Source of the DNA: Blattabacterium cuenoti
Lineage (GTDB): Bacteria; Bacteroidota; Bacteroidia; Flavobacteriales; Blattabacteriaceae
DNA length: 64,000 nucleotides
NCBI RefSeq assembly: GCF_014252095.1
Contig: NZ_CP059210.1
Coordinates: 286,392 to 350,391, forward strand
Direction: 5' to 3'
Shown here in pieces: positions 1-64,000 of the stretch (within the stretch, counting starts at the first letter, position 1; every line of letters begins with the position of its first letter). Position numbers and translations under genes: made by a program. The notes under the pieces were generated by a model. It searched no databases. It had not been told where the DNA came from and saw nothing but the letters and a program-made list of their open reading frames with translations.

Positions 1-352
1 AGCAAAAAACCATAGATACTGTAGTAGAAGTAGGTAATCCTAAAGTGTTAAAAACATTCAATAAAATAATATCGGATATCATAACAGCTAAGAAAATAAA
101 GGTGAGATCGGAAAAATAAAAATAAGACGGATCAAAAACCCCTTTTCTTGCTACTTCCATCATTCCACTGGATAAAAAAGCACCCAATAAAATACCTAAA
201 CTAGCAAAAATCATAATGATTTTACGAGAAGCCACTTTGGATCCAATAGCAGAATTGAGAAAATTAACTGCGTCATTAATTAAACCTACAATAAGATCAA
301 AAATAGATAAGACGAAAAGAATCACTATAATTGAGGGATAAAAAAGTTTCAT
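1..352 (-). CDS. Inorganic phosphate transporter, PiT/PHO4 family (N-terminal part, cut by window edge)
   Basis: Reading leftward from an ATG at 350-352 the frame is open to the window edge (about 117 codons), so only the N-terminus is present. The protein is hydrophobic with likely membrane segments near residues 5-27, 43-62 and 82-103. Two motifs identify the family: NDAVNFLNSAIGSKVA at about residues 26-41 and LPTSTTVSMVF at about 106-116, the substrate-pathway repeats of PiT permeases, which import phosphate with H+ or Na+ at the inner membrane. A TACTTTTG box at 387-394 could be its promoter. Family assignment is firm; ion coupling cannot be told from this fragment. Confidence 0.88.
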   Translation of the reverse strand, partial: MKLFYPSIIVILFVLSIFDLIVGLINDAVNFLNSAIGSKVASRKIIMIFASLGILLGAFLSSGMMEVARKGVFDPSYFYFSDLTFIFLAVMISDIILLNVFNTLGLPTSTTVSMVFC

Positions 353-386
353 AATAAAGAGGTAAGTATTAATTTTACGACAAAAA

Positions 387-394
387 CAAAAGTA
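387..394 (-). promoter_or_regulatory. Candidate -7 promoter box for the PiT gene
   Basis: On the minus strand the bases read TACTTTTG, matching the Bacteroidetes -7 consensus TAnnTTTG, and lie about 35 nt upstream of the PiT ATG. No TTG is seen at the -33 spacing, so the assignment rests on one element. Confidence 0.4.
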
Positions 395-440
395 TATTAT
401 TTTTGGGGTTTGTTTTTTTTAGAAATTGAAAATACCTATT

Positions 441-1049
441 TTACAATTTTTTTAAAGATTCTTTGATAAGATTTTCTACAGTCAATTCAGGGTTTTTATC
501 CAAAATATTCTCTAAAACTTTTTTAGATTCTTTAGGAGAAAAGCCTAGTACAATCAAAGCACTTAAAGCTTCTTTTTTTATGAAAGTAGGGGTTTTATCA
601 AAAAAGTTAACGTTTTTTCCTTTTTTAAGGATAATAGAAGGAATACTAGAAATTTTATCTTTCAGTTCTATGATAATTCTCTGAGCAGTTTTTCTTCCGA
701 TTCCCTTCACCTGATTGAATACTTCTAGATCTTCTTTATATATAGATTCTTCGATTTCATGTGGGGTTAAGGAAGATAATAGAGTTATAGCAGAACTTGG
801 ACCTATCCCATTTACGGATATCAAATGAGAAAATATTTTTCTTTCTACTCTTTCAAAAAAACCATACAATACATGTTGATTTTCCTTGATAAAAAGATAA
901 GTATATATCGAAATTTCTTTTCCTTCTTCTTCTAATAAAAAAGAATAGGTATACGAAGATATATGAAGGTAATATCCGACACCATTACAATCTATTATTA
1001 AAGAAGATGGATTTTTTTCTATTAACTTTCCTCTTAAATGTGTGATCAC
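441..1049 (-). CDS. ruvA: Holliday junction branch-migration protein RuvA
   Basis: 202 residues, the normal length. RuvA tetramers bind four-way junctions and load the RuvB motor. The N-terminal OB fold (about 1-65, starting ITHLRGKLIEK) is followed by two helix-hairpin-helix motifs, SVNGIGPSSA near residue 80 and VKGIGRKTAQ near 114, and a small C-terminal RuvB-binding domain (about 150-202). The start is GTG at 1047-1049; it gives the canonical family N-terminus and no better ATG lies nearby. It follows der on the same strand after 27 nt, so the two are probably cotranscribed. Its stop lies in the small palindrome AAAATACCTATTTT at 429-442. Confidence 0.96.
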   Translation of the reverse strand: MITHLRGKLIEKNPSSLIIDCNGVGYYLHISSYTYSFLLEEEGKEISIYTYLFIKENQHVLYGFFERVERKIFSHLISVNGIGPSSAITLLSSLTPHEIEESIYKEDLEVFNQVKGIGRKTAQRIIIELKDKISSIPSIILKKGKNVNFFDKTPTFIKKEALSALIVLGFSPKESKKVLENILDKNPELTVENLIKESLKKL

Positions 1050-1076
1050 CGTTTTATTAATACAAAAGATGAACCA

Positions 1077-2399
1077 TTATTTTTTTTTCCGAAAAAAAAT
1101 TTGTATGGGGACTCCTCTAAAATCGAAGTGATCACGAATTTTATTTTCAATAAATCTTTTATAAGATTCTTTTATATAATGAGGAAAATTAGAGAAAAAA
1201 ATAAACTTTGGTGTAGATGTCGGTAACTGAGTACAATATTTAATAGTAATCAACTTTTTTTTTACAGATGGAGGAGGGGTTTTTTGAAAAATGGGTAACA
1301 TAACTCTATTTAATAAATTCGTTTTTAATCTTTTTTTACGTATTTTGAAAACCTGATCAGCTATGGGGAGAATGTTATAGATTCCATCTTGATTTTTTGC
1401 AGAGATAAAAAGGATGGGGACATTATCAAATGGAGAAATTTTTTTTCGAATGAAAATTTCGAAATTTTTCTGCAGAGAACAATTTTTTCCAGGATTTAAT
1501 AAATCCCATTTGTTAATCAGAATGATTATTCCTTTCTGATTTCTTTCAACTAATCTAAAAATATTTCTATCCTGTGCCTCCCATCCACGAACCGCATCGA
1601 CCATTAAAAGACAGATATCTGTGTATTCAATGCTTCTTACTGTTCTCATAGTAGAATAAAATTCAAGACTTTCACTTATTTTTGATTTTTTTCTTACTCC
1701 AGGTGTATCCACTAAAATACATTTATATCCAAATTTTTTGCAGAAAACATCAAGACTATCTCTCGTTGTCCCAGAAATGTTTGTGACAATATGATGGTTT
1801 TTTTCTAAAAAAGAGTTAATCAATGTAGATTTTCCAACGTTTGGACGTCCTATGACAGAAAAACGGGGAAGAACTTCTTTTTCCACTATTTCTTTTGTTC
1901 CTAATGCTTTCAAGATTTCTATTAATCTATCCAGTAATTCCCCAGTCCCACTTCCATTTATAGCGGATATGTAGTAATATTCTCTAAATCCTAAACAAAA
2001 AAAATCTCTATTATAAGACATGGATTTTCCGTGATCTACTTTATTCACTATTAATAAAATAGATTTTTTATACTTTCTAAGTATTTGACAGATTTCTACA
2101 TCTGTATCTAGTATCCCTATTTGTATATCCACTAAAAATAAAATGACATCTGCCTCTTTTATGGCAATTAAAATTTGCTTGATAATTTCTGCATCCAGAA
2201 AATTTTTATGGATAGGGTTATAACCACCTGTATCTACCAAAGAAAAACGAACTCCGTTCCATTCAGATTCTCCATAAACACGATCTCGTGTCACTCCACT
2301 TTTTACATGAACAATTGCTTTTCTTCGTCCTAAAAGACGGTTAAATAGAGTAGATTTTCCGACATTTGGACGTCCAACTATAGATACGATGTAATTCAT
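1077..2399 (-). CDS. der: Ribosome-assembly GTPase Der (EngA), tandem G domains
   Basis: 440 residues, full length. Two consecutive GTPase domains each carry a P-loop GRPNVGKST (about residues 9-17 and 184-192), a G3 motif (DTGG in the first, DTPG in the second) and a G4 motif (NKVD, NKWD), followed by the KH-like C-terminal domain. This tandem arrangement is diagnostic of Der, which acts in 50S subunit maturation. A TACCTTTG promoter box lies 17 nt upstream of the ATG. Divergent from trmD. Nothing is missing. Confidence 0.97.
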   Translation of the reverse strand: MNYIVSIVGRPNVGKSTLFNRLLGRRKAIVHVKSGVTRDRVYGESEWNGVRFSLVDTGGYNPIHKNFLDAEIIKQILIAIKEADVILFLVDIQIGILDTDVEICQILRKYKKSILLIVNKVDHGKSMSYNRDFFCLGFREYYYISAINGSGTGELLDRLIEILKALGTKEIVEKEVLPRFSVIGRPNVGKSTLINSFLEKNHHIVTNISGTTRDSLDVFCKKFGYKCILVDTPGVRKKSKISESLEFYSTMRTVRSIEYTDICLLMVDAVRGWEAQDRNIFRLVERNQKGIIILINKWDLLNPGKNCSLQKNFEIFIRKKISPFDNVPILFISAKNQDGIYNILPIADQVFKIRKKRLKTNLLNRVMLPIFQKTPPPSVKKKLITIKYCTQLPTSTPKFIFFSNFPHYIKESYKRFIENKIRDHFDFRGVPIQIFFRKKK

Positions 2400-2415
2400 T
2401 GTAACTAATTATTCA

Positions 2416-2423
2416 CAAAGGTA
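2416..2423 (-). promoter_or_regulatory. Candidate -7 promoter box for der-ruvA
   Basis: The minus strand reads TACCTTTG, a full TAnnTTTG match, 17 nt upstream of the der ATG, implying a leader of only about 10 nt. No convincing -33 TTG at 17-23 nt. Confidence 0.5.
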
Positions 2424-2483
2424 GAATTTTTTCCATAGTTTTATTCATAGATTCTTAGTCAAAGTGTATATTACTGAAAAAAA

Positions 2484-3158
2484 ATGCGTATAGATATTGT
2501 TAGCGTAGTTCCGGAAATTTTCAAGGGAATTTTTTCAAGTTTTATTATTAAAAGAGCTATAAATAAAGGAATTATGAATATTCATATTCATGATTTACGA
2601 AAATATGGTTTAGGAAAGCGTCAAAAAGTGGACGACTATCCTTATGGAGGGGGAGCTGGGATGATTCTTAGAATAGAACCCGTATATCAGTGTTTTGATA
2701 AATTATTATCAGAAAGAAATTATGATGAAAAAATTTTTATGACTCCTGATGGAATCCTTTTTTCACAAAAATATGCTAACGTATTAATTTGTAAGAAAAA
2801 TATTCTTATCCTGTGTGGTCGTTATAAAGGAATTGATCAGAGAATTAGAGATCACTTAATTTCCAAAGAAATATCTATTGGTCCTTATGTGTTATCTGGT
2901 GGAGAACTAGCTGCGGCTGTTGTAGTAGAAACCATTTCCAGATTATTACCTGGAGTTATGCATAATCCAGATTCCATGATCACGGATTCTTTTCAAATGG
3001 AAAAAATGGGCCCCCCTCCTATTTATACTCGTCCAGAAATTTACAAAGGATGGTCCGTTCCAAAAATCCTGTTATCTGGACATCACAAAAAAATAAAAGA
3101 ATGGATTTTTAAAAAATCTATCCAAAAAAAATTGGATTCTGAAAGATTTACATTATGA
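2484..3158 (+). CDS. trmD: tRNA (guanine-N1-)-methyltransferase TrmD
   Basis: 224 residues, typical for TrmD. It methylates G37 of tRNAs with a G36 anticodon base, using SAM bound in a trefoil knot, and prevents +1 frameshifting. Visible signatures are RIDIVSVVPEIF at the N-terminus, YPYGGGAGMILRIEP near residue 53, LCGRYKGIDQR near 112, and the knot segment IGPYVLSGGELAA near 132. Its TGA (3156-3158) overlaps the argH TAA from the other strand by 6 nt, leaving no space for a terminator between the two convergent genes. Confidence 0.97.
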   Translation: MRIDIVSVVPEIFKGIFSSFIIKRAINKGIMNIHIHDLRKYGLGKRQKVDDYPYGGGAGMILRIEPVYQCFDKLLSERNYDEKIFMTPDGILFSQKYANVLICKKNILILCGRYKGIDQRIRDHLISKEISIGPYVLSGGELAAAVVVETISRLLPGVMHNPDSMITDSFQMEKMGPPPIYTRPEIYKGWSVPKILLSGHHKKIKEWIFKKSIQKKLDSERFTL

Positions 3159-4514
3159 ATTTTTTCCATAAACTAACCGTTCGATCACTTTTCGAATGAT
3201 CTCAAAATCAAATTTATTTATTAGTTTTCGCATCATGTCTCTAATTTCTTGATTACACAAATTTCCTATACTTCCTTCATGAGAAGGATAAAAAATTTCT
3301 TTTTTAAAGGGTTTAAAACGTCCATTTTGAATATCATTCCCCACCTTTTGATAAGCTTCTCTAAAAGAATATCCTTTTTGTACAAGTTGATGGACGGCCT
3401 CGACACTGAATAAATATTTATACTTCTCCTCACAAAGAATGTCTTTTCGAACCACAATATGATTCAACATGTACCTAAATATGGAAAAACACTTTTTCAA
3501 TTCATCAAAGACAGGTAAAAATCTTTCTTTAATTATTTGAAAATCTCTATGGTATCCAGAACACAAATTGGATGCAATCAAAGAAATTTCATTCGGCAAT
3601 GAAGATATTCTATTGCATTTAGCTCGTATGATTTCAAAAACATCTGGATTTTTCTTATGAGGCATAAGACTAGATCCGGTGGTCAGAAAATCAGGAAAAC
3701 TGATGAAATTGAAGTTTTGATTTAAATATAAGCAAATATCTTGGGCCATTTTACTCAAAGTTCTGGCTAAAGAAGCAAGGGATTCTGTTACGATTCTTTC
3801 CATTTTTCCTCGTCCCATTTGAGCATATACAACATTATAATTTAAATTTTCAAATCCTAATAATTCCGTTGTCATTTTTCGATTTAAAGGAAAAGAAGAT
3901 CCGTAACCAGCAGCGGAACCTAAAGGGTTTTTGTTAGTAATCCGATAAGCTGTGTGAATTAATAACATATCATCTATTAAACTTTCCGCATAGGCCGCAA
4001 ACCAAAGTCCAAAAGAAGAAGGCATAGCAATTTGATAATGAGTATAACCAGGCATTAATATATTTTTATATTGTTCACTTAATTGTAATAATAAATCAAA
4101 AAAAGAATAGACTATGAATACAATTTCTTTGATTTCTGTACGAATAAAAAGTTTCAAATCTACCAATATCTGATCATTTCTGGATCTACCACTGTGAATT
4201 TTCTTTCCAACTTTTCCTAGACGATTTGTTAACAAAAATTCTATTTGAGAATGGACATCCTCTATTCCTTCATCCATTTGAAAATTATTTGTTAATATTT
4301 CGTGTATATAAATATGACGTAATTCTTTAATTAAAATTTCTAAATCTTTTTGATTTAATAATCCAATACTTTCTAACATCATCACATGAGCTATGGTTCC
4401 AATAACGTCATGTGGGGCTAAAAGTAAATCTAATTTTGAATCTTTCCCTGAAGTAAATTCTTCTATTTCTCTATTTCTATTATGAGAATGAATATCTTTT
4501 TCCCAAATTTTCAC
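3153..4514 (-). CDS. argH: Argininosuccinate lyase
   Basis: 453 residues. Catalyses the last step of arginine synthesis, argininosuccinate to arginine plus fumarate. The superfamily signature GSSLMPHKKNPDVFE (near residue 282) and the SGRSRNDQ motif near 110 are intact. The start is GTG at 4512-4514, giving KIWEKD, the usual Bacteroidetes N-terminus. The gene is separated from the other arginine genes, which form an operon at 49.3-60.4 kb. Divergent from gyrB. Confidence 0.96.
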   Translation of the reverse strand: MKIWEKDIHSHNRNREIEEFTSGKDSKLDLLLAPHDVIGTIAHVMMLESIGLLNQKDLEILIKELRHIYIHEILTNNFQMDEGIEDVHSQIEFLLTNRLGKVGKKIHSGRSRNDQILVDLKLFIRTEIKEIVFIVYSFFDLLLQLSEQYKNILMPGYTHYQIAMPSSFGLWFAAYAESLIDDMLLIHTAYRITNKNPLGSAAGYGSSFPLNRKMTTELLGFENLNYNVVYAQMGRGKMERIVTESLASLARTLSKMAQDICLYLNQNFNFISFPDFLTTGSSLMPHKKNPDVFEIIRAKCNRISSLPNEISLIASNLCSGYHRDFQIIKERFLPVFDELKKCFSIFRYMLNHIVVRKDILCEEKYKYLFSVEAVHQLVQKGYSFREAYQKVGNDIQNGRFKPFKKEIFYPSHEGSIGNLCNQEIRDMMRKLINKFDFEIIRKVIERLVYGKNS

Positions 4515-4540
4515 GTGATAACATGTTTTAGATTTTTTCT

Positions 4541-4552
4541 ATCTTTAAAGAT
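4541..4552. repeat. 12-bp perfect palindrome between argH and gyrB
   Basis: ATCTTTAAAGAT is a perfect dyad in the 90-bp divergent region. It overlaps TATCTTTA (4540-4547), a one-mismatch -7 box pointing toward gyrB. It could be an operator or a chance AT-rich palindrome. Confidence 0.3.
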
Positions 4553-4604
4553 CCTATAAAACTATAAATTTTTATGAAAATAGGAAAAATTTATAAAATG
4601 GTTT

Positions 4605-6536
4605 ATGAGTAAAAATACAGATTATACAGCAGATAGCATACAATCTCTAGAAGGGATTGAACACATAAGGCTTAGACCTTCTATGTATATTGGAGACGTG
4701 GGGGTTAGAGGATTGCATCATTTAGTATATGAAGTCATAGATAATTCCGTAGATGAATCCTTAGCAGGTTATTGTAATAAAATCTGGGTAACCATTCACA
4801 AAAATGGATTTATTACAGTCCTGGATCAGGGCCGTGGAATCCCCATAGATATTCATAAGAAAGAAGGAAAATCTGCTCTGGAAGTAGTCATGACTAAAAT
4901 AGGAGCGGGTGGAAAATTTGACAAAAACTCCTATAAAGTTTCTGGAGGATTGCATGGAGTAGGGATCTCCTGTGTTAATGCCTTGTCAAAAAGACTTATA
5001 GTGACAGTTTATCGTAACGGAAAAGTTTACCAACAAGAATATTTGAGAGGAACACCTATTGATAGGGTCCAATGTTTAGGAAGAACCCATCTTCAAGGAA
5101 CAAAAATTCATTATCTAGCTGATGATTCTATTTTCAATTCGATCACATATCATTATAAAATATTATCCACACGTTTGAAAGAATTAGCTTTTTTAAATAA
5201 AGGATTGCACTTATTTTTAAAAGACGAAAGAAATAATATAGAAGAGCATTTTTTCTCTAAAAATGGATTAAAAGAATACCTTCCTATTCTAGATGAGAAT
5301 CAAGATCCCTTAACAAGGGACATTATTTTTATTGAAGGAGAAAAAGAAAATACCATAGTAGAAGTAGCCATGCAGTACAATACTTCTTTCAAAGAAAGAA
5401 TTTATTCTTATGTAAATAATATCAATACTTCGGAGGGAGGGACTCATATTTCTGGATTTCGAAGAGCTTTAACAAGGACATTTAAGAAATATACGGATAG
5501 ATATGGACTTGTATCTAACAAAGATAATAAAAAAGATAAAGTAGATTTGACGGGAGATGATTTACGAGAAGGTCTTACAGCTATTATATCTGTAAGGATG
5601 ATGTCCCCTCAATTTGAAGGGCAAACTAAAACAAAATTAAGCAATCACGAAGTAGGAGGAATTGTAGATAAAATTGTGGGAGAGAGGTTATACAGTTATC
5701 TAGAAGAAAACCCCAGCGATAGAAAAAAAATTATTGAGAAAGTCATCTTATCGGCTAAAGCACGTCAAGCTGCTAGAAAAGCTCGTGAATTAATACAAAA
5801 AAAGAGTCCCATATACAATAGCATTTTACCTGGAAAATTAGCGGATTGTTCTTTCAATAATCCAGAAAATTGTGAAATCTATTTGGTGGAAGGAGATTCT
5901 GCAGGGGGAACGGCTAAACAAGGTAGAGATCGTAGCTTTCAAGCTATCTTACCTTTACGAGGGAAAATCCTAAATGTAGAAAAAGCCATGCAATATAAAA
6001 TACTTGAAAATGAAGAGATTAAAAATATATTCACCTCATTAGGGGTTACTATTGGCACAGAAGAAGATCCAAAAAGTTTAAATATAAAAAAACTTAGATA
6101 TAATAAAATTATTATTATGACAGATGCAGATATAGATGGGAGTCATATTTCTACTTTGATTTTAACATTGTTCTTTCGTTATATGAAGCCCTTAATAGAA
6201 AAAGGAAACATCTATATTGCGACGCCTCCTCTTTATTTAATTAGAAAAGGAAATCATTCTCAATATGCTTGGAGTGATGAGGAAAGAGAAAAAATTCTCC
6301 AAAGATTAGGAGGAAGAAAAAAGATCAATATACAACGTTATAAAGGATTAGGAGAAATGAATGCGGAACAACTTTGGGAAACTACTATGAATCCCAAAAA
6401 AAGGACCTTACGCAAGGTTTATATAGAAAATTTTTCGGAAGCCGATAAAATATTTTCTATTCTTATGGGAGAGGAAGTCCCTCCACGTAGAAGTTTCATA
6501 GAAAAAAATGCCATTCATGCAAAAATTGATGTTTAA
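4605..6536 (+). CDS. gyrB: DNA gyrase subunit B
   Basis: 643 residues, normal for a GyrB without the proteobacterial insert. The GHKL ATPase domain shows VYEVIDNSVDES near residue 41 and GGLHGVGISCVNALS near 114. The TOPRIM domain shows LVEGDSAGG near 427 and the metal-binding MTDADIDGSHI near 505. The C-terminal RYKGLGEMN motif is intact. Its TAA shares the A of the uppP ATG (TAATG at 6534-6538), so gyrB, uppP and truB form a tightly coupled run. gyrA is not in the window. Confidence 0.98.
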   Translation: MSKNTDYTADSIQSLEGIEHIRLRPSMYIGDVGVRGLHHLVYEVIDNSVDESLAGYCNKIWVTIHKNGFITVLDQGRGIPIDIHKKEGKSALEVVMTKIGAGGKFDKNSYKVSGGLHGVGISCVNALSKRLIVTVYRNGKVYQQEYLRGTPIDRVQCLGRTHLQGTKIHYLADDSIFNSITYHYKILSTRLKELAFLNKGLHLFLKDERNNIEEHFFSKNGLKEYLPILDENQDPLTRDIIFIEGEKENTIVEVAMQYNTSFKERIYSYVNNINTSEGGTHISGFRRALTRTFKKYTDRYGLVSNKDNKKDKVDLTGDDLREGLTAIISVRMMSPQFEGQTKTKLSNHEVGGIVDKIVGERLYSYLEENPSDRKKIIEKVILSAKARQAARKARELIQKKSPIYNSILPGKLADCSFNNPENCEIYLVEGDSAGGTAKQGRDRSFQAILPLRGKILNVEKAMQYKILENEEIKNIFTSLGVTIGTEEDPKSLNIKKLRYNKIIIMTDADIDGSHISTLILTLFFRYMKPLIEKGNIYIATPPLYLIRKGNHSQYAWSDEEREKILQRLGGRKKINIQRYKGLGEMNAEQLWETTMNPKKRTLRKVYIENFSEADKIFSILMGEEVPPRRSFIEKNAIHAKIDV

Positions 6537-7384
6537 TGAATTATATTCAATCAATCCTATTAGGGATTATTGAAGGGATTACAGAATTTTTTCCTATTTC
6601 TTCTACAGGACATATGATCCTAGTAGCTTCCATTATGGGAATACTAGAGAAAAAGATCACGAAATTATTCCTGATATCTGTTCAACTTGGAGCGGTTTTT
6701 TCTGTGGTTTTTTTCTATAGAAGAAAATTTTTTTTTCAAAAAGTAGATTTTTATCTAAAAATTTTTTTAGCTAGTTTTCCCATAGGAATTTTTGGTTTCT
6801 TTTTGAATAGAAGAATAAATTTCTTCTTAGGAAATCCACTTATAGTCGCTTTTTTTCTTATTATCGGAGGGATGATTCTTTTGAAAGTGGAAAATGTTTA
6901 TGGAAAAAATTTAGATAAAAGTAATCATATCAATTATTTTCAAGCTTTTATTATTGGATTATGCCAATGTATGGCTCTGATTCCAGGAATATCTAGAAGT
7001 GCTGCGACTATAGCTGCTTGTATGTTACAAAATGTTCATAGAAGAAAGGCTATTGAATTTTCTTTTTTTTTATCTGTTCCGGTTATTTTTATTGCCACAT
7101 GTAAAAAATTATTTGACTATTATTTTCAATTAACTTCTTTCAGTTTTCCATGGAATTTTCGTATTATTATTCCCATGGAAAAAGAACTTTTTATACAAGA
7201 AATCCAGTTTTTGATTATTGGAAATCTAATGGCTTTCATTACAGGAATTCTATCCATAAAATATTTTATAACTTATTTAAAAAGAAATAATTTAAAATTA
7301 TTCGGATATTATAGAATGATTTTGGGACTTGTCTTTATTGTTATACATTATTTTTTTCAACCGATTGGAAAGTTCAAGTTTTGA
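6536..7384 (+). CDS. uppP: Undecaprenyl-diphosphate phosphatase UppP (BacA)
   Basis: 282 residues, polytopic inner-membrane protein that recycles undecaprenyl pyrophosphate for peptidoglycan synthesis. The two catalytic motifs are present: EGITEFFPISSTGH at about residues 13-26 and PGISRSAAT near 153. About eight membrane segments can be seen. Starts inside the gyrB stop and ends overlapping the truB TTG start by 4 nt (TTGA at 7381-7384). Confidence 0.96.
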   Translation: MNYIQSILLGIIEGITEFFPISSTGHMILVASIMGILEKKITKLFLISVQLGAVFSVVFFYRRKFFFQKVDFYLKIFLASFPIGIFGFFLNRRINFFLGNPLIVAFFLIIGGMILLKVENVYGKNLDKSNHINYFQAFIIGLCQCMALIPGISRSAATIAACMLQNVHRRKAIEFSFFLSVPVIFIATCKKLFDYYFQLTSFSFPWNFRIIIPMEKELFIQEIQFLIIGNLMAFITGILSIKYFITYLKRNNLKLFGYYRMILGLVFIVIHYFFQPIGKFKF

Positions 7385-8061
7385 AAACTTTATCAGAATC
7401 CACATTCGAAAAGGATCAACTTCTATTAATAGATAAACCGTGGGGATGGACTTCTTTTAAAGTGGTGAAAATTATCAGAAAAAAAATTAGGAATTTTCTT
7501 GGAAAAAACTTAAAAATAGGACATGCGGGAACTCTAGATCCTCTTTCTACAGGACTTTTAATCATTCTTATAGGGAGAGAATACACAAAAAAAATGGATT
7601 TTATTCAAAATTATAAAAAAACTTATACAGGGATTATCAAACTAGGTTGCATTACCCAATCTTTTGATTCAGAAACAGAAGAATATAATTTTTCTTCCAC
7701 TTCACATATCACCCCTGAACTTGTTCAAGAAATATCTAAAAAATTTAAGGGAGAAATAGATCAATATCCACCATCTTTTTCTGCCTTACGAATGGAAGGA
7801 AAACGATTCTACGAATATGCTAGAAAAGGAAAAAAAATAAATCCTATGAAGCCTAGAAAAGTAAAAATTTATAAATTTTATATCTTAAAAATTGGAATTC
7901 CCTATATTCAATTTTTTGTAGAATGTGGAAAAGGAACTTATATTCGATCCATTGCTCAAGATTTTGGAACTGCGATAAAAAGCGGAGCCTATCTACTTTC
8001 TTTAAGAAGAGAAAGCATAGGTCCTTTCTCTATTAAAAATAGTTATTCTATGGATTTTTAA
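7381..8061 (+). CDS. truB: tRNA pseudouridine(55) synthase TruB
   Basis: 226 residues. Makes pseudouridine-55 in the T-loop of tRNAs. The N-terminal [13 protein letters not shown] and the catalytic-Asp motif [14 protein letters not shown] (near residue 50) are clear, as are the KTYTG and GTYIRS segments. The start is a TTG in the overlap TTGA with the uppP stop: no in-frame ATG lies between it and the conserved IDKPWG motif, and the overlap suggests translational coupling. It lacks the C-terminal extension of many family members. The 3' end overlaps rpsP from the other strand by 4 nt. Confidence 0.95.
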
Positions 8062-8402
8062 CTTTCAAATAGGTTTTTTTTTGACCAAACATGAAATTTT
8101 TGATTGGCATCTTCATCAGTAAATGCGCCCTTTTTAACTCCTTCTAATAAATGTTTTTTTAGTAAAACTCCTTTTTTAGAAAAAATGGATTTTACTGTAT
8201 CTGTTGGTTGGGCGCCTTTCATTAACCAGGATACAGACTTTTGTATTTTTAATATTGTTGAAGGAGGATCTGTATGAGGATTGTAAGTCCCTAGTTTTTC
8301 AATAAATTTTCCATCTCTTGGAGCACGAGAATCAGCTACCACTATATGGTAAATAGGCCTATGTTTTTTCCCAATTCTTTTTAAACGTATTTTAACAGAC
8401 AT
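8058..8402 (-). CDS. rpsP: 30S ribosomal protein S16
   Basis: 114 residues with the S16 N-terminus [24 protein letters not shown] cut here to its core ([19 protein letters not shown], near residue 4). As I recall, free-living Bacteroidetes S16 proteins carry a longer acidic/basic tail, which is absent here. S16 binds the 5' domain of 16S rRNA during 30S assembly. A TATTTTTG promoter box lies about 60 nt upstream. Convergent 4-nt overlap with truB. Confidence 0.95.
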
Positions 8403-8463
8403 AATTAATTCATTATTTTCTAGAAAAAATTTTCTTTATCTTGTAGTCTTAAATAATTTAGTA

Positions 8464-8471
8464 CAAAAATA
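8464..8471 (-). promoter_or_regulatory. Candidate -7 promoter box for rpsP
   Basis: TATTTTTG on the minus strand matches TAnnTTTG and would give a leader of about 55 nt. No -33 TTG is evident. Confidence 0.4.
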
Positions 8472-8513
8472 TCGTTTCTTTTATCTTTAAAAAAAAAAAC
8501 GATGATTTTTTTG

Positions 8514-8540
8514 TGCCTGAAGTTCGGTTAGCCTTAGGCA
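8514..8540. repeat. Inverted repeat (possible RNA hairpin) upstream of tRNA-Gln
   Basis: The arms TGCCT-g-AAG (8514-8522) and CTTAGGCA (8533-8540) pair over 8 bp with one bulged G and a 10-nt loop. It is the most GC-rich spot in the 181-bp gap between rpsP and tRNA-Gln. No long T run follows directly. It may be a small structured RNA, a processing site or chance. Confidence 0.3.
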
Positions 8541-8583
8541 TAATGGTTTTTGAAAAAAAATGGTATATATTTACATTTTTCAT

Positions 8584-8654
8584 AGACCCGTTGTGTAACG
8601 GTAGCACAGCAGATTTTGGTTCTGTTAGTTGGGGTTCGAGTCCCTACGGGTCTG
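8584..8654 (+). tRNA. tRNA-Gln (anticodon TTG)
   Basis: Cloverleaf by eye: acceptor AGACCCG pairs with CGGGTCT (7 bp); anticodon stem GCAGA/TCTGT with loop TTTTGGT puts TTG at 8616-8618; T stem TGGGG/CCCTA with loop TTCGAGT. Discriminator G at 8654, no encoded CCA. A one-mismatch -7 box, TATATTTA (8566-8573), lies just upstream. Confidence 0.95.
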
Positions 8655-8707
8655 TTACCAAATAATCCTTTGATAGATGTTGAATTTTACAAAATGAGTA
8701 TTGGAAT

Positions 8708-10090
8708 ATGAAAGTAAAAAAAGAAAAAATTTTACTCATAGCATTTTTAAGTGTTTTAGCATATGTGTTTATCCACTTATCAAAATCCTTTTTAGGATTG
8801 GATAAATGGACTCTTTGCATGTTTAGATGTTTCGTAATATCTCTGTTCATGTTTTATGCCTTTCTGAAAAAGGACTTAACAACTTGGATCTTGTTATCCA
8901 TCATCATAGGAATAGAAGTAGGATTAGATCAACCGAAGATTGCTATAGAACTAAGATTTTTATCTCAAATATTTTTGAGAATGATTAAAACTATTATAGC
9001 TCCAATATTATTTTCCACTTTAATAGTGGGTATAGCTAGTCACTCTAATATTAAACAATTAGGGAGTATGGGATGGAAATCTCTTCTATATTTCGAAATA
9101 GTAACTACTTTAGCCTTATTCATTGGTCTTATTGCTATTAATGTATCTCAAGCAGGAATAGGAATCGTGATGCCTTCAGGAATGACGGAACAGCAATTAC
9201 CGAAAGTAGAAAGTAAATCTTGGCAAGATACTATTCTTCATGTTTTTCCAGAAAATTTTATTAAATCTATCTATCATGGAGATGTGTTACCTATTGTGGT
9301 ATTTTCCGTTATTTTTGGTGTATCTATGGTTTTTTTGGATGAAAAAAAACGTAGTCCTCTATTACTCTTTGCAGAGAGTCTTTCAGAGATTATGTTTAAA
9401 TTCACTAAGATCATCATGTATTTTGCTCCTATAGGAGTAGGATCCGCTATAGCTTATACAGTAGGACATATGGGGTTGGATATATTATATAATCTTTTTC
9501 AATTATTATTGACGCTTTATATTGCTTTACTTATATTTTTAATAGTGGTTCTCCTCCCTATTCTTTTATGGATTAAAGTTCCTTTAAGAGGGTTCGTAAA
9601 GGCATTAACGGAACCTGTATCCTTAGCGTTTGCTACTACAAGTTCAGAATCTGCCTTACCTCTTCTTATGGAAAATTTAGAAAAATTAGGTGTTCCCAGA
9701 AAAATTGTTGCTTTTGTGATTCCTACAGGTTATAGTTTTAATTTAGATGGAACGACTCTTTATTTATCTTTAGCTACTGTGTTTGTAGCACAAGCTTCTG
9801 GAATTCCTTTAAGTTTTAGTCAACAAATATTTATAGGTTTAACTTTAATTTTGACTAGTAAAGGGGTGGCTGGAGTTCCAAGAGCTTCTTTAGTAATTCT
9901 TTTAGCTACTGTAGCGTCTTTTGGACTACCTACTTGGCCTATATTAGCAATTATAGGAATAGATGAATTGATGGATATGGCTCGTACTACTGTAAATGTT
10001 ATAGGAAATGGATTGGCAAGTTGTGTCATTGCTCGTTCAGAAGGAGAATTAGACGATAAAAAAATGTTAGATTATATAAAAAAAACGTGA
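8708..10090 (+). CDS. Dicarboxylate/glutamate:cation symporter (DAACS family)
   Basis: 460 residues, polytopic inner-membrane carrier of the GltP/DctA family, which imports glutamate, aspartate or C4-dicarboxylates with Na+ or H+. Family signatures: LRMIKTIIAPILFSTLIVGI near residue 93, the serine-rich FATTSSESALPLL near 306, PTGYSFNLDGTTLY near 340 and the GVAGVPRAS hairpin near 383. Two extra N-terminal hydrophobic segments precede the core. Starts 53 nt after tRNA-Gln. Substrate cannot be fixed by eye; glutamate/aspartate fits a nitrogen-recycling symbiont. Confidence 0.92.
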   Translation: MKVKKEKILLIAFLSVLAYVFIHLSKSFLGLDKWTLCMFRCFVISLFMFYAFLKKDLTTWILLSIIIGIEVGLDQPKIAIELRFLSQIFLRMIKTIIAPILFSTLIVGIASHSNIKQLGSMGWKSLLYFEIVTTLALFIGLIAINVSQAGIGIVMPSGMTEQQLPKVESKSWQDTILHVFPENFIKSIYHGDVLPIVVFSVIFGVSMVFLDEKKRSPLLLFAESLSEIMFKFTKIIMYFAPIGVGSAIAYTVGHMGLDILYNLFQLLLTLYIALLIFLIVVLLPILLWIKVPLRGFVKALTEPVSLAFATTSSESALPLLMENLEKLGVPRKIVAFVIPTGYSFNLDGTTLYLSLATVFVAQASGIPLSFSQQIFIGLTLILTSKGVAGVPRASLVILLATVASFGLPTWPILAIIGIDELMDMARTTVNVIGNGLASCVIARSEGELDDKKMLDYIKKT

Positions 10091-10128
10091 GAACTAGAAC
10101 TCCCGGTTAAGGAATTAAATCGTATTTT

Positions 10129-11190
10129 TTGAAGAAAAGTTGTTTTTTTTATAAAAAAAAAAAATATTCTCTAGTTACAAATGGAGTAGTTACGAAAAAA
10201 AGTCCTTCTAATATCGCTCTAATCAAATACTGGGGAAAACACAAAAATAAAATTCAAATTCCGTCTAATTCATCTATTAGTTATTCTCTAGGAAAGGTTT
10301 ATACAGAAACACGATTAATTTATCATTTGAGAGAAAAAAAAAAGAGATCGATAAGAATTTTCTTTTCTGGAAAAGAAAATTCTAGTTTTCTTCCAAAAAT
10401 TTTGGAATTTTTTCATAGGATTTCACTTTATTGTTCTTATTTACGAGATTACAATTTTGTAATAGAAACAAAAAACACTTTTCCACACAGTAGTGGAATA
10501 GCTTCTTCTGCTTCCTCCATGAGTGCTTTAGCTTTATGTATCATGGAAATAGAAAAAAAATTAGTTTCTTCTTTAGAAAAAGATTTTTTCTTAAGAAAAG
10601 CTTCTTTTTTAGCCAGATTGGGTTCTGGAAGTGCCTGTAGATCTATATATCCTGGACTTGTTGTTTGGGGGGGGCATAAATCCATCCAGGGAAGTAATAA
10701 TCTTTATGCTATCCCTTATCCCTATAAAATACATCCCATTTTTACAAAAATGGGAGACGCTATTTTAGTAATAGATGAATATCCTAAAAAAATTTTGAGT
10801 TCAAAAGGACATCAACTCATGATTAACCACCCTTATGCTAAAGAAAGATTTAAATGTGCTAATAAAAATATGGATAGACTAATATCCATATTAAAAATGG
10901 GGGATGTACAAGAATTTGGAGAATTAATAGAACATGAAGCTTTGACGCTACATGCCCTGATTATGACTTCTCATCCCTATTCCTTATGGATGAAACCGAA
11001 TACACTTCACGTGCTTTATAAAGTATGGGATTTTAGAAAACAAAGCAAAAAAAATATCTATTTTACACTAGATGCAGGAGCAAATGTTCACCTTTTATAT
11101 CCTATTCAAGAAATAGTTTCCATCAGAAAATGGATATATAGTGATCTTTTTTCTTATTGTAAAAAAATTATCGAAAGTTTTTGTCAATAA
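10129..11190 (+). CDS. mvaD: Diphosphomevalonate decarboxylase
   Basis: 353 residues, GHMP superfamily. Performs the ATP-dependent decarboxylation of mevalonate diphosphate to isopentenyl diphosphate, so the cell uses the mevalonate rather than the MEP route. Signatures: SPSNIALIKYWGKH near residue 25, the phosphate-binding HSSGIASSASSMSAL near 120, and LGSGSACRSIYPG near 163 with the family's conserved Ser/Arg. The start is TTG at 10129; a stop lies seven codons upstream and no ATG precedes the conserved motif, so TTG or the ATT at 10114 are the options. Confidence 0.94.
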   Translation: MKKSCFFYKKKKYSLVTNGVVTKKSPSNIALIKYWGKHKNKIQIPSNSSISYSLGKVYTETRLIYHLREKKKRSIRIFFSGKENSSFLPKILEFFHRISLYCSYLRDYNFVIETKNTFPHSSGIASSASSMSALALCIMEIEKKLVSSLEKDFFLRKASFLARLGSGSACRSIYPGLVVWGGHKSIQGSNNLYAIPYPYKIHPIFTKMGDAILVIDEYPKKILSSKGHQLMINHPYAKERFKCANKNMDRLISILKMGDVQEFGELIEHEALTLHALIMTSHPYSLWMKPNTLHVLYKVWDFRKQSKKNIYFTLDAGANVHLLYPIQEIVSIRKWIYSDLFSYCKKIIESFCQ

Positions 11191-11213
11191 ATGGATTGAT
11201 TGTCATATCTTTG
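11180..11213 (+). promoter_or_regulatory. Promoter of tRNA-His
   Basis: TTTG at 11180-11183, a 22-nt spacer, then TATCTTTG at 11206-11213. This matches the Bacteroidetes sigma consensus (TTG, 17-23 nt, TAnnTTTG) and predicts initiation near 11220, 8 nt before the tRNA. The -33 element lies inside the mvaD 3' end. Confidence 0.6.
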
Positions 11214-11227
11214 TTATGACCAGAAAT

Positions 11228-11303
11228 GGTGGGCGTAGCTCAGTTGGTTTAGAGCATCAGATTGTGGTTCTGAGGGGCGCCGGTTCGAATCCGGTCGTCC
11301 ACC
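11228..11303 (+). tRNA. tRNA-His (anticodon GTG)
   Basis: Acceptor GTGGGCG (11229-11235) pairs with CGTCCAC (11296-11302), and an encoded G-1 at 11228 faces C73 at 11303: the hallmark identity pair of tRNA-His. Anticodon stem TCAGA/TCTGA, loop TTGTGGT, anticodon GTG at 11264-11266. T loop TTCGAAT. No encoded CCA. Confidence 0.97.
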
Positions 11304-11307
11304 CATT

Positions 11308-11328
11308 CATTACATTAATGTTTTTTTT
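11308..11328 (+). terminator. Probable terminator after tRNA-His
   Basis: CATTA-cat-TAATG (11308-11320) is a short perfect hairpin followed at once by eight T residues (11321-11328), 5 nt past the tRNA. The AT-only 5-bp stem is weak. It overlaps the last codons of the convergent aminotransferase. Confidence 0.45.
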
Positions 11329-12497
11329 ATTCTTGTTAAAGCCTCTATAATTTTCTTCTCTGTGGAAGCATAAGAAATTCGTAAACACTCCTTATCTCCG
11401 AAAGCACTTCCGCTAACAGTAGCCACTTGAGCTTTTTCAAGTAAAAAGTCAGATAAATCGTCAGAATTTTGAATAATTCTTCCATAAAATTTTTTTCCAA
11501 AAAGATCTGAAACCTTTGGAAAAACATAAAAAGCGCCATGTGGTTCATTTATCTGAAATCCATGAATCTCTTTTATCATTTTCAAAACTAAATCTCTTCT
11601 TTTTTTAAACTCCTTGATCATATATTTGATTTCATTGGGAGAAGCTTGTAATGCAGAAATGGCTGCACGTTGTGCAATAGAATTAGCACAAGAAGTTATT
11701 TGTCCCTGTATTTTATCACAAGACTTAGCAATCCATTCTGGGGCTCCAATATATCCAATTCTCCATCCAGTCATAGAGAAAGCTTTAGATAAACCATTTA
11801 AGGTGATGACTTGATTATGGATATCAGAAAAAATAGCAATACTGGTATGTTTTTCTTCGTAACAAATATGTTCATAAATTTCATCAGAAAGAATAAGGAT
11901 TTTCGGATGTTTCTTAAAAATTTCTGCTAAATTTTTTAATTCTTTATAGGAGTAAACACTTCCTGTAGGATTACAAGGTGTACTAAAAATAAATAATTTT
12001 GTTTGAGGTGTAATAGCTTCTTTTAACTGTTTTGGATGAATTTTAAAATTTTTTTTCATAGTTGTTGGAATGATAACAGGAGAGGCTTCACACAATTTGA
12101 CCATCTGGTAATAACTCACCCAATAAGGAGCAGGAATAATCACTTCATCGTTTCGATTAAGTAAAGATAAAAGGACATTCATAATAGATTGTTTTCCCCC
12201 AGTAGAAACAATAATCTGAGACGGAAAGTATTTCAATCCATTATCACGAGAAAATTTTTTGCATATTGTTTCTCTAAGTTCTAAATATCCGGATACTGGA
12301 GTATAGTAATGATAACCTTCATCAATAGCCTTTTTAGCCGCGTCTAAAACAAAATCCGGTGGAGAAAAATCAGGTTCTCCCAAACTTAAGTTGATAATGT
12401 CATATCCTTTATTTTTTAATTCTCTAGCTTTCATAGACATAGCTAGCGTTTGCGAATAAGATATATTTTGCAAACGGTGGGATAATCTATTTTTCAT
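11310..12497 (-). CDS. aspC: Aspartate aminotransferase (class I, PLP-dependent)
   Basis: 395 residues, fold-type I aminotransferase that exchanges amino groups between aspartate and 2-oxoglutarate. Visible: NLSLGEPDFSPPDFV near residue 35, substrate/PLP segment STPCNPTGSVYS near 168, SDEIYEHI near 202, and the PLP lysine in LNGLSKAFSMTGWRIGYI near 233 (Lys in SKAF). A second, different aminotransferase sits in the aromatic operon at 25.2-26.4 kb. Divergent from rsmG, with a TAGATTTG box 24 nt upstream of the ATG. Confidence 0.93.
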   Translation of the reverse strand: MKNRLSHRLQNISYSQTLAMSMKARELKNKGYDIINLSLGEPDFSPPDFVLDAAKKAIDEGYHYYTPVSGYLELRETICKKFSRDNGLKYFPSQIIVSTGGKQSIMNVLLSLLNRNDEVIIPAPYWVSYYQMVKLCEASPVIIPTTMKKNFKIHPKQLKEAITPQTKLFIFSTPCNPTGSVYSYKELKNLAEIFKKHPKILILSDEIYEHICYEEKHTSIAIFSDIHNQVITLNGLSKAFSMTGWRIGYIGAPEWIAKSCDKIQGQITSCANSIAQRAAISALQASPNEIKYMIKEFKKRRDLVLKMIKEIHGFQINEPHGAFYVFPKVSDLFGKKFYGRIIQNSDDLSDFLLEKAQVATVSGSAFGDKECLRISYASTEKKIIEALTRIKKTLM

Positions 12498-12507
12498 AGA
12501 TGGATAA

Positions 12508-12538
12508 TTTGAAATGATTACAAATCTAAATAAATTTG
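12508..12538 (+). promoter_or_regulatory. Promoter of rsmG (consensus)
   Basis: TTTG at 12508-12511, a 19-nt spacer, then TAAATTTG at 12531-12538: a full consensus match with expected initiation near 12545. It excludes the upstream TTG at 12536 as the rsmG start, because that codon lies inside the -7 box. Confidence 0.7.
12521..12528 (-). promoter_or_regulatory. Candidate -7 promoter box of the aspartate aminotransferase gene
   Basis: TAGATTTG on the minus strand, 24 nt upstream of the ATG, matches TAnnTTTG. It lies within the spacer of the rsmG promoter, so the two divergent promoters overlap. No -33 TTG. Confidence 0.5.
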
Positions 12539-12565
12539 ATTATAAATTTTGATTCCTCTATCAAT

Positions 12566-13177
12566 ATGGAATTGATTCAAAAATATTTTCCAGATCTATT
12601 GGATCAACAAATATATAAATTGTCTTCTCTAAAAAAATTATATGCATATTGGAATGCTTATGTAAATCTTATTTCTCGAAAAACATTCCACAATTTTTAT
12701 CAACAACATGTTCTTTTTTGTTTAGGAATTGCTAAAGTTTTTACTTTTTTTCCTGGATCATATGTTATGGACTTAGGAACAGGAGGAGGGTTTCCAGGGA
12801 TCCCTTTATCCATAGTTTTTCCTCATACAGAATTTATATTAGTGGATTCTATTAGTAAAAAAATTAAAATCGTAGAAAAAATCATATATAATCTGAACAT
12901 AAAAAATGCGTATACTATTTGTATACGTGCAGAAAAATTGGAAAATAAATTTGATTTTGTGGTTAGCAGAGCTGTAGCAAAAATATCCAAAATTCATAAT
13001 TGGATCAAAAATAAATTTAGATGTCCATCTATTCATAATGGAGCCTTATATCTAAAAGGAGGAGACCTTTCTGAAGAATTAAAAAAATTTCCTCATGCGG
13101 TAGAATATCCTCTAATTAATTATTTTAGAGAACCATTTTTTAAAACAAAAAAAGTTATTTGGATTTCCAATATTTAA
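12566..13177 (+). CDS. rsmG: 16S rRNA (guanine-N7)-methyltransferase RsmG (GidB)
   Basis: 203 residues from the ATG at 12566. The frame extends up to a TTG at 12536, but that codon lies in the promoter -7 box and the family N-terminus in Bacteroidetes starts at MELIQKYFPDL, so the ATG is chosen. RsmG uses SAM to methylate G527 of 16S rRNA in the streptomycin-site loop. SAM motif I is VMDLGTGGGFPGIPL near residue 66; the SRAVAKI segment near 133 is also conserved. Confidence 0.93.
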   Translation: MELIQKYFPDLLDQQIYKLSSLKKLYAYWNAYVNLISRKTFHNFYQQHVLFCLGIAKVFTFFPGSYVMDLGTGGGFPGIPLSIVFPHTEFILVDSISKKIKIVEKIIYNLNIKNAYTICIRAEKLENKFDFVVSRAVAKISKIHNWIKNKFRCPSIHNGALYLKGGDLSEELKKFPHAVEYPLINYFREPFFKTKKVIWISNI

Positions 13178-13194
13178 GATTGAACTCAATTAAA

Positions 13195-14154
13195 ATGAAT
13201 CCTAAAAAAATTTTTATTGAAAAAGTAAAACAAAAAGGAGGATGGGTGAATGCTCATGCTCACTTGGACAGAGCTTATACTCTCACAAAAAAAAATTTTA
13301 AATACTCTTATTTTTCTCTGAAAAAAAAATGGTATTTAGTTGATGAAATGAAACGTTTAGCTACAGAAGAGGACATTTATATTCGTATGGAAAAAGCTTT
13401 GGAATACTTTTTAATACAAGGAACACAAGCTTTATGTACTTTTATTGATGTGGATGAAGTTATTGAAGACAGAGTATTAAAAGCCGCTAATAAATTGAGA
13501 AATAATTATGGTCGTTCGATACATCTTCGTTTTGCTAATCAAGTTCTTAAAGGAGTTTTAGATAAAAGATCTAAATATTGGTTCGATCAATCTTTAGAAT
13601 TTGTGGATATTATTGGTGGATTACCCGCTAAAGATTATGGAAGAGAAGATGAACATCTCGATATTTTATTAAAAACAGCTAAAAAAAAGGGAAAGTTAGT
13701 ACATGTCCATGTAGATCAATTTAATACGGATGAGGAAAAAGAAACTGAACAACTAGCAAAAAAAACTATTGAATATGGCCTTCAAGGAAAAGTAGTAGCC
13801 ATACATAGTATTTCTTTAGCAGCACATACTAGAAAATATCGTTATGAAATTTACAAATTAATGAAAAGAGCTAATTTAATGGTAATATCTTGTCCTATTG
13901 CTTGGATTGATCATACTAGAAGTGAACGTTTAACTCCCAGTCATAATTCTATTACTCCAGTAGATGAAATGCTTCCTGAAGGAATTATAGTGGCTTTTGG
14001 AACCGATAATATCTGTGATATATACAAACCTTTTTCTGATGGAAATCTTTGGATAGAATTACGTGTGATGTTAGAAGCATGTCATTATTATGACATAGAC
14101 CATTTGGTTAAAATCGCTACGGAAAATGGATTAAAAGTATTAGGATTGAAATAG
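13195..14154 (+). CDS. CodA-like metal-dependent amidohydrolase of unknown substrate
   Basis: 319 residues from the ATG at 13195; the frame extends back to a TTG at 13159 inside rsmG, but the ATG fits better. A TIM-barrel amidohydrolase: HAHLD (His21, His23, Asp25), HVDQ (His172), His204 and GTDN (Asp271) provide the metal ligands in the order seen in cytosine deaminase CodA, and the C-terminal half follows CodA well. Compared with my recollection of CodA, the catalytic Glu next to the third His is Gln175 and the second Asp of the Asp-Asp pair is Asn272, so cytosine deamination is doubtful. It sits 17 nt after rsmG with no pathway neighbours. Confidence 0.8.
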   Translation: MNPKKIFIEKVKQKGGWVNAHAHLDRAYTLTKKNFKYSYFSLKKKWYLVDEMKRLATEEDIYIRMEKALEYFLIQGTQALCTFIDVDEVIEDRVLKAANKLRNNYGRSIHLRFANQVLKGVLDKRSKYWFDQSLEFVDIIGGLPAKDYGREDEHLDILLKTAKKKGKLVHVHVDQFNTDEEKETEQLAKKTIEYGLQGKVVAIHSISLAAHTRKYRYEIYKLMKRANLMVISCPIAWIDHTRSERLTPSHNSITPVDEMLPEGIIVAFGTDNICDIYKPFSDGNLWIELRVMLEACHYYDIDHLVKIATENGLKVLGLK

Positions 14155-14171
14155 AGAATTCCTATTCTCTA
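14152..14171. terminator. Hairpin between the amidohydrolase gene and lysS (bidirectional terminator candidate)
   Basis: TAGAGAAT (14152-14159) and ATTCTCTA (14164-14171) form a perfect 8-bp stem with loop TCCT. It begins in the amidohydrolase stop codon and ends 2 nt from the convergent lysS stop. On the plus strand a T7 run follows at 14178-14184; on the minus strand only a short T run follows. Confidence 0.5.
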
Positions 14172-14173
14172 CT

Positions 14174-15694
14174 TCACTTTTTTTCTGGACGCATTTGCGG
14201 AAAAAGCAAAACATCTTGGATAGAATTTTGTTTTGTAAATAACATCACCAATCGGTCTATTCCAATTCCAATTCCTGCTGTAGGAGGCATTCCAAATTCT
14301 AAAGCACGTATAAAATCTTTATCCAAAAACATAGATTCCTTTTTTTCTGAAAATTTAATTTGTTCTTGAAAACGATCAAGTTGATCTATAGGATCATTAA
14401 GTTCTGAATAGGCATTAGCAATTTCTTGTCCATGGATAATAAGTTCAAAACGTTCTGATAGATTTTTTTGATCACGATGTCTTTTAGTTAAAGGACTCAT
14501 TTCTACAGGATAATCAATAATAAAAGTAGGATTTTTGTAATGTTTTTCACATTTTTCTTCAAAAATGTTTTCAATCAGTTTTCCTTTTTTCATCTGTGAA
14601 TTTTCCTCTATATGCAATTTTTTACAAACTTTTCTTAATTCCTCTTCTTCCATTTCTCTAAGATCAAATCCAGTATGTGTTTGAATAGCATCCAATATAG
14701 GGATACGAGGAAACGGGGTTTGAAAACTAATAGAATCGTTTTCTATTAAAATGTCCTTAAAATTTTTTCTCACTTGATGGAAAATCCACTTCAGAAGTTT
14801 TTCTGTAAAATTCATCATCCAGTAATAATCTTTATAAGCTACATAGAGTTCTAGTACAGTAAATTCTGGATTATGAAGACGATCCATCCCCTCATTTCTA
14901 AAATTTTTTGAAAATTCATAAACTCCGTGAAACCCACCAATGATGAGTCTTTTCAAATAAAGTTCATTAGCTATACGTAAATACAATGGAATCCCAAGAG
15001 AATTATGATAGGTAACGAAAGGACGAGCTACGGCACCACCAGGAATAGATTGTAGAATAGGAGTATCTACTTCTAAATAACCTTTATCATCCAGAAAATT
15101 TCTGATTTCTCGTATTATATGAGTGCGCTTTAAAAAAATTTCTTTTACATGATCATTCACAATAAGATCTACATAACGCATACGATAACGTTGTTCTTTA
15201 TTGGAAAAAGCATCATATATTTTTTTGTTTTTATCCACTTTGACTTGAGGTAACGGCCGTAAAGATTTAGAAAGTAAAGTTAATTTATGGACATGGATAG
15301 TAATTTCATTCATTTTAGTTTTAAATAAAAACCCTTGAACTCCAATAATATCTCCTATATCTATAAGTTTTTTTAAAAGAATATTGTAGGACTTTTCTTT
15401 TCCTATTTTTTCTGAATCAAAATGATTCTTTTTAAAGTATATTTGGATACGTCCTGTATGGTCTTGAATTTCTCCAAAAGAAGCCTTTCCTAAAATCCGC
15501 AAACGGATTAAACGTCCAGCTATACTAATGGGTCCCTTTTCTGTAAAATTCTCTTGTATATTAATAATGGGAATTGTTATTCTATATTCATTTGATGGAT
15601 AAGGATTTAAACCTAATAATTTTAATTCTTTTAATTTTTTTCTACGTATAATTTGTTGTTCTGATAAATTTTGCATAAAAAAAGCCTTATTCAT
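14174..15694 (-). CDS. lysS: Lysyl-tRNA synthetase (class II)
   Basis: 506 residues, normal for class II LysRS. The N-terminal OB fold (about 55-150) binds the anticodon. Motif 2 is FRNEGMDRLHNPEFTVLELY (near residue 263) and motif 3 is GMPPTAGIGIGIDRLVMLF (near 470). An ATG at 15676 (residue 7, MQNLSEQQ) is an alternative start. Divergent from lipB; convergent with the amidohydrolase gene. Confidence 0.97.
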   Translation of the reverse strand: MNKAFFMQNLSEQQIIRRKKLKELKLLGLNPYPSNEYRITIPIINIQENFTEKGPISIAGRLIRLRILGKASFGEIQDHTGRIQIYFKKNHFDSEKIGKEKSYNILLKKLIDIGDIIGVQGFLFKTKMNEITIHVHKLTLLSKSLRPLPQVKVDKNKKIYDAFSNKEQRYRMRYVDLIVNDHVKEIFLKRTHIIREIRNFLDDKGYLEVDTPILQSIPGGAVARPFVTYHNSLGIPLYLRIANELYLKRLIIGGFHGVYEFSKNFRNEGMDRLHNPEFTVLELYVAYKDYYWMMNFTEKLLKWIFHQVRKNFKDILIENDSISFQTPFPRIPILDAIQTHTGFDLREMEEEELRKVCKKLHIEENSQMKKGKLIENIFEEKCEKHYKNPTFIIDYPVEMSPLTKRHRDQKNLSERFELIIHGQEIANAYSELNDPIDQLDRFQEQIKFSEKKESMFLDKDFIRALEFGMPPTAGIGIGIDRLVMLFTKQNSIQDVLLFPQMRPEKK

Positions 15695-15738
15695 TTCATG
15701 CAGAGTTCCGGACGTGATAGTTATAAACCAGACGAAGG

Positions 15739-15746
15739 TACATTTG
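15739..15746 (+). promoter_or_regulatory. Candidate -7 promoter box for lipB
   Basis: TACATTTG matches TAnnTTTG and lies 39 nt upstream of the lipB ATG. No -33 TTG. Confidence 0.45.
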
Positions 15747-15785
15747 TTTTTTTGATTATATTAAATAAATTTTTAATAAAAAGCG

Positions 15786-16487
15786 ATGAAAAAAAAAATC
15801 CTCTTTTTTGAGGACTTAGGAATGAAAGGATATAAAGAAACTTGGGAATATCAAAAAATATTGTTTAATAACCTGATCCAAAGAAAAGGAAAAAATAAAC
15901 ATTTTCAAAAAGAAAAACCTGGATATTTGCTATTTGTAGAACACCCCCATGTATATACTATAGGTAAAAATGGAAAAAATAAACATTTATTAGTCTCCTC
16001 TGATTTTTTAAAAAAAATAGGGGCGGAATTTTATCAAATCGATAGAGGAGGAGATATCACTTATCATGGTCCTGGGCAACTGGTTGCATATCCAATTTTA
16101 AATCTGGATGATTTTTTTACAGATCTTCATAAATACTTACGTTTTTTGGAAGAAGTGATTATCCATTTTTTATTAAAAAATTATGGAATAAAAGGAGAGA
16201 GAGAGAAAGGACAAACAGGAGTTTGGTTAATAAAAAATGGAATATATAGGAAAATATGTGCGATAGGAATCAGAATGAGTCGTTGGGTTACTATGCATGG
16301 TTTTGCTCTAAATGTAAATACAGATTTACGATATTTTGATCATATCATTCCTTGTGGAATTTTCAATAAAGAAGTAACTTCCTTAAAGAAAGAATTAAAA
16401 AATCATCTCTCATTTTCAGAGGTGAAACATCTAGTAAAAAAATCTTTTCAAGAAATTTTTAATGTAGAATTCATTCATCCTCTATAA
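15786..16487 (+). CDS. lipB: Octanoyltransferase LipB
   Basis: 233 residues. Transfers octanoyl from acyl-carrier protein to lipoyl domains of 2-oxoacid dehydrogenases. The signature RGGDITYHGPGQLVAYPIL lies near residue 87, the KICAIGIRMSRWVTMHGFALN segment (start near 158) carries the active-site Lys, and the catalytic Cys is in the following CGI motif (IIPCGI near 194). The last 17 nt overlap mtaB on the other strand. Confidence 0.95.
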   Translation: MKKKILFFEDLGMKGYKETWEYQKILFNNLIQRKGKNKHFQKEKPGYLLFVEHPHVYTIGKNGKNKHLLVSSDFLKKIGAEFYQIDRGGDITYHGPGQLVAYPILNLDDFFTDLHKYLRFLEEVIIHFLLKNYGIKGEREKGQTGVWLIKNGIYRKICAIGIRMSRWVTMHGFALNVNTDLRYFDHIIPCGIFNKEVTSLKKELKNHLSFSEVKHLVKKSFQEIFNVEFIHPL

Positions 16488-17799
16488 TAGATTTAGCTAT
16501 CATGACTCCATCTTGATCTACTTTCGTTAGAAGCACATCTTGGACTGTATTTACCCATAAGGGATTCGAATCTATTTTTGTTCGAATATAATTTTCCGTA
16601 TATCCATATAAATATTCATGATTCACAGAATTTTTCTCAAACAAAACGGTTTTTTTCGTATGAATCTGTTTTTCACAAAAAGAACGATATTTTTGTTTGG
16701 AAAGATTTCTTAATATGATTTTCCGTTTTTTTTTTACTTCTGGAGAGACCTGTTTCTGTATGGTAAAAGATTTTGTATTTGGTCTTTGAGAATAGGGAAA
16801 TATATGTAGAGAAGAAATCTCTAATTTTTTCAAAAAATGATAAGTTTCTAAAAAATGTTCATGTTTTTCTCCAGGAAATCCAACAATGATATCTGAACCT
16901 ATATAAGCATCCGGGATCAAATTACGGATGTATTGGACTTTTTCTTGATAAAGCTCTCGTCTATAACGTCTCTGCATTTTTCCCAATATATAATTACTTC
17001 CAGATTGCAAAGGAATATGAAAATGAGGCATAAAAAGCCTGCTTTTCGATAAAAATTCAATACATTTCTCTTTCAATAAATTAGGTTCTATTGAAGATAA
17101 ACGTATTCTTCCCTTTTCTTTTATTTGATCTATAGCCTGTATTAAATCAAAAAATGTATAGGAACGACCTGGATGGTTTCCATCTATCTTTTTTCCATAG
17201 TCTCCAATATTTATTCCTGTTAAAACTATCTCTTTTATCCCTTTTTTAAAAAGAACCCTTATATTTTTCAATATATTTTCCATACTCTCAGAACGAGAAA
17301 AACCTCTGGAAATGGGAATGAGACAATAACTACACTTGTAATCACATCCATCCTGAATTTTAAAAAAAGAACGAGTCCTATCTCCAATAGAATAAGAGGA
17401 AAAATAAGAATTTGTTTCCTTTGAAATAATTTTTGCAGGATTCTTTTTGAAGAAATTTACTTGATCAAGATAATCTATTATTTGAAATTTTTCTTTCATC
17501 CCCAAAACTAAATCTACACCGGGAAAGGAAGAAATTTCTTTAGGATGAACTTGAGCATAACATCCTATCGCTATAATAAAAGCTTTTGCATTTTTTTTCA
17601 TAAAAAAACGCACTATATACTTGAAATCTTTCTCTGCATTTTCAGTGACAGAACAAGTATTTATCACATAAATGTCTGCGACCCTCTTGAAAGAGACAAG
17701 TTCATAATTTGAATTCGAAAATTTTCTTTCTATAGTAGAAGTCTCTGCGTAATTTAATTTGCATCCTATTGTATAAAATGCTATTTTTTTTCTATTCAT
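16471..17799 (-). CDS. mtaB: tRNA (N6-L-threonylcarbamoyladenosine(37)-C2)-methylthiotransferase MtaB
   Basis: 442 residues, radical-SAM methylthiotransferase that converts t6A37 to ms2t6A37. The N-terminal UPF0004 domain has three Cys (GCKLN near 13, NTCSVTENA near 47-49, IGCYAQ near 79) for one 4Fe-4S cluster; the radical-SAM cluster motif is CDYKCSYCLIP near residue 151; a TRAM-like domain closes the protein. Starts 8 nt inside the peroxiredoxin gene, and the start codon lies in the 13-bp inverted repeat at 17789-17816. Subfamily call (MtaB over MiaB/RimO) rests on the short N-terminus and length. Confidence 0.93.
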   Translation of the reverse strand: MNRKKIAFYTIGCKLNYAETSTIERKFSNSNYELVSFKRVADIYVINTCSVTENAEKDFKYIVRFFMKKNAKAFIIAIGCYAQVHPKEISSFPGVDLVLGMKEKFQIIDYLDQVNFFKKNPAKIISKETNSYFSSYSIGDRTRSFFKIQDGCDYKCSYCLIPISRGFSRSESMENILKNIRVLFKKGIKEIVLTGINIGDYGKKIDGNHPGRSYTFFDLIQAIDQIKEKGRIRLSSIEPNLLKEKCIEFLSKSRLFMPHFHIPLQSGSNYILGKMQRRYRRELYQEKVQYIRNLIPDAYIGSDIIVGFPGEKHEHFLETYHFLKKLEISSLHIFPYSQRPNTKSFTIQKQVSPEVKKKRKIILRNLSKQKYRSFCEKQIHTKKTVLFEKNSVNHEYLYGYTENYIRTKIDSNPLWVNTVQDVLLTKVDQDGVMIAKSIIEDE

Positions 17800-17816
17800 C
17801 TGAAGATGAATAGAAA
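17789..17816. repeat. 28-bp inverted repeat covering the peroxiredoxin stop and mtaB start
   Basis: Arms TTTCTATTCATCT (17789-17801) and AGATGAATAGAAA (17804-17816) are perfectly complementary with a 2-nt centre. In the transcript (minus strand) the hairpin would hold the last codons and stop of the peroxiredoxin gene on one side and the mtaB ATG (17797-17799) on the other. No T run follows on the transcribed strand, so it is not a terminator; control of mtaB translation is an inference. Confidence 0.7.
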
Positions 17817-18427
17817 TCTAAAAGTCCACGATGACTAGCCTGAATAGCTCTTTTTCCCTTTATCCAGTTTGCTGGACAAACTTCTCCACTTTTCTCATAA
17901 TACTGAAGTGCGTCTATCATCCGAATGGCTTCATGGACATTCCTACCTAAAGGAAAGTCATTGATTAAAATATGTCGGATGATTCCTTTTTTGTCTATTA
18001 AAAATAAACCTCTATAAGCAATAAGCTCTCCAGTAGATTTTAACTCTTCCTTATCGAAAATCCAATCTCCAGATAAAACCCCATAGTTATGGGATATGGT
18101 TTTATTTATGTCAGAAACAAGAGGATAATTGACTCCATATATTCCTCCTTTTTCTTTTTGGATTTGCAACCATGCCCAGTGGGATTGTTCTGTATCCGTA
18201 GATATCGCAATAATTTGCACATTTCTTGATTCAAAATCCTTCATTTTTTCTTGAAAGGCATATAGTTCTGTGGGACAGACAAAAGTAAAATCCTTGGGAT
18301 AGAAAAAAAGCAAGACATATTTACTTCCCTGAAACTTTTCTAAAGTAAAATTTTTTACAATATCTTTTCCATTCAATACCGCGCTAGCTATAAAATTAGG
18401 CGCTTTCTTTGCAATTAATGTATTCAT
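17792..18427 (-). CDS. Typical 2-Cys peroxiredoxin (AhpC/Tsa family)
   Basis: 211 residues from the ATG at 18427. The frame can be extended to 18478, but residue 18 of that longer frame begins the family N-terminus (MNTLIAKKAPNF) and the added stretch contains a 14-bp palindrome. Reduces hydrogen and alkyl peroxides in the cytoplasm. The peroxidatic Cys51 is in FTFVCPTELYAF; the resolving Cys184 is in SGEVCPANW. Thioredoxin (trxA at 49 kb) is a plausible reductant. Stop overlaps mtaB by 8 nt. Confidence 0.95.
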   Translation of the reverse strand: MNTLIAKKAPNFIASAVLNGKDIVKNFTLEKFQGSKYVLLFFYPKDFTFVCPTELYAFQEKMKDFESRNVQIIAISTDTEQSHWAWLQIQKEKGGIYGVNYPLVSDINKTISHNYGVLSGDWIFDKEELKSTGELIAYRGLFLIDKKGIIRHILINDFPLGRNVHEAIRMIDALQYYEKSGEVCPANWIKGKRAIQASHRGLLDFYSSSDE

Positions 18428-18460
18428 TTCTCGATATTTTATATGCACGAATTTACCAAA

Positions 18461-18474
18461 ATTCTTATAAGAAT
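18461..18474. promoter_or_regulatory. 14-bp perfect palindrome upstream of the peroxiredoxin gene (operator candidate)
   Basis: ATTCTTATAAGAAT lies 34-47 nt upstream of the chosen ATG. Its TTATAA core resembles sites of Fur/PerR-type repressors only in general. AT richness makes chance palindromes fairly likely. Confidence 0.35.
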
Positions 18475-18553
18475 CCAAAATAAATTAAAAGGGGTTTTTT
18501 TATTTTCTATATCTTACTAATGTCTATATTATACAAGGATTAGGCCATTTTTT

Positions 18554-20401
18554 TTATACATATCTATGTAACTTTTTATTAAGTTCGTTTTTTAAATTTG
18601 TTAAATACATGATTTTCTTTAGAATCATTTGATTCTTCTCCCTTCTAATTTCTTTCTGAAAATTACGAATTTCTTGTTGAATTAATTTCAAAATATATTG
18701 GGTTTTATATCTCAATAAAATGTCCATGAGATATCGATCTATGTTTTCTTCTTTGGAAGAAACTTCAATTCCTTTTCTTTTCCATTGAGATAATGAATAA
18801 GATTTTTTATTTTTTTCATATTTTACAAAAAAAGAAGGGTTTTTTCCTATATTTTCTTTTTGCAAACAGATTTTATTAAATATTTTTTGATGAGAATCCA
18901 AAGAAAAACGAAAATTATAGTCTTGAAAAGTATGGAATATTTCTTCGAAAACAGTGGTAGGAGTATGGGTCCCTTCTTTTTTAAACATTTTATTCCCATA
19001 ATTCAAAATCAACTGAATCAATTCTTTTTCAAGAAAAATAAGAGTATTATTTCTTTCTAAATTAAGTAGAATTTGGTGATGATCAATCTTTTTATATAGT
19101 TTTTTTTTCTTATTTATTCGTTCCAATTCAGAAATTAAAACTTCTTGACGAAGTTGGAATAACTTAGAAGTTTCTTGGATGTATAATTCTCTTTGAAGAA
19201 GATTGGGGATTTTTGAAATACTCTTCAAAATATTCAAAACTAAAAAGGATTTTTTCATGGGATCATCTTGGTGAAATTTTTCATATATTTTTTTTTTGAA
19301 AGAAATAAAATGATAACTTTTTTTTCCTAAAAACTCTCTTAATTGAGAAGAAGAATATTTTTTAGCCAAAAAATCTGGATCTTCTCCGTTAGAAAAAAAT
19401 AATATCCGTAGATCCATTTCTTGTTCCAAGATCATATTAATCACTCTTAAAGAAGCTTGAATTCCAGAACGATCTCCATCATAAAAAAGAACGATAGATT
19501 TCGTGAATCTCTTGATTAACAAGATTTGATTTATGGTTAGTGAAGTTCCAGAGGATGAAACGACATTTTTTATTCCAGATTGATGTAGAGAAAGGACATC
19601 TGTATATCCTTCTACTAAATAACAAAGGTCCTCTTTTAAAATATTTTTTTTAGCTTGAAATAAACCATACAAAATTTTACCTTTTTGAAAAATATCGTTT
19701 TCGGATGAATTTAAATATTTAAGAGAACGTGAAGAATTATCAATTTTCCTACCTCCAAACCCTATAACTCTTCCTGATAGATCATGTATGGGAAACATCA
19801 CTCTTTTACGAAAACAGTCAAAATGATTAGATCTTTTGAATCCAGTAAGACCAGATTTTTTTAAATCCTGTATTTGAAACCCTTTTTTTAAAGCGGTTTC
19901 CGTAAATTTTGTCCAAGAGGAAAGTGCAAAACCTAATTCAAATTGATGAATTATTTTCATATTAAGACCTCTTTGTTTCATCAAATAAATCAATCCTTTT
20001 TCTTGACCTTCTTTTGTTTCAGATAATTGTTTCATGAAAAAATATTTGGCATAATCTTGTATTAAGTATAAATTTTCATGATCTTTTTTCCTAAAAAATG
20101 TATTCTTCTTTTCTTCCTGAATTTTAATATCATACTTTTTAGCTAAATAATGTAATGATTCTACATAAGTATAATTTTCGTGTTCCATAAGAAAAGTGAT
20201 AATATTCCCCCCTTTTCCAGAACTGAAATCCTTCCATATTTTTTTTATAGGAGAAACTATTAGAGACGGAGTTTTTTCATTGGAAAAGGGACTAAGTCCT
20301 CTATAATTTAATCCGCTTTTTTTTAAAGAAATAAAATCTCCAATGACTTCTTCTATACAAGAAACGGAAAATATTTTTTTTATAGTTTCTTTAGATATCA
20401 T
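18554..20401 (-). CDS. dnaG: DNA primase DnaG
   Basis: 615 residues. Makes RNA primers for the replisome. The N-terminal zinc-ribbon region is at about 35-65, but where a Cys3-His set is expected I see GLSPFSNEKTPSL and FSSGKGGN, without the usual Cys ligands, so zinc binding may be lost. The TOPRIM core shows LVEGYTDVLSLHQSGIKNVV near residue 265 and the acidic YDGDRSG near 309. The C-terminal helicase-binding part is lysine-rich and less conserved. Followed by the peroxiredoxin gene. Confidence 0.94.
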   Translation of the reverse strand: MISKETIKKIFSVSCIEEVIGDFISLKKSGLNYRGLSPFSNEKTPSLIVSPIKKIWKDFSSGKGGNIITFLMEHENYTYVESLHYLAKKYDIKIQEEKKNTFFRKKDHENLYLIQDYAKYFFMKQLSETKEGQEKGLIYLMKQRGLNMKIIHQFELGFALSSWTKFTETALKKGFQIQDLKKSGLTGFKRSNHFDCFRKRVMFPIHDLSGRVIGFGGRKIDNSSRSLKYLNSSENDIFQKGKILYGLFQAKKNILKEDLCYLVEGYTDVLSLHQSGIKNVVSSSGTSLTINQILLIKRFTKSIVLFYDGDRSGIQASLRVINMILEQEMDLRILFFSNGEDPDFLAKKYSSSQLREFLGKKSYHFISFKKKIYEKFHQDDPMKKSFLVLNILKSISKIPNLLQRELYIQETSKLFQLRQEVLISELERINKKKKLYKKIDHHQILLNLERNNTLIFLEKELIQLILNYGNKMFKKEGTHTPTTVFEEIFHTFQDYNFRFSLDSHQKIFNKICLQKENIGKNPSFFVKYEKNKKSYSLSQWKRKGIEVSSKEENIDRYLMDILLRYKTQYILKLIQQEIRNFQKEIRREKNQMILKKIMYLTNLKNELNKKLHRYV

Positions 20402-20435
20402 GATCTCTTACTGTTACTGATAGAGATAGACTAAA

Positions 20436-21098
20436 TTAAGTTTTTCCAAATTTCATTCTATGAATCATTTTTTTTGGATTGTCATTAGAAAAAATAGTAG
20501 TTCCTGCTACTAAGATATCCGCTCCATTTTTGAATAATAAAGAAGCATTTTCTAAATTCACCCCACCATCCACTTCTATAAGCGCAGAAGAATGTTTTTT
20601 TAAGATTAAATCTTTAGTATCTTCTAGTTTTTGATAGGTTTTCTTGATAAATTTTTGTCCACTAAATCCAGGATTGACGCTCATTAACAAAACGAAATCT
20701 ATATCTTGAATAAGATCTTGTAAAAGATAAACTGGAGTGTGAGGATTGACTGCTATTCCCACTTTCATTCCAGATTCTTTAATAGAAAAAATAGTCCTGT
20801 TTAAATGAATACAAGCTTCATAATGAATATGTAAGTGATCTGCTCCACATGCTTTAAATTGTTCTATGTAGCGTTCCGGTTGCATAATCATTAAATGAAC
20901 ATCCATGGGTTTATTTTTATTTGCATATTTTTTGACGTATTTGACAAAGGAGCTCCCAAAAGAAATATTAGAAACAAAAGAGGAATCCATAATATCAATG
21001 TGGTACCAATCCGCTTCACTTTCATTCAACATTTTTATATCACGATATAAAAAGGCCAAATCTGCTGAAAGTAGAGATGGAGCAATAATTCTTTTCAT
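20436..21098 (-). CDS. rpe: Ribulose-phosphate 3-epimerase
   Basis: 220 residues, TIM-barrel enzyme of the pentose phosphate pathway interconverting ribulose-5-P and xylulose-5-P. Conserved segments: APSLLSADLAFL at the N-terminus, WYHIDIMDSSFVSNISFG near residue 36, DVHLMIMQPERYI near 66, SVNPGFSGQKFI near 141 and EVDGGVNLENA near 175. Lies between fabI and dnaG on the same strand. Confidence 0.97.
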   Translation of the reverse strand: MKRIIAPSLLSADLAFLYRDIKMLNESEADWYHIDIMDSSFVSNISFGSSFVKYVKKYANKNKPMDVHLMIMQPERYIEQFKACGADHLHIHYEACIHLNRTIFSIKESGMKVGIAVNPHTPVYLLQDLIQDIDFVLLMSVNPGFSGQKFIKKTYQKLEDTKDLILKKHSSALIEVDGGVNLENASLLFKNGADILVAGTTIFSNDNPKKMIHRMKFGKT

Positions 21099-21115
21099 AT
21101 GATATTTTTTTTAGA

Positions 21116-21134
21116 TATTCTTTCTCAAAGAATA
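21116..21134. repeat. Perfect 8-bp inverted repeat between fabI and rpe
   Basis: TATTCTTT-ctc-AAAGAATA fills most of the 43-nt gap between two same-strand genes. No T run follows on the transcribed strand, so an mRNA stem that stabilises or separates the two messages is more likely than a terminator. Confidence 0.4.
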
Positions 21135-21141
21135 GGAGGAA

Positions 21142-21942
21142 TCATGAAATCATCGTTTCACTAATGCCTGTATTAGAAAAACCTCCATCATGATACAAAT
21201 TTTGCATCGTCACTTTTTTTGTCAAATCAGAAAAAAGTGTAATGATATAGTTTGCACAATCTTGTGCAGAAGCGTTTCCTAAAGGGGATATTTTTTCAGA
21301 TAAAAGAAAAAATTTTTGAAACTCCTTAATAGACGTTGCTGCTTTAGTTATAGTCGGGGATTGTGAAACTGTATTTACCCGAACTTTTTTTTTCACTCCC
21401 CAATGATAACCAAAATTCCGTGTAATGCTTTCCAGATAGGACTTATAATCAGACATATCTCCATAATGAGGAAAACTCCGTTGAGAAGCAATATATGTGA
21501 GAGCGACTATAGATCCCCATTTGTTCATCGCGTTTTTCTCCCATGCTGTTTGCATGATTTTGTGATAGGATACGGCAGATATTTCCCAACCTTTTTTCAA
21601 GAATTCATAGTTAAGAGATGTATAAGAACATCCTTTTCGAATATTTATAGACATAGCTATGGAATGCAAAAGAAAATCGATTTTTCCTCCAAAATGATCT
21701 AAAGTTTTATCAAACAAAAAATTAAGATCCGTAATAGAAGTAGCATCTGCCGGAATCACTCTAGATTTTGTTTTATGAGATAATTCATGAATTTTCCCCA
21801 TTCTCAAAGAGGCAGGAGTATTGGTTAAAATAAAAGAGGCCTTTTCTTCATAAGCACGTTCTGCTACTTTCCAAGCAATAGAATTCTCATCCAAAGCACC
21901 AAATATAATTCCTTTTTTTCCCTTCAATAAATTGTAAGACAT
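21142..21942 (-). CDS. fabI: Enoyl-[acyl-carrier-protein] reductase FabI
   Basis: 266 residues, SDR-type NADH-dependent enzyme for the last reduction of each fatty-acid elongation cycle. The FabI variant of the cofactor loop (GALDENSIAWKVA, near residue 16) and the FabI spacing of active-site residues, Tyr, ten residues to a second Tyr, seven more to Lys (in YIASQRSFPHYGDMSDYK), are present. C-terminal YHDGGFSNTG fits the family. Upstream of rpe on the same strand. Confidence 0.96.
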   Translation of the reverse strand: MSYNLLKGKKGIIFGALDENSIAWKVAERAYEEKASFILTNTPASLRMGKIHELSHKTKSRVIPADATSITDLNFLFDKTLDHFGGKIDFLLHSIAMSINIRKGCSYTSLNYEFLKKGWEISAVSYHKIMQTAWEKNAMNKWGSIVALTYIASQRSFPHYGDMSDYKSYLESITRNFGYHWGVKKKVRVNTVSQSPTITKAATSIKEFQKFFLLSEKISPLGNASAQDCANYIITLFSDLTKKVTMQNLYHDGGFSNTGISETMIS

Positions 21943-21989
21943 AGTGAAATGAAAAATTTAACTAAAAATACCTATTTTTTTTTGAAGAA

Positions 21990-23246
21990 TTATTCCATGT
22001 TAAAAACTTCTTTGATCACAGGCAAATAATCTAATTTTTCCCAGGTAAACAGTTCGACTTCTTGTTTTTTTTGATGACCTTCTATATCCGAAAAACATTT
22101 CCATACTTTTCTTGGTTTTTTCCCCATATGTCCATATACAGCTGTTTCTTCATATATTGGTTGACCTAATTTTAATCTTTTTGTGATAGCATAAGGACGT
22201 AAATCAAAAATTTTTTGGATCTTTACTACAATATCTTCATCAAGAAGTTCTCTTTTAGAGGTCCCATAAGTATTTACATAAATCCCCATAGGTTCAGAAA
22301 CTCCAACTGCATAGGAGATTTGTATCAACAATTCATCTGCAATTCCTGCTGCTACAAGATTTTTAGCGATATGTCTAGCCGCATAAGCTCCAGATCTATC
22401 CACTTTAGAAGGATCTTTTCCAGAAAAGGCTCCTCCCCCATGAGCCCCTTTCCCTCCATAAGTATCCACAATGATTTTTCTTCCGGTCAGTCCAGTATCT
22501 CCATGAGGTCCTCCAGTAACAAATTTCCCTGTAGTATTTATGTAATATTTTGTTCTATTCGTAAATAATTTTTTGATCTCCTTAGAGAAGAGATTCTTGA
22601 CTCTTGGAATCAAAATATTTTTAATATCTTGAACTATTCTTTCTTGCATTCTTTCTTTTGTATCGAATTCATCATGTTGAGTTGAAATAACAATCGCGTG
22701 AATATGTATAGGGACATTCTTATCCGAATATTCTAAAGTTACTTGAGATTTAGCATCTGGACGTAAATAAGGCATTTTTTCTCCTTCATTTCGTATAGAA
22801 GAAAGTTCCCTTAGGAGATGATGTGACATTTCTAATGATAAAGGCATATAATTTTCTGTTTCCTTAATAGCGTATCCAAAAACAATTCCTTGATCTCCAG
22901 CTCCTTGATTTTCTTTTTCCAAACTTTTTATTCCCTGTAATAGATCCATAGACTGTTCTTGAATAGCAGAAAGTATTCCACAAGAATCAGCATTGAACCT
23001 GTATTCATTTTTAGTATATCCAATTTTTCTCAGAAGATCACGAGCTATTTTCTGAACATTGACATAAATTTTAGAATGTACTTCTCCAGATAAGATGATT
23101 TGTCCTGTGGTCACTAAAGTTTCTATAGCGACTTTTGCTTCTGGATCATATGCTAAAAAATGATCTAATATAGCATCCGATATCTGGTCTGAAATTTTAT
23201 CAGGATGTCCCTCTGAAACAGATTCGCTAGTGAATAAATAAGCCAT
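21990..23246 (-). CDS. metK: S-adenosylmethionine synthetase
   Basis: 418 residues. Makes SAM from methionine and ATP; the product feeds TrmD, RsmG, PrmC and MtaB encoded nearby. Signatures: FTSESVSEGHPDKISDQISD at the N-terminus (His15 and Asp17 region), GAGDQGIVFGY near 114, and GGGAFSGKDPSKVDRSGAY near 270. No SAM riboswitch was seen in the short upstream gap. The gap downstream toward fabI contains the motif AAAATACCTATTTT, also found after ruvA. Confidence 0.97.
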   Translation of the reverse strand: MAYLFTSESVSEGHPDKISDQISDAILDHFLAYDPEAKVAIETLVTTGQIILSGEVHSKIYVNVQKIARDLLRKIGYTKNEYRFNADSCGILSAIQEQSMDLLQGIKSLEKENQGAGDQGIVFGYAIKETENYMPLSLEMSHHLLRELSSIRNEGEKMPYLRPDAKSQVTLEYSDKNVPIHIHAIVISTQHDEFDTKERMQERIVQDIKNILIPRVKNLFSKEIKKLFTNRTKYYINTTGKFVTGGPHGDTGLTGRKIIVDTYGGKGAHGGGAFSGKDPSKVDRSGAYAARHIAKNLVAAGIADELLIQISYAVGVSEPMGIYVNTYGTSKRELLDEDIVVKIQKIFDLRPYAITKRLKLGQPIYEETAVYGHMGKKPRKVWKCFSDIEGHQKKQEVELFTWEKLDYLPVIKEVFNME

Positions 23247-23302
23247 TTTTTTTCTTTGATGACGGATTTTTTAACTTTTTTTTTCCTTCATCCATTCTAA
23301 AA

Positions 23303-24379
23303 TCAGATTCTATTTTGAATATTGATGGATTCTTGATGCAAGAGTTTGAAAACCCCTTCAAGGAGTTCTTCCGAGATCCCTAAATTTTTACCTAATTTTA
23401 GATATTTTTTCATAATAGAATCCCATCTATTTGGTTGAAAAATCGTTATATCTTCGGATTTCTTAAATGTTCCTAATTTTTTTGAAATTTTCATTCTTTT
23501 TGCTAAGAGAGCAATAAGATTTTCATCTATTTCATCAATAAATATTCTTAAAGAATCTAAATGATTCTGATGTGTCTCATGATTAGAACCGGTCAACTGT
23601 TTTAACAGTTCTAAAAGTTTTTCCGGAGTAATCTGTTGTTGAGCATCACTCCAGGCATGATCTGGATCACAATGACTTTCTATCATCAATCCATCATATT
23701 TAAAATAATGATAAGCAGTTTTTGCAATATCTAAAATTCCTTCTTTATTTCCACAAATATGTGAAGGATCACATATCACAGGAATTCTAGGGAGAATATT
23801 CCTAAAACTGAACAAAAGATTCCAATTCGGTTGATTACGGTATTTCGAGGTTTTATAAGTGTAAAAACCACGGTGAATCACACCTAACTTTCTTATCCCT
23901 TTTCCTAACAAACGTTCTAAAGCTCCTATCCACAATTCTATATCTGGATGTATAGGATTTTTTACTAAAATAATTTGATCTTCTTTTCCTTCTAGAGAAT
24001 CTGCTATCTCTTGAACCGTAAATGGACTGGCCGTACTTCTTGCTCCTATCCAAAGAACATCTATATCAAAAGATAACGCCAATTTTACATGTTCTGCATT
24101 AGCTATTTCTGTAGCGACCATTAACCCTGTACGTTTTTTTACATTATTTAGCCATTTAAGTCCCCGTTCCCCTATTCCTTCAAAATTATTTGGTCTAGTT
24201 CTAGGTTTCCATATTCCTGCTCTAAATACTTGAACATAGGATGGATCTAACTTTTTAGCTGTTTCCATTATTTGTTGTTCACTCTCTGCACTACAAGGAC
24301 CAGATATGGTTAGAGGTTTATCAAATTTTTCAATCCAAGACCTGTCTATACTATTATTCAGAATATCTTTTTCCATCAC
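23303..24379 (-). CDS. Bifunctional DAHP synthase / chorismate mutase (AroG-AroQ fusion)
   Basis: 358 residues. The N-terminal domain (about 1-262) is a class I DAHP synthase of the short AroA-beta type: SGPCSAES near residue 26, VFRAGIWKPRTRPNNFEG near 51 and CDPSHICGN near 208. The C-terminal 85 residues (from about 270, LDSLRIFIDEIDENLIALLA) are an AroQ chorismate mutase. It thus catalyses both entry to the shikimate pathway and the branch step to prephenate, and gives the only chorismate mutase seen here; PheA and TyrA nearby lack one. Fourth gene of the operon, 12 nt after tyrA. An ATG one codon downstream is an alternative start. Confidence 0.94.
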   Translation of the reverse strand: MMEKDILNNSIDRSWIEKFDKPLTISGPCSAESEQQIMETAKKLDPSYVQVFRAGIWKPRTRPNNFEGIGERGLKWLNNVKKRTGLMVATEIANAEHVKLALSFDIDVLWIGARSTASPFTVQEIADSLEGKEDQIILVKNPIHPDIELWIGALERLLGKGIRKLGVIHRGFYTYKTSKYRNQPNWNLLFSFRNILPRIPVICDPSHICGNKEGILDIAKTAYHYFKYDGLMIESHCDPDHAWSDAQQQITPEKLLELLKQLTGSNHETHQNHLDSLRIFIDEIDENLIALLAKRMKISKKLGTFKKSEDITIFQPNRWDSIMKKYLKLGKNLGISEELLEGVFKLLHQESINIQNRI

Positions 24380-24391
24380 AATACATTTAAT

Positions 24392-25237
24392 TTATACATA
24401 TTTTTTTTTTATATCGTTTGCCTTTTTTATATACTGATCAATTTTATGAAATTCTTTATTTTTTAAATAGTTACGAAATATTTCTAAATGATTTATATAA
24501 GCATCTATAGCTTGAATTAAATTTTTTCTATTAGAAATAAAAATAGGGAACCACGTTTCAGGATTGCTTCTCGCCAAACGTGTAGTAGAATCCAATCCAC
24601 TTCCCATCATATTCTTAAAAATATCTTCCTTCTTTTCAAATTTTTTTAAAACTGTATTAGCTAAAGAGAAGGAAATGACATGAGGTAAATGAGATCCATA
24701 AGAAATATAAAAATCATGTTCTTTAGAGGTTAAATAAATCCTACGCATTTTCATAGTAGAGTAAATTCTTTCTGCCATAGAAATCGCATCTGGAGCACTG
24801 AGTTCAGAATCGCAAAAAATACAATTCTTGTTATAAAAAAGATCTGAATGAGCTGAAATCGGACCAGAACTTTCAATTCCTGCAATAGGATGTGTAGCCA
24901 CAAAACGACTTCTTTTTGGATGAAAAGAAACCCGATTACAAATATCATACTTTGTAGATCCAGTATCTAAAATCACTGTATCATTCCTGATTTTGTTTAG
25001 GATAATTGGAAGGATTCTTTCTATCCCATCTACAGGAATAGATAAAATGATAACGGAAGATTGTAGAAGAAGATCCTGTAAAGGAATTATTTCATCTACA
25101 ATTCCAAGTTTTACGGCATTCAAAGCATTTTCTTGATTAGAGTCTATTCCTAGATATTTATCTCCAAAATTTGATTTTCGTAACCCTAAACTAATCGAAC
25201 CACCGATCAAACCTAATCCTATAATTCCAATATTCAT
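24392..25237 (-). CDS. tyrA: Prephenate dehydrogenase
   Basis: 281 residues, NAD(P)-binding GLGLIGGSISLGL at residues 6-18, THPIAGIESSGP near 114 with the conserved His, and HLPHVISFSLAN near 186. Oxidatively decarboxylates prephenate to 4-hydroxyphenylpyruvate for tyrosine. No chorismate mutase or ACT domain. Its ATG overlaps the aminotransferase stop by 4 nt. Confidence 0.95.
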   Translation of the reverse strand: MNIGIIGLGLIGGSISLGLRKSNFGDKYLGIDSNQENALNAVKLGIVDEIIPLQDLLLQSSVIILSIPVDGIERILPIILNKIRNDTVILDTGSTKYDICNRVSFHPKRSRFVATHPIAGIESSGPISAHSDLFYNKNCIFCDSELSAPDAISMAERIYSTMKMRRIYLTSKEHDFYISYGSHLPHVISFSLANTVLKKFEKKEDIFKNMMGSGLDSTTRLARSNPETWFPIFISNRKNLIQAIDAYINHLEIFRNYLKNKEFHKIDQYIKKANDIKKKYV

Positions 25238-26388
25238 GAAATAATTCTATTTTTTGCTTCTTCCAAAATATTTACAGGACGACACATAGACAATCTTACA
25301 TATCCTTTTCCCTGATCCCCAAAAAGGCTTCCAGGTGTAATAAATATGTGATAATTTTTTAAAATTTTATCTGACCATTCACGATCATTTTTATCTACAT
25401 CTGTAATTTTTGCCCAAACAAAGATTCCAGAACGATCTCTCCTATATTCTAAATAAAGACGATCACATATGTCCCATAGAATTTTTTGACGTTTTAAATA
25501 TTCTGTATTCAGTTTTTTAAACCATTCTGAATCATGATTCATGGCTTCTATCGCCCCAATCTGTATTGGATAATACATTCCAGAATCCATTTGACTTTTT
25601 ACTTTTATAATATTTTGAATCAATTCAGGGTTTCCTATTACCATTCCAACACGCCATCCAGCCATATTATAACTTTTACTTAAAGAATTTAATTCTAAAG
25701 CAATTCCTTTAGCTTCTTTAATATTAAATATACTCCATGGACGTTGACTATTTAAGATGAAACTATAAGGATTATCATGAACAAGTAAAATATGGTTTCT
25801 TTTAGCAAAGAAAACCAATTTTTTTAACTTTTCAAAAGTAATAGTGGCACCTGTCGGCATATGAGGATAATTGATCCACATAATCTTTACCTTAGACAGA
25901 TTTTTCTTCTCCAAAAAGGGGAGATTTGGGAACCAATCATTGCTTTCCTGAAGATCATAATAAATAATTTCCGATTCTAAAAGTTTAGATATAGAGGAAT
26001 AAGTTGGATATCCTGGATTTGGAATTAATACTTGATCTCCTTTGTCTAAATAAGACATACTGATATGCATAATTCCCTCTTTAGACCCCATTAAAGGCAA
26101 GATTTCCTTTTTAGGATCCACTTTTACTTGATAGATTTTTCCATACCAATTAGCCATGGACTTTCGCAAATTTTCTATCCCTACATAGCTTTGATAAGTG
26201 TTTGCCTCTTTCAATTCAGATGCTTCTTTCATTTTATAAATGACCCCATTTGGAGGAAGAAGATCCGGATTTCCAATTCCTAAATTAATCACTCCTATCC
26301 CCTTTTTTTCAAGAAGATGAATCTCTTTCATTTTTTTGGAAAAAAAGTATTCCGATATTTGATGCGTTCTTTTTGCTGCTTCAATCAT
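25234..26388 (-). CDS. PLP-dependent aminotransferase of the aromatic operon
   Basis: 384 residues, fold-type I class I/II aminotransferase. Motifs: NLGIGNPDLLPP near residue 35, INYPHMPTGATIT near 173, VHDNPYSFI near 203 and the PLP lysine in LNSLSKSYNMAGWRVGMV near 233. The position between pheA and tyrA, with 4-nt overlaps on both sides, suggests amination of phenylpyruvate and 4-hydroxyphenylpyruvate with glutamate. Sequence alone does not fix the substrate. Confidence 0.9.
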   Translation of the reverse strand: MIEAAKRTHQISEYFFSKKMKEIHLLEKKGIGVINLGIGNPDLLPPNGVIYKMKEASELKEANTYQSYVGIENLRKSMANWYGKIYQVKVDPKKEILPLMGSKEGIMHISMSYLDKGDQVLIPNPGYPTYSSISKLLESEIIYYDLQESNDWFPNLPFLEKKNLSKVKIMWINYPHMPTGATITFEKLKKLVFFAKRNHILLVHDNPYSFILNSQRPWSIFNIKEAKGIALELNSLSKSYNMAGWRVGMVIGNPELIQNIIKVKSQMDSGMYYPIQIGAIEAMNHDSEWFKKLNTEYLKRQKILWDICDRLYLEYRRDRSGIFVWAKITDVDKNDREWSDKILKNYHIFITPGSLFGDQGKGYVRLSMCRPVNILEEAKNRIIS

Positions 26389-27221
26389 TCAGATCTGATT
26401 CTACCATTTTTATATTCTCCCATAATAGAAAATTGATGAAGACATGGAATTTTTTGTATACGTTCTTTCATCATTTCATAATCTTTTATACTATTGAATA
26501 TAATATCTACATAAAATGAATATTCCCAAGGTCTTTGTATAATAGGAATAGATTGTATTTTAGTCATATTAATTCCAAGACTGGATATAAGACTCAAAAT
26601 CTGAGACAGACTTCCAGTAGTATGTAAAATCTTGAATCTGAGTGAAGCTTTATTAAAATTATTTTCTTTTTTCGAAGAATTTTTAATGACAAAAAACCTG
26701 GTAAAGTTCTTTGTAATGCTTTGTATATTTTTAGAAAGTATTTCTAACCCATATTCTTTAGCCGCATCTTCCGAAGCAATCGCAGCTAAACCTTTTTTCT
26801 TACATTTAGAAATGTATTGAGCGGCAGCTGCCGTATCTGAGTATTTTGAGATTTTTATTTCAGAATGTTCCTCTAGAAAGGATTCACATTGTAAAAGAGC
26901 CATAGGATGAGAATAAATTTCCTTAATATCTTTTACTTCCTGTCCAGGAAAAGCCATTAAATGATGTTTGATAGGCATGTAGACTTCTCCCACTATTTTT
27001 AAATTGTATTCAGATAAAAGACTGTAGTTTGTCAATATAGTTCCCGCTATAGTATTTTCTATAGCCATCACTCCAATATTCACATCAGATTTAGCCACGG
27101 AACAGGCAACTTCTCTAAAGGAAGAATACTCCCTCAATTCATAATGACAACCCTCAAAATATCTGGAAACTGCTGCATGATGAAAACACCCCTTTACCCC
27201 TTGTATAGCTATTCTTTTCAT
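26385..27221 (-). CDS. pheA: Prephenate dehydratase with ACT domain
   Basis: 278 residues. Converts prephenate to phenylpyruvate. The catalytic domain (about 1-180) starts IAIQGVKGCFHHAA and holds ENTIAGTI near 55 and the TRFF motif near 170. The ACT domain (about 195-270) should bind phenylalanine; where classical enzymes have GAL and ESRP it has GSL and QSIP, so feedback control may be changed. No chorismate mutase domain. First gene of the operon, with a consensus promoter 38 nt upstream. Confidence 0.95.
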   Translation of the reverse strand: MKRIAIQGVKGCFHHAAVSRYFEGCHYELREYSSFREVACSVAKSDVNIGVMAIENTIAGTILTNYSLLSEYNLKIVGEVYMPIKHHLMAFPGQEVKDIKEIYSHPMALLQCESFLEEHSEIKISKYSDTAAAAQYISKCKKKGLAAIASEDAAKEYGLEILSKNIQSITKNFTRFFVIKNSSKKENNFNKASLRFKILHTTGSLSQILSLISSLGINMTKIQSIPIIQRPWEYSFYVDIIFNSIKDYEMMKERIQKIPCLHQFSIMGEYKNGRIRSE

Positions 27222-27258
27222 CTAAATCAATCTACACTATAGTCCGTACACAAAAAAT

Positions 27259-27289
27259 CAAAGGTATAAAATAATTTGATTTTATGCAA
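27259..27289 (-). promoter_or_regulatory. Promoter of the aromatic operon (pheA)
   Basis: On the minus strand TTG (27287-27289), a 20-nt spacer and TACCTTTG (27259-27266) match both elements of the Bacteroidetes promoter. Initiation is expected near 27252, giving a leader of about 30 nt. It drives pheA, the aminotransferase, tyrA and DAHP synthase-chorismate mutase. No leader peptide rich in Phe or Tyr was seen. Confidence 0.7.
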
Positions 27290-27407
27290 TTTCATTCTGT
27301 TTTTTTCATAAAAAGAAAAATAGATTTTTCCATTCCTATTAGACTTCCACATAAATAAAAACAAGGAAAACGGTTAACTTTATATTTTCATTTCATATTT
27401 ATTTTAT

Positions 27408-28745
27408 ATGCCAAAAAATAAATATCCTATAAAAGGATGGAGAAAAGAGAATAAGTATCCTTCCCTATCTGAAGTTTTTTCTTCTGTTTCTGTTCCTCAA
27501 AAGACAGGAAAATGGAAAAAATTATTGGCTTTCACTGGACCAGGATTATTGATTGCCGTTGGATATATGGACCCAGGAAATTGGGCTACAGATATTGCTG
27601 GAGGAGCCCAATTCGGATACATGCTTTTATCCGTTATTTTTATATCCAATATTTTTGCTATCATCTTACAACATTTGGCTCTTAAATTAGGAATTGTTTG
27701 TGAACGGGATTTAGCACAAGCTTGTAGAGACCATTATCCCCCATTTATTAGTTTTCTTTTATGGATTTTATGTGAAGTAGCTATTGCGGCTTGTGACTTA
27801 GCAGAAATTATTGGTTCTGTGTTAGCCTTAAAATTGCTTTTTGGGATTCCCATAACATGGGGGGTTTTAATTACTGCTATAGATGTTTTGCTTATTTTAT
27901 TTTTTCAATACAAAGGATTCAGATACATTGAAAGTGTAGTTGCTGCGTTAATCTTTACAATTTTAGTTTGTTTTAGTTTTGAAATTATTAGTTCTAAACC
28001 AGAAATTCTTCCCATTTTAAAAGGAATTATCCCTAATCCGGAAATAATCAAAAATTCGCATTCTTTCTATATATCTATTGGAATTCTAGGGGCTACAGTT
28101 ATGCCTCATAATCTATACCTACATTCAAGTATTATCCAAACTAGGAATTATCCACGTACTATTGAAGGGAAGAAGATGGCCATAAGATATGCCACTATAG
28201 ATAGTACGTTCTCTTTATCCTTAGCTTTTTTTATCAATGCAGCTATATTAATTATATCTTCCGCTACTTTTCATAGATCTGGACATACAGAAGTAGCAGA
28301 TATTATGGACGCACATAAACTTTTAACCCCCATACTCGGTTCTAGTTTCTCTGGAATTTTTTTTGCTTTAGCTTTGCTAGCCTCAGGACAAAACTCCACA
28401 CTTACTGGAACTCTAGCTGGACAAATTGTAATGGAAGGCTTTCTTCACATTCGATTAAAACCATGGATAAGAAGATTAATAACAAGACTCATCGCTATTG
28501 TTCCGGCTATGATTACTTCTCTGATTTATGGAGAGAAAGGAACTGCTGAATTACTAATAATTAGTCAAATTATTTTATCAATACAATTAAGTTTCGCTAT
28601 TATTCCATTAGTAAATTTTACAGGGAATTCTGATAAAATGGGATCATTTGTCAATGGACCGGTTTTAAAAATATTAGCTTGGATTATCACCGTCATTATC
28701 ATGATACTCAATTTATTCTTAATATATGACACTTTGATAAATTAG
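27408..28745 (+). CDS. mntH: NRAMP-family divalent metal transporter (MntH-like)
   Basis: 445 residues with about eleven membrane segments. The metal-site motifs are DPGNWATDIAGGAQFGY near residue 55 and MPHNLYLHSS near 231, the NRAMP DPGN and MPH signatures, so it should take up Mn2+ and/or Fe2+ with protons. It has a soluble N-terminal tail of about 40 residues. Monocistronic, with 186 bp of upstream AT-rich DNA in which I see no clear -7 box. Its last 4 nt overlap rplI on the other strand. Confidence 0.94.
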   Translation: MPKNKYPIKGWRKENKYPSLSEVFSSVSVPQKTGKWKKLLAFTGPGLLIAVGYMDPGNWATDIAGGAQFGYMLLSVIFISNIFAIILQHLALKLGIVCERDLAQACRDHYPPFISFLLWILCEVAIAACDLAEIIGSVLALKLLFGIPITWGVLITAIDVLLILFFQYKGFRYIESVVAALIFTILVCFSFEIISSKPEILPILKGIIPNPEIIKNSHSFYISIGILGATVMPHNLYLHSSIIQTRNYPRTIEGKKMAIRYATIDSTFSLSLAFFINAAILIISSATFHRSGHTEVADIMDAHKLLTPILGSSFSGIFFALALLASGQNSTLTGTLAGQIVMEGFLHIRLKPWIRRLITRLIAIVPAMITSLIYGEKGTAELLIISQIILSIQLSFAIIPLVNFTGNSDKMGSFVNGPVLKILAWIITVIIMILNLFLIYDTLIN

Positions 28746-29191
28746 TCAGCTACTACTTCAAAATTTAGGGGTAGTTCCCGTTGACGATGTAAACGTATAC
28801 AGGCTTGATGTTTTCCAATCGTTTTAATAACTCTATTTCCAGGAATTCTGATAAATTTTTTTTCTATAGAAATCCCTTTTTTGTGCAAAGCTTCCATCAA
28901 TTCTTGATTATTAATTGAACCGAATAATTTTCCTCCTCTTCCTACTTTAGCTGTTATTTTTATAGTCAATTGTTTTAATTTTTTTTCTATTTCTTTGGAT
29001 TTTTCAATGAAAAAACTTTCCTTTTTTAAGCGTTGTTTTAAAATTTCTTGAATATTTTTTACTTCTCCAGGTAAAGCGATAATAGCATATCCTTTAGGGA
29101 TTAAATAGTTTCTAGCATATCCTGGTTTCACATTTAATTCATCATATTGAAATCCCAAATTTTCCACGTCTTTTTTGAGAATAATTTTCAT
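28742..29191 (-). CDS. rplI: 50S ribosomal protein L9
   Basis: 149 residues. The N-terminal domain begins MKIILKKDVENLG and contains KPGYARNYLIPKGYA, the L9 signature, near residue 21; a long connecting helix and the C-terminal GGKLFGSI segment follow. Third gene of rpsF-rpsR-rplI, 3 nt after rpsR. Confidence 0.97.
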   Translation of the reverse strand: MKIILKKDVENLGFQYDELNVKPGYARNYLIPKGYAIIALPGEVKNIQEILKQRLKKESFFIEKSKEIEKKLKQLTIKITAKVGRGGKLFGSINNQELMEALHKKGISIEKKFIRIPGNRVIKTIGKHQACIRLHRQRELPLNFEVVAD

Positions 29192-29194
29192 TTT

Positions 29195-29512
29195 TTATCT
29201 TAAGTCATCTGTCACAAAAGGTAAAAGTCCAATTTGTCGGCATCTTTTTATAGCCGCATTTAATTTATTTTGATTTTTTTGTAAAGTTCCTGTAATACGA
29301 CGTGGCAATATTTTACCCTGCGCATTCAGGAATTTGATCAAAAAGGTAGGATCTTTATAATCTATATACTTAATATTTCTTTTTTTAAAATAACAATATT
29401 TTTTTTCTATTTTAGTTTCTATCTTAAGAGGAGACAAGTATCTTAAATCGCTGTCTACCCCTTTTTGTTGTTTTTTATGATGGGTTTGATTGATCTCCTC
29501 TTCTAAAATCAT
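29195..29512 (-). CDS. rpsR: 30S ribosomal protein S18
   Basis: 105 residues; the conserved part is the C-terminal 70 (CYFKKRNIKYIDYKDP near residue 40, GKILPRRITGT near 71). The N-terminal 35 residues are a variable, charged extension. S18 pairs with S6 on the 30S platform; its gene overlaps rpsF by 4 nt. Confidence 0.96.
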   Translation of the reverse strand: MILEEEINQTHHKKQQKGVDSDLRYLSPLKIETKIEKKYCYFKKRNIKYIDYKDPTFLIKFLNAQGKILPRRITGTLQKNQNKLNAAIKRCRQIGLLPFVTDDLR

Positions 29513-29859
29513 AATTTTTGGTCTTTGTTTAATAATTTATTTCTCCTTCTTTCTGCATATTCTATTCCATCTTGATTTAATTTTACAGTGATAAAACGTA
29601 AAATACGTTCGTCTTGTCTTAATTTCAATTCTAAATCATAGACTAAATTAGAACTTAATAAAAACTCAAATAAATGATAACATCCACTTTGTTTTTTTTG
29701 AATAGGATAAGCTAATTTTTTTAATCCCCAATGTTCCTGATGAACTATTTCCCCATTTTTTTGGATGAGATAATTTTCATACTCTTTTGCCGTTTTTTTC
29801 GATTGATCATCAGACAAAATAGGAGTGATTATCATGATATTTTCATAATGTCTCAGCAT
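29509..29859 (-). CDS. rpsF: 30S ribosomal protein S6
   Basis: 116 residues. RHYENIMIITPIL at the N-terminus and GLKKLAYPIQKKQSGCYHLF near 45 are S6 signatures. First gene of the S6-S18-L9 operon, 58 nt after the end of gltX. CACTTTTG just upstream differs from TAnnTTTG by one base and may be its -7 box. Confidence 0.96.
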   Translation of the reverse strand: MLRHYENIMIITPILSDDQSKKTAKEYENYLIQKNGEIVHQEHWGLKKLAYPIQKKQSGCYHLFEFLLSSNLVYDLELKLRQDERILRFITVKLNQDGIEYAERRRNKLLNKDQKL

Positions 29860-29910
29860 TGGAATTTTTTTTTCAAAAGTGTAAATCTATGTTTTTATGT
29901 TCTTTTTTCA

Positions 29911-29928
29911 AAAAAATCTAGATTTTTT
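29911..29928. repeat. 18-bp perfect palindrome at the gltX stop (weak terminator candidate)
   Basis: AAAAAATCTAGATTTTTT contains the gltX TAG stop (29918-29920). In the gltX transcript it gives an A-U hairpin ending in a U run. It separates gltX from rpsF; the lack of GC pairs makes termination uncertain. Confidence 0.35.
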
Positions 29929-31444
29929 CTCTTATTTTTTTCATTAGTTTTTCTATCCTTTGGATACTTTCTTTCTTTCCTAACATTTCAAAAATCATGA
30001 AAAGATCAACCCCTTGTAGACTCCCTACTAAAGCTAAACGAAATATTTTCATCATTTTATCTTTATTTTTTTTATTGTATTTCTGAAATAACAATCTCAA
30101 ATTTACGGATGTAAATTGAGGAATATTTAATAATGATTTTTTACAAGACTCTAATTGATCAATGATATTTTGATGAAAAATTTGATTAAAAGAACTGTAT
30201 TCATAAGAATTAGGAGAAATAAAAAAGTAAAAAGAATGTTTCCAAATTTCATGGATAAAATGCAGCCTATCGATTGTGAGATGGATGACTTTATATAAAT
30301 AATCCATTTCATAGGAAATAGAACGTTTTTGCAATTCTATAGAAAGATAAGAAAATATTTCCCCCCCTTTTTTTTTCAAGTATTGTTTATTGAACCAATT
30401 GGCTTTTTTTAGGTTAAAATAAACTCCAGATTGAGTGATTCTTTTTAAAGAAAAGAAATGAATTAATTCTTGCAAGGAAAAAATTTCTCTTTGGATTCCT
30501 GGATTCCACCCCAAAAAAGCTAACATATTAACGAAAGCTTCTGGAAAATATCCTAACTCTCTGTATCCTGGAATGATCGTCTTAGTTTCTGGAACTTTCC
30601 ATTGTAAAGGAAATATAGGAAAATCTAAATCTTCTACGTTTCTTTTGCTAAGTTTTCCTTTTCCATCCTCTCTTAATATTAAAGGTAAATGTGCAAAAAT
30701 AGGCGGACTCCAACCAAAAGAACGATATAATAATAGATGGAAAGACATAGATGGGAGCCATTCTTCTCCCCTGATCACATGAGTGATTTTCATTAAATGA
30801 TCGTCTATCGTATTAGCTAGATGATAAGTAGCTATTCCATTAGATTTTAACAATATTTTATCGTCTAAACTATCTGTGTGGACTACAATATTTCCACGTA
30901 TCATATCCTCCATTTTCAATTTTTCTCCAGGTGTAATTTTAAATCGAATAACATAGGGAAAACCAGAATTTAATTTTGTATATAATTGTTTTTTAGTCAT
31001 GTTCAAGGAATTTTTCATTTCCATTCTTATACTCGCATTATAGGAAAAGGTTAATCCACGATTTTGATATTCCTTTCTTTTGATATAAAGTTCCTCATCT
31101 GTGTCAAAAGCGTAATAAGCATGTCCTTTCTCTAATAATTTAGAAAGATGGAATCGATAAATATCTCCACGTTGAGATTGATGATAAGGGAGATGAACTC
31201 CTCCATAACCAACTCCTTCATCAGGTTCTATCTGGCACCATTTTAAGGTCTCCATAATATAGGATTCAGAATTAGGAACAAATCTTTTTCGATCCGTATC
31301 TTCTATTCTAAGAACAAAGGATCCTCCATATTTTTTAGCAAAAAGATAATTGTATAAAGCGGTCCTTATTCCACCCAAATGTAATGGACCTGTGGGACTA
31401 GGAGCAAAACGAACTCTGACAAGATTGTATTTTTTTTGCATCAT
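29918..31444 (-). CDS. gltX: Glutamyl-tRNA synthetase
   Basis: 508 residues from the ATG at 31444. The frame runs further to a TTG at 31465 inside mnmE, but that adds residues not expected before the conserved VRVRFAPSPTGPLHLGG (HIGH-type motif). The class I KMSKS equivalent is KLSKR, near residue 250. The C-terminal anticodon-binding helical domain is present. Charges tRNA-Glu, and possibly tRNA-Gln if amidation is used. It starts 5 nt after the mnmE stop. Confidence 0.96.
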   Translation of the reverse strand: MMQKKYNLVRVRFAPSPTGPLHLGGIRTALYNYLFAKKYGGSFVLRIEDTDRKRFVPNSESYIMETLKWCQIEPDEGVGYGGVHLPYHQSQRGDIYRFHLSKLLEKGHAYYAFDTDEELYIKRKEYQNRGLTFSYNASIRMEMKNSLNMTKKQLYTKLNSGFPYVIRFKITPGEKLKMEDMIRGNIVVHTDSLDDKILLKSNGIATYHLANTIDDHLMKITHVIRGEEWLPSMSFHLLLYRSFGWSPPIFAHLPLILREDGKGKLSKRNVEDLDFPIFPLQWKVPETKTIIPGYRELGYFPEAFVNMLAFLGWNPGIQREIFSLQELIHFFSLKRITQSGVYFNLKKANWFNKQYLKKKGGEIFSYLSIELQKRSISYEMDYLYKVIHLTIDRLHFIHEIWKHSFYFFISPNSYEYSSFNQIFHQNIIDQLESCKKSLLNIPQFTSVNLRLLFQKYNKKNKDKMMKIFRLALVGSLQGVDLFMIFEMLGKKESIQRIEKLMKKIREKI

Positions 31445-31449
31445 GAATC

Positions 31450-32841
31450 TTACTTTCCAATACAAAATTTTGAAAATATGTTTTTGAGGATCTCTTCATT
31501 TGTTATTTCTCCGGTTATTTCTCCTAAATACCGCAAAGCTTCTTTAATATGTATAGAAATTAAATCTTCTGAGATCTTTTTTTTAAAGGCTTCATGAGCT
31601 AAAAAAACCTCTTCTAAAGCTTTTTTCAAAGCTTCATAATGTCTGCTTTGTGTCACAATAATATTTTTTTCTTGTAGTTTTTTTATGAATAAATTACTTA
31701 AAGTATAGAGAATTTTTTTTATCCCGTGATGATTTTTTGCAGAAATTTCAAAAAAATAAGGAATTTTTGACTTTATATTGTAGAAGTCTTTAAAAGAAGA
31801 TACATCTGATTTATTAGCAATAGCTAAAATTTTTTTCAGTGGATATTTTTTGTGAAGAAGTTGAATTTCATGAAGAATTTTTTTCTGTTTTTTTTTCTCC
31901 TTGGTAGAAGCTTCAAAAAGATATAAGAGAACTTGAGATTCTTGTATCTTTTCCATCGTTTTTTGAACTCCCATCATTTCTATTGGATCTTGAGTTGTTC
32001 TAATTCCTGCAGTATCCACAAAATGAAAATGGATCCCATTCAAAACAAATTCTCCTTCTACACTATCTCTAGTAGTTCCTTCTATATGAGATATAATAGA
32101 ACGGTTCTCCTGAATCACGTAATTAAATAACGTAGATTTTCCTACATTTGGTTCTCCAATAATAGCTACATAGATTCCTTTTTTTATCGCATTTCCTAGT
32201 GAAAAAGATTCAATTAAATCTTTTAATGTTTTTTCTAAATCCTTTAAGAAAGAAAAAAGTTCTGATCTTTTTGCAAAGATCACATCTTCTTCGGAAAAAT
32301 CCAATTCCAATTCTAGGAGAGATGCAAAATCCAATAATTTTTTTCGTAAATTTTTAATGGTATGAGTCAAGGATCCTTTGATTTGTTGCAAAGATATTTC
32401 ATGAAAAGCTTGATTCTCAGATAAAATCAGATCTGCTATAGCTTCAGCTTGTGATAAATCTACTTTCTTATTTAAAAAGGCACGAAGTGTAAATTCTCCA
32501 GGACGAGCTAAACGTAATCCTTTTCTGATCAGCAATTGCAATATTTTTTGTTGAATATAATAAGATCCATGACAAGATATCTCTATCATATTTTCTCCTG
32601 TGTAAGAAAAAGGAGATCTAAATAGAGATATTAATACTTGATCCAATAAAACATTTTCATCCACAATAGACCCTAGATGAAGAGTATGTGTGGATTGATT
32701 CCCTAGTTTTTTTCCAGGTATAACGGAAAAAAAAATTTTTTCAACAGTGGATATGGAATGATTTCCAGAAATACGAATAACAGAGATCGCGCTGGATCCC
32801 ATAGGAGTTGCCAAAGCAACAATGGTATCTTCATCTAACAT
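31450..32841 (-). CDS. mnmE: tRNA-modification GTPase MnmE (TrmE)
   Basis: 463 residues. Works with MnmG on U34 of certain tRNAs. The N-terminal folate-binding domain starts DTIVALATPMGSSAISVIRI; the G domain has GEPNVGKSTLF near 231, DTAGIR near 277 and NKSD near 342; the C-terminal CIGK, with the catalytic Cys, closes the protein. Complete. Upstream of gltX. Confidence 0.97.
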   Translation of the reverse strand: MLDEDTIVALATPMGSSAISVIRISGNHSISTVEKIFFSVIPGKKLGNQSTHTLHLGSIVDENVLLDQVLISLFRSPFSYTGENMIEISCHGSYYIQQKILQLLIRKGLRLARPGEFTLRAFLNKKVDLSQAEAIADLILSENQAFHEISLQQIKGSLTHTIKNLRKKLLDFASLLELELDFSEEDVIFAKRSELFSFLKDLEKTLKDLIESFSLGNAIKKGIYVAIIGEPNVGKSTLFNYVIQENRSIISHIEGTTRDSVEGEFVLNGIHFHFVDTAGIRTTQDPIEMMGVQKTMEKIQESQVLLYLFEASTKEKKKQKKILHEIQLLHKKYPLKKILAIANKSDVSSFKDFYNIKSKIPYFFEISAKNHHGIKKILYTLSNLFIKKLQEKNIIVTQSRHYEALKKALEEVFLAHEAFKKKISEDLISIHIKEALRYLGEITGEITNEEILKNIFSKFCIGK

Positions 32842-32909
32842 AGGAAAAAATTCTAATACTAAACTAAGTAGGAAAAATAAATATTTTTTTTTAATTCGTA
32901 TATTGTAGA

Positions 32910-33800
32910 ATGTCTATTGATAAATTCTACCATCTATTTTATGATGCTCTTCAAGAAATTTATCCAGACTCTCAAGAGTTAGAGAATCTCTTTTTTTTGC
33001 TTACTACACACGTGCTGAAATGTGATAAAATCACAATTATTTTAAAATTAAGTAAAAAGGAAAAAATAGAAGACTATATTTACAAAAAATTGATAAAAAA
33101 ATTATGGGAATTGAAAAAAAATCGACCCATTCAGTATGTAATTGGAAAGACTTCCTTTTTTGGAATGGATTTCTTAGTTAATGAAAAAGTCTTTATTCCA
33201 AGACCAGAAACCGAAGAACTTGTATCCTGGATTATACAGGATCACAAAAAAAATAGTGAAAACGTTCAAGTATTTGATCTTTGTACAGGAAGTGGATGTA
33301 TTGGGATTTCTTTAAAAAAGAAACTTCCTAAAATACGGCATATTCATGCCGTAGATGTTTCTCCTGAAAGTCTTTTTATAGCAAATATTAATTCCAAATT
33401 TCAAAAAGAAAAAATTTTCTTCAAAAAAGTGGATATATTGCAAAATTTAATTTCTCTTTCCATTCTAAAAAAATATCCTGTTAACATTGTCGTAAGCAAT
33501 CCTCCTTATGTAAGAATCTCTGAAAAAAAATTACTGCATCCGAATATTTTTCAATATGAACCTTTTCAAGCTTTATTTGTTCCTGATGAGGCCCCATTCA
33601 TTTTTTATCAAAAAATTCTTTCCTGGATCAAAAAAAAATTTACTGGAGTATTAGTATGTGTTTACTTTGAAATCAATCAATTCCTTTATCTAGATTTCAT
33701 TGAATTTATGAAAAAAAAGGGATTCATAAATCTAGAAATTAGAAGAGATTTCCAAGGTTTTTTCCGAATGATTCGTGCTATATATTACCAAAAAACATGA
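32910..33800 (+). CDS. prmC: Release factor glutamine methyltransferase PrmC (HemK)
   Basis: 296 residues. Methylates the GGQ glutamine of RF1 and RF2. An N-terminal helical domain (about 1-85) is followed by the SAM domain with FDLCTGSGCIGISL near 123 and the catalytic NPPY (VVSNPPYVRI) near 198. Overlaps ligA by the ATGA at 33797-33800. Confidence 0.96.
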   Translation: MSIDKFYHLFYDALQEIYPDSQELENLFFLLTTHVLKCDKITIILKLSKKEKIEDYIYKKLIKKLWELKKNRPIQYVIGKTSFFGMDFLVNEKVFIPRPETEELVSWIIQDHKKNSENVQVFDLCTGSGCIGISLKKKLPKIRHIHAVDVSPESLFIANINSKFQKEKIFFKKVDILQNLISLSILKKYPVNIVVSNPPYVRISEKKLLHPNIFQYEPFQALFVPDEAPFIFYQKILSWIKKKFTGVLVCVYFEINQFLYLDFIEFMKKKGFINLEIRRDFQGFFRMIRAIYYQKT

Positions 33801-35845
33801 AACAAGATAGAAATAAAAAAGAAATCAAAGAAAAAATATTTCAGCTAAGAAAAAAACTTTCAGAATATAATTATCAATATTATACCCTGGATACTTCTGA
33901 GATATCTGATTACAATTTTGATAAAAAATTAAGAGAATTATTTCTATTGGAAAAAGAACATCCAGAATTTTATGATCCTAGCTCCCCCACTCTAAGAATA
34001 GGAGTAGAAGGAGAAAAAAAATATACAAATTCTTCCATTTATTCTCATAAATATAAAATGTACTCTCTTCAAAACACCTATTCTAAGAAAGAGTTAATAA
34101 CTTGGAAAAAAAGGATTCATCAATCCATTTCTTCTTCTCTTTCTTTCGTATGTGAACTAAAATATGATGGAGTTTCTATTAATTTAATTTATAAAAACGG
34201 CTTTTTAACCCATGCTGTGACTCGTGGAAATGGAAAAAAAGGAGAAGAAGTCATAGAAAATGTACGGACCATCCAATCCATTCCCCTAAAATTAATAGGG
34301 GAAAAGCATCCGTCATATCTTGAAATACGTGGAGAAATTTTTCTTCCTATAAAAAAATTTTTAGAAATCAATGCAAAACGCACAATAAGTGGAAAAAAAC
34401 CTTATGCTAATCCTAGAAATACAGCGAGTGGAACTCTGAAAATTAAGAATAGTAAAGAAGTATATAAACGGACTCTATCTTGTATAGTATACTCTGTAAT
34501 GGGAAAAAATTTGCCTTTTGATACACAATATCAAGCTTTAAAAACCCTACGGAATTGGGGTTTTGAAATATCAGAAAATTTTTTACTTTGTAGTAAAAAA
34601 ACCAAGGATATATTTCATTTCTTGGACTATTGGACTCAATGGAAAAAAACACTTCCCTATCAGATTGATGGAATAGTCATTAAGGTCAATGAATATCAGA
34701 ATCAATTTCTTTTAGGATATACGAATAAATATCCCCGTTGGGCTATAGCTTACAAATTTAGACCAAAAAAATTATCGGAGACAAGATTATTAAACCTGAA
34801 ATTTCAAGTAGGACGTACTGGAATCATTACTCCTGTAGCCGAGGTGATGCCAAAAAAAATTTCTGGAACCATAGTGAAAAGAGTGACGCTTTATAATGAT
34901 CATTTTATCCAAAAAATGGGAATTCATTATGGAGATGCTCTTTTATTAGAAAAAGGAGGAGATATTATTCCTAAAGTAGCTAAAATAAATTTAAAAAAAA
35001 GATTAATCAATGCCTCTCCTATATATTTCTTAAAAAAATGTCCCTCATGTAAGAGCCATTTAAGAAAAAAAAATGAATTATTCTACTGTCCCAATAATTT
35101 TTGTCCTTCTCAAAACATGAAAAAAATACAACATTTTGTGAGTGAAAGAGCTATGAATATAAAAGGAATTGGAAAGGAAATGATAAAAAAATTGTACCAA
35201 AAAGGTTTTTTATATAATATTTCCGATTTATATCAATTAAAAAAGGAAAAACTTCTTCAAATAGATGGAGTGAAAGAAAAACTAGCAGATTTTTTAATAA
35301 AAAATATTGAAAAATCAAAAGATAATCTCTATCAAAGAGTCTTATATGCTTTAGGAATTCCTCATGTAGGAGAAGATATTTCTAAAAAATTAACCGAAAA
35401 ATTCTCAAATGTAAATTCCTTAATGCAGGCAGAAGAACCTCAATTAACCTCTATTTCAGGAATAGGAAAAAAAATTTCAGAAAGTATAAAAACTTTTTTT
35501 TCCATTAAAGAGAACAAAAAAATTGTGGAGATCCTGATGAAACATGGATTAAATTTTTCAGATTTCTACAAAAAAAACCCTGTAAAAAACCAATATTCTC
35601 CTATTGAAGGAAAATCTTTTTTATTCACAGGAAGACTGTCTAGTATGACCCGTAATAAAGCTAAAAAATTGGTAGAACTTTTAGGAGGAAGAGTATTTCA
35701 TACGGTGAATAAAAAAATTCATTTTCTTGTTGTAGGAAAAAACTTTGGTTCTAAACTTGAAAAGTGTATGAAAAAAAACCATATAAAAATTTTAACGGAA
35801 GATATTTTTATGAAATTTCTTGAACAAGAAAAAAAAGAAAAATAA
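33797..35845 (+). CDS. ligA: NAD-dependent DNA ligase LigA
   Basis: 682 residues, full length. Adenylation motif CELKYDGVSINL near residue 118 with the catalytic Lys; OB fold; zinc finger with four Cys in CPSCKSHLRKK and FYCPNNFCPS near 415-435; helix-hairpin-helix repeats (about 450-590); C-terminal BRCT domain (from about 600). Seals nicks in replication and repair, working with the PolA-type exonuclease and dnaE found elsewhere in the window. Confidence 0.97.
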   Translation: MKQDRNKKEIKEKIFQLRKKLSEYNYQYYTLDTSEISDYNFDKKLRELFLLEKEHPEFYDPSSPTLRIGVEGEKKYTNSSIYSHKYKMYSLQNTYSKKELITWKKRIHQSISSSLSFVCELKYDGVSINLIYKNGFLTHAVTRGNGKKGEEVIENVRTIQSIPLKLIGEKHPSYLEIRGEIFLPIKKFLEINAKRTISGKKPYANPRNTASGTLKIKNSKEVYKRTLSCIVYSVMGKNLPFDTQYQALKTLRNWGFEISENFLLCSKKTKDIFHFLDYWTQWKKTLPYQIDGIVIKVNEYQNQFLLGYTNKYPRWAIAYKFRPKKLSETRLLNLKFQVGRTGIITPVAEVMPKKISGTIVKRVTLYNDHFIQKMGIHYGDALLLEKGGDIIPKVAKINLKKRLINASPIYFLKKCPSCKSHLRKKNELFYCPNNFCPSQNMKKIQHFVSERAMNIKGIGKEMIKKLYQKGFLYNISDLYQLKKEKLLQIDGVKEKLADFLIKNIEKSKDNLYQRVLYALGIPHVGEDISKKLTEKFSNVNSLMQAEEPQLTSISGIGKKISESIKTFFSIKENKKIVEILMKHGLNFSDFYKKNPVKNQYSPIEGKSFLFTGRLSSMTRNKAKKLVELLGGRVFHTVNKKIHFLVVGKNFGSKLEKCMKKNHIKILTEDIFMKFLEQEKKEK

Positions 35846-35891
35846 ATCAATTTTTCATACTGAATAATCGTTTCTTCAAAAGAAAATAAGT

Positions 35892-35913
35892 ACCCCGTTA
35901 GGGTTTTTTTTTT
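35892..35913 (+). terminator. Weak terminator candidate after ligA
   Basis: ACCC (35892-35895), a short loop and GGGT (35901-35904) precede a run of ten T residues (35904-35913), about 50 nt after the ligA stop. The stem is only 4 bp. The other 165 bases to lon hold a second small dyad, AGGAT-agga-ATCCT (35971-35984), and nothing else recognisable. Confidence 0.4.
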
Positions 35914-36010
35914 CATATAGAAAACAGTATATTTAAGGTGGTGGTTCCTCTAGATAGAATAGTAAAGAATAGGATAGGAATCCTCATTTAAGTAAGAAAT
36001 CTATTTTTTT

Positions 36011-38413
36011 ATGTTACTAAAAAATATATTTACCGAATCTGGATTCGAGTCTGAAGCAGAATTTATTCCTTTAATGAGTCAAGATGAAGAAGATCAGCTT
36101 CTTAAAGATGACATTCCGGAACAATTATGTATATTAACAGTGAGAAATATGGTTTTGTATTCCGGAATTGTTTTTCCCATTATAGCAGGAAAAAGTGGAT
36201 CTATCCAATTATTACAAGATGCTTATGGATTGGATAAAACCGTTGGGGTATTAACACAGAAAAATTCCGGAATAGAAAATCTTAGTGAAAAAGATTTATA
36301 CTCTATAGGAACAGTGGCTAAAATATTGAAGTTATTGAAAATGCCTGATGGAAATACCACTGTTATTTTACAGGGGAAAAGAAGATTTAAGGTCAATCGT
36401 TTTATTCAAAAAGATCCATATTTTAAAGCAGAAATTCTAGCTTTAGAAGAAAAGAAACCTTCTTGTAAAGATAAGGAATACCTTGCTTTGGTAGAATCCA
36501 TCAAAGAAATTGCCATAAAAATTATTCAGGATAATCCAAATATTCCATCAGAAGCAAGCATTGCTATTCGTAATATAGAAAGCCCTTCTTTTTTAATCAA
36601 TTTTGTAGCAGCTAATATGAATTTAGCTACTAGAGACAAACAAAAATTGTTAGAGTACGATGATTTAAAAAAAAGAGCCATGGAGACACTGCGTTTTCTG
36701 AACGTAGAACATCAACAAATAAAGTTAAAGAACGATATTCAGTCCCGTGTTCGTAGTGATATGGATCAGCAACAAAGAGAATATTTTTTACATCAACAAA
36801 TTAAAGCTATACAAGAAGAGTTAGGAGATATTTCTTATGAAAAAGAGATTGATGAAATGCGTGCAAAAGCTTCCAGAAAAAAATGGTCTAAGGAAGCTAA
36901 AAAACAGTTTGATAGAGAGTTACTAAAAATGCAAAGGACTAATCCTCAAATGCCAGAATACACTGTTCAAAGAAATTATCTAGAATTGATGATTGATCTT
37001 CCCTGGGGAAAATACTCAAAAGATAGTTTTGATTTAGAATTTGCTCAGAAAATATTAGATAGAGATCACTACGGGTTAGAAAAAGTGAAAGAACGTATTA
37101 TAGAATATTTGGCAGTTTTAAAATTAAGAGGAGATATGCGTTCCCCTATTCTATGCTTTTACGGTCCACCTGGAGTTGGAAAAACTTCTTTGGGAAGATC
37201 TATAGCTACTGCTATTAAAAGAAAATACGTACGTATTTCTTTAGGTGGATTACACGATGAGTCTGAAATACGTGGTCATCGAAGAACTTATATTGGAGCT
37301 ATGCCGGGAAGGTTATTGCAATCCATACGAAAGGTAGGAACTTCCAATCCTGTTTTTGTTCTTGACGAAATTGATAAAATAGGTTTAGGAGCGAATGGCG
37401 ACCCTTCTTCTGCCATGTTAGAAGTTTTGGACCCAGAACAGAATACCTCATTTTACGACAATTTTTTGGAAATGGGTTATGATTTGTCAAAAGTATTGTT
37501 TATCGCTACAGCAAATTCTCTTTCTAATATACAACCAGCTCTTATAGATCGAATGGAGGTTATAGAGATGAATGGATATACGGTAGAGGAAAAAACTCAA
37601 ATCGTCAAAAAACATATTCTTCCTAAACAGTTGAAAGAAAATGGATTGAAAAAATCAGATTTGATACTTGGCACTCAACAAATTGAAAAAGTTATAGAAA
37701 GTTATACCAGAGAATCCGGTTTGAGAACTCTGGAAAAACATATGGCTAAATTAGCACGTTATGCCGCTAAGCATATTGCTATGGATAGAAAATATGTAAA
37801 ACGTTTAAGTATTGAAAAAATAGAGGAAATTCTAGGAATTCCAAATGATCCGGATCGTTATGAAGAAAATAAAGTTCCGGGCGTTGTTACAGGTTTAGCT
37901 TGGACTAATTTTGGTGGAGATATTTTATACATAGAATCCAGTTTGTCTAAGGGAAAAGGAAATTTAAGTATTACTGGAAATTTAGGAGAGGTCATGAAAG
38001 AATCTGCCACAATTGCTTTGCAATATATTAAAGCTCATTATAAGGATTTTAACATAGACCCTAAAATGTTCGAAGAACGAAATGTCCACGTTCATGTTCC
38101 TGAAGGTGCTGTCCCTAAAGACGGTCCATCTGCAGGAATTACTATGTTAACTTCTTTAGTATCAAGTTATACTAGAAGAAAGTTAAGGCCTCATTTAGCT
38201 ATGACAGGAGAAATTACATTAAGAGGAAAGGTTCTTCCTGTGGGAGGAATAAAAGAGAAAATTTTAGCTGCTAAACGGGCTAATATAAAAGAAATTATCC
38301 TTTCACAGGATAATAAAAAAGATGTAGAAGAAATTAAACAAGACCACTTAAAGGGATTAACCTTTGATTATGTTAGAGACATGAATGATGTGATTCATTT
38401 AGCCCTGATATAG
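36011..38413 (+). CDS. lon: ATP-dependent protease Lon (LonA)
   Basis: 800 residues. N-terminal substrate domain (about 35-240), AAA+ domain with Walker A GPPGVGKTSLG near residue 386 and Walker B VFVLDEIDKIG near 449, and the serine protease domain with the catalytic Ser in PKDGPSAGITM near 705 and Lys in VGGIKEKILAAKRA near 748. Degrades misfolded and regulatory proteins in the cytoplasm. No heat-shock CIRCE element was seen upstream. Confidence 0.98.
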   Translation: MLLKNIFTESGFESEAEFIPLMSQDEEDQLLKDDIPEQLCILTVRNMVLYSGIVFPIIAGKSGSIQLLQDAYGLDKTVGVLTQKNSGIENLSEKDLYSIGTVAKILKLLKMPDGNTTVILQGKRRFKVNRFIQKDPYFKAEILALEEKKPSCKDKEYLALVESIKEIAIKIIQDNPNIPSEASIAIRNIESPSFLINFVAANMNLATRDKQKLLEYDDLKKRAMETLRFLNVEHQQIKLKNDIQSRVRSDMDQQQREYFLHQQIKAIQEELGDISYEKEIDEMRAKASRKKWSKEAKKQFDRELLKMQRTNPQMPEYTVQRNYLELMIDLPWGKYSKDSFDLEFAQKILDRDHYGLEKVKERIIEYLAVLKLRGDMRSPILCFYGPPGVGKTSLGRSIATAIKRKYVRISLGGLHDESEIRGHRRTYIGAMPGRLLQSIRKVGTSNPVFVLDEIDKIGLGANGDPSSAMLEVLDPEQNTSFYDNFLEMGYDLSKVLFIATANSLSNIQPALIDRMEVIEMNGYTVEEKTQIVKKHILPKQLKENGLKKSDLILGTQQIEKVIESYTRESGLRTLEKHMAKLARYAAKHIAMDRKYVKRLSIEKIEEILGIPNDPDRYEENKVPGVVTGLAWTNFGGDILYIESSLSKGKGNLSITGNLGEVMKESATIALQYIKAHYKDFNIDPKMFEERNVHVHVPEGAVPKDGPSAGITMLTSLVSSYTRRKLRPHLAMTGEITLRGKVLPVGGIKEKILAAKRANIKEIILSQDNKKDVEEIKQDHLKGLTFDYVRDMNDVIHLALI

Positions 38414-38428
38414 ATAGATGATAGAATT

Positions 38429-39658
38429 ATGAATGAAAATAGCAATTCTTCAGTTTCTAGAGACCAGTTAATGCAACTAGGAAAAAAATACGGAACTCCA
38501 CTTTATATATATAATTCTAGAAAAATAGAAAGACAATATATAAAGATGAAGAAAGCTTTTAGTGAAGTTACACGTTTAAGAATTAACTATGCTTGCAAAG
38601 CAAACACTAATTTGAATGTTTTAAAATTTTTACAAAAGTTAGGAAGTGGATTAGATACCGTTTCTATTCAAGAAGTAGAACTAGGGTTAAGAGCTGGATT
38701 TTCTCCAAAACATATTCTATTCACTCCAAATTGTGTTTCCCTAAAAGAAGTTAAAAAAGCGGTTGATTTCGGAGTCAGAATTCACATAGATAATCTATCT
38801 CTTTTAGAACAGTTTGGAAGTGATCATCCAGATTATCCTATAGGAATAAGAATCAATCCTCATATTATGGCAGGAGGAAATTATAAAATTTCAGTTGGAC
38901 ATGTAGATTCAAAATTCGGAATATCTTACTATCAAATTCCTCATCTAAAAAGAATATTAAAAAATACAGGACTGAAAATAGAGGGATTTCATATGCATGC
39001 AGGGTCTGATATCTCAGATATAGAAGCCTTTTTACAAGGAGCTAAAGTAATATTTCAAATAGCTCTAGATTTTCCAGATATTGATTATATAGATTTTGGA
39101 AGTGGATTTAAAGTTCCATATACAAAAAATGATATAAAAACGGATTTGATTTTTTTAAGTCGTTCTATTATAGAAAAGTTTGAAAGTTTTTGTAAAGTGT
39201 ATGGGAAAAAAGTAACTTTGATATGGGAACCAGGGAAATTTTTGGTGAGTGAATCTGGGTACTTTTTAGTTAAAGTCAATGTCATTAAACATACCACTTC
39301 TACCGTATTTGCTGGAGTAGATTCCGGTTTTAATCACTTTATTCGTCCCATGTTTTATGAGGCTTATCACTGCATTGAAAATATTTCGAATCCTAACGGA
39401 CGTTTTCGTTTCTACACAGTAGTAGGATATATTTGTGAGTCGGATACATTTGGATTCAATCGTCAAATTTCAGAAATCCGTGAGGGGGATATTTTATGTA
39501 TTAAAAATGCAGGAGCTTACTGTTTTTCTATGTCCTCTAATTATAATTCTCGTTATAGACCTTCTGAAGTTATGATTGTCAAAGGAAAAGATTTTCTTAT
39601 TAGAAGAAGAGAAACTATGCAAGATCTTCTTAGGAATATTGTAGAAATTAAAATTTAG
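38429..39658 (+). CDS. lysA: Diaminopimelate decarboxylase
   Basis: 409 residues, fold-type III PLP enzyme that makes lysine from meso-diaminopimelate. The PLP lysine is in [10 protein letters not shown] near residue 52; [10 protein letters not shown] near 191, [10 protein letters not shown] near 227 and the C-terminal [14 protein letters not shown] near 366 support it. The TAG stop (39656-39658) shares its G with the first base of tRNA-Ser, so mRNA and tRNA must come from one transcript. Fifteen nt downstream of lon. Confidence 0.95.
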
Positions 39659-39742
39659 GAGAGATGGCAGAGTGGTTAATTGCGTCGGTCTTGAAAACCG
39701 TTGAGGTTTTTACCTCCGGGGGTTCGAATCCCTCTCTCTCCG
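39658..39742 (+). tRNA. tRNA-Ser (anticodon TGA)
   Basis: Acceptor GGAGAGA pairs with TCTCTCC; anticodon loop CTTGAAA gives TGA at 39692-39694; a long variable arm (GAGGTTTTTACCTC) typical of serine tRNAs is present; T loop TTCGAAT; discriminator G at 39742. Its first base is the last base of the lysA stop codon. No separate promoter was seen. Confidence 0.96.
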
Positions 39743-39746
39743 CTGA

Positions 39747-40283
39747 TTAATTATGTGATGAAGGATGGAAAAAGATTTTTATATGATCTAATTCATTCCT
39801 TAAAACTTTTTGTTTTTCATCAAAAAAATATAAAGATATAGGATCCTTTCTTTTTACAGAATATTGTAAGTATAGTTGATCATTTTTTTTTACTGGAATT
39901 TTTAAATGGAAGTTTCCTTTTAAATCTAATTTAGAGATCTTTTTATCCTCTTCATTTAGACAATCTTTAAAATAAGTTTTATACTTTAAAAAATTATTAA
40001 TAAATACATCTATTCCATAACTTATAGTGGGATATTTTTTTTTTTCATTTTGAATATGACTCAATTTCATAGTACCCCATATAAAAAAATATCCATCTAA
40101 AGGAGCTTTTATTATATGATCAGAAATAAAAAATCGTAATTTATCTGAATTGTTATTTTTTTCATGATAAGGAAATATGGAATTATCATCCATATTTTGA
40201 GAATGTTCTTGGTTTTTTAAGAAATCTTCATCATTACATGAAAAAAATAACAAAAAAAAGACAAAGAGTAACTTACTTTTCAT
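39747..40283 (-). CDS. Putative lipoprotein of unknown function
   Basis: 178 residues. The N-terminus MKSKLLFVFFLLFFSC is a lipoprotein signal peptide with a plausible lipobox and lipidated Cys16, followed by an acidic, Asn-rich linker and a charged, probably beta-rich body (about 50-178). I do not recognise the family. Its start overlaps the metG 3' end by 11 nt, so it is translated after metG. A DUF-type envelope protein is the most one can say. Confidence 0.75.
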   Translation of the reverse strand: MKSKLLFVFFLLFFSCNDEDFLKNQEHSQNMDDNSIFPYHEKNNNSDKLRFFISDHIIKAPLDGYFFIWGTMKLSHIQNEKKKYPTISYGIDVFINNFLKYKTYFKDCLNEEDKKISKLDLKGNFHLKIPVKKNDQLYLQYSVKRKDPISLYFFDEKQKVLRNELDHIKIFFHPSSHN

Positions 40284-41964
40284 AAGTCATTTTCCCTAAT
40301 TTTTCTAGTTGTTTTTCAACACTTTTATTTGTTATTTTGTGAAATAACAATGTAGACTTTCCTAAAACATGTCCTGGACATAAAAATTCCTTCACGTTTT
40401 CTATTTTTTTCCAAAAAAAAGCTTTCAAACAAAGCATTTTTAATAATTTTTTTGCCGTACATGGAAGAAATGGCTCTGCTAATTGCGCTAACATTCCAAC
40501 AATTTGTAAAGAAACGTAAAGGATCGTCTCTATCCGTTGTTCCGTTTTTTTGATATTCCAAGGTTCTTCTTCCGTTAAATACTTGTTTCCAAGCCTAGCT
40601 AAATCCATAAAACAAACTAAAGCTTCACGAAAGCGAAAGGATTCGATCAAATTCCCTATATTTTCCGGATATTTCCTTATTTTTTTTAAAATAGATTTAT
40701 CTTTTATGGAAAAAATACCAGGATTGGGAATAATCCCATCGTTGTATTTTTGAATTAAAGTCAGACTCCGATTAACGAAATTTCCTAATATAGCTACCAG
40801 CTCCGTATTATTTGTTTTTTGAAAATCCTTCCAATTAAAATTGTTATCTTTTTTTTCTGGCATCTTAGCTATAAGAATGTAACGAAGTGTATCTTGTTGA
40901 TTTGGAAAATCCCTTAAGTATTCATGAATCCATACACCCCAATTTTTTGAAGTAGAAATTTTTTCATTTTCTAAATTTAGGAATTCATTAGCAAGGATTT
41001 TATCCGGTAAAATATATCCCTGATTATATGCTTTAAGTACAGCTGGAAAGATAATGCAATGAAATACAATATTATCTTTTCCTATGAATTGAATTAATTT
41101 TGTCCTTTTATCTTTCCAATAAGGTTTCCAGTCTTTTTTTTTTCTTTTTGCCCATTCTATAGTAGAGGAAATATAACCTATAGTGGCCTCAAACCATACA
41201 TATAAAACTTTTCCTATCTCTTTCGGAATAGGAATTCCCCAATCCAAATCTCTTGTAATAGCACGAGGTTTTAATCCTTGATTTAACCAAGATTTAGCTT
41301 GTCCATAAACATTCACTTTCCAATCTTTTTGATGATCCATTAAAATCCATTTTTCCAAAAAATTTTGATATTCATTTAATGGGAAATACCAATGTTTAGT
41401 TTTTTTCAAAACTGGATTGCTTCCACTTATAGTAGAAAGAGGATTTATTAATTCTTCAGGACTTAACGAAGAACCACAATTTTCGCATTGATCTCCATAA
41501 GCTTCCTTATGTTTACAATGGGGGCAAATTCCATATATATATCTATCCGCTAAAAATTGTTTAGATTGATTGTCATAGTATTGTTCAGATACTTTTTCAA
41601 ATATTTTTTTTTCTTTATGTAGTTTATTAAAAAAAGAAGTAGAAATTTTTTTATGAATCACTGTAGAAGTTCTGGAATAGTTATCAAAATGTATTCCAAA
41701 ATTTTCAAAACAATCTTTAATCATGAAATGATATTTATTGACTATTTCTTTAGGAGTCGTATTTTCTTTTTTAGCTTGTATCGTAATAGGAACCCCATGT
41801 TCATCGGATCCACATATAAAAATAACCTCCTTTTTTTTCCGTCTAAGATAACGAACAAAAATATCTGCAGGTAAATAGACACCAGCTAAATGTCCTATAT
41901 GAATGGGTCCATTTGCATATGGAAAAGCAGCAGTTACTGTATATTTATTATTTGATTTTTTCAT
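40273..41964 (-). CDS. metG: Methionyl-tRNA synthetase, short form
   Basis: 563 residues. HIGH motif in FPYANGPIHIGHLAG near residue 15, zinc knuckle CPHCKHKEAYGDQCENCGSS cut as CPHC and CENC (near 148-162), and KISTSKN (KMSKS motif) near 337. The alpha-helical anticodon domain is present to the end, but the C-terminal tRNA-binding/dimer domain that lengthens many Bacteroidetes MetG proteins to near 680 residues is absent. The leader is unusually G-rich (41973-41990). Confidence 0.95.
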   Translation of the reverse strand: MKKSNNKYTVTAAFPYANGPIHIGHLAGVYLPADIFVRYLRRKKKEVIFICGSDEHGVPITIQAKKENTTPKEIVNKYHFMIKDCFENFGIHFDNYSRTSTVIHKKISTSFFNKLHKEKKIFEKVSEQYYDNQSKQFLADRYIYGICPHCKHKEAYGDQCENCGSSLSPEELINPLSTISGSNPVLKKTKHWYFPLNEYQNFLEKWILMDHQKDWKVNVYGQAKSWLNQGLKPRAITRDLDWGIPIPKEIGKVLYVWFEATIGYISSTIEWAKRKKKDWKPYWKDKRTKLIQFIGKDNIVFHCIIFPAVLKAYNQGYILPDKILANEFLNLENEKISTSKNWGVWIHEYLRDFPNQQDTLRYILIAKMPEKKDNNFNWKDFQKTNNTELVAILGNFVNRSLTLIQKYNDGIIPNPGIFSIKDKSILKKIRKYPENIGNLIESFRFREALVCFMDLARLGNKYLTEEEPWNIKKTEQRIETILYVSLQIVGMLAQLAEPFLPCTAKKLLKMLCLKAFFWKKIENVKEFLCPGHVLGKSTLLFHKITNKSVEKQLEKLGKMTYEK

Positions 41965-41972
41965 ACTTATGA

Positions 41973-41990
41973 CATCCTACCCTACCCCTT
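41973..41990 (-). promoter_or_regulatory. G-rich leader of metG
   Basis: The transcript reads AAGGGGTAGGGTAGGATG, ending in an ATG-TCA-TAA mini-frame that closes 3 nt before the metG ATG. G runs of this kind are rare in this AT-rich DNA. It could act as a strong ribosome-binding region, a structured leader or a short upstream frame. Confidence 0.35.
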
Positions 41991-42073
41991 ATACTCTAAC
42001 TCTACCTATAGACAGGAAAATAGTTGTGATTAAAATCCTTTTTTCCTACATATTTACATAATAAAAATAAAAT

Positions 42074-42991
42074 ATGAAGAATAAAAAATTATTTTTAATA
42101 GATACATACACTATTCTTTATCAAGGATATTATGCCTATATCAAAAATCCACTTTTAACTTCACGAGGAATAAACACTTCTCCCATCATTCATTTTACTT
42201 ATTTTTTGATTAATACTTTAAATGAGGAAAAACCCTCTTATATGGCGGCTTTTTTTGATACCAGTCGAAACACTTTTCGAAAAAAAGAATATCCTAAATA
42301 TAAAGCTCATAGAAAAAAAACTCCAAGAGATATTTCTATCGCTATGCCTTATGTTATAAATATTTTAAAGTCTTTTCGAATTTCCTCCTTTTATGCAAAA
42401 GATGGATACGAAGCAGACGATCTCATCGGAACTATAGCAAAAAAAGCAGAAAAAAAAGGATATATAATTTATATCATTACTTTGGACAAAGATTTTAGCC
42501 AACTTGTCACAAAAAACATCCAGATTTATAGACCTCCTTTTAAAGGAAATCCAAAAAAAATATTAGGAATTGAGGAAATAAAAGAAAAATTTGGAGTGAT
42601 AGAACCTAAACAACTTATAGATTTATGGAGTATGATGGGAGATTCTTCTGACAATATACCAGGATTACCGGGAATAGGAGAAAAATATGCTAGAAAATTT
42701 ATTCAAAAGTATGGAAGTATTGAAAATTTTTTAAATTCTACCCATGATCTTAGCGGAAAGATTAAAAAAAATATTGAAAAGAATAAAGAATTAGGTCTTC
42801 TATCTAAAAGATTAGTCACCATTGTTACTAACGTTCCCTTTTTTTATTTTCAAGAGGAAAAATTTTATGTAAAACAACCCAATTGGGATTCCATAAAAAA
42901 AATATTTTGTGAACTTGAATTTCAAAGATTATTAAAAAAGACTTACGAATACAAAAGAAAAGAATGGGATAAGAATTCATCCCATTTTTGA
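42074..42991 (+). CDS. 5'-3' exonuclease (DNA polymerase I reduced to its N-terminal domain)
   Basis: 305 residues corresponding to the FEN-type domain of PolA. Visible: FLIDTYTILYQGYYAY at residue 7, the Asp-bearing AAFFDTSRNTFRKKEYPKYK near 59, DGYEADDLIGT near 115, DKDFSQLV near 140, and the H3TH segment DNIPGLPGIGEKYARKFI near 193. Nothing follows that encodes the 3'-5' exonuclease or polymerase domains: after the stop lies nadD on the other strand. It should remove RNA primers before LigA seals. Confidence 0.94.
   Translation: MKNKKLFLIDTYTILYQGYYAYIKNPLLTSRGINTSPIIHFTYFLINTLNEEKPSYMAAFFDTSRNTFRKKEYPKYKAHRKKTPRDISIAMPYVINILKSFRISSFYAKDGYEADDLIGTIAKKAEKKGYIIYIITLDKDFSQLVTKNIQIYRPPFKGNPKKILGIEEIKEKFGVIEPKQLIDLWSMMGDSSDNIPGLPGIGEKYARKFIQKYGSIENFLNSTHDLSGKIKKNIEKNKELGLLSKRLVTIVTNVPFFYFQEEKFYVKQPNWDSIKKIFCELEFQRLLKKTYEYKRKEWDKNSSHF
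42960..42989 (+). terminator. Intrinsic terminator overlapping the exonuclease stop
   Basis: AATGGGAT (42963-42970) and ATCCCATT (42979-42986) form a perfect 8-bp stem, extendable to 11 bp with one G-U, loop of 8 nt, merging into TTTTT (42985-42989) at the stop codon. It forms inside the coding sequence. It may also stop transcription of the convergent nadD. Confidence 0.6.
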
Positions 42992-42996
42992 TTTCA

Positions 42997-43568
42997 TTAT
43001 TTTCTATAAAATTTATGTTTTTTCACATACTTCCATACTTTTTGTTGAAGCAAAGGTTTGATATTCTTTCCTTTTTGAATAGAATTTCGAATAAAAGAAG
43101 AAGATATTTCAATCATAGGTGCTTTTAAAAGATAGATATTTTCCTTTTTAAAAAAAGGATTAGAGAAAAAACCAATACGAGGATATACGAAAATCTCATA
43201 TTTATTTAAAATAGTTTTATAACTCTTCCATTTTTTTAATGAATATAAAGTATCTCTTCCTATAAGGAGAGTAAATTTTTCTTTAGGATATTTTTTCTCT
43301 ATGACATTAAGCGTATGAATAGTATAAGAAGGAGAAAATTCAGATTCTATATCTAGTACACTCATCTTTTTATAACCTTCAACGGCAATGCGCGCCATCT
43401 TCATTCTATGGACATAATCTAAAAGATCCGTTTTTTTTTTAGTGGATTTTTTGGAGAAACAACAAACCAAATATGATCTATATCCAAAAACTCTACTATG
43501 TGATTAGCAAGAATTACATGACCTAAATGAATGGGATTAAATGATCCAAAAAAAAGTCCTATTCTCAT
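42997..43568 (-). CDS. nadD: Nicotinate-nucleotide adenylyltransferase NadD, interrupted by a frameshift in an A10 tract
   Basis: Two frames join to one NadD. The N-terminal piece (from ATG 43568) has [17 protein letters not shown] with the nucleotidyltransferase GxFNPxHxGH motif and ends SPKNPLKKK; the continuation [14 protein letters not shown] through [10 protein letters not shown] to the C-terminus at 42997 is in another frame. The shift falls at ten consecutive A residues on the coding strand (43431-43440). One added A restores a 190-residue protein of normal size. Both parts look conserved, so slippage rescue, a recent mutation or a sequence error are all possible. It makes NaAD for NAD synthesis. 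Follows a strong terminator. Confidence 0.8.
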
Positions 43569-43578
43569 TAGAAAAAAT

Positions 43579-43613
43579 AAAAAAATATCGAGCGGGATTC
43601 TCGATATTTTTTT
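43579..43613 (-). terminator. Intrinsic terminator between the porin gene and nadD
   Basis: A 14-bp perfect stem (43579-43592 with 43600-43613), core ATATCGAG/CTCGATAT, loop of 7 nt. It lies 12 nt past the porin stop and 10 nt before the nadD ATG. Because both arms end in A/T runs it can act in either direction; the porin message is the obvious target. Confidence 0.8.
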
Positions 43614-43625
43614 ATTCATATTGTT

Positions 43626-44828
43626 TTAAAATAATTTTATGCGATAACTTAATCCCAAAACTATAGAATGATTATCCTTATCCTTGTTTTCTTGTCTTAC
43701 AAAATTCATATAATCAACTTTTTGTTTTTTATATAAAAAATATAAACTTAAATCCTCCTGACCAGGCATATATTCTATCCCCCCATAATAAGTACATCCT
43801 TTTTTAAGTAATTGATCTTGATCCACTCCATAAACTTCCTGAATCCTTGTTTTAGATCTTCCAACTTCATATATTCCTTTCGCAAAGAAATTCCATTTTG
43901 GAATGAAGTTATACTTAAATTTTAGAAAATAAGTTTTATATCTCATAGAGAGAAAATCCTTATAATCACTATTTAATGAACGTATTATTTTTGTAAAATA
44001 ACCGTTTTTTTCTATATCTTCATCACTCAATATGTAATCAGCTTCTATAGAAATCGGTTTTAAATCTAGTTTACTCCCCAATGCTAATAATTTCCAAAAT
44101 TTATCCTTTTCACTTTCTTGAAACAGAGAATAAGACCATCTATTTTGAATGGTTTTATTAAATAAATTCCAATTCAAATTCGCAGAATACCCCATAGGAT
44201 GATTGACTTGTTCAGGGTGAATTTCTTCATCTAGTTTTCTAGAATGGCTATTGACCATCTGTAACTGTAATTCTTGATTTTTTTTTGGAGTATAAATAAA
44301 ATTTATTCCAATAGGATTTTCCTTATTTTTGTATACATCAAAATACCGATCTATATGAAGATCTTTAGAATTATATTCCATCCCTCCAAAAGAAACTGGT
44401 TGTTTTCCTATCAAAAATGATAGTTTCTCATTATACTTATATTTCAAATAAGCTAAATCGATGGTGATGGGATCATACATCTTATGGTCTTCCACATTAT
44501 CTAAATCCTCCTCTTTATCCACATGGTTTTTCTTATTATGAAATTTTTGTACAAAACGATAACTGATTTTATCATTCGCCTTTCCCATTATGTCTAATTT
44601 GAAAGATTCTGTAGAAAAAGGAGATCCATCCAAAATATCTTTTTCTACTGTAGAATGAATACGACTCGTAAAATCCATGTACATATTAAAATTACGATGG
44701 GGATTGACATTTTTTTCCATTGTTGTTCTTAGCTTTTCTCCTTTTTTTATCATTTCACTATGGACCTTATGCCAAGGATAAAAAAATCCCAAAACAATAA
44801 AAAGAGAGATCATTCTTGTTTTTTTCAT
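43626..44828 (-). CDS. Outer-membrane porin, OprO/OprP (phosphate-selective porin) type
   Basis: 400 residues. An N-terminal signal peptide (about 1-24, ending at HSE) precedes a beta-rich body with alternating aromatic residues, ending in Phe (LGLSYRIKLF) as outer-membrane barrels do. KYNEKLSFLIGKQPVSFGG near residue 131 is the porin O/P-like strand-turn. It should form a channel for small solutes; specificity cannot be read. It is one of few outer-membrane proteins in the window. Ends at a strong hairpin terminator. Confidence 0.82.
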   Translation of the reverse strand: MKKTRMISLFIVLGFFYPWHKVHSEMIKKGEKLRTTMEKNVNPHRNFNMYMDFTSRIHSTVEKDILDGSPFSTESFKLDIMGKANDKISYRFVQKFHNKKNHVDKEEDLDNVEDHKMYDPITIDLAYLKYKYNEKLSFLIGKQPVSFGGMEYNSKDLHIDRYFDVYKNKENPIGINFIYTPKKNQELQLQMVNSHSRKLDEEIHPEQVNHPMGYSANLNWNLFNKTIQNRWSYSLFQESEKDKFWKLLALGSKLDLKPISIEADYILSDEDIEKNGYFTKIIRSLNSDYKDFLSMRYKTYFLKFKYNFIPKWNFFAKGIYEVGRSKTRIQEVYGVDQDQLLKKGCTYYGGIEYMPGQEDLSLYFLYKKQKVDYMNFVRQENKDKDNHSIVLGLSYRIKLF

Positions 44829-44952
44829 TTTTTTTTAATATTTATCGCAATGTTTTTCTAATCGAATAAGCCTAATATAGTATAAAAAACTTTTTTTTCA
44901 AAGAAAGGATAATTAATTATGGATAGAAAAATAGAAATTTCAATTCAAAAAC

Positions 44953-46851
44953 ATGAAAAAAAATTTTAAAAATCCTAAAAACAGAGAGAAAAAAAATATG
45001 AGTCGAACTATTTCTGGCATTTTTTTATTAGGAAATAGTCTTTTCTTATTTTTAAGTTTTTTCTCTTTTCTTTTTCATTGGAAAAATGATCAAAGTCAAC
45101 TGGATAAACTTTTTGATAAAGAAATAAGAACAGAAAATTTACTTGGAAAAATCGGAGCTATTCTATCTCACTATTTTATATACTGCGGAATAGGAATTAG
45201 TGCTTTTTTTTTCCCTTTATTATTGTTCATCACAGGATTCATAATCCTTTTCGAAGGAAAATTTCTGCGGAATAAGTATCCATCCATAATATGTCAACTT
45301 CTATTTTTCAGCATATGGATTCCTATAACTTTTTATTTGATTCTTCCTAAAAATGGAATCCTAAGTGGTATTTTTGGTTTTGAAATAGGAAATTTTTTGA
45401 TCAGCTTATTTGGAAAGGTAGGACTAGGAATCCTGGTCCTTACAAGTATCATCCTTTATTCCATCATGATATTCCGGATTCCTACTCCAAAGTTAAAAAA
45501 TGGAATAAAAAAAAAAATTCAATATGTCCATGAAGATATGGGGTGGATCATCCAATTATGGAAATTATTAAAAAATTTTTTTAATGATAAAAAAACGGAT
45601 TTATCCATTGATCACCCTACATTTTTTGAGAAAAAAGAAATAAAAAGTATAAATCCTCCTATACTTTCGTCTTCTAAAAATGATGATTGTCTATCATCTG
45701 AAAAAGATCTGGAAAATAATAAGAAAAAAATTATTCATCTCCTCAACTATTATAAGATAGCAGTAGATAAAATTAAGGCAACTATAGGGCCTACTATCAC
45801 TTTATACGAAATAGTTCCTCAGGTAGGCGTACGGATTTCAAAAATAAAAAACTTAGAAAAGGAAATAGCTTTAAATTTATCCGCTTTATCTATAAGAATC
45901 ATAGCTCCCATACCTGGAAAAGGTTCTGTAGGGATAGAAATCCCAAATAATAAACGTTCTATCGTATATATGAAAAATATTCTTGATTCTGAAGAAAATT
46001 TCAAAAAAAGTCATAAAATGGAACTCCCTATTTCTTTAGGAAAAACCGTATTTAATGAAATTTTTATGATAGATTTAGCAAAAATGCCACATCTACTTAT
46101 AGCAGGATCTACTGGACAAGGGAAATCAGTTGGGATAAATGCTATGATCGTCTTCTTATTATATAAAAAAAAACCAGAAGATCTAAAATTTATTTTGATC
46201 GATCCAAAAAAAGTAGAGTTATCTATCTATAAAAAAATTTCAAAATCTTATTTTGCTCTTTTACCTCATTCTACAAATCCGATCATTACAAACATACATG
46301 AAGTAAAAAATATATTAAATTCTTTATGCAAAGAAATGGAGAATAGATATTCTCTTTTGGAAAAAGCAATGGTTAGAAATATTCAAGAATACAATGGTAA
46401 ATATGAAAAAAAATATCATTTACCTTATATTATCCTAATTATTGATGAATTTGCAGATTTAAGTTTTTCTTTTAAAAAAAAACAAATAGAAATATATATA
46501 ACCCGTTTAGCACAGTTAGCTCGCGCTGTGGGAATTCATTTGATTATAGCTACACAAAGACCCTCTGTTGATGTCATTACTGGAATAATTAAATCTAATT
46601 TTACCGCAAGAATTGCGTTTAGAGTCAGTTCTAAAATAGACTCTATAACCATTCTAGATTGTATAGGAGCGGAAAAGTTAATTGGAAAAGGAGACCTTTT
46701 ATTTTCTAATCAGAATGAACTAATTCGATTACAAGGTCCTTTTATAGACCTATCAGATATTCAAAAAATAGTTGATTTTTATGGGAAAAAAGCTTTTCAA
46801 AAAAACGGATATTTTTTTTTACCAGAACCAGATGATAATCAATATGAGTAA
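44953..46851 (+). CDS. ftsK: DNA translocase FtsK, lacking the gamma domain
   Basis: 632 residues. Four membrane segments in the first 180 residues, a short linker, then the motor: alpha part IKATIGPTITLYEIVP near 276, Walker A AGSTGQGKSVG near 389, Walker B YIILIIDEFADLS near 495 and ATQRPSVDVITG near 537. The protein stops soon after the motor (FLPEPDDNQYE); the winged-helix gamma domain that reads polar DNA motifs and activates XerD is missing. It anchors DNA pumping at the division septum. An ATG at 44998 is a possible shorter start. Confidence 0.94.
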   Translation: MKKNFKNPKNREKKNMSRTISGIFLLGNSLFLFLSFFSFLFHWKNDQSQLDKLFDKEIRTENLLGKIGAILSHYFIYCGIGISAFFFPLLLFITGFIILFEGKFLRNKYPSIICQLLFFSIWIPITFYLILPKNGILSGIFGFEIGNFLISLFGKVGLGILVLTSIILYSIMIFRIPTPKLKNGIKKKIQYVHEDMGWIIQLWKLLKNFFNDKKTDLSIDHPTFFEKKEIKSINPPILSSSKNDDCLSSEKDLENNKKKIIHLLNYYKIAVDKIKATIGPTITLYEIVPQVGVRISKIKNLEKEIALNLSALSIRIIAPIPGKGSVGIEIPNNKRSIVYMKNILDSEENFKKSHKMELPISLGKTVFNEIFMIDLAKMPHLLIAGSTGQGKSVGINAMIVFLLYKKKPEDLKFILIDPKKVELSIYKKISKSYFALLPHSTNPIITNIHEVKNILNSLCKEMENRYSLLEKAMVRNIQEYNGKYEKKYHLPYIILIIDEFADLSFSFKKKQIEIYITRLAQLARAVGIHLIIATQRPSVDVITGIIKSNFTARIAFRVSSKIDSITILDCIGAEKLIGKGDLLFSNQNELIRLQGPFIDLSDIQKIVDFYGKKAFQKNGYFFLPEPDDNQYE

Positions 46852-46893
46852 AATACTTTTCTTATATTATATAGGAAAATAAAGAAGAAATAC

Positions 46894-48189
46894 ATGAAGA
46901 TAAGGATTCCAATAAAAAAACTAGATCTATACATAATTCGTTTATTTATGGCTCTTTTTTTGATCATTTTTTTTTCTATTTTTTTTGTATTTATTGTTCA
47001 ATTTTTTTGGAGTAAAATGGATGAATTAACAGGAAAAAATATTAACATTTTAATTATCCTCAAGTTTATATATTATTTTGGAATTTCAATTATCCCATTA
47101 GTCACCCCCATTTCTATCTTGCTAACTTCTATCATGACTTATGGGGAGATCTCAGAATCTCAAGAACTTACAGCAATTAAATCTTCTGGAATATCTCTTT
47201 TTAGAATCATGTCTCCTCTTTTATGTATAACATTTCTTCTATCCGTGGGACTATATTTTTTTTCTGATTTTTCCATTCCAGAGGCAAAAAGAAAAGCTCA
47301 AAAACTAGGATATCAAATTTCAATAACTCACCCCTATTGGAGGTTAAAAGAAGGAGTTTTTGTTAATCTTTTTCCAGATTTTTTCATAAAAATAGGCAAA
47401 AAAAAAAATAGTAATTTACTAGAAAAAATATTCATTTTTTTTTACGGAAAAAATTTAGCAATCAATACGATTATTGCCGAAAAGGGAGTTATAATTCCAA
47501 ATAAAAAGGAGGGAGGGGTTAAAATTAAACTCATGAAGGGTTTTTTCTATAGGGATAATCCTTATGAAGGAAAAACTTATTCGTATCAAATGGTCCATTT
47601 TGATTCTTTCATTCAATCTTTAAAAAAACCTTTAATAGAATACAAAAACTTAGATCATTATTATGATGATTCCTATAAAACCCTTGATACAAAAAAATTG
47701 ATGGAAAAAATACATTTTTTAAAAAAAGAAAATTGTCAATTTTATTCTGATTTTCAGAAATTGAATTATGATTTCCTTTTTCAGAAAAAAAAAAATTTTT
47801 TCAATCTCCTACATAAAAAAAATCATTTATCCCTTTTAATAGATGAACTTCAACATCAAAAAAAGTTTCTTCAGGATAGAAAAAAATACTTAGCCAAGTA
47901 TCAATTCGAATTACAGAAAAAATTTACCTTTCCAGTAACATGCATTATAATGTTTCTTATTGGAGCCCCACTAGGAGCTATCATCCGAAAAGGTGGGATG
48001 GGATCGCCCACTCTGATAGCCATAATTATATTCATTATTTATCATACTTTACTTACCATTACACAAAATCAAGGAGAAAAAGCAGAAATCTGGCCATGGA
48101 TGGGGGCCTGGATTCCAAATTTTGTTTTTTTTCCACTGAGTATATGGATTACTTATAAAACTGTCATGGATGATTTTTATTATATGTAA
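46894..48189 (+). CDS. LptF/LptG-family permease (YjgP/YjgQ)
   Basis: 431 residues. Three N-terminal membrane segments (about 12-35, 55-80, 98-120), a long periplasmic part with a lysine-rich coiled region (about 265-345), and three C-terminal membrane segments. IKSSGISLFRIMSPLL near 99 is a family motif contacting the LptB ATPase. Lipopolysaccharide export normally needs LptF and LptG together; only one is here. It begins 42 nt after ftsK. In free-living flavobacteria I recall a lolA-like gene in this position; it is absent. Confidence 0.88.
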   Translation: MKIRIPIKKLDLYIIRLFMALFLIIFFSIFFVFIVQFFWSKMDELTGKNINILIILKFIYYFGISIIPLVTPISILLTSIMTYGEISESQELTAIKSSGISLFRIMSPLLCITFLLSVGLYFFSDFSIPEAKRKAQKLGYQISITHPYWRLKEGVFVNLFPDFFIKIGKKKNSNLLEKIFIFFYGKNLAINTIIAEKGVIIPNKKEGGVKIKLMKGFFYRDNPYEGKTYSYQMVHFDSFIQSLKKPLIEYKNLDHYYDDSYKTLDTKKLMEKIHFLKKENCQFYSDFQKLNYDFLFQKKKNFFNLLHKKNHLSLLIDELQHQKKFLQDRKKYLAKYQFELQKKFTFPVTCIIMFLIGAPLGAIIRKGGMGSPTLIAIIIFIIYHTLLTITQNQGEKAEIWPWMGAWIPNFVFFPLSIWITYKTVMDDFYYM

Positions 48190-48231
48190 TAATAATAGCT
48201 AAAACTAAAATATAAAATAGAGGATTTATTT

Positions 48232-48870
48232 ATGGTTTTTTATTCTTCTGATAAAGGGAATCTAAATTGTATAGAATCTGCTTTGCAAGATATACAAAAT
48301 GGAAAACTTATTATTGTGGTGGATGATGAAAATCGTGAAAATGAAGGAGATTTTGTAGTGGCCGCAGAAAAAGTAACCCCTAAAATTGTCAATTTTCTAA
48401 TTACTCATGGTAGAGGTTTAGTTTGTGTTTCCTTAACAGAGGAAAAATGTGATCAATTAGAACTTCAAATGATGGTGAACAATAACACAGATCCTAGAAA
48501 AACAGCTTTTACCGTATCCGTAGATGTACGAGGTTATGGCGTAAGTACAGGGATATCTGTTTCAGATAGAGCTAAGACTATATTAGCACTAGTTCACGAA
48601 GTCAAACCAGAAGCTTTTAACAAACCAGGTCATATTTTTCCTCTTCGCGCAAAAAAAGGAGGGGTATTAGAAAGACCAGGACATACAGAAGCGGCAATAG
48701 ATCTAACTAGAATGGCAGGATGCATCCCTGGAGGAGTATTGGTAGAGATTCTGAATAAAAACGGATCTATGGCGCGTTTTCCACAATTAATTCAAATGGC
48801 TAAAAAATTTCATATGAGAATTATATCGATAGAAGATCTAATCAAATATAAAATAAAAAACAACATATAA
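48232..48870 (+). CDS. ribB: 3,4-dihydroxy-2-butanone-4-phosphate synthase RibB
   Basis: 212 residues. Converts ribulose-5-phosphate to the four-carbon precursor of riboflavin. DDENRENEGDFVVAAE near residue 25 holds the metal-binding Glu; THGRGLVCV near 58, GHIFPLRAKKGGVLERPGHT near 140 with the His and Glu ligands. In many Bacteroidetes this domain is fused to RibA; here the gene ends at the RibB domain and the next feature is tRNA-Asp, so RibA must be elsewhere or lost. Confidence 0.95.
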   Translation: MVFYSSDKGNLNCIESALQDIQNGKLIIVVDDENRENEGDFVVAAEKVTPKIVNFLITHGRGLVCVSLTEEKCDQLELQMMVNNNTDPRKTAFTVSVDVRGYGVSTGISVSDRAKTILALVHEVKPEAFNKPGHIFPLRAKKGGVLERPGHTEAAIDLTRMAGCIPGGVLVEILNKNGSMARFPQLIQMAKKFHMRIISIEDLIKYKIKNNI

Positions 48871-48890
48871 AAAGTTCAAAAGTTTAAAGG

Positions 48891-48964
48891 CGGTCTGGAC
48901 GGGACTTGAACCCGCGACCCCATGCGTGACAGGCATGTATTCTAACCAACTGAACTACCAGACC
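48891..48964 (-). tRNA. tRNA-Asp (anticodon GTC)
   Basis: Acceptor GGTCTGG pairs with CCAGACC; anticodon stem CATGC/GCATG with loop CTGTCAC gives GTC at 48928-48930 (complement); T stem GCGGG/CCCGT, loop TTCAAGT; discriminator G. It lies 10 nt downstream of trxA on the same strand and is probably processed from the trxA message. Confidence 0.97.
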
Positions 48965-48974
48965 AAAAAAAGTA

Positions 48975-49292
48975 TTAAATCAAAGCCTCTAATTTTTTTC
49001 TAATATCTTCCTTAGAAGATACTCCAATATGCATATCTTTTTTTTCTCCGTTTTTAAAAAAAAACATAGTAGGAATACTACGTATTCCATATTGAGAAGA
49101 AGTTTTCGGGTTGTTATCTACATTTAACTTAACAACCAATGCTTTCCCTATATATTCAGTAAATATATCTTCTAAGATAGCAGATAAGCTTCTACATGGA
49201 GCACACCATGGAGCCCAAAAATCCACTAAAACAGGCTGATTCGATTCAAAAACAATTTTTTCAAAATTATCATCGTTTATTTCTTGTATCAT
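48975..49292 (-). CDS. trxA: Thioredoxin
   Basis: 105 residues with the active site in DFWAPWCAPCRSLS near residue 25 (WCAPC rather than the commoner WCGPC), the cis-Pro in RSIPTMFFF near 72 and the FKNGE turn. Cytoplasmic disulfide reductase; likely donor for the 2-Cys peroxiredoxin. It has its own TAAATTTG box after argE and precedes tRNA-Asp. Confidence 0.96.
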   Translation of the reverse strand: MIQEINDDNFEKIVFESNQPVLVDFWAPWCAPCRSLSAILEDIFTEYIGKALVVKLNVDNNPKTSSQYGIRSIPTMFFFKNGEKKDMHIGVSSKEDIRKKLEALI

Positions 49293-49315
49293 ACTTTTTC
49301 TGTTTATAAAGAGAA

Positions 49316-49323
49316 CAAATTTA
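49316..49323 (-). promoter_or_regulatory. Candidate -7 promoter box for trxA / tRNA-Asp
   Basis: TAAATTTG on the minus strand, in the 42-nt gap after argE, matches TAnnTTTG and predicts a leader of about 17 nt. No -33 TTG. Read-through from the arginine operon is also possible. Confidence 0.5.
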
Positions 49324-49334
49324 CCTTTTTTGTT

Positions 49335-50417
49335 TTAAAATTGAAAGTCTTTTAACAAACGGATATAAATATCTATTCCATCTAGGATTTCAGAAATATG
49401 AATATACTCATTTGTGGTATGAGAACGTTTGCTGTCTCCTACACCCATTTTAATAGTTGGAAAAGACATAATACTTTGATCAGAAAGAGTAGGAGATCCA
49501 TAAATTTTCCTCCCTATTGACTTAGCTTTTGATACAATTGGATGTGATGGATTTATGAAAGAAGAATTGGAATGAGAAGAACGTGGTTGTATTTTAGAAT
49601 GAATTTTTTTTCGGATCATTTCAATCAATTCCTCATTGGTATATAATTCATTAGTTCTAATATCTATGACAAAAGAGCAAGAATCCGGAATTACATTATG
49701 TTGTATCCCTCCTTGGATTTGAGTGACTGTTAATGTAGGATAACCTAGCAATTTAGACTTTCTATCAAACTGAATATTTCTTAAACATTCTATATCTTTT
49801 GTAGCTATATAGATAGCATTAACCCCTATATCTCTTGCAGAATGTCCTGTTTTTCCTTCCGATAGGCAATCTAAAACTAATAATCCTTTTTCAGAAATAG
49901 CTACTTGCATTTTTGTTGGTTCCCCTATTATCCCTAAATCTATTTTTCCTAATTCAGATAAAATAGATCTTATCCCTAATGGTCCAGAAATTTCCTCTTC
50001 TGCTGTAAGAGAAAGTACCAATTTGTAAGGTAGGACAGATAAACTGTTTAAGTATATAAAAGTGGAAATTAATGAAACAACAGAAGCTCCCGCATCATTA
50101 CTTCCTAAACCTATTAATTTATCTCCTTTTTTTATAGCCGTAAAAGGATCTTTTTTCCAGTTTTTTCCTGGTTTTACTGTATCATGATGAGAATTTAATA
50201 AAATAGTGCGAATATTTTCTTTTTTAGCATCATAATTAGTATTTTCTGTCCATATATTGTTAAATTTTCTTTTTATATGAAATCCATATCTAGAAAGATA
50301 GTCTTCTATCAGAAAAGATACTTTTTTCTCTTTCTTAGATATAGATGGCATATTTATCATTTTTATAAGAAGTTGTATAGCTTCTTTCTTTAATATTTTT
50401 AAATCTACTACAGACAT
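49335..50417 (-). CDS. argE: N-acyl-ornithine/N-acyl-citrulline deacylase (ArgE type)
   Basis: 360 residues, M20 zinc peptidase family. Metal and catalytic motifs: LLNSHHDTVKPG near residue 74, GLGSNDAGASV near 102 and LTAEEEISGPLG near 131. In a pathway using an acyl-ornithine transcarbamylase it removes the acyl group from acyl-citrulline rather than acyl-ornithine. Last gene of the arginine operon; start overlaps argB by 10 nt. Confidence 0.92.
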   Translation of the reverse strand: MSVVDLKILKKEAIQLLIKMINMPSISKKEKKVSFLIEDYLSRYGFHIKRKFNNIWTENTNYDAKKENIRTILLNSHHDTVKPGKNWKKDPFTAIKKGDKLIGLGSNDAGASVVSLISTFIYLNSLSVLPYKLVLSLTAEEEISGPLGIRSILSELGKIDLGIIGEPTKMQVAISEKGLLVLDCLSEGKTGHSARDIGVNAIYIATKDIECLRNIQFDRKSKLLGYPTLTVTQIQGGIQHNVIPDSCSFVIDIRTNELYTNEELIEMIRKKIHSKIQPRSSHSNSSFINPSHPIVSKAKSIGRKIYGSPTLSDQSIMSFPTIKMGVGDSKRSHTTNEYIHISEILDGIDIYIRLLKDFQF

Positions 50418-51196
50418 AAAACGGTCTTATTATTCAAATCATTTAAATAATAAGGTTGACCTATACTTACCTTAGATACTCCATTCTTTAATGCAAAAAA
50501 AGCATTTTCCAATTTTGGAATCATTCCATTTTTAATAGTATGATTTTTTTTGATTATTTGAAATAAACGAAAATCTATTTTTTTATAATAAGATTCAGCA
50601 TCATCTAAATATCGTAATACTCCCTTTTTTTCAAAACAAAAATGCAGTTCTATTTCATCCCCTTTTTTGGTTAAGGATATAGCGATCCCTGCCGCTATAG
50701 TGTCTGCATTAGTATTTAGAAGAACCCCTTTTCCATTATGAGTAATAGAACAAAATACAGGAACAATCTTTTTTTTCAAAAGAAATTTTAAAAAAAAAGT
50801 GTTAACACTTCTATTGTTGATATCTCCTACGTATCCATAATCAATATCCATTTCTGTTTTTTTTAAACGAAAGGAAGACTTTATACTATTTCCATCTGCC
50901 CCACATAATCCCAAAGCATTACAGTCATAAGATTGCAATTTAGCTATAATTTTTTTGTTGATTAAACCTGCATAAGTCATCACCACTAGATCAAGAGTTA
51001 CTTGATCCGTAATCCTTCTTCCTTGCATAAATTTTTGAGTAATTCCCATTTGATCAGCAATAATAGTTGCCTTACTTCCTCCTCCATGAACGAATATTTT
51101 ATTCCCTTGTAGTTGCAAAAAGGACTCTAAAGAAGCATTCAGCCATTTTGGATCATTAATCAAATTTCCTCCAATTTTTACTATATGGATTTTCAT
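50408..51196 (-). CDS. argB: N-acylglutamate kinase (ArgB)
   Basis: 262 residues, amino-acid kinase fold. KIGGNLIND near residue 7, FVHGGGSKATII near 35, and the C-terminal TIKNGMIPKLENAFFAL near 215 fit ArgB. Phosphorylates N-acetyl (or N-succinyl) glutamate. It is near the short E. coli-type form and lacks the N-terminal helix linked to arginine-inhibited hexamers. Overlaps argF' by 4 nt and argE by 10 nt. Confidence 0.94.
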   Translation of the reverse strand: MKIHIVKIGGNLINDPKWLNASLESFLQLQGNKIFVHGGGSKATIIADQMGITQKFMQGRRITDQVTLDLVVMTYAGLINKKIIAKLQSYDCNALGLCGADGNSIKSSFRLKKTEMDIDYGYVGDINNRSVNTFFLKFLLKKKIVPVFCSITHNGKGVLLNTNADTIAAGIAISLTKKGDEIELHFCFEKKGVLRYLDDAESYYKKIDFRLFQIIKKNHTIKNGMIPKLENAFFALKNGVSKVSIGQPYYLNDLNNKTVLCL

Positions 51197-52152
51197 GATA
51201 AAGATTGTAAAATTTTCAAAAAAATTATTTGTGCCGCATAAATCCTATTTTCTGCTTGTTGCAAAATAATGGAATTTGGACTATCCAAAACTGCATCTTC
51301 CACTACCATATTTCTTCTTACAGGTAAACAGTGCATCAATTTAGCTTGATTAGTCAACTTCATTTTTTTTTCAGTAATCATCCAACTAGAACTAGAACAA
51401 AGTATTTTTCCATAATTTATATAACTGCTCCAATTTTTTGCATAGATAAAATCTGCATTTAAAAATGCTTCATTTTGGTTATGAATAGTAGGAATCCCGT
51501 AAGAAAATTTTTTACACAAGTCATATTTTTCAGGACAAGTAATGAGAAAATCTATTTCTTCTATTTTTGATACCCATTGAGAAAGGGAATTGGCTACGGA
51601 ATGCGGTAATGATTTTATATGAGGAGCCCAACTTAACACCACTTTACATTTTTTTTTAGCAGAAAAGGGTTTTATTTCTGCGATAGTCATCACATCCGCT
51701 AAAGACTGTAAAGGATGCAAAGTGGCACTTTCCATGTTGATTACTGGGACTTTAGAATATTTCAAGATCTTATTAAAAATTACTTCTTGATAATCCTCAT
51801 TTCTGTCTAAAAGATTTGGAAAAGTCCTTACTGCTAGAATATCACAATAACTACTTAGGACAGAAATAGCTTCTTTTAGATGTTCTTGAGTATTTCTCAT
51901 GACACTTCCATCACTCATTTCTATTTTCCAGGAATCTTGATGAATATCTAATACCCAAGTATGACATCCTAAGTTAAAAGCCGCTTTTTGACAACTAATT
52001 CTTGTACGTAAACTAGGATTAAAAAATACCAATCCAATTGTTTTATTTTTTCCAATATGTTGAAAACAATAAGGATTTTTCTTCAAATTAATTGCTTCTA
52101 TAATGAGATCATACACATTGAAAACATCTTCTACGCTAAAAAATTTTTTCAT
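51193..52152 (-). CDS. N-acylornithine transcarbamylase (ArgF', acetyl or succinyl type)
   Basis: 319 residues. The carbamoyl-phosphate motif is FFNPSLRTR near residue 43 (SLRTR in place of STRTR), followed by HPLQSLAD near 148, the WAPH segment near 178, and HCLPVRRNM near 285, all as in the acyl-ornithine branch (ArgF'/SOTCase) of Bacteroidetes. The specificity position described for acetyl (Glu) versus succinyl (Pro) enzymes aligns here with Gln89 in NTQEHLKEA. Overlaps argB by 4 nt; 8 nt after carB. Confidence 0.92.
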   Translation of the reverse strand: MKKFFSVEDVFNVYDLIIEAINLKKNPYCFQHIGKNKTIGLVFFNPSLRTRISCQKAAFNLGCHTWVLDIHQDSWKIEMSDGSVMRNTQEHLKEAISVLSSYCDILAVRTFPNLLDRNEDYQEVIFNKILKYSKVPVINMESATLHPLQSLADVMTIAEIKPFSAKKKCKVVLSWAPHIKSLPHSVANSLSQWVSKIEEIDFLITCPEKYDLCKKFSYGIPTIHNQNEAFLNADFIYAKNWSSYINYGKILCSSSSWMITEKKMKLTNQAKLMHCLPVRRNMVVEDAVLDSPNSIILQQAENRIYAAQIIFLKILQSLS

Positions 52153-52160
52153 AAATTCAT

Positions 52161-55100
52161 TTATTCATATTCATCCCAAGCTGTTATAAAAAGTTTATCC
52201 ATAGATAAATGACAAAAAGCTTGTATAAAAGCCTTTGCTAAACGAGTATTAGTGAGGAGAGGAATATTAAAATCTACGGAAGAACGTCTTATAGCATAAT
52301 CATTATCCAACTCTGATTTACTTAAATTTTTGGGAATATTAATAATCAGATCTAATTTTCTATCCTTTATCAAGTCAAGAACATTTGGATCTTTTCTAAC
52401 ATTTGGCCAATGAACCCGTATAGAGGGGATTCCATAATCAGATAAAAAATTATTTGTGCCTTCTGTCGCAAATAATATATATCCTCTTTGATGCAAAAGT
52501 TTCACCATATCTAAAAGATCTAATTTGGATCCAATTGGTCCTCCTGATATAAGAATATTTTTTTTTGGAATAGTATAACCAACAGAAAGCATAGATTTTA
52601 AAAGGGCTTCATCAAAAGTATATCCTAAACATCCTACTTCCCCAGTAGAAGTCATATCTACTCCTAAAATAGGATCAGCATCTTGCAAACGAGAAAAAGA
52701 AAATTGTGAGGCTTTTATTCCTAAGAAATTGGTTGTAAAAAAATTAGGTTCATTTTTCTTCTTTTTCTTTCCAAGAAGAACTTGGGTGGCTAATTCTATC
52801 ATGTTGAAATGAGATATTTTGGATACGAAAGGAAAACTTCTAGAGGCTCTCAAATTGCATTCAATTACTTTCACTTCATTATCTTTAGATAAAAATTGAA
52901 TATTAAAAGGTCCAGATATATTAAAATATTTTGCGATTCTTTTAGATATACGAACTATTTCTTTTAATGTAGATAAATATAGATTGTGTGGAGGGTATAC
53001 TAACGTCGCATCTCCTGAATGTACTCCTGCAAACTCTACATGTTCTGATATCGCATAATATAAAATTTCTCCAGTTTGAGAAACTGCATCTAATTCAATT
53101 TCTTTTGCATTTTTTATAAACTCTGTAATAACTAATGGGTGTTCTGGAGAAACCGATACTTTATCTCTAAGATAACGATGAAGTTCTTCTTGATTAGAAA
53201 TTACATTCATATCCGCACCTGATAGAACATAGGAAGGTCTAACTAATATAGGATAGTCTACTTCTTCTACAAATTGATAAATCGTTTCAAAATCTGATAA
53301 TTCTTTCCATTTAGGTTGCCCTATCCCTAAATGATCCATTGCATGAGAAAATTTGTATCTATTTTCCACTTCGTCTATAGAAAGCGGTGAGGTTCCTAAT
53401 ATCTTGACTTGGTTTTCATAAAGCTTTAAAACCAAGTTGTTGGGAATTTGACCTCCCATAGATACTATGGTTCCTTTTGGTTTTTCTAAATCAATAATAT
53501 CTAAAACACGTTCTAAAGTTAACTCCTCAAAATATAATCTATCACATACATCAAAATCGGTACTAACTGTTTCTGGATTGTAATTAATCATTATAGATCT
53601 ATAAGATTCTTTCTTAATAGCATTTAATGCATTAACACAACACCAATCAAATTCTACACTACTTCCAATTCTATAAACTCCAGATCCTAAAACTATTACA
53701 GATTTTTCATCCTTTTCGTAAAGAACGTCATGCTGAATGGCATGATAAGTCAAATACAAATAATTTGTATATGCTGGATATTCAGAAGCTAAAGTATCAA
53801 TTTGTCTAACATATGGGAGAATACTTCTTTTTTTTCTATATTTTCTTATTTTTTTTTCCAGATCAGAAATTCTCTCCTCCTTCTCTTTTTGATGAATAAA
53901 AAGACTAGCTATTTGCATATCAGAAAAACCTTCTTTCTTAGCTTTACGGAATAATTCATCTGGAATATCCATCCAACTTTCATAAGAAGAAATTTCTTTT
54001 TTTGTTTGAAAAATGTTATTCAACTGGTATAGAAACCACGGATCTATTTTTGTTAAATCATGGATTTCTTTGATAGAAAAACCTTCTTCTAAAGCTTCTT
54101 CTAAAAATAGAATTCTTTGATCTGTTGGTTTTTTCAAAGCCTCTTTGAGCAGGTGAAGGGATCCAATTTTTTTTTTATTTGTATTTATAAATCCTAACAT
54201 TCCAATATCTAACATACGAATCCCTTTCTGTAAAGATTCCTCAAAAGATCCTCCAATAGCCATAACTTCTCCTACACTTTTCATACTACTTCCAATTCTA
54301 TTGGAAACTCCATAAAATTTCTTCAGATCCCACCTAGGAATTTTGCATACCACATAATCCAATGCGGGTTCAAAAAAAGCATAAGTAGTTTTAGTCACAG
54401 AATTTTTTAATTCATGTAATCCATATCCTATAGCTAATTTTGCAGAGACAAAAGCTAAAGGATAACCAGTTGCTTTAGAAGCAAGAGCGCTAGAACGAGA
54501 AAGACGAGCATTCACTTCAATAACCCTATAATCTTCAGATTTTGGATTTAAAGCAAATTGAACATTACATTCTCCTACTATCTCAAATTTTCTGGCTATC
54601 TGTATAGATAATTGTCTTAATTTATAATATTCTGAATTTGTTAAAGTTTGCGAAGGAGCTACTACAATACTTTCTCCTGTATGAATCCCTATAGGATCAA
54701 AATTTTCCATATTGCACACCGCAATACTACTATCATATTTATCTCTAACAACTTCGTATTCAATTTCTTTCCATCCTTCTAAATACTCTTCTACAACTAC
54801 TTGAGAAGAATAAGAAAAAGCTTTATGGATAATTTTTTCTAAATCATGAATATTTTTTGCAAAACCACTTCCTAAACCTCCAAGAGTGTAAGCTGATCTA
54901 ATTATGACAGGAAAACCAATTTTTAAAGCATAGGATGTGGCATCATCCATGGAATCCACCACAAAACTTTTTGCAGTTTTTATATTCATACGGATCAATC
55001 TCTTTCGGAAGAGATTTCTATCTTCACTCTGTATAATTGATTCAATAGACGTTCCTAAAACTTGAATTTGATATTTTTCTAGAAGACCTTCTTTAAAAAG

Positions 55101-55391
55101 TTGAATTCCACAATTTAAGGCGGTTTGTCCTCCAAAAGACAGCAAAATTCCTTTCGGTTTTTCCTTTTCAATAACCTTTTTTATAAAAAAAAATGTGAGA
55201 GGAAGAAAATAAACTTTATCAGCTACTTCTTTCGAAGTTTGTACAGTGGCTATATTTGGATTAATCAATATAGTATAAATCCCCTCCTCTTTAAGGGCTT
55301 TTAAAGCTTGTGTTCCAGAATAATCAAATTCACCCGCTTCTCCTATCTTTAAGGCTCCTGATCCCAGGATAAGTACTTTATCTATTTTCAT
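52161..55391 (-). CDS. carB: Carbamoyl-phosphate synthase large subunit
   Basis: 1076 residues, complete. Two homologous halves, each a preATP-grasp plus ATP-grasp domain (GSGALKIGEAGEFDYSGTQA near residue 10; GSGVYRIGSSVEFDWCCVNA near 569), an oligomerisation segment around 400-550 and the C-terminal MGS-like regulatory domain (from about 935). Uses ammonia from CarA, bicarbonate and two ATP to make carbamoyl phosphate for ArgF' and pyrimidines. Its position inside the operon ties ammonia use to arginine output. Overlaps carA by ATGA. Confidence 0.98.
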   Translation of the reverse strand: MKIDKVLILGSGALKIGEAGEFDYSGTQALKALKEEGIYTILINPNIATVQTSKEVADKVYFLPLTFFFIKKVIEKEKPKGILLSFGGQTALNCGIQLFKEGLLEKYQIQVLGTSIESIIQSEDRNLFRKRLIRMNIKTAKSFVVDSMDDATSYALKIGFPVIIRSAYTLGGLGSGFAKNIHDLEKIIHKAFSYSSQVVVEEYLEGWKEIEYEVVRDKYDSSIAVCNMENFDPIGIHTGESIVVAPSQTLTNSEYYKLRQLSIQIARKFEIVGECNVQFALNPKSEDYRVIEVNARLSRSSALASKATGYPLAFVSAKLAIGYGLHELKNSVTKTTYAFFEPALDYVVCKIPRWDLKKFYGVSNRIGSSMKSVGEVMAIGGSFEESLQKGIRMLDIGMLGFINTNKKKIGSLHLLKEALKKPTDQRILFLEEALEEGFSIKEIHDLTKIDPWFLYQLNNIFQTKKEISSYESWMDIPDELFRKAKKEGFSDMQIASLFIHQKEKEERISDLEKKIRKYRKKRSILPYVRQIDTLASEYPAYTNYLYLTYHAIQHDVLYEKDEKSVIVLGSGVYRIGSSVEFDWCCVNALNAIKKESYRSIMINYNPETVSTDFDVCDRLYFEELTLERVLDIIDLEKPKGTIVSMGGQIPNNLVLKLYENQVKILGTSPLSIDEVENRYKFSHAMDHLGIGQPKWKELSDFETIYQFVEEVDYPILVRPSYVLSGADMNVISNQEELHRYLRDKVSVSPEHPLVITEFIKNAKEIELDAVSQTGEILYYAISEHVEFAGVHSGDATLVYPPHNLYLSTLKEIVRISKRIAKYFNISGPFNIQFLSKDNEVKVIECNLRASRSFPFVSKISHFNMIELATQVLLGKKKKKNEPNFFTTNFLGIKASQFSFSRLQDADPILGVDMTSTGEVGCLGYTFDEALLKSMLSVGYTIPKKNILISGGPIGSKLDLLDMVKLLHQRGYILFATEGTNNFLSDYGIPSIRVHWPNVRKDPNVLDLIKDRKLDLIINIPKNLSKSELDNDYAIRRSSVDFNIPLLTNTRLAKAFIQAFCHLSMDKLFITAWDEYE

Positions 55392-56485
55392 ACTTGGAAG
55401 ATTCTTTTTTTTTCCATAGAATTAATAAAAAGATCGAATAAAAATTCCGTATCTGTAGGTCCACTTGATGCTTCTGGATGAAATTGCACCGAAAAAAAAG
55501 GTTTGTAATCATGAATAATTCCTTCGCAAGTGTTATCATTTAAATTTTTGAAGAACATTTTCCACTCTTTAGAAATATTTTTAGTATCCAAAACATATCC
55601 ATGGTTTTGTGATGTGATAAAATTTTGTCCTTTTTCTAATAAAACAACTGGTTGATTATGTCCTCTGTGTGCATATGGAAGCTTGTAAGTATCTCCTCCT
55701 GCAGCAATTCCCAAAAGTTGATTTCCTAAACATATTCCAAATATAGGTTTTTCTTTTTTCAGAGCCTTACGAAGATAAGATATGGGTTTTTCATAAATTT
55801 TTGGATTTCCAGGACCATTAGAAAGGACCAACCCGTCATATTCTTCCTTCGTAAAATCATAATTCCATGGAACCCGGATGATAGTACAATCCCTCCGTAA
55901 AAGGCAACGCAAAATATTATTCTTTAATCCAAAATCTACAAGTAATATTTTATATTTTCCTTTTCCATACAGAATTTTATTCTGTACAGATACTTTTTCA
56001 GAAAGATTTTCCTGGTTAGGATCATAAAAAGGAAGATCTTCTTTTTCCATTAAAATTTTACCTAACATGCTACCCCCTTTTTTTCTTAGTTTTTGTGCAA
56101 TAAATCTAGTATCTACTCCATATAATCCAGGTACACCATGTTCTTCCAACCAATCCGATAGAGATAAGCTCATATTCCAATGATACGGCCGACTGGAATA
56201 ATAGGAAATAATAAGACCGGTGACTTGAACCTGATCGGATTCATAGAATTCCTGGATTCCTTCCTTCCAAGAGGAAGAGGGAACTCCATAATTTCCTATT
56301 ATAGGATAAGTATAAGTCAATATTTGACCTTTGTAAGAAGGATCAGTTAAACTTTCCGTGTAACCTACCATAGCTGTATTAAAAACTACTTCTCCAGAAG
56401 AAGAGATTTTCGCTCCAAAATGATAAGCTGGATATTCTGTTCCATCTTCCAGTACAAGCATAGCCTTTTTTATATTATTTTTCAT
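55388..56485 (-). CDS. carA: Carbamoyl-phosphate synthase small subunit (glutamine amidotransferase)
   Basis: 365 residues. N-terminal CarA domain (about 1-160) and class I glutaminase domain with the nucleophile Cys in FGICLGNQLLG near 249 and the His-Glu pair in FHPEASSGP near 336. GNQ instead of GHQ after the nucleophile is, as I recall, usual in Bacteroidetes CarA, so activity is expected. Overlaps argD by 11 nt and carB by 4 nt. Confidence 0.97.
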   Translation of the reverse strand: MKNNIKKAMLVLEDGTEYPAYHFGAKISSSGEVVFNTAMVGYTESLTDPSYKGQILTYTYPIIGNYGVPSSSWKEGIQEFYESDQVQVTGLIISYYSSRPYHWNMSLSLSDWLEEHGVPGLYGVDTRFIAQKLRKKGGSMLGKILMEKEDLPFYDPNQENLSEKVSVQNKILYGKGKYKILLVDFGLKNNILRCLLRRDCTIIRVPWNYDFTKEEYDGLVLSNGPGNPKIYEKPISYLRKALKKEKPIFGICLGNQLLGIAAGGDTYKLPYAHRGHNQPVVLLEKGQNFITSQNHGYVLDTKNISKEWKMFFKNLNDNTCEGIIHDYKPFFSVQFHPEASSGPTDTEFLFDLFINSMEKKRIFQV

Positions 56486-57620
56486 TTTTTAGATATGCTA
56501 AGGCATTTTTTAGTTTTGTTATAAATAATTTAATATGATTTACGTTAATAATCAGTGGAGGGAGTAATCGTAAGATATATGAATTGTTAGACGTTCCTAC
56601 AAATACTTTTTCTTTGTATATTAAAATATTTTTCAAATCTTGAATAGGAAAATCAAATTCTAACCCTAACATCAATCCTCTTCCTCTTATTTTTTTTATT
56701 TGAGGAATCATCCGTAATTCTTGCAAAAGGATATTTCCCATTTTTTGAGCATTTTCAATTAAATTTTCTTTTTTCATAATCTCCAAAACAGCAATCCCTG
56801 CAGCACAAGCTAGATGATTTCCACCAAATGTCGTGCCTAACATTCCATAATAAGGGATAAATTTAGGATGTATAAGCACTCCCCCTATGGGAAATCCATT
56901 TCCCATTCCTTTAGCGATAGTAATTAAATCTGGCTCAACAGAATAAAACTGATGATAAAAAAAAGATCCAGTTCTTCCATATCCACTTTGAACTTCATCC
57001 ACAATAAAAATTGTATCGTACTTTTTGCAAAGTTCCCAAACTTTACAAAAAAAATTTGAACCAGGATCTATAATTCCAGATACCCCTTGTATTCCTTCCG
57101 TAATTAAAGCACAAATCTCTCCAGTTTTTAATTCCCTTTCTAATAAATTTAGATCTTGATAATCTATAAATATAGTTTCATGTTGGGCATCGAAAGGAGA
57201 TACTATTTTATAATTATCCGTCACAGATACACTTCCACTTGTTCTTCCATGAAAGGCTCCTTTAAAAGCAATAATTTTTTTCTTTCCTGTATGAAAAGAG
57301 GCGATTTTCAAAGCATTTTCATTGGATTCAGTTCCTGAATTGCAAAGAAATAACGAATAGTTTTCATATCCTGAAAAACGACCAAGTAAATTCGCCAATT
57401 TTTTCTTTTGAGAAATAAAAACACTATTCGAATAATAAGATATTTTATGAATTTGTTCTGTTAAGGCTTTTAAATAATATGAATGCGAATGACCAATGGA
57501 AATAACGGCATGTCCTCCATAAAAATCTAAATACATATGACCTTGTTTATCAAATATATAAACACCTTTTCCCTTGGTTAATTCTATATCTAAAATAGGA
57601 TAGACGTTAAATAGCTCCAT
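56475..57620 (-). CDS. argD: N-acylornithine aminotransferase (ArgD)
   Basis: 381 residues, class III aminotransferase. YLDFYGGHAVISIGHSHSYY near residue 30, LCNSGTESNENALKIAS near 92, IVDEVQSGYGRTG near 200 and the PLP Lys in TIAKGMGNGFPIGG near 233. Converts N-acylglutamate semialdehyde to N-acylornithine; may also serve as DapC in lysine synthesis. Lies 10 nt after argC. Confidence 0.94.
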   Translation of the reverse strand: MELFNVYPILDIELTKGKGVYIFDKQGHMYLDFYGGHAVISIGHSHSYYLKALTEQIHKISYYSNSVFISQKKKLANLLGRFSGYENYSLFLCNSGTESNENALKIASFHTGKKKIIAFKGAFHGRTSGSVSVTDNYKIVSPFDAQHETIFIDYQDLNLLERELKTGEICALITEGIQGVSGIIDPGSNFFCKVWELCKKYDTIFIVDEVQSGYGRTGSFFYHQFYSVEPDLITIAKGMGNGFPIGGVLIHPKFIPYYGMLGTTFGGNHLACAAGIAVLEIMKKENLIENAQKMGNILLQELRMIPQIKKIRGRGLMLGLEFDFPIQDLKNILIYKEKVFVGTSNNSYILRLLPPLIINVNHIKLFITKLKNALAYLKNEK

Positions 57621-57630
57621 TTTTTTTTAA

Positions 57631-58605
57631 TTAAAAACGAACGGATTTTAATTTCAAACCACAAATTTCATCCAAATGAAACATAAGATTCATATTCTGA
57701 ACAGCTTGACCGGAAGCTCCTTTTATAAGATTATCTATCACACTAAGAACAATCAATTGATTCTTTTCTTTCATAAGATGTAAAATACACTTATTGGTGT
57801 TAACTACTTGTTTTACATCTATATTTAGATCAGAAATTTCCACAAAAGGATGATTTTTATAATAATCTTTATAGATTTCCTTATTTTCTTCCAAAGAAAA
57901 ACCAGAATGAGTATATAAAGTAGTTATAATTCCTCTAGAAAAATTTCCCCTATAAGGGATCAAATAAACTTCCGATGAAAAATTATTTTGGACTTGATGG
58001 ATAGTTTGTTGAATTTCTTGTAAATGCTGATGATTAAATATTTTATAAGTAGAAATGTTATTATTTCTCCAACTAAATTGGTTAGTCTCACTCATGCTCT
58101 TTCCAGAACCTGTGGAACCAGTTATAGCACTAATATGAATATTTCTTTTCAATAGTTTTTTTTTAGCTAAGGGTAATACAGCTAAAAGAATCGCTGTAGC
58201 AAAACATCCTGGATTAGCAATATTATTAGAGATTTTTATAATCTCTTTTTGTAATTCTGGTAATCCATAGATAAATTTTCTTCTCAAAAAAACCGATTGA
58301 TTGATCATTCTAAAATCTTGACTAAGATCAATAACTTTGATAGTTTCTAATAGATTTTTTAATTCTTTTCTAGATTGTCCATGCCCTGAACAAAGAAATA
58401 CTACATCAACATCCTTGTTTAAAGAATCGGTAAACTTCATATTATCTATTTCTCCTAATAAATCTTGATGAACTGAATGAATCAATTCTCCTGGATGGCT
58501 CCTACTTACCACGCTCTTTATCCTTACTTTTGGATGATAAACCATTAATCTCATTAATTCTCCAGCAGTATATCCAGCCCCTCCTATAATGCCTATCTTA
58601 ATCAT
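57631..58605 (-). CDS. argC: N-acyl-gamma-glutamyl-phosphate reductase (ArgC)
   Basis: 324 residues. NAD(P)-binding GIIGGAGYTAGELMRLM at residue 5 and the catalytic Cys in NIANPGCFATAILLA near 134. Reduces the ArgB product to the semialdehyde. Overlaps the fused GNAT-argG gene by 4 nt (58602-58605). Confidence 0.96.
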   Translation of the reverse strand: MIKIGIIGGAGYTAGELMRLMVYHPKVRIKSVVSRSHPGELIHSVHQDLLGEIDNMKFTDSLNKDVDVVFLCSGHGQSRKELKNLLETIKVIDLSQDFRMINQSVFLRRKFIYGLPELQKEIIKISNNIANPGCFATAILLAVLPLAKKKLLKRNIHISAITGSTGSGKSMSETNQFSWRNNNISTYKIFNHQHLQEIQQTIHQVQNNFSSEVYLIPYRGNFSRGIITTLYTHSGFSLEENKEIYKDYYKNHPFVEISDLNIDVKQVVNTNKCILHLMKEKNQLIVLSVIDNLIKGASGQAVQNMNLMFHLDEICGLKLKSVRF

Positions 58606-60356
58606 TCTTCTTTTTTATTTAAATTATGATACATTTTCATTTGATTGCTCAATATTTTTGTAAAACCTTTAACATCTTCTGCTGTCCAAGCATGATTCAT
58701 TTCTCCATATTGAGCCATGTTAGAATCCATTAAATCAAATTTAGATTTAATTCCAACTAAATGAAATCTATAAGGATATAGAATGATATGCACGGTTCCA
58801 GTCAATCTTTCTTGTGTACTACTTAAAAACATCTCTATATCACGCATGACAGGATCTAAATATTGTGCCTCATGAAGTAACATTCCATACCAATTAGATA
58901 ATTGTTCTTTCCAATAAAGTTGCCATTTTGTAAGAATATGTTTTTCTAACAAATGATGAGCTTTAATAATAATAATGGCAGCTGAAGCTTCAAAGGCCAC
59001 TCTTCCCTTAATACCTAAAATAGTATCCCCTATATGAATCCCCCTACCTATAGCAAATTCTGAGGCAATTTTTTCAATTTTTATGATATTTTTTATGGCT
59101 TTTCCCTTTTCTCTGTTGACACCTACCAATTCTCCTTTTTCAAATTCTAATTCTAGATTTTCACTTTTTCTTCTCCTTAGTTTTGTCGGATAAGCTTCAT
59201 CTGGAAAATCGTTAAAAGAGCTAAGAGTTTCCTTTCCACCAATACTAGTTCCCCAAATTCCTTTATTAATAGAATATTTTGCTTGATCCAAACAAATATT
59301 ATAAACTCCACTATTTCGCAAATAATCAATCTCTTCTTTTCTAGAAATTTTTAGATCTCTTATAGGAGAGAAAGTTATTTTTTCCGGACAAATAATTTGA
59401 AAGGCTATATCGAATCTAATTTGATCATTTCCCGCACCTGTACTTCCATGAGCTATCGCTTTTGCCTTGATATTAGTTGAATATTTCGCAATTTTAATAG
59501 CTTGAAAAATTCTTTCTGAACTGACTGAAAGTGGATAAGTGTTATTTTTAAGAATGTTTCCAAATATAAGATATTTTATGCAATTTTGATAATATTCTTC
59601 TATAGCATCAATAGTTTTGTGCGATATGGCTCCAATATTTAAAGCTCTCTCTTGAATTTTTTTTAACTCCTCTTCTTTAAATCCTCCTGTGTTGATAATT
59701 ACTGTATGGACTTCATATCCTTCTTGAAGGAGATACTTTAAACAATAAGACGTATCTAACCCTCCACTATAGGCCAAAACAATTTTATCTCCAGGAATTA
59801 AGTAATCTATATTTTTTTGTTTATTAGAATCTTTTGGATTATACAAAAGTCCTGTGCAAAGACACATTTTTCTTTTGTTCCGAGTTAATATATCGAAATT
59901 TGCACAACTTTTACATCCTTTCCAAAAATCTTCTGATTGGGTCAGTTCACTAAAAGCTACAGGCTTAAACCCCAATTCCGTATTAATTCTGATCACTGGA
60001 TGACTTGTTGTAATACTAAATATTTTAGAATTCGGATACTTTTTTCTAGAAAGTTTAAATATTTCAATTTTGATAATTTTAGCCAATCCTTGTTTTCTAA
60101 ATTCAGGAAAAACAATCAAACCAGAATTAACTACAAATTCTTTATTTTGATAAATTTCTAGATAACTAAAACCTGCCAATTTTCCATCAAAAAATGCAAT
60201 CACCGCATTTCCACTAATCATTTTTGATTTAATATATTCTGGATCTTTTTTAGAAATCCCAGTTCCTCTAATTTTTGCTGATTCATGGATTTTTTTGCAA
60301 ATTAAGGAAGCATATTTTGTATCCTGATCATGAGATACTCTAACTTTTATTTTCAT
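58602..60356 (-). CDS. argG: GNAT acyltransferase - argininosuccinate synthase fusion
   Basis: 584 residues in one open frame. Residues 1-145 are a GNAT acyltransferase (acetyl-CoA loop FRKQGLAKI near 86-94), a plausible N-acylglutamate synthase. Residues 148-167 hold Cys148, Cys151, Cys165 and Cys167 (CKSC and CLC). Argininosuccinate synthase starts at about 191 with the ATP-pyrophosphatase loop VLAYSGGLDTSYCLKYL; AIAHGSTGAGNDQIRFD near 304 and SIGGKETLS near 370 complete it. No ATG lies between Met164 and the ArgG domain. As I recall, other Bacteroidetes keep GNAT and argG as neighbouring genes. First gene of the operon. Confidence 0.94.
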   Translation of the reverse strand: MKIKVRVSHDQDTKYASLICKKIHESAKIRGTGISKKDPEYIKSKMISGNAVIAFFDGKLAGFSYLEIYQNKEFVVNSGLIVFPEFRKQGLAKIIKIEIFKLSRKKYPNSKIFSITTSHPVIRINTELGFKPVAFSELTQSEDFWKGCKSCANFDILTRNKRKMCLCTGLLYNPKDSNKQKNIDYLIPGDKIVLAYSGGLDTSYCLKYLLQEGYEVHTVIINTGGFKEEELKKIQERALNIGAISHKTIDAIEEYYQNCIKYLIFGNILKNNTYPLSVSSERIFQAIKIAKYSTNIKAKAIAHGSTGAGNDQIRFDIAFQIICPEKITFSPIRDLKISRKEEIDYLRNSGVYNICLDQAKYSINKGIWGTSIGGKETLSSFNDFPDEAYPTKLRRRKSENLELEFEKGELVGVNREKGKAIKNIIKIEKIASEFAIGRGIHIGDTILGIKGRVAFEASAAIIIIKAHHLLEKHILTKWQLYWKEQLSNWYGMLLHEAQYLDPVMRDIEMFLSSTQERLTGTVHIILYPYRFHLVGIKSKFDLMDSNMAQYGEMNHAWTAEDVKGFTKILSNQMKMYHNLNKKEE

Positions 60357-60410
60357 CTTTGTAAAGAAACCAAAAATCCTAAAAATAAACGCGTTTTATT
60401 GAGATTTGAT

Positions 60411-60436
60411 ATATGATGAGTGATTCCTCATAATAT
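60411..60436. promoter_or_regulatory. Imperfect palindrome in the arginine operon leader (operator candidate)
   Basis: ATATGATGAG (60411-60420) and CTCATAATAT (60427-60436) pair over 9 of 10 positions around a 6-nt centre. It lies just downstream of the predicted start of transcription. It does not match the ArgR/AhrC box I know, and no T run follows, so a repressor site or a leader hairpin are the options. Confidence 0.45.
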
Positions 60437-60486
60437 TTCTTAATAAGTACAAAGTTAATTAAAGTCTTTTTAATAAATGTAAAGTT
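60437..60486 (-). repeat. Two 20-bp direct repeats, 30-bp period, upstream of the arginine operon
   Basis: Repeat 1 at 60437-60456 and repeat 2 at 60467-60486 share 16 of 20 bases (core TTAATAA...AAAGTT on the plus strand), all differences being transitions. The period is about three helical turns. Repeat 1 overlaps the -7 box; repeat 2 abuts the dnaE stop. Confidence 0.5.
60450..60457 (-). promoter_or_regulatory. Candidate -7 promoter box of the arginine operon
   Basis: TAACTTTG on the minus strand matches TAnnTTTG; initiation would be near 60443 and the leader about 87 nt long, with the 60411-60436 palindrome inside it. No -33 TTG at 17-23 nt, which would suit an activated or weak promoter. 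Confidence 0.5.
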
Positions 60487-63400
60487 TTAATTTAAACAAA
60501 AATCCAAGCCTTCTATTTTTTCTAATTTTTTTAAAAAATCAGAGTTAATATTAATTCCATACTTTTTAGATTCTAAATTTAAAGAAATATGATTGTCCTT
60601 TTCATAAAGAAAAACATAAAGTTTTTTATTTCCTATTTGTTGAGAAAATAGCTGATCTATATTATCAATGATTACCTGGTCTAAATCATCCAGATCAATT
60701 TTTATGATCAATTTTTCGGATAATTTTCCTAGAACATTTTGTAAACTTTCCATATGAATAATATGGATTTTACAGCTATTATATTTCGATTGAGAAATAG
60801 AAATATATAAATGCAACAGGCTATTATTAAATAGTAAATGTTCATATCTTAAATACTGTTGTCCAGAAATACAAAATTCCTTAGAAGAATGATAATCTTC
60901 TAATAAAAAAATTCCATATTTTTTTCCACTCTTTATATAGATCTTTTTTTCTATTTTCGATAAAACACCACATATATAAATTTCTTTTCCTATAAGTTTT
61001 TTTTCATACTTATTTAATTGATCTAAAGATAAATTAGTAAAATATTTTCTTTCATAAGAATAATCATCCAAAGGATGCGAAGAGGCATAAATCCCCAATA
61101 CTTCCTTTTCTTTGGATAATTTATATATATTATTCCATGGCTCACTTTTTATAATTATGGGTTTTTCTACTTCAATTTTTTTTTTCTTTTCTGGAGAATT
61201 TTTCTCTTGTATTTTCCTTTTTTGAAATTTCGATCCAAATCGAATGATCTTCTCTAGAGTGCTTAATTTTTTTTCTTCTTCAAAATGAAAATATTGCTTT
61301 CTATGTATATGAAATTTATCTAATGATCCAGATAACACTAAACTTTCCAAAGTCTTTTTATTGACTAAACGCAAGTCAATACGTTTTACCAAATCAAAAA
61401 TAGATGTATATGGTCCGTTATTTTCTCTTTCCTGGATAATATTTTTGACTGCATTTTCTCCAACTCCTTTTATCCCCCTCATTCCGAATCTAATACAATT
61501 AGAATTTGTAACTTTGAAAAAGGCATCACTTTCATTGATATCCGGACCTATTACAGAAATTCCCATACGTGTGCACTCTTTTATAAAGTAAGTAAGCTGT
61601 TTAATATTATCCATATTGTGACTTAATACAGACGCCATATATTCAGAAGGAAAATGTGCCTTTAGATAAGCCGTTTGAAATGCTATATAGGCATAACAAG
61701 TGGCATGAGATTTGTTGAATGCATAACAAGAAAAATACTCCCAGTCCTTCCATATTTTTTCCAATATTTTTTTCGGATATCCTTTTCTAGAAGCTTGAAT
61801 AATAAACTGATTTTTCATCTTATTTAATACATTTTTTTGTTTTTTTCCCATAGCCTTTCTAAGAAAATCTGTTTCTCCTTTACTAAAATCAGCTATTTTT
61901 TGAGCTATTAACATGACTTGTTCTTGATAGATCGTTATTCCATAAGTCTCTTTTAAGAATTCTTCCATTTCTGGCAAATCATATGTAATGGCTTCTTTCC
62001 CATGTTTTCTATATATAAAGTTTTTAAGATATTGTAATGGGCCAGGTCGGTATAAGGCATTCATGGCAATGAGATCATCAAATTTATCCGGTTTGAGCAA
62101 CCGTAAATATTTCTGCATTCCTGTAGATTCATATTGAAAAACAGCTACAGTTTCTCCTTTTTGAAAGAGAGAATAAGTCTTTGCATCTTCTAAAGAAAAT
62201 GAAATTTTTTCAACATTAATACGTTTTTTGATAATATTTAAAGCTTTTTTGATAATAGTAAGGGTTTTTAATCCTAGAAAATCCATTTTCAACAATCCAG
62301 CTCGTTCCACTACATGGTTGTCAAATTGCGTGATCAATAAATCAGATTCTTTTGAAATAGAAACTGGAACATATTCTTGAATATCATATGGACTGATAAT
62401 AACGCCACAGGCATGTATTCCTGTACTTCTTATAGTCCCCTCTAAAGTTTTTGCCAGTTGTAAGACTTGTCCTTCTAGAGTATCTTTTTTCTCTGAAAAA
62501 CTTTTCAATTTTTTAACATTCTCCATATCTTCTTTACTCATCTTTTCTAAAAGATGATCTTTTTCTGACAAGAGAACTTTTAATGAAAGTAAATTTGGGA
62601 CCATTTTTGCTAGATAATCTGTTTTCTTTAAAGATAAATCTAACACTCTTGCTGTATCACGAATAGCGGATTTTGCTCCCATAGTGGCATACGTGATAAT
62701 TTGTGCAACTTGATTTTTCCCATATTTTTGAACTACCCATTCAATAATTTTTTCACGTCCTTTATCATCAAAATCAATGTCTATATCTGGTAAAGAAACC
62801 CTATCTGGATTGAGAAATCTCTCAAAAAGAAGATTGTATTTTATGGGATCTATATCGGTAATTCCTATACAATAAGCTACTACAGATCCAGCAACAGATC
62901 CTCTTCCTGGTCCTACGGATATATTCATTTTTTTAGCTTGAGAAATAAAATTTTGAACAATTAGAAAATAACCAGGATATCCAATTTTTTCAATTGTTTT
63001 TAATTCGAAATGAATTCTTTCTTTTATTTCCGGAGTTATATGTGGATAACGTTTTTTAGCCCCTTCATACGCGAGGCTTTTTAAAAAAGAATTTTCCCCC
63101 CTATGACCTCCATCTATTTTATCTAGAGAATTTTCAAATGATTCTGGAATTTGAAATTTTGGAAGTAAAACTTTTTGTGAAAGATGATAAGATTCGACCT
63201 TATTCACTAATTCTTCTAAAAAATCAAAAGATTCCGGAAAATCTGAAAAAATTTCTTTCATCTCTTCTGGACTTTTAAAATAAAATTCATGATTTGGAAA
63301 TCCAAATCTATAACCTCTTCCCTTGCCTATAGGAGTGGATTTTTTTTCTCCATTTTTTACGCAAAGTAAAATATCATGAGCATAAGATTCTTTTTGATCT

Positions 63401-64000
63401 AAATAAAAAGTATTATTTTGCACGATATATTTTACATGATATTTTTCTGAAAACTCCAGCAAAACTTTATTGACATAATCTTCTTCTTCTAATCCATGAC
63501 GTAACAATTCTATATAAAAGTCTTCTTCAAAAAGTTCTTTCCACCACAAAAAAACTTTTTCTGCCTTCATTTTTCCTTTATTCAGGATGGTTTGTGGAAT
63601 CTCTGCATATAGATCTCCCGTAAGAGCTATCAAATTTTTCTTATATTTTTCTATTAAATCTTTTCCAACTCTAGGGAACCCTGCATAAAAACCTTCTATG
63701 AATCCATGAGAACATAGTTTTGACAAATTTTGATATCCCGCTTTATTTTTAGACAAAAAAACTTGATGATAACGTTTATCCGGCTGTTCTTTAGTAAATT
63801 TCTTCTGTGAATAAAAATCAGAAATAAACACTTCACATCCTACGATTCCTTTGATGGATTTTTTTAAGGAAGAATATTTTTTGTTGGCAGAATGAATAGC
63901 ATTTAAAAAATGGAAAGCCCCCATCATATTTCCATAATCCGTTATTCCTACTGCAGGCATATCAAAATATATAGCTCTTTCAATCAAAGATTGAATATCT
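60487..64000 (-). CDS. dnaE: DNA polymerase III alpha subunit (N-terminus beyond the window)
   Basis: About 1171 residues are visible; the frame is open at the right edge and the first visible residues read DIQSLIERA, so perhaps 25-30 residues are missing. PHP domain (AVGITDYGNMMGAFHF near the start), palm motifs GPGRGSVAGSVVAYC and PDIDIDFDD (about 370-415), thumb/finger region with NKSHATCYAYIAFQTAYLKA cut to NKSHATCYAYIAFQ near 760, and a C-terminal OB-fold region. Replicative polymerase. Apparently the only polymerase module in the window, as PolA has lost its own. Ends just before the arginine operon promoter. Confidence 0.97.
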   Translation of the reverse strand, partial: DIQSLIERAIYFDMPAVGITDYGNMMGAFHFLNAIHSANKKYSSLKKSIKGIVGCEVFISDFYSQKKFTKEQPDKRYHQVFLSKNKAGYQNLSKLCSHGFIEGFYAGFPRVGKDLIEKYKKNLIALTGDLYAEIPQTILNKGKMKAEKVFLWWKELFEEDFYIELLRHGLEEEDYVNKVLLEFSEKYHVKYIVQNNTFYLDQKESYAHDILLCVKNGEKKSTPIGKGRGYRFGFPNHEFYFKSPEEMKEIFSDFPESFDFLEELVNKVESYHLSQKVLLPKFQIPESFENSLDKIDGGHRGENSFLKSLAYEGAKKRYPHITPEIKERIHFELKTIEKIGYPGYFLIVQNFISQAKKMNISVGPGRGSVAGSVVAYCIGITDIDPIKYNLLFERFLNPDRVSLPDIDIDFDDKGREKIIEWVVQKYGKNQVAQIITYATMGAKSAIRDTARVLDLSLKKTDYLAKMVPNLLSLKVLLSEKDHLLEKMSKEDMENVKKLKSFSEKKDTLEGQVLQLAKTLEGTIRSTGIHACGVIISPYDIQEYVPVSISKESDLLITQFDNHVVERAGLLKMDFLGLKTLTIIKKALNIIKKRINVEKISFSLEDAKTYSLFQKGETVAVFQYESTGMQKYLRLLKPDKFDDLIAMNALYRPGPLQYLKNFIYRKHGKEAITYDLPEMEEFLKETYGITIYQEQVMLIAQKIADFSKGETDFLRKAMGKKQKNVLNKMKNQFIIQASRKGYPKKILEKIWKDWEYFSCYAFNKSHATCYAYIAFQTAYLKAHFPSEYMASVLSHNMDNIKQLTYFIKECTRMGISVIGPDINESDAFFKVTNSNCIRFGMRGIKGVGENAVKNIIQERENNGPYTSIFDLVKRIDLRLVNKKTLESLVLSGSLDKFHIHRKQYFHFEEEKKLSTLEKIIRFGSKFQKRKIQEKNSPEKKKKIEVEKPIIIKSEPWNNIYKLSKEKEVLGIYASSHPLDDYSYERKYFTNLSLDQLNKYEKKLIGKEIYICGVLSKIEKKIYIKSGKKYGIFLLEDYHSSKEFCISGQQYLRYEHLLFNNSLLHLYISISQSKYNSCKIHIIHMESLQNVLGKLSEKLIIKIDLDDLDQVIIDNIDQLFSQQIGNKKLYVFLYEKDNHISLNLESKKYGININSDFLKKLEKIEGLDFCLN

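Follow-up and report, generated by a model that had tools for sequence, protein, structure and literature searches.

What does a reduced symbiont genome do with a cytosine-deaminase-like protein in which two catalytic residues of the deaminase are replaced? The gene lies in a 64,000-nucleotide stretch of Blattabacterium cuenoti DNA (the window), and an earlier note, made from the letters of the window, had described its product as an orphan amidohydrolase of the CodA type:

13195..14154, + strand, CodA-like amidohydrolase PRK06886 / NF005365 (NCBIfam score, CodA/AtzC fold, active-site map, PyrB/PyrC complementarity)

Family and active site of the window protein

The reading frame is open and intact and encodes 319 aa; the opposite strand is stop-rich. 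Pfam assigns the protein to Amidohydro_1, and the NCBIfam model NF005365 (PRK06886) matches residues 2–319 with 547.3 bits, above its curated cut-off of 340. NCBIfam names this equivalog family a "hypothetical protein", and it has no assigned function. Comparison of the window copy with 16 other Blattabacterium copies (19 were compared and three opposite-strand loci, L003, L006 and L020, were left out) gives dN/dS values of 0.07–0.14, so the gene is under purifying selection, a check that the earlier note had suggested across the genus. PRK06886 is found in 39 of 60 relatives, comprising all 37 Blattabacterium genomes (the window genome included) and 2 of the 23 others of the order, and 4 of 395 genomes of the class exceed the cut-off, the window genome counted. 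A wider contig search returned 42 loci; L069 is a distant match with 24% identity, and the others share 60–90% identity. Their hosts are Blattabacterium, the Empedobacter/Weeksella/Moheibacter group, Saprospira, Aureispira, Chitinophagaceae, Cytophagaceae, records of Sphingobacteriales and the Bacteroidetes symbiont of the aphid Geopemphigus. Among the matches listed in a plasmid search there are distant homologues only, all below 60% identity and the best at 26–30%. With a family member in every Blattabacterium genome and others scattered through the Bacteroidota, PRK06886 is not the orphan it had been taken for, nor is it degenerate.

We mapped the active site by aligning the protein with CodA of E. 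coli and AtzC of Pseudomonas. The five metal ligands listed in the earlier note are all in place, H21 and H23 corresponding to CodA H61 and H63, H172 to H214, H204 to H246 and D271 to D313, which reproduces the CodA pattern (HxH, H, H, D); the protein is probably a single-metal amidohydrolase containing zinc or iron. The two substitutions are equally real. Q175 aligns with CodA E217 and N272 with CodA D314, so the catalytic pair of CodA is missing, and no member that reaches these positions has an acidic residue there. We scored conservation in 76 family loci (64 distinct sequences), counting truncated or unaligned ends as missing. H172, D174, Q175, N177 and H204 are identical in 76/76 loci, D271, N272, Y277 and K278 in the 75/75 that reach that point, and H21, H23, D25 and R26 in 73/73. 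Given this invariance and the purifying selection, the changed Glu and Asp positions are a fixed feature of the family and not a sign of decay.

An AlphaFold2 model built with 30 family sequences (mean pLDDT 87, pTM 0.88; pLDDT below 50 for residues 240–251) has the architecture of a bare barrel. Among solved structures the closest in fold are CodA of E. coli and 5-methylcytosine deaminase of Klebsiella (E about 1e-20; Foldseek E 7e-21 for CodA), followed by AtzC (E 3e-17), which bears out the CodA-type barrel suggested from the sequence. This fold and an identity of about 25% to CodA speak for a salvage cytosine deaminase (EC 3.5.4.1), the function given in published Blattabacterium models. 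We find that function hardly credible, since no member reaching the positions retains CodA Glu217 or Asp314 and cytosine-deaminase models give the window protein 82–104 bits against cut-offs above 400 (103.5 versus 403 for the best). CodA Gln156 is also changed, to Leu, and the extra domain that CodA has at both ends is absent from the window protein, which is barrel only. A metabolic model that had assigned cytosine deaminase to BLBBGE_353 found the reaction isolated and excluded it for want of a role (PMC3819652). By a count of 33 ORFs from the arg-operon deacylase BLBBG_320, and assuming the same gene order, BLBBGE_353 would be PRK06886, and BLBBGE_317, to which that model assigned EC 3.5.2.3 (PMC3819652), would be carB.

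AtzC (N-isopropylammelide isopropylaminohydrolase) is no closer overall, with 25% identity (CodA equally) and a beta-sandwich domain that the window protein lacks. The residues that separate AtzC from CodA include Asn304 for Asp314, His219 for Glu217 and Lys65 for Thr66 (PMC4577212). At the first of these positions the window protein has the AtzC residue (N272), at the second neither Glu nor His (Asp/Gln takes the place of AtzC His219), and at the third a cation, R26 in place of Lys. AtzC Gln160 corresponds to Leu118, and a DNI-D--PF--G motif is common to both proteins. Judged by these residues, the active site tends towards that of AtzC, an alkylamine-removing enzyme, more than towards those of the deaminases. 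AtzC hydrolyses a C–N(alkyl) bond on a ring, and by analogy the window enzyme may catalyse a reaction of the same kind. A substrate bearing several carboxylate groups would fit the invariant K119, K278 and R26.

Pyrimidine and arginine genes in genomes with PRK06886

To our knowledge, all de novo pyrimidine synthesis is taken to pass from carbamoyl phosphate through PyrB and PyrC to dihydroorotate. We audited 51 genomes for these and related genes, 32 with PRK06886 and 19 without. The negatives were taken down the lists of the PRK06886 searches, five of them having been seen previously in a transcarbamylase search, and two entries, G046 and G452, are apparently the same assembly. PyrB (TIGR00670) is over the cut-off in 0/32 genomes with PRK06886 versus 16/19 without (Fisher p about 1e-10); the positives are phylogenetically clustered, and after a rough collapse by eye to 9 clades p is about 3e-5. 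PyrC (TIGR00857) is over the cut-off in 1/32 versus 18/19, and the model has no match in the window genome. The downstream genes are retained, PyrE being over the cut-off in 31/32 versus 18/19 and PyrD exceeding 200 bits in 30/32 versus 19/19. The PyrD of the window genome is of the dihydroorotate oxidase type (470 bits versus 301), and a PyrE–PyrF fusion of 455 aa is kept alongside PyrD in the reduced genomes. This complementary distribution, with the downstream genes retained, is the one expected of a dihydroorotate supplier, and very probably PRK06886 stands in for both PyrB and PyrC.

A census of PF01979 (Amidohydro_1) proteins in nine genomes with PRK06886 narrows the choice of supplier. 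The window genome, G026 and G036 contain a urease and PRK06886 only, the urease of the window genome being identified by its score and the length of its frame. PRK06886 is the only such amidohydrolase in the aphid symbiont (G456) and in a MAG (G452), and the remaining four genomes have three to nine matches. Retention of PyrD and PyrE–PyrF in the reduced genomes implies that dihydroorotate has to be supplied there, and PRK06886 is their only amidohydrolase besides urease.

Half of the PRK06886 genomes (16/32) lack any transcarbamylase match, and ArgH is over the cut-off in 15 of these 16; the other half have ArgF'-like matches only, at 53–77 bits. Outside Blattabacterium, ArgG was searched in seven genomes with PRK06886. 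Where ArgG is absent and PRK06886 present (G046, G097, G136, G169 and G450), ArgH is kept in 5/5, and where both are absent (G043 and G047–G050), no ArgH is over the cut-off in any of the five.

Some genomes count against the proposed replacement. PyrB has been lost and PyrC kept in three of the 19 genomes without PRK06886 (G042, G047 and G051). In Vaginella (G455) PRK06886 coexists with PyrC over the cut-off and argH is broken into three pieces, full-length PyrC-like matches below the cut-off occur in G472, G468 and G471 (261, 219 and 200 bits, respectively), and G470 has no ArgH over the cut-off.

PRK06886 might instead be an unusual dihydroorotase that closes N-carbamoyl-aspartate, with some other enzyme replacing PyrB. 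Dihydroorotases are also amidohydrolases, and such a role would account for the missing PyrC in nearly all PRK06886 genomes and for the sole amidohydrolase in G456 and G452. We nevertheless consider it unlikely, because it leaves unexplained the loss of PyrB in 32/32 genomes, 16 of them without any transcarbamylase match, as well as the linkage to argH and the retention of ArgH without ArgG. The closest folds are moreover CodA and AtzC and not dihydroorotases, and no dihydroorotase model is among the NCBIfam matches of the window protein up to E = 1.

Gene neighbourhoods of PRK06886

Since the genomes with PRK06886 are concentrated in a few clades of the Bacteroidota, the absence of PyrB could be a phylogenetic coincidence and the true function a different one, on some amide or triazine-like substrate. 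We hold this to be very improbable. The pattern spans Blattabacterium, Weeksellaceae, Saprospira/Aureispira, Chitinophagaceae, Cytophagaceae, Sphingobacteriales and the aphid symbiont, and physical linkage to argH and to pyr/pur genes provides independent evidence.

ORF clustering of 31 flanks around PRK06886 reveals two recurrent partners. The first is argH, the immediate same-strand neighbour in 11/31 flanks; with further loci the adjacency extends to 13 distinct genomes, argH lying upstream in 10 of them and downstream in the other 3. The gap between the genes, measured in 12 of the 13, is 54–176 bases; the thirteenth (L068) is a gene truncated at the contig end, and its aligned part starts later. 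TIGR00838 is over the cut-off in 4/4 argH neighbours checked. The second partner, in 10/31 flanks, consists of a gene of the arginine-deiminase fold and, after it, CtlX (citrulline hydrolase). These ten loci are of the Weeksellaceae type and do not have argH adjacent, which counts against the pathway proposed below. In L037:7125-9597 and L043:7041-8896 the two genes directly follow the amidohydrolase, an arrangement for which that pathway gives no reason.

The most extensive cluster is seen in G471 (Cytophagaceae), where 18 kb of one strand carry, in this order, purM, purA, pyrEF, pyrD, argH, PRK06886, purL, purQ and purC, with a small class-II tRNA-synthetase-like gene between pyrD and argH and a few other genes interspersed. 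In G468 pyrEF–pyrD lie 5.6 kb from PRK06886–argH.

Two minor features recur at such loci. Three PRK06886 genomes encode a short class-II tRNA-synthetase-like protein (PF00152) beside argH or pyrEF/pyrD (L190:11945-12808, L189:939-1835 and L187:5-574, the last a fragment just below the cut-off), which may be a paralogue that resembles asparagine synthetase or activates carboxylates. In PRK06886 genomes a fumarate-type (class 1A) PyrD and the PyrE–PyrF fusion often share one locus (L180:495-2889, L184:590-2949, L181, L189 and L190).

In Blattabacterium PRK06886 does not adjoin argH, and this too counts against the proposal. The earlier note had seen no pathway partner adjacent, which is correct for the immediate neighbours, but the window also contains argH, at a distance of 8.7 kb, and the arg operon, at 35 kb:

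3153..4514, − strand, argH, argininosuccinate lyase, 453 aa, GTG start (TIGR00838 300.6 bits; 281.9 from an internal ATG)
8708..10090, + strand, DctA/GltP-like C4-dicarboxylate symporter (NF002461 365.6 bits, below cut-off)
49335..50417, − strand, argE/dapE-family M20 deacylase of the arg operon (TIGR01910 163 bits, below cut-off; PF01546 72.8 bits)
51193..52152, − strand, argF', N-acetylornithine-type carbamoyltransferase (NF003384 289.1 bits versus 288)
52161..55391, − strand, carB, carbamoyl phosphate synthase large subunit (TIGR01369 1477.6 bits)
55388..56485, − strand, carA, carbamoyl phosphate synthase small subunit (TIGR01368 419.6 bits)
58605..60356, − strand, argG, argininosuccinate synthase with about 190 extra N-terminal aa (PRK04527 283.4 bits over 191–582, cut-off 603)

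CarA and CarB were searched in the window only. ArgF' is the sole transcarbamylase found in the window genome (a single PF02729 match). ArgG is over the cut-off for both Pfam domains, Arginosuc_synth and Arginosuc_syn_C, and is the proposed supplier of the substrate in Blattabacterium. Its N-terminal stretch of about 190 aa resembles a GNAT acetyltransferase by eye, with no Pfam match at E 0.001, and possibly represents the N-acetylglutamate synthase otherwise missing from the arginine pathway. Homologues of the symporter also lie near argH–PRK06886 in L040 and L066, which is only suggestive of a tie to the pathway.

ArgG has full-length matches, just below the curated cut-off, in 37/37 Blattabacterium genomes, and argH is absent from 11 of the 37 (G007, G010, G012, G015, G017, G020, G021, G026, G029, G034 and G036) and split in one (G016). 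Loss of ArgH was reported for two strains and attributed to compensation by host enzymes (PMC9603385); our 12/37 exceeds the two named there. The passages of that paper used here do not discuss pyrimidines (PMC9603385).

The neighbours argH, the ADI-family gene and CtlX all act on arginine, citrulline or argininosuccinate, and PRK06886 might accordingly be a catabolic or repair hydrolase of arginine, citrulline or argininosuccinate (open or cyclic), with no part in pyrimidine synthesis. This seems improbable to us: PyrB is over the cut-off in none of the PRK06886 genomes and PyrC in almost none, yet PyrD and PyrEF are kept; G471 has the purine/pyrimidine cluster; PRK06886 is fixed in 37/37 reduced symbiont genomes; and with ArgG present, hydrolysis to citrulline and aspartate would be a futile cycle. 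Other candidate functions were rejected. An N-acyl-citrulline deacylase replacing ArgE, prompted by the argH neighbour, is redundant with the M20 deacylase already in the arg operon of the window. Conversion of argininosuccinate to citrulline and aspartate, arginine deiminase and citrullinase all fail to account for the loss of PyrB and PyrC, and GTP-derived or thiamine substrates have no supporting context.

A candidate route from argininosuccinate to dihydroorotate

Argininosuccinate is the metabolite common to the ArgG, ArgH and PRK06886 gene sets, and from this gene context we deduce that it is probably the substrate of PRK06886. The earlier note had proposed a host- or diet-derived substrate and a role in nitrogen recycling; the neighbourhoods, the loss of PyrB and PyrC and the retention of PyrD and PyrEF point to pyrimidine synthesis from argininosuccinate instead. 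Its idea of a cyclic nitrogen compound fares better and is supported as probable. Argininosuccinate cyclises to anhydrides, and ArgH can work in both directions. Closure on the beta-carboxyl yields an anhydride that amounts to dihydroorotate bearing an alkylamino group at C2, and a bond of this type is what AtzC-type enzymes cut.

The substrate would thus probably be the six-membered cyclic argininosuccinate "anhydride", with a guanidino nitrogen closed on the beta-carboxyl of aspartate and the ornithine amine taking the place of the C2 oxygen of dihydroorotate. Metal-bound water would attack C2, releasing ornithine and leaving dihydroorotate, in a reaction of the AtzC kind, which takes an alkylamine off a ring carbon. 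The atoms balance, argininosuccinate (C10H18N4O6) being equal to ornithine plus dihydroorotate. Since PyrC is almost absent, dihydroorotate is more likely to be formed directly. PyrD and then the fused PyrE–PyrF would carry dihydroorotate to UMP. In Blattabacterium, argininosuccinate would come from ArgG (citrulline + aspartate + ATP), and in genomes without ArgG, e.g. Saprospira, ArgH may run backwards and make it from arginine and fumarate.

We consider it likely that the amidohydrolase supplies dihydroorotate without PyrB, and mostly without PyrC, with argininosuccinate as the best candidate source. Somewhat more cautiously, we favour the view that the flux as a whole is a second natural route to the pyrimidine ring, in which argininosuccinate serves as a carbamoyl-aspartate equivalent and, without ArgG, is made by reversed ArgH with no carbamoyltransferase in the cell. 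Such use of argininosuccinate would explain why argG is kept in Blattabacterium strains that lack argH. A point against the proposal is that the released ornithine would not be fed straight back in Blattabacterium, because ArgF' is of the N-acetylornithine type.

The proposed net role, production of dihydroorotate, is that of PyrB plus PyrC, whereas the protein family and the chemistry differ and carbamoyl phosphate would not be used directly. Another parallel is the ArcE (arginine synthetase) route of Thermococcus kodakarensis, in which the pyrimidine C2 comes from arginine and the usual carbamoyl phosphate synthetase is absent (PMC13260591). That route still yields carbamoyl phosphate via ornithine transcarbamylase (PMC13260591), whereas the one proposed here would avoid carbamoyl phosphate, PyrB and PyrC. 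In the literature searched, from which subscription papers and preprints largely fall outside, we found neither an argininosuccinate route to dihydroorotate nor a mention of the name PRK06886.

An earlier Blattabacterium model had to import dihydroorotate (PMC3819652), and the proposed route, if true, would repair this gap in the metabolic models of the genus. It would also give a function to the hitherto unnamed NCBIfam family NF005365 and explain why argH-less strains keep the rest of the arginine pathway. Annotations would change for free-living Bacteroidota without PyrB and PyrC, and apparent pyrimidine auxotrophs among them may not be auxotrophs.

The window also touches on riboflavin synthesis. 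Positions 48232–48870 (+ strand) encode, by eye, RibB alone (212 aa, without the GTP cyclohydrolase II part), which matches the riboflavin gap named in PMC9603385.
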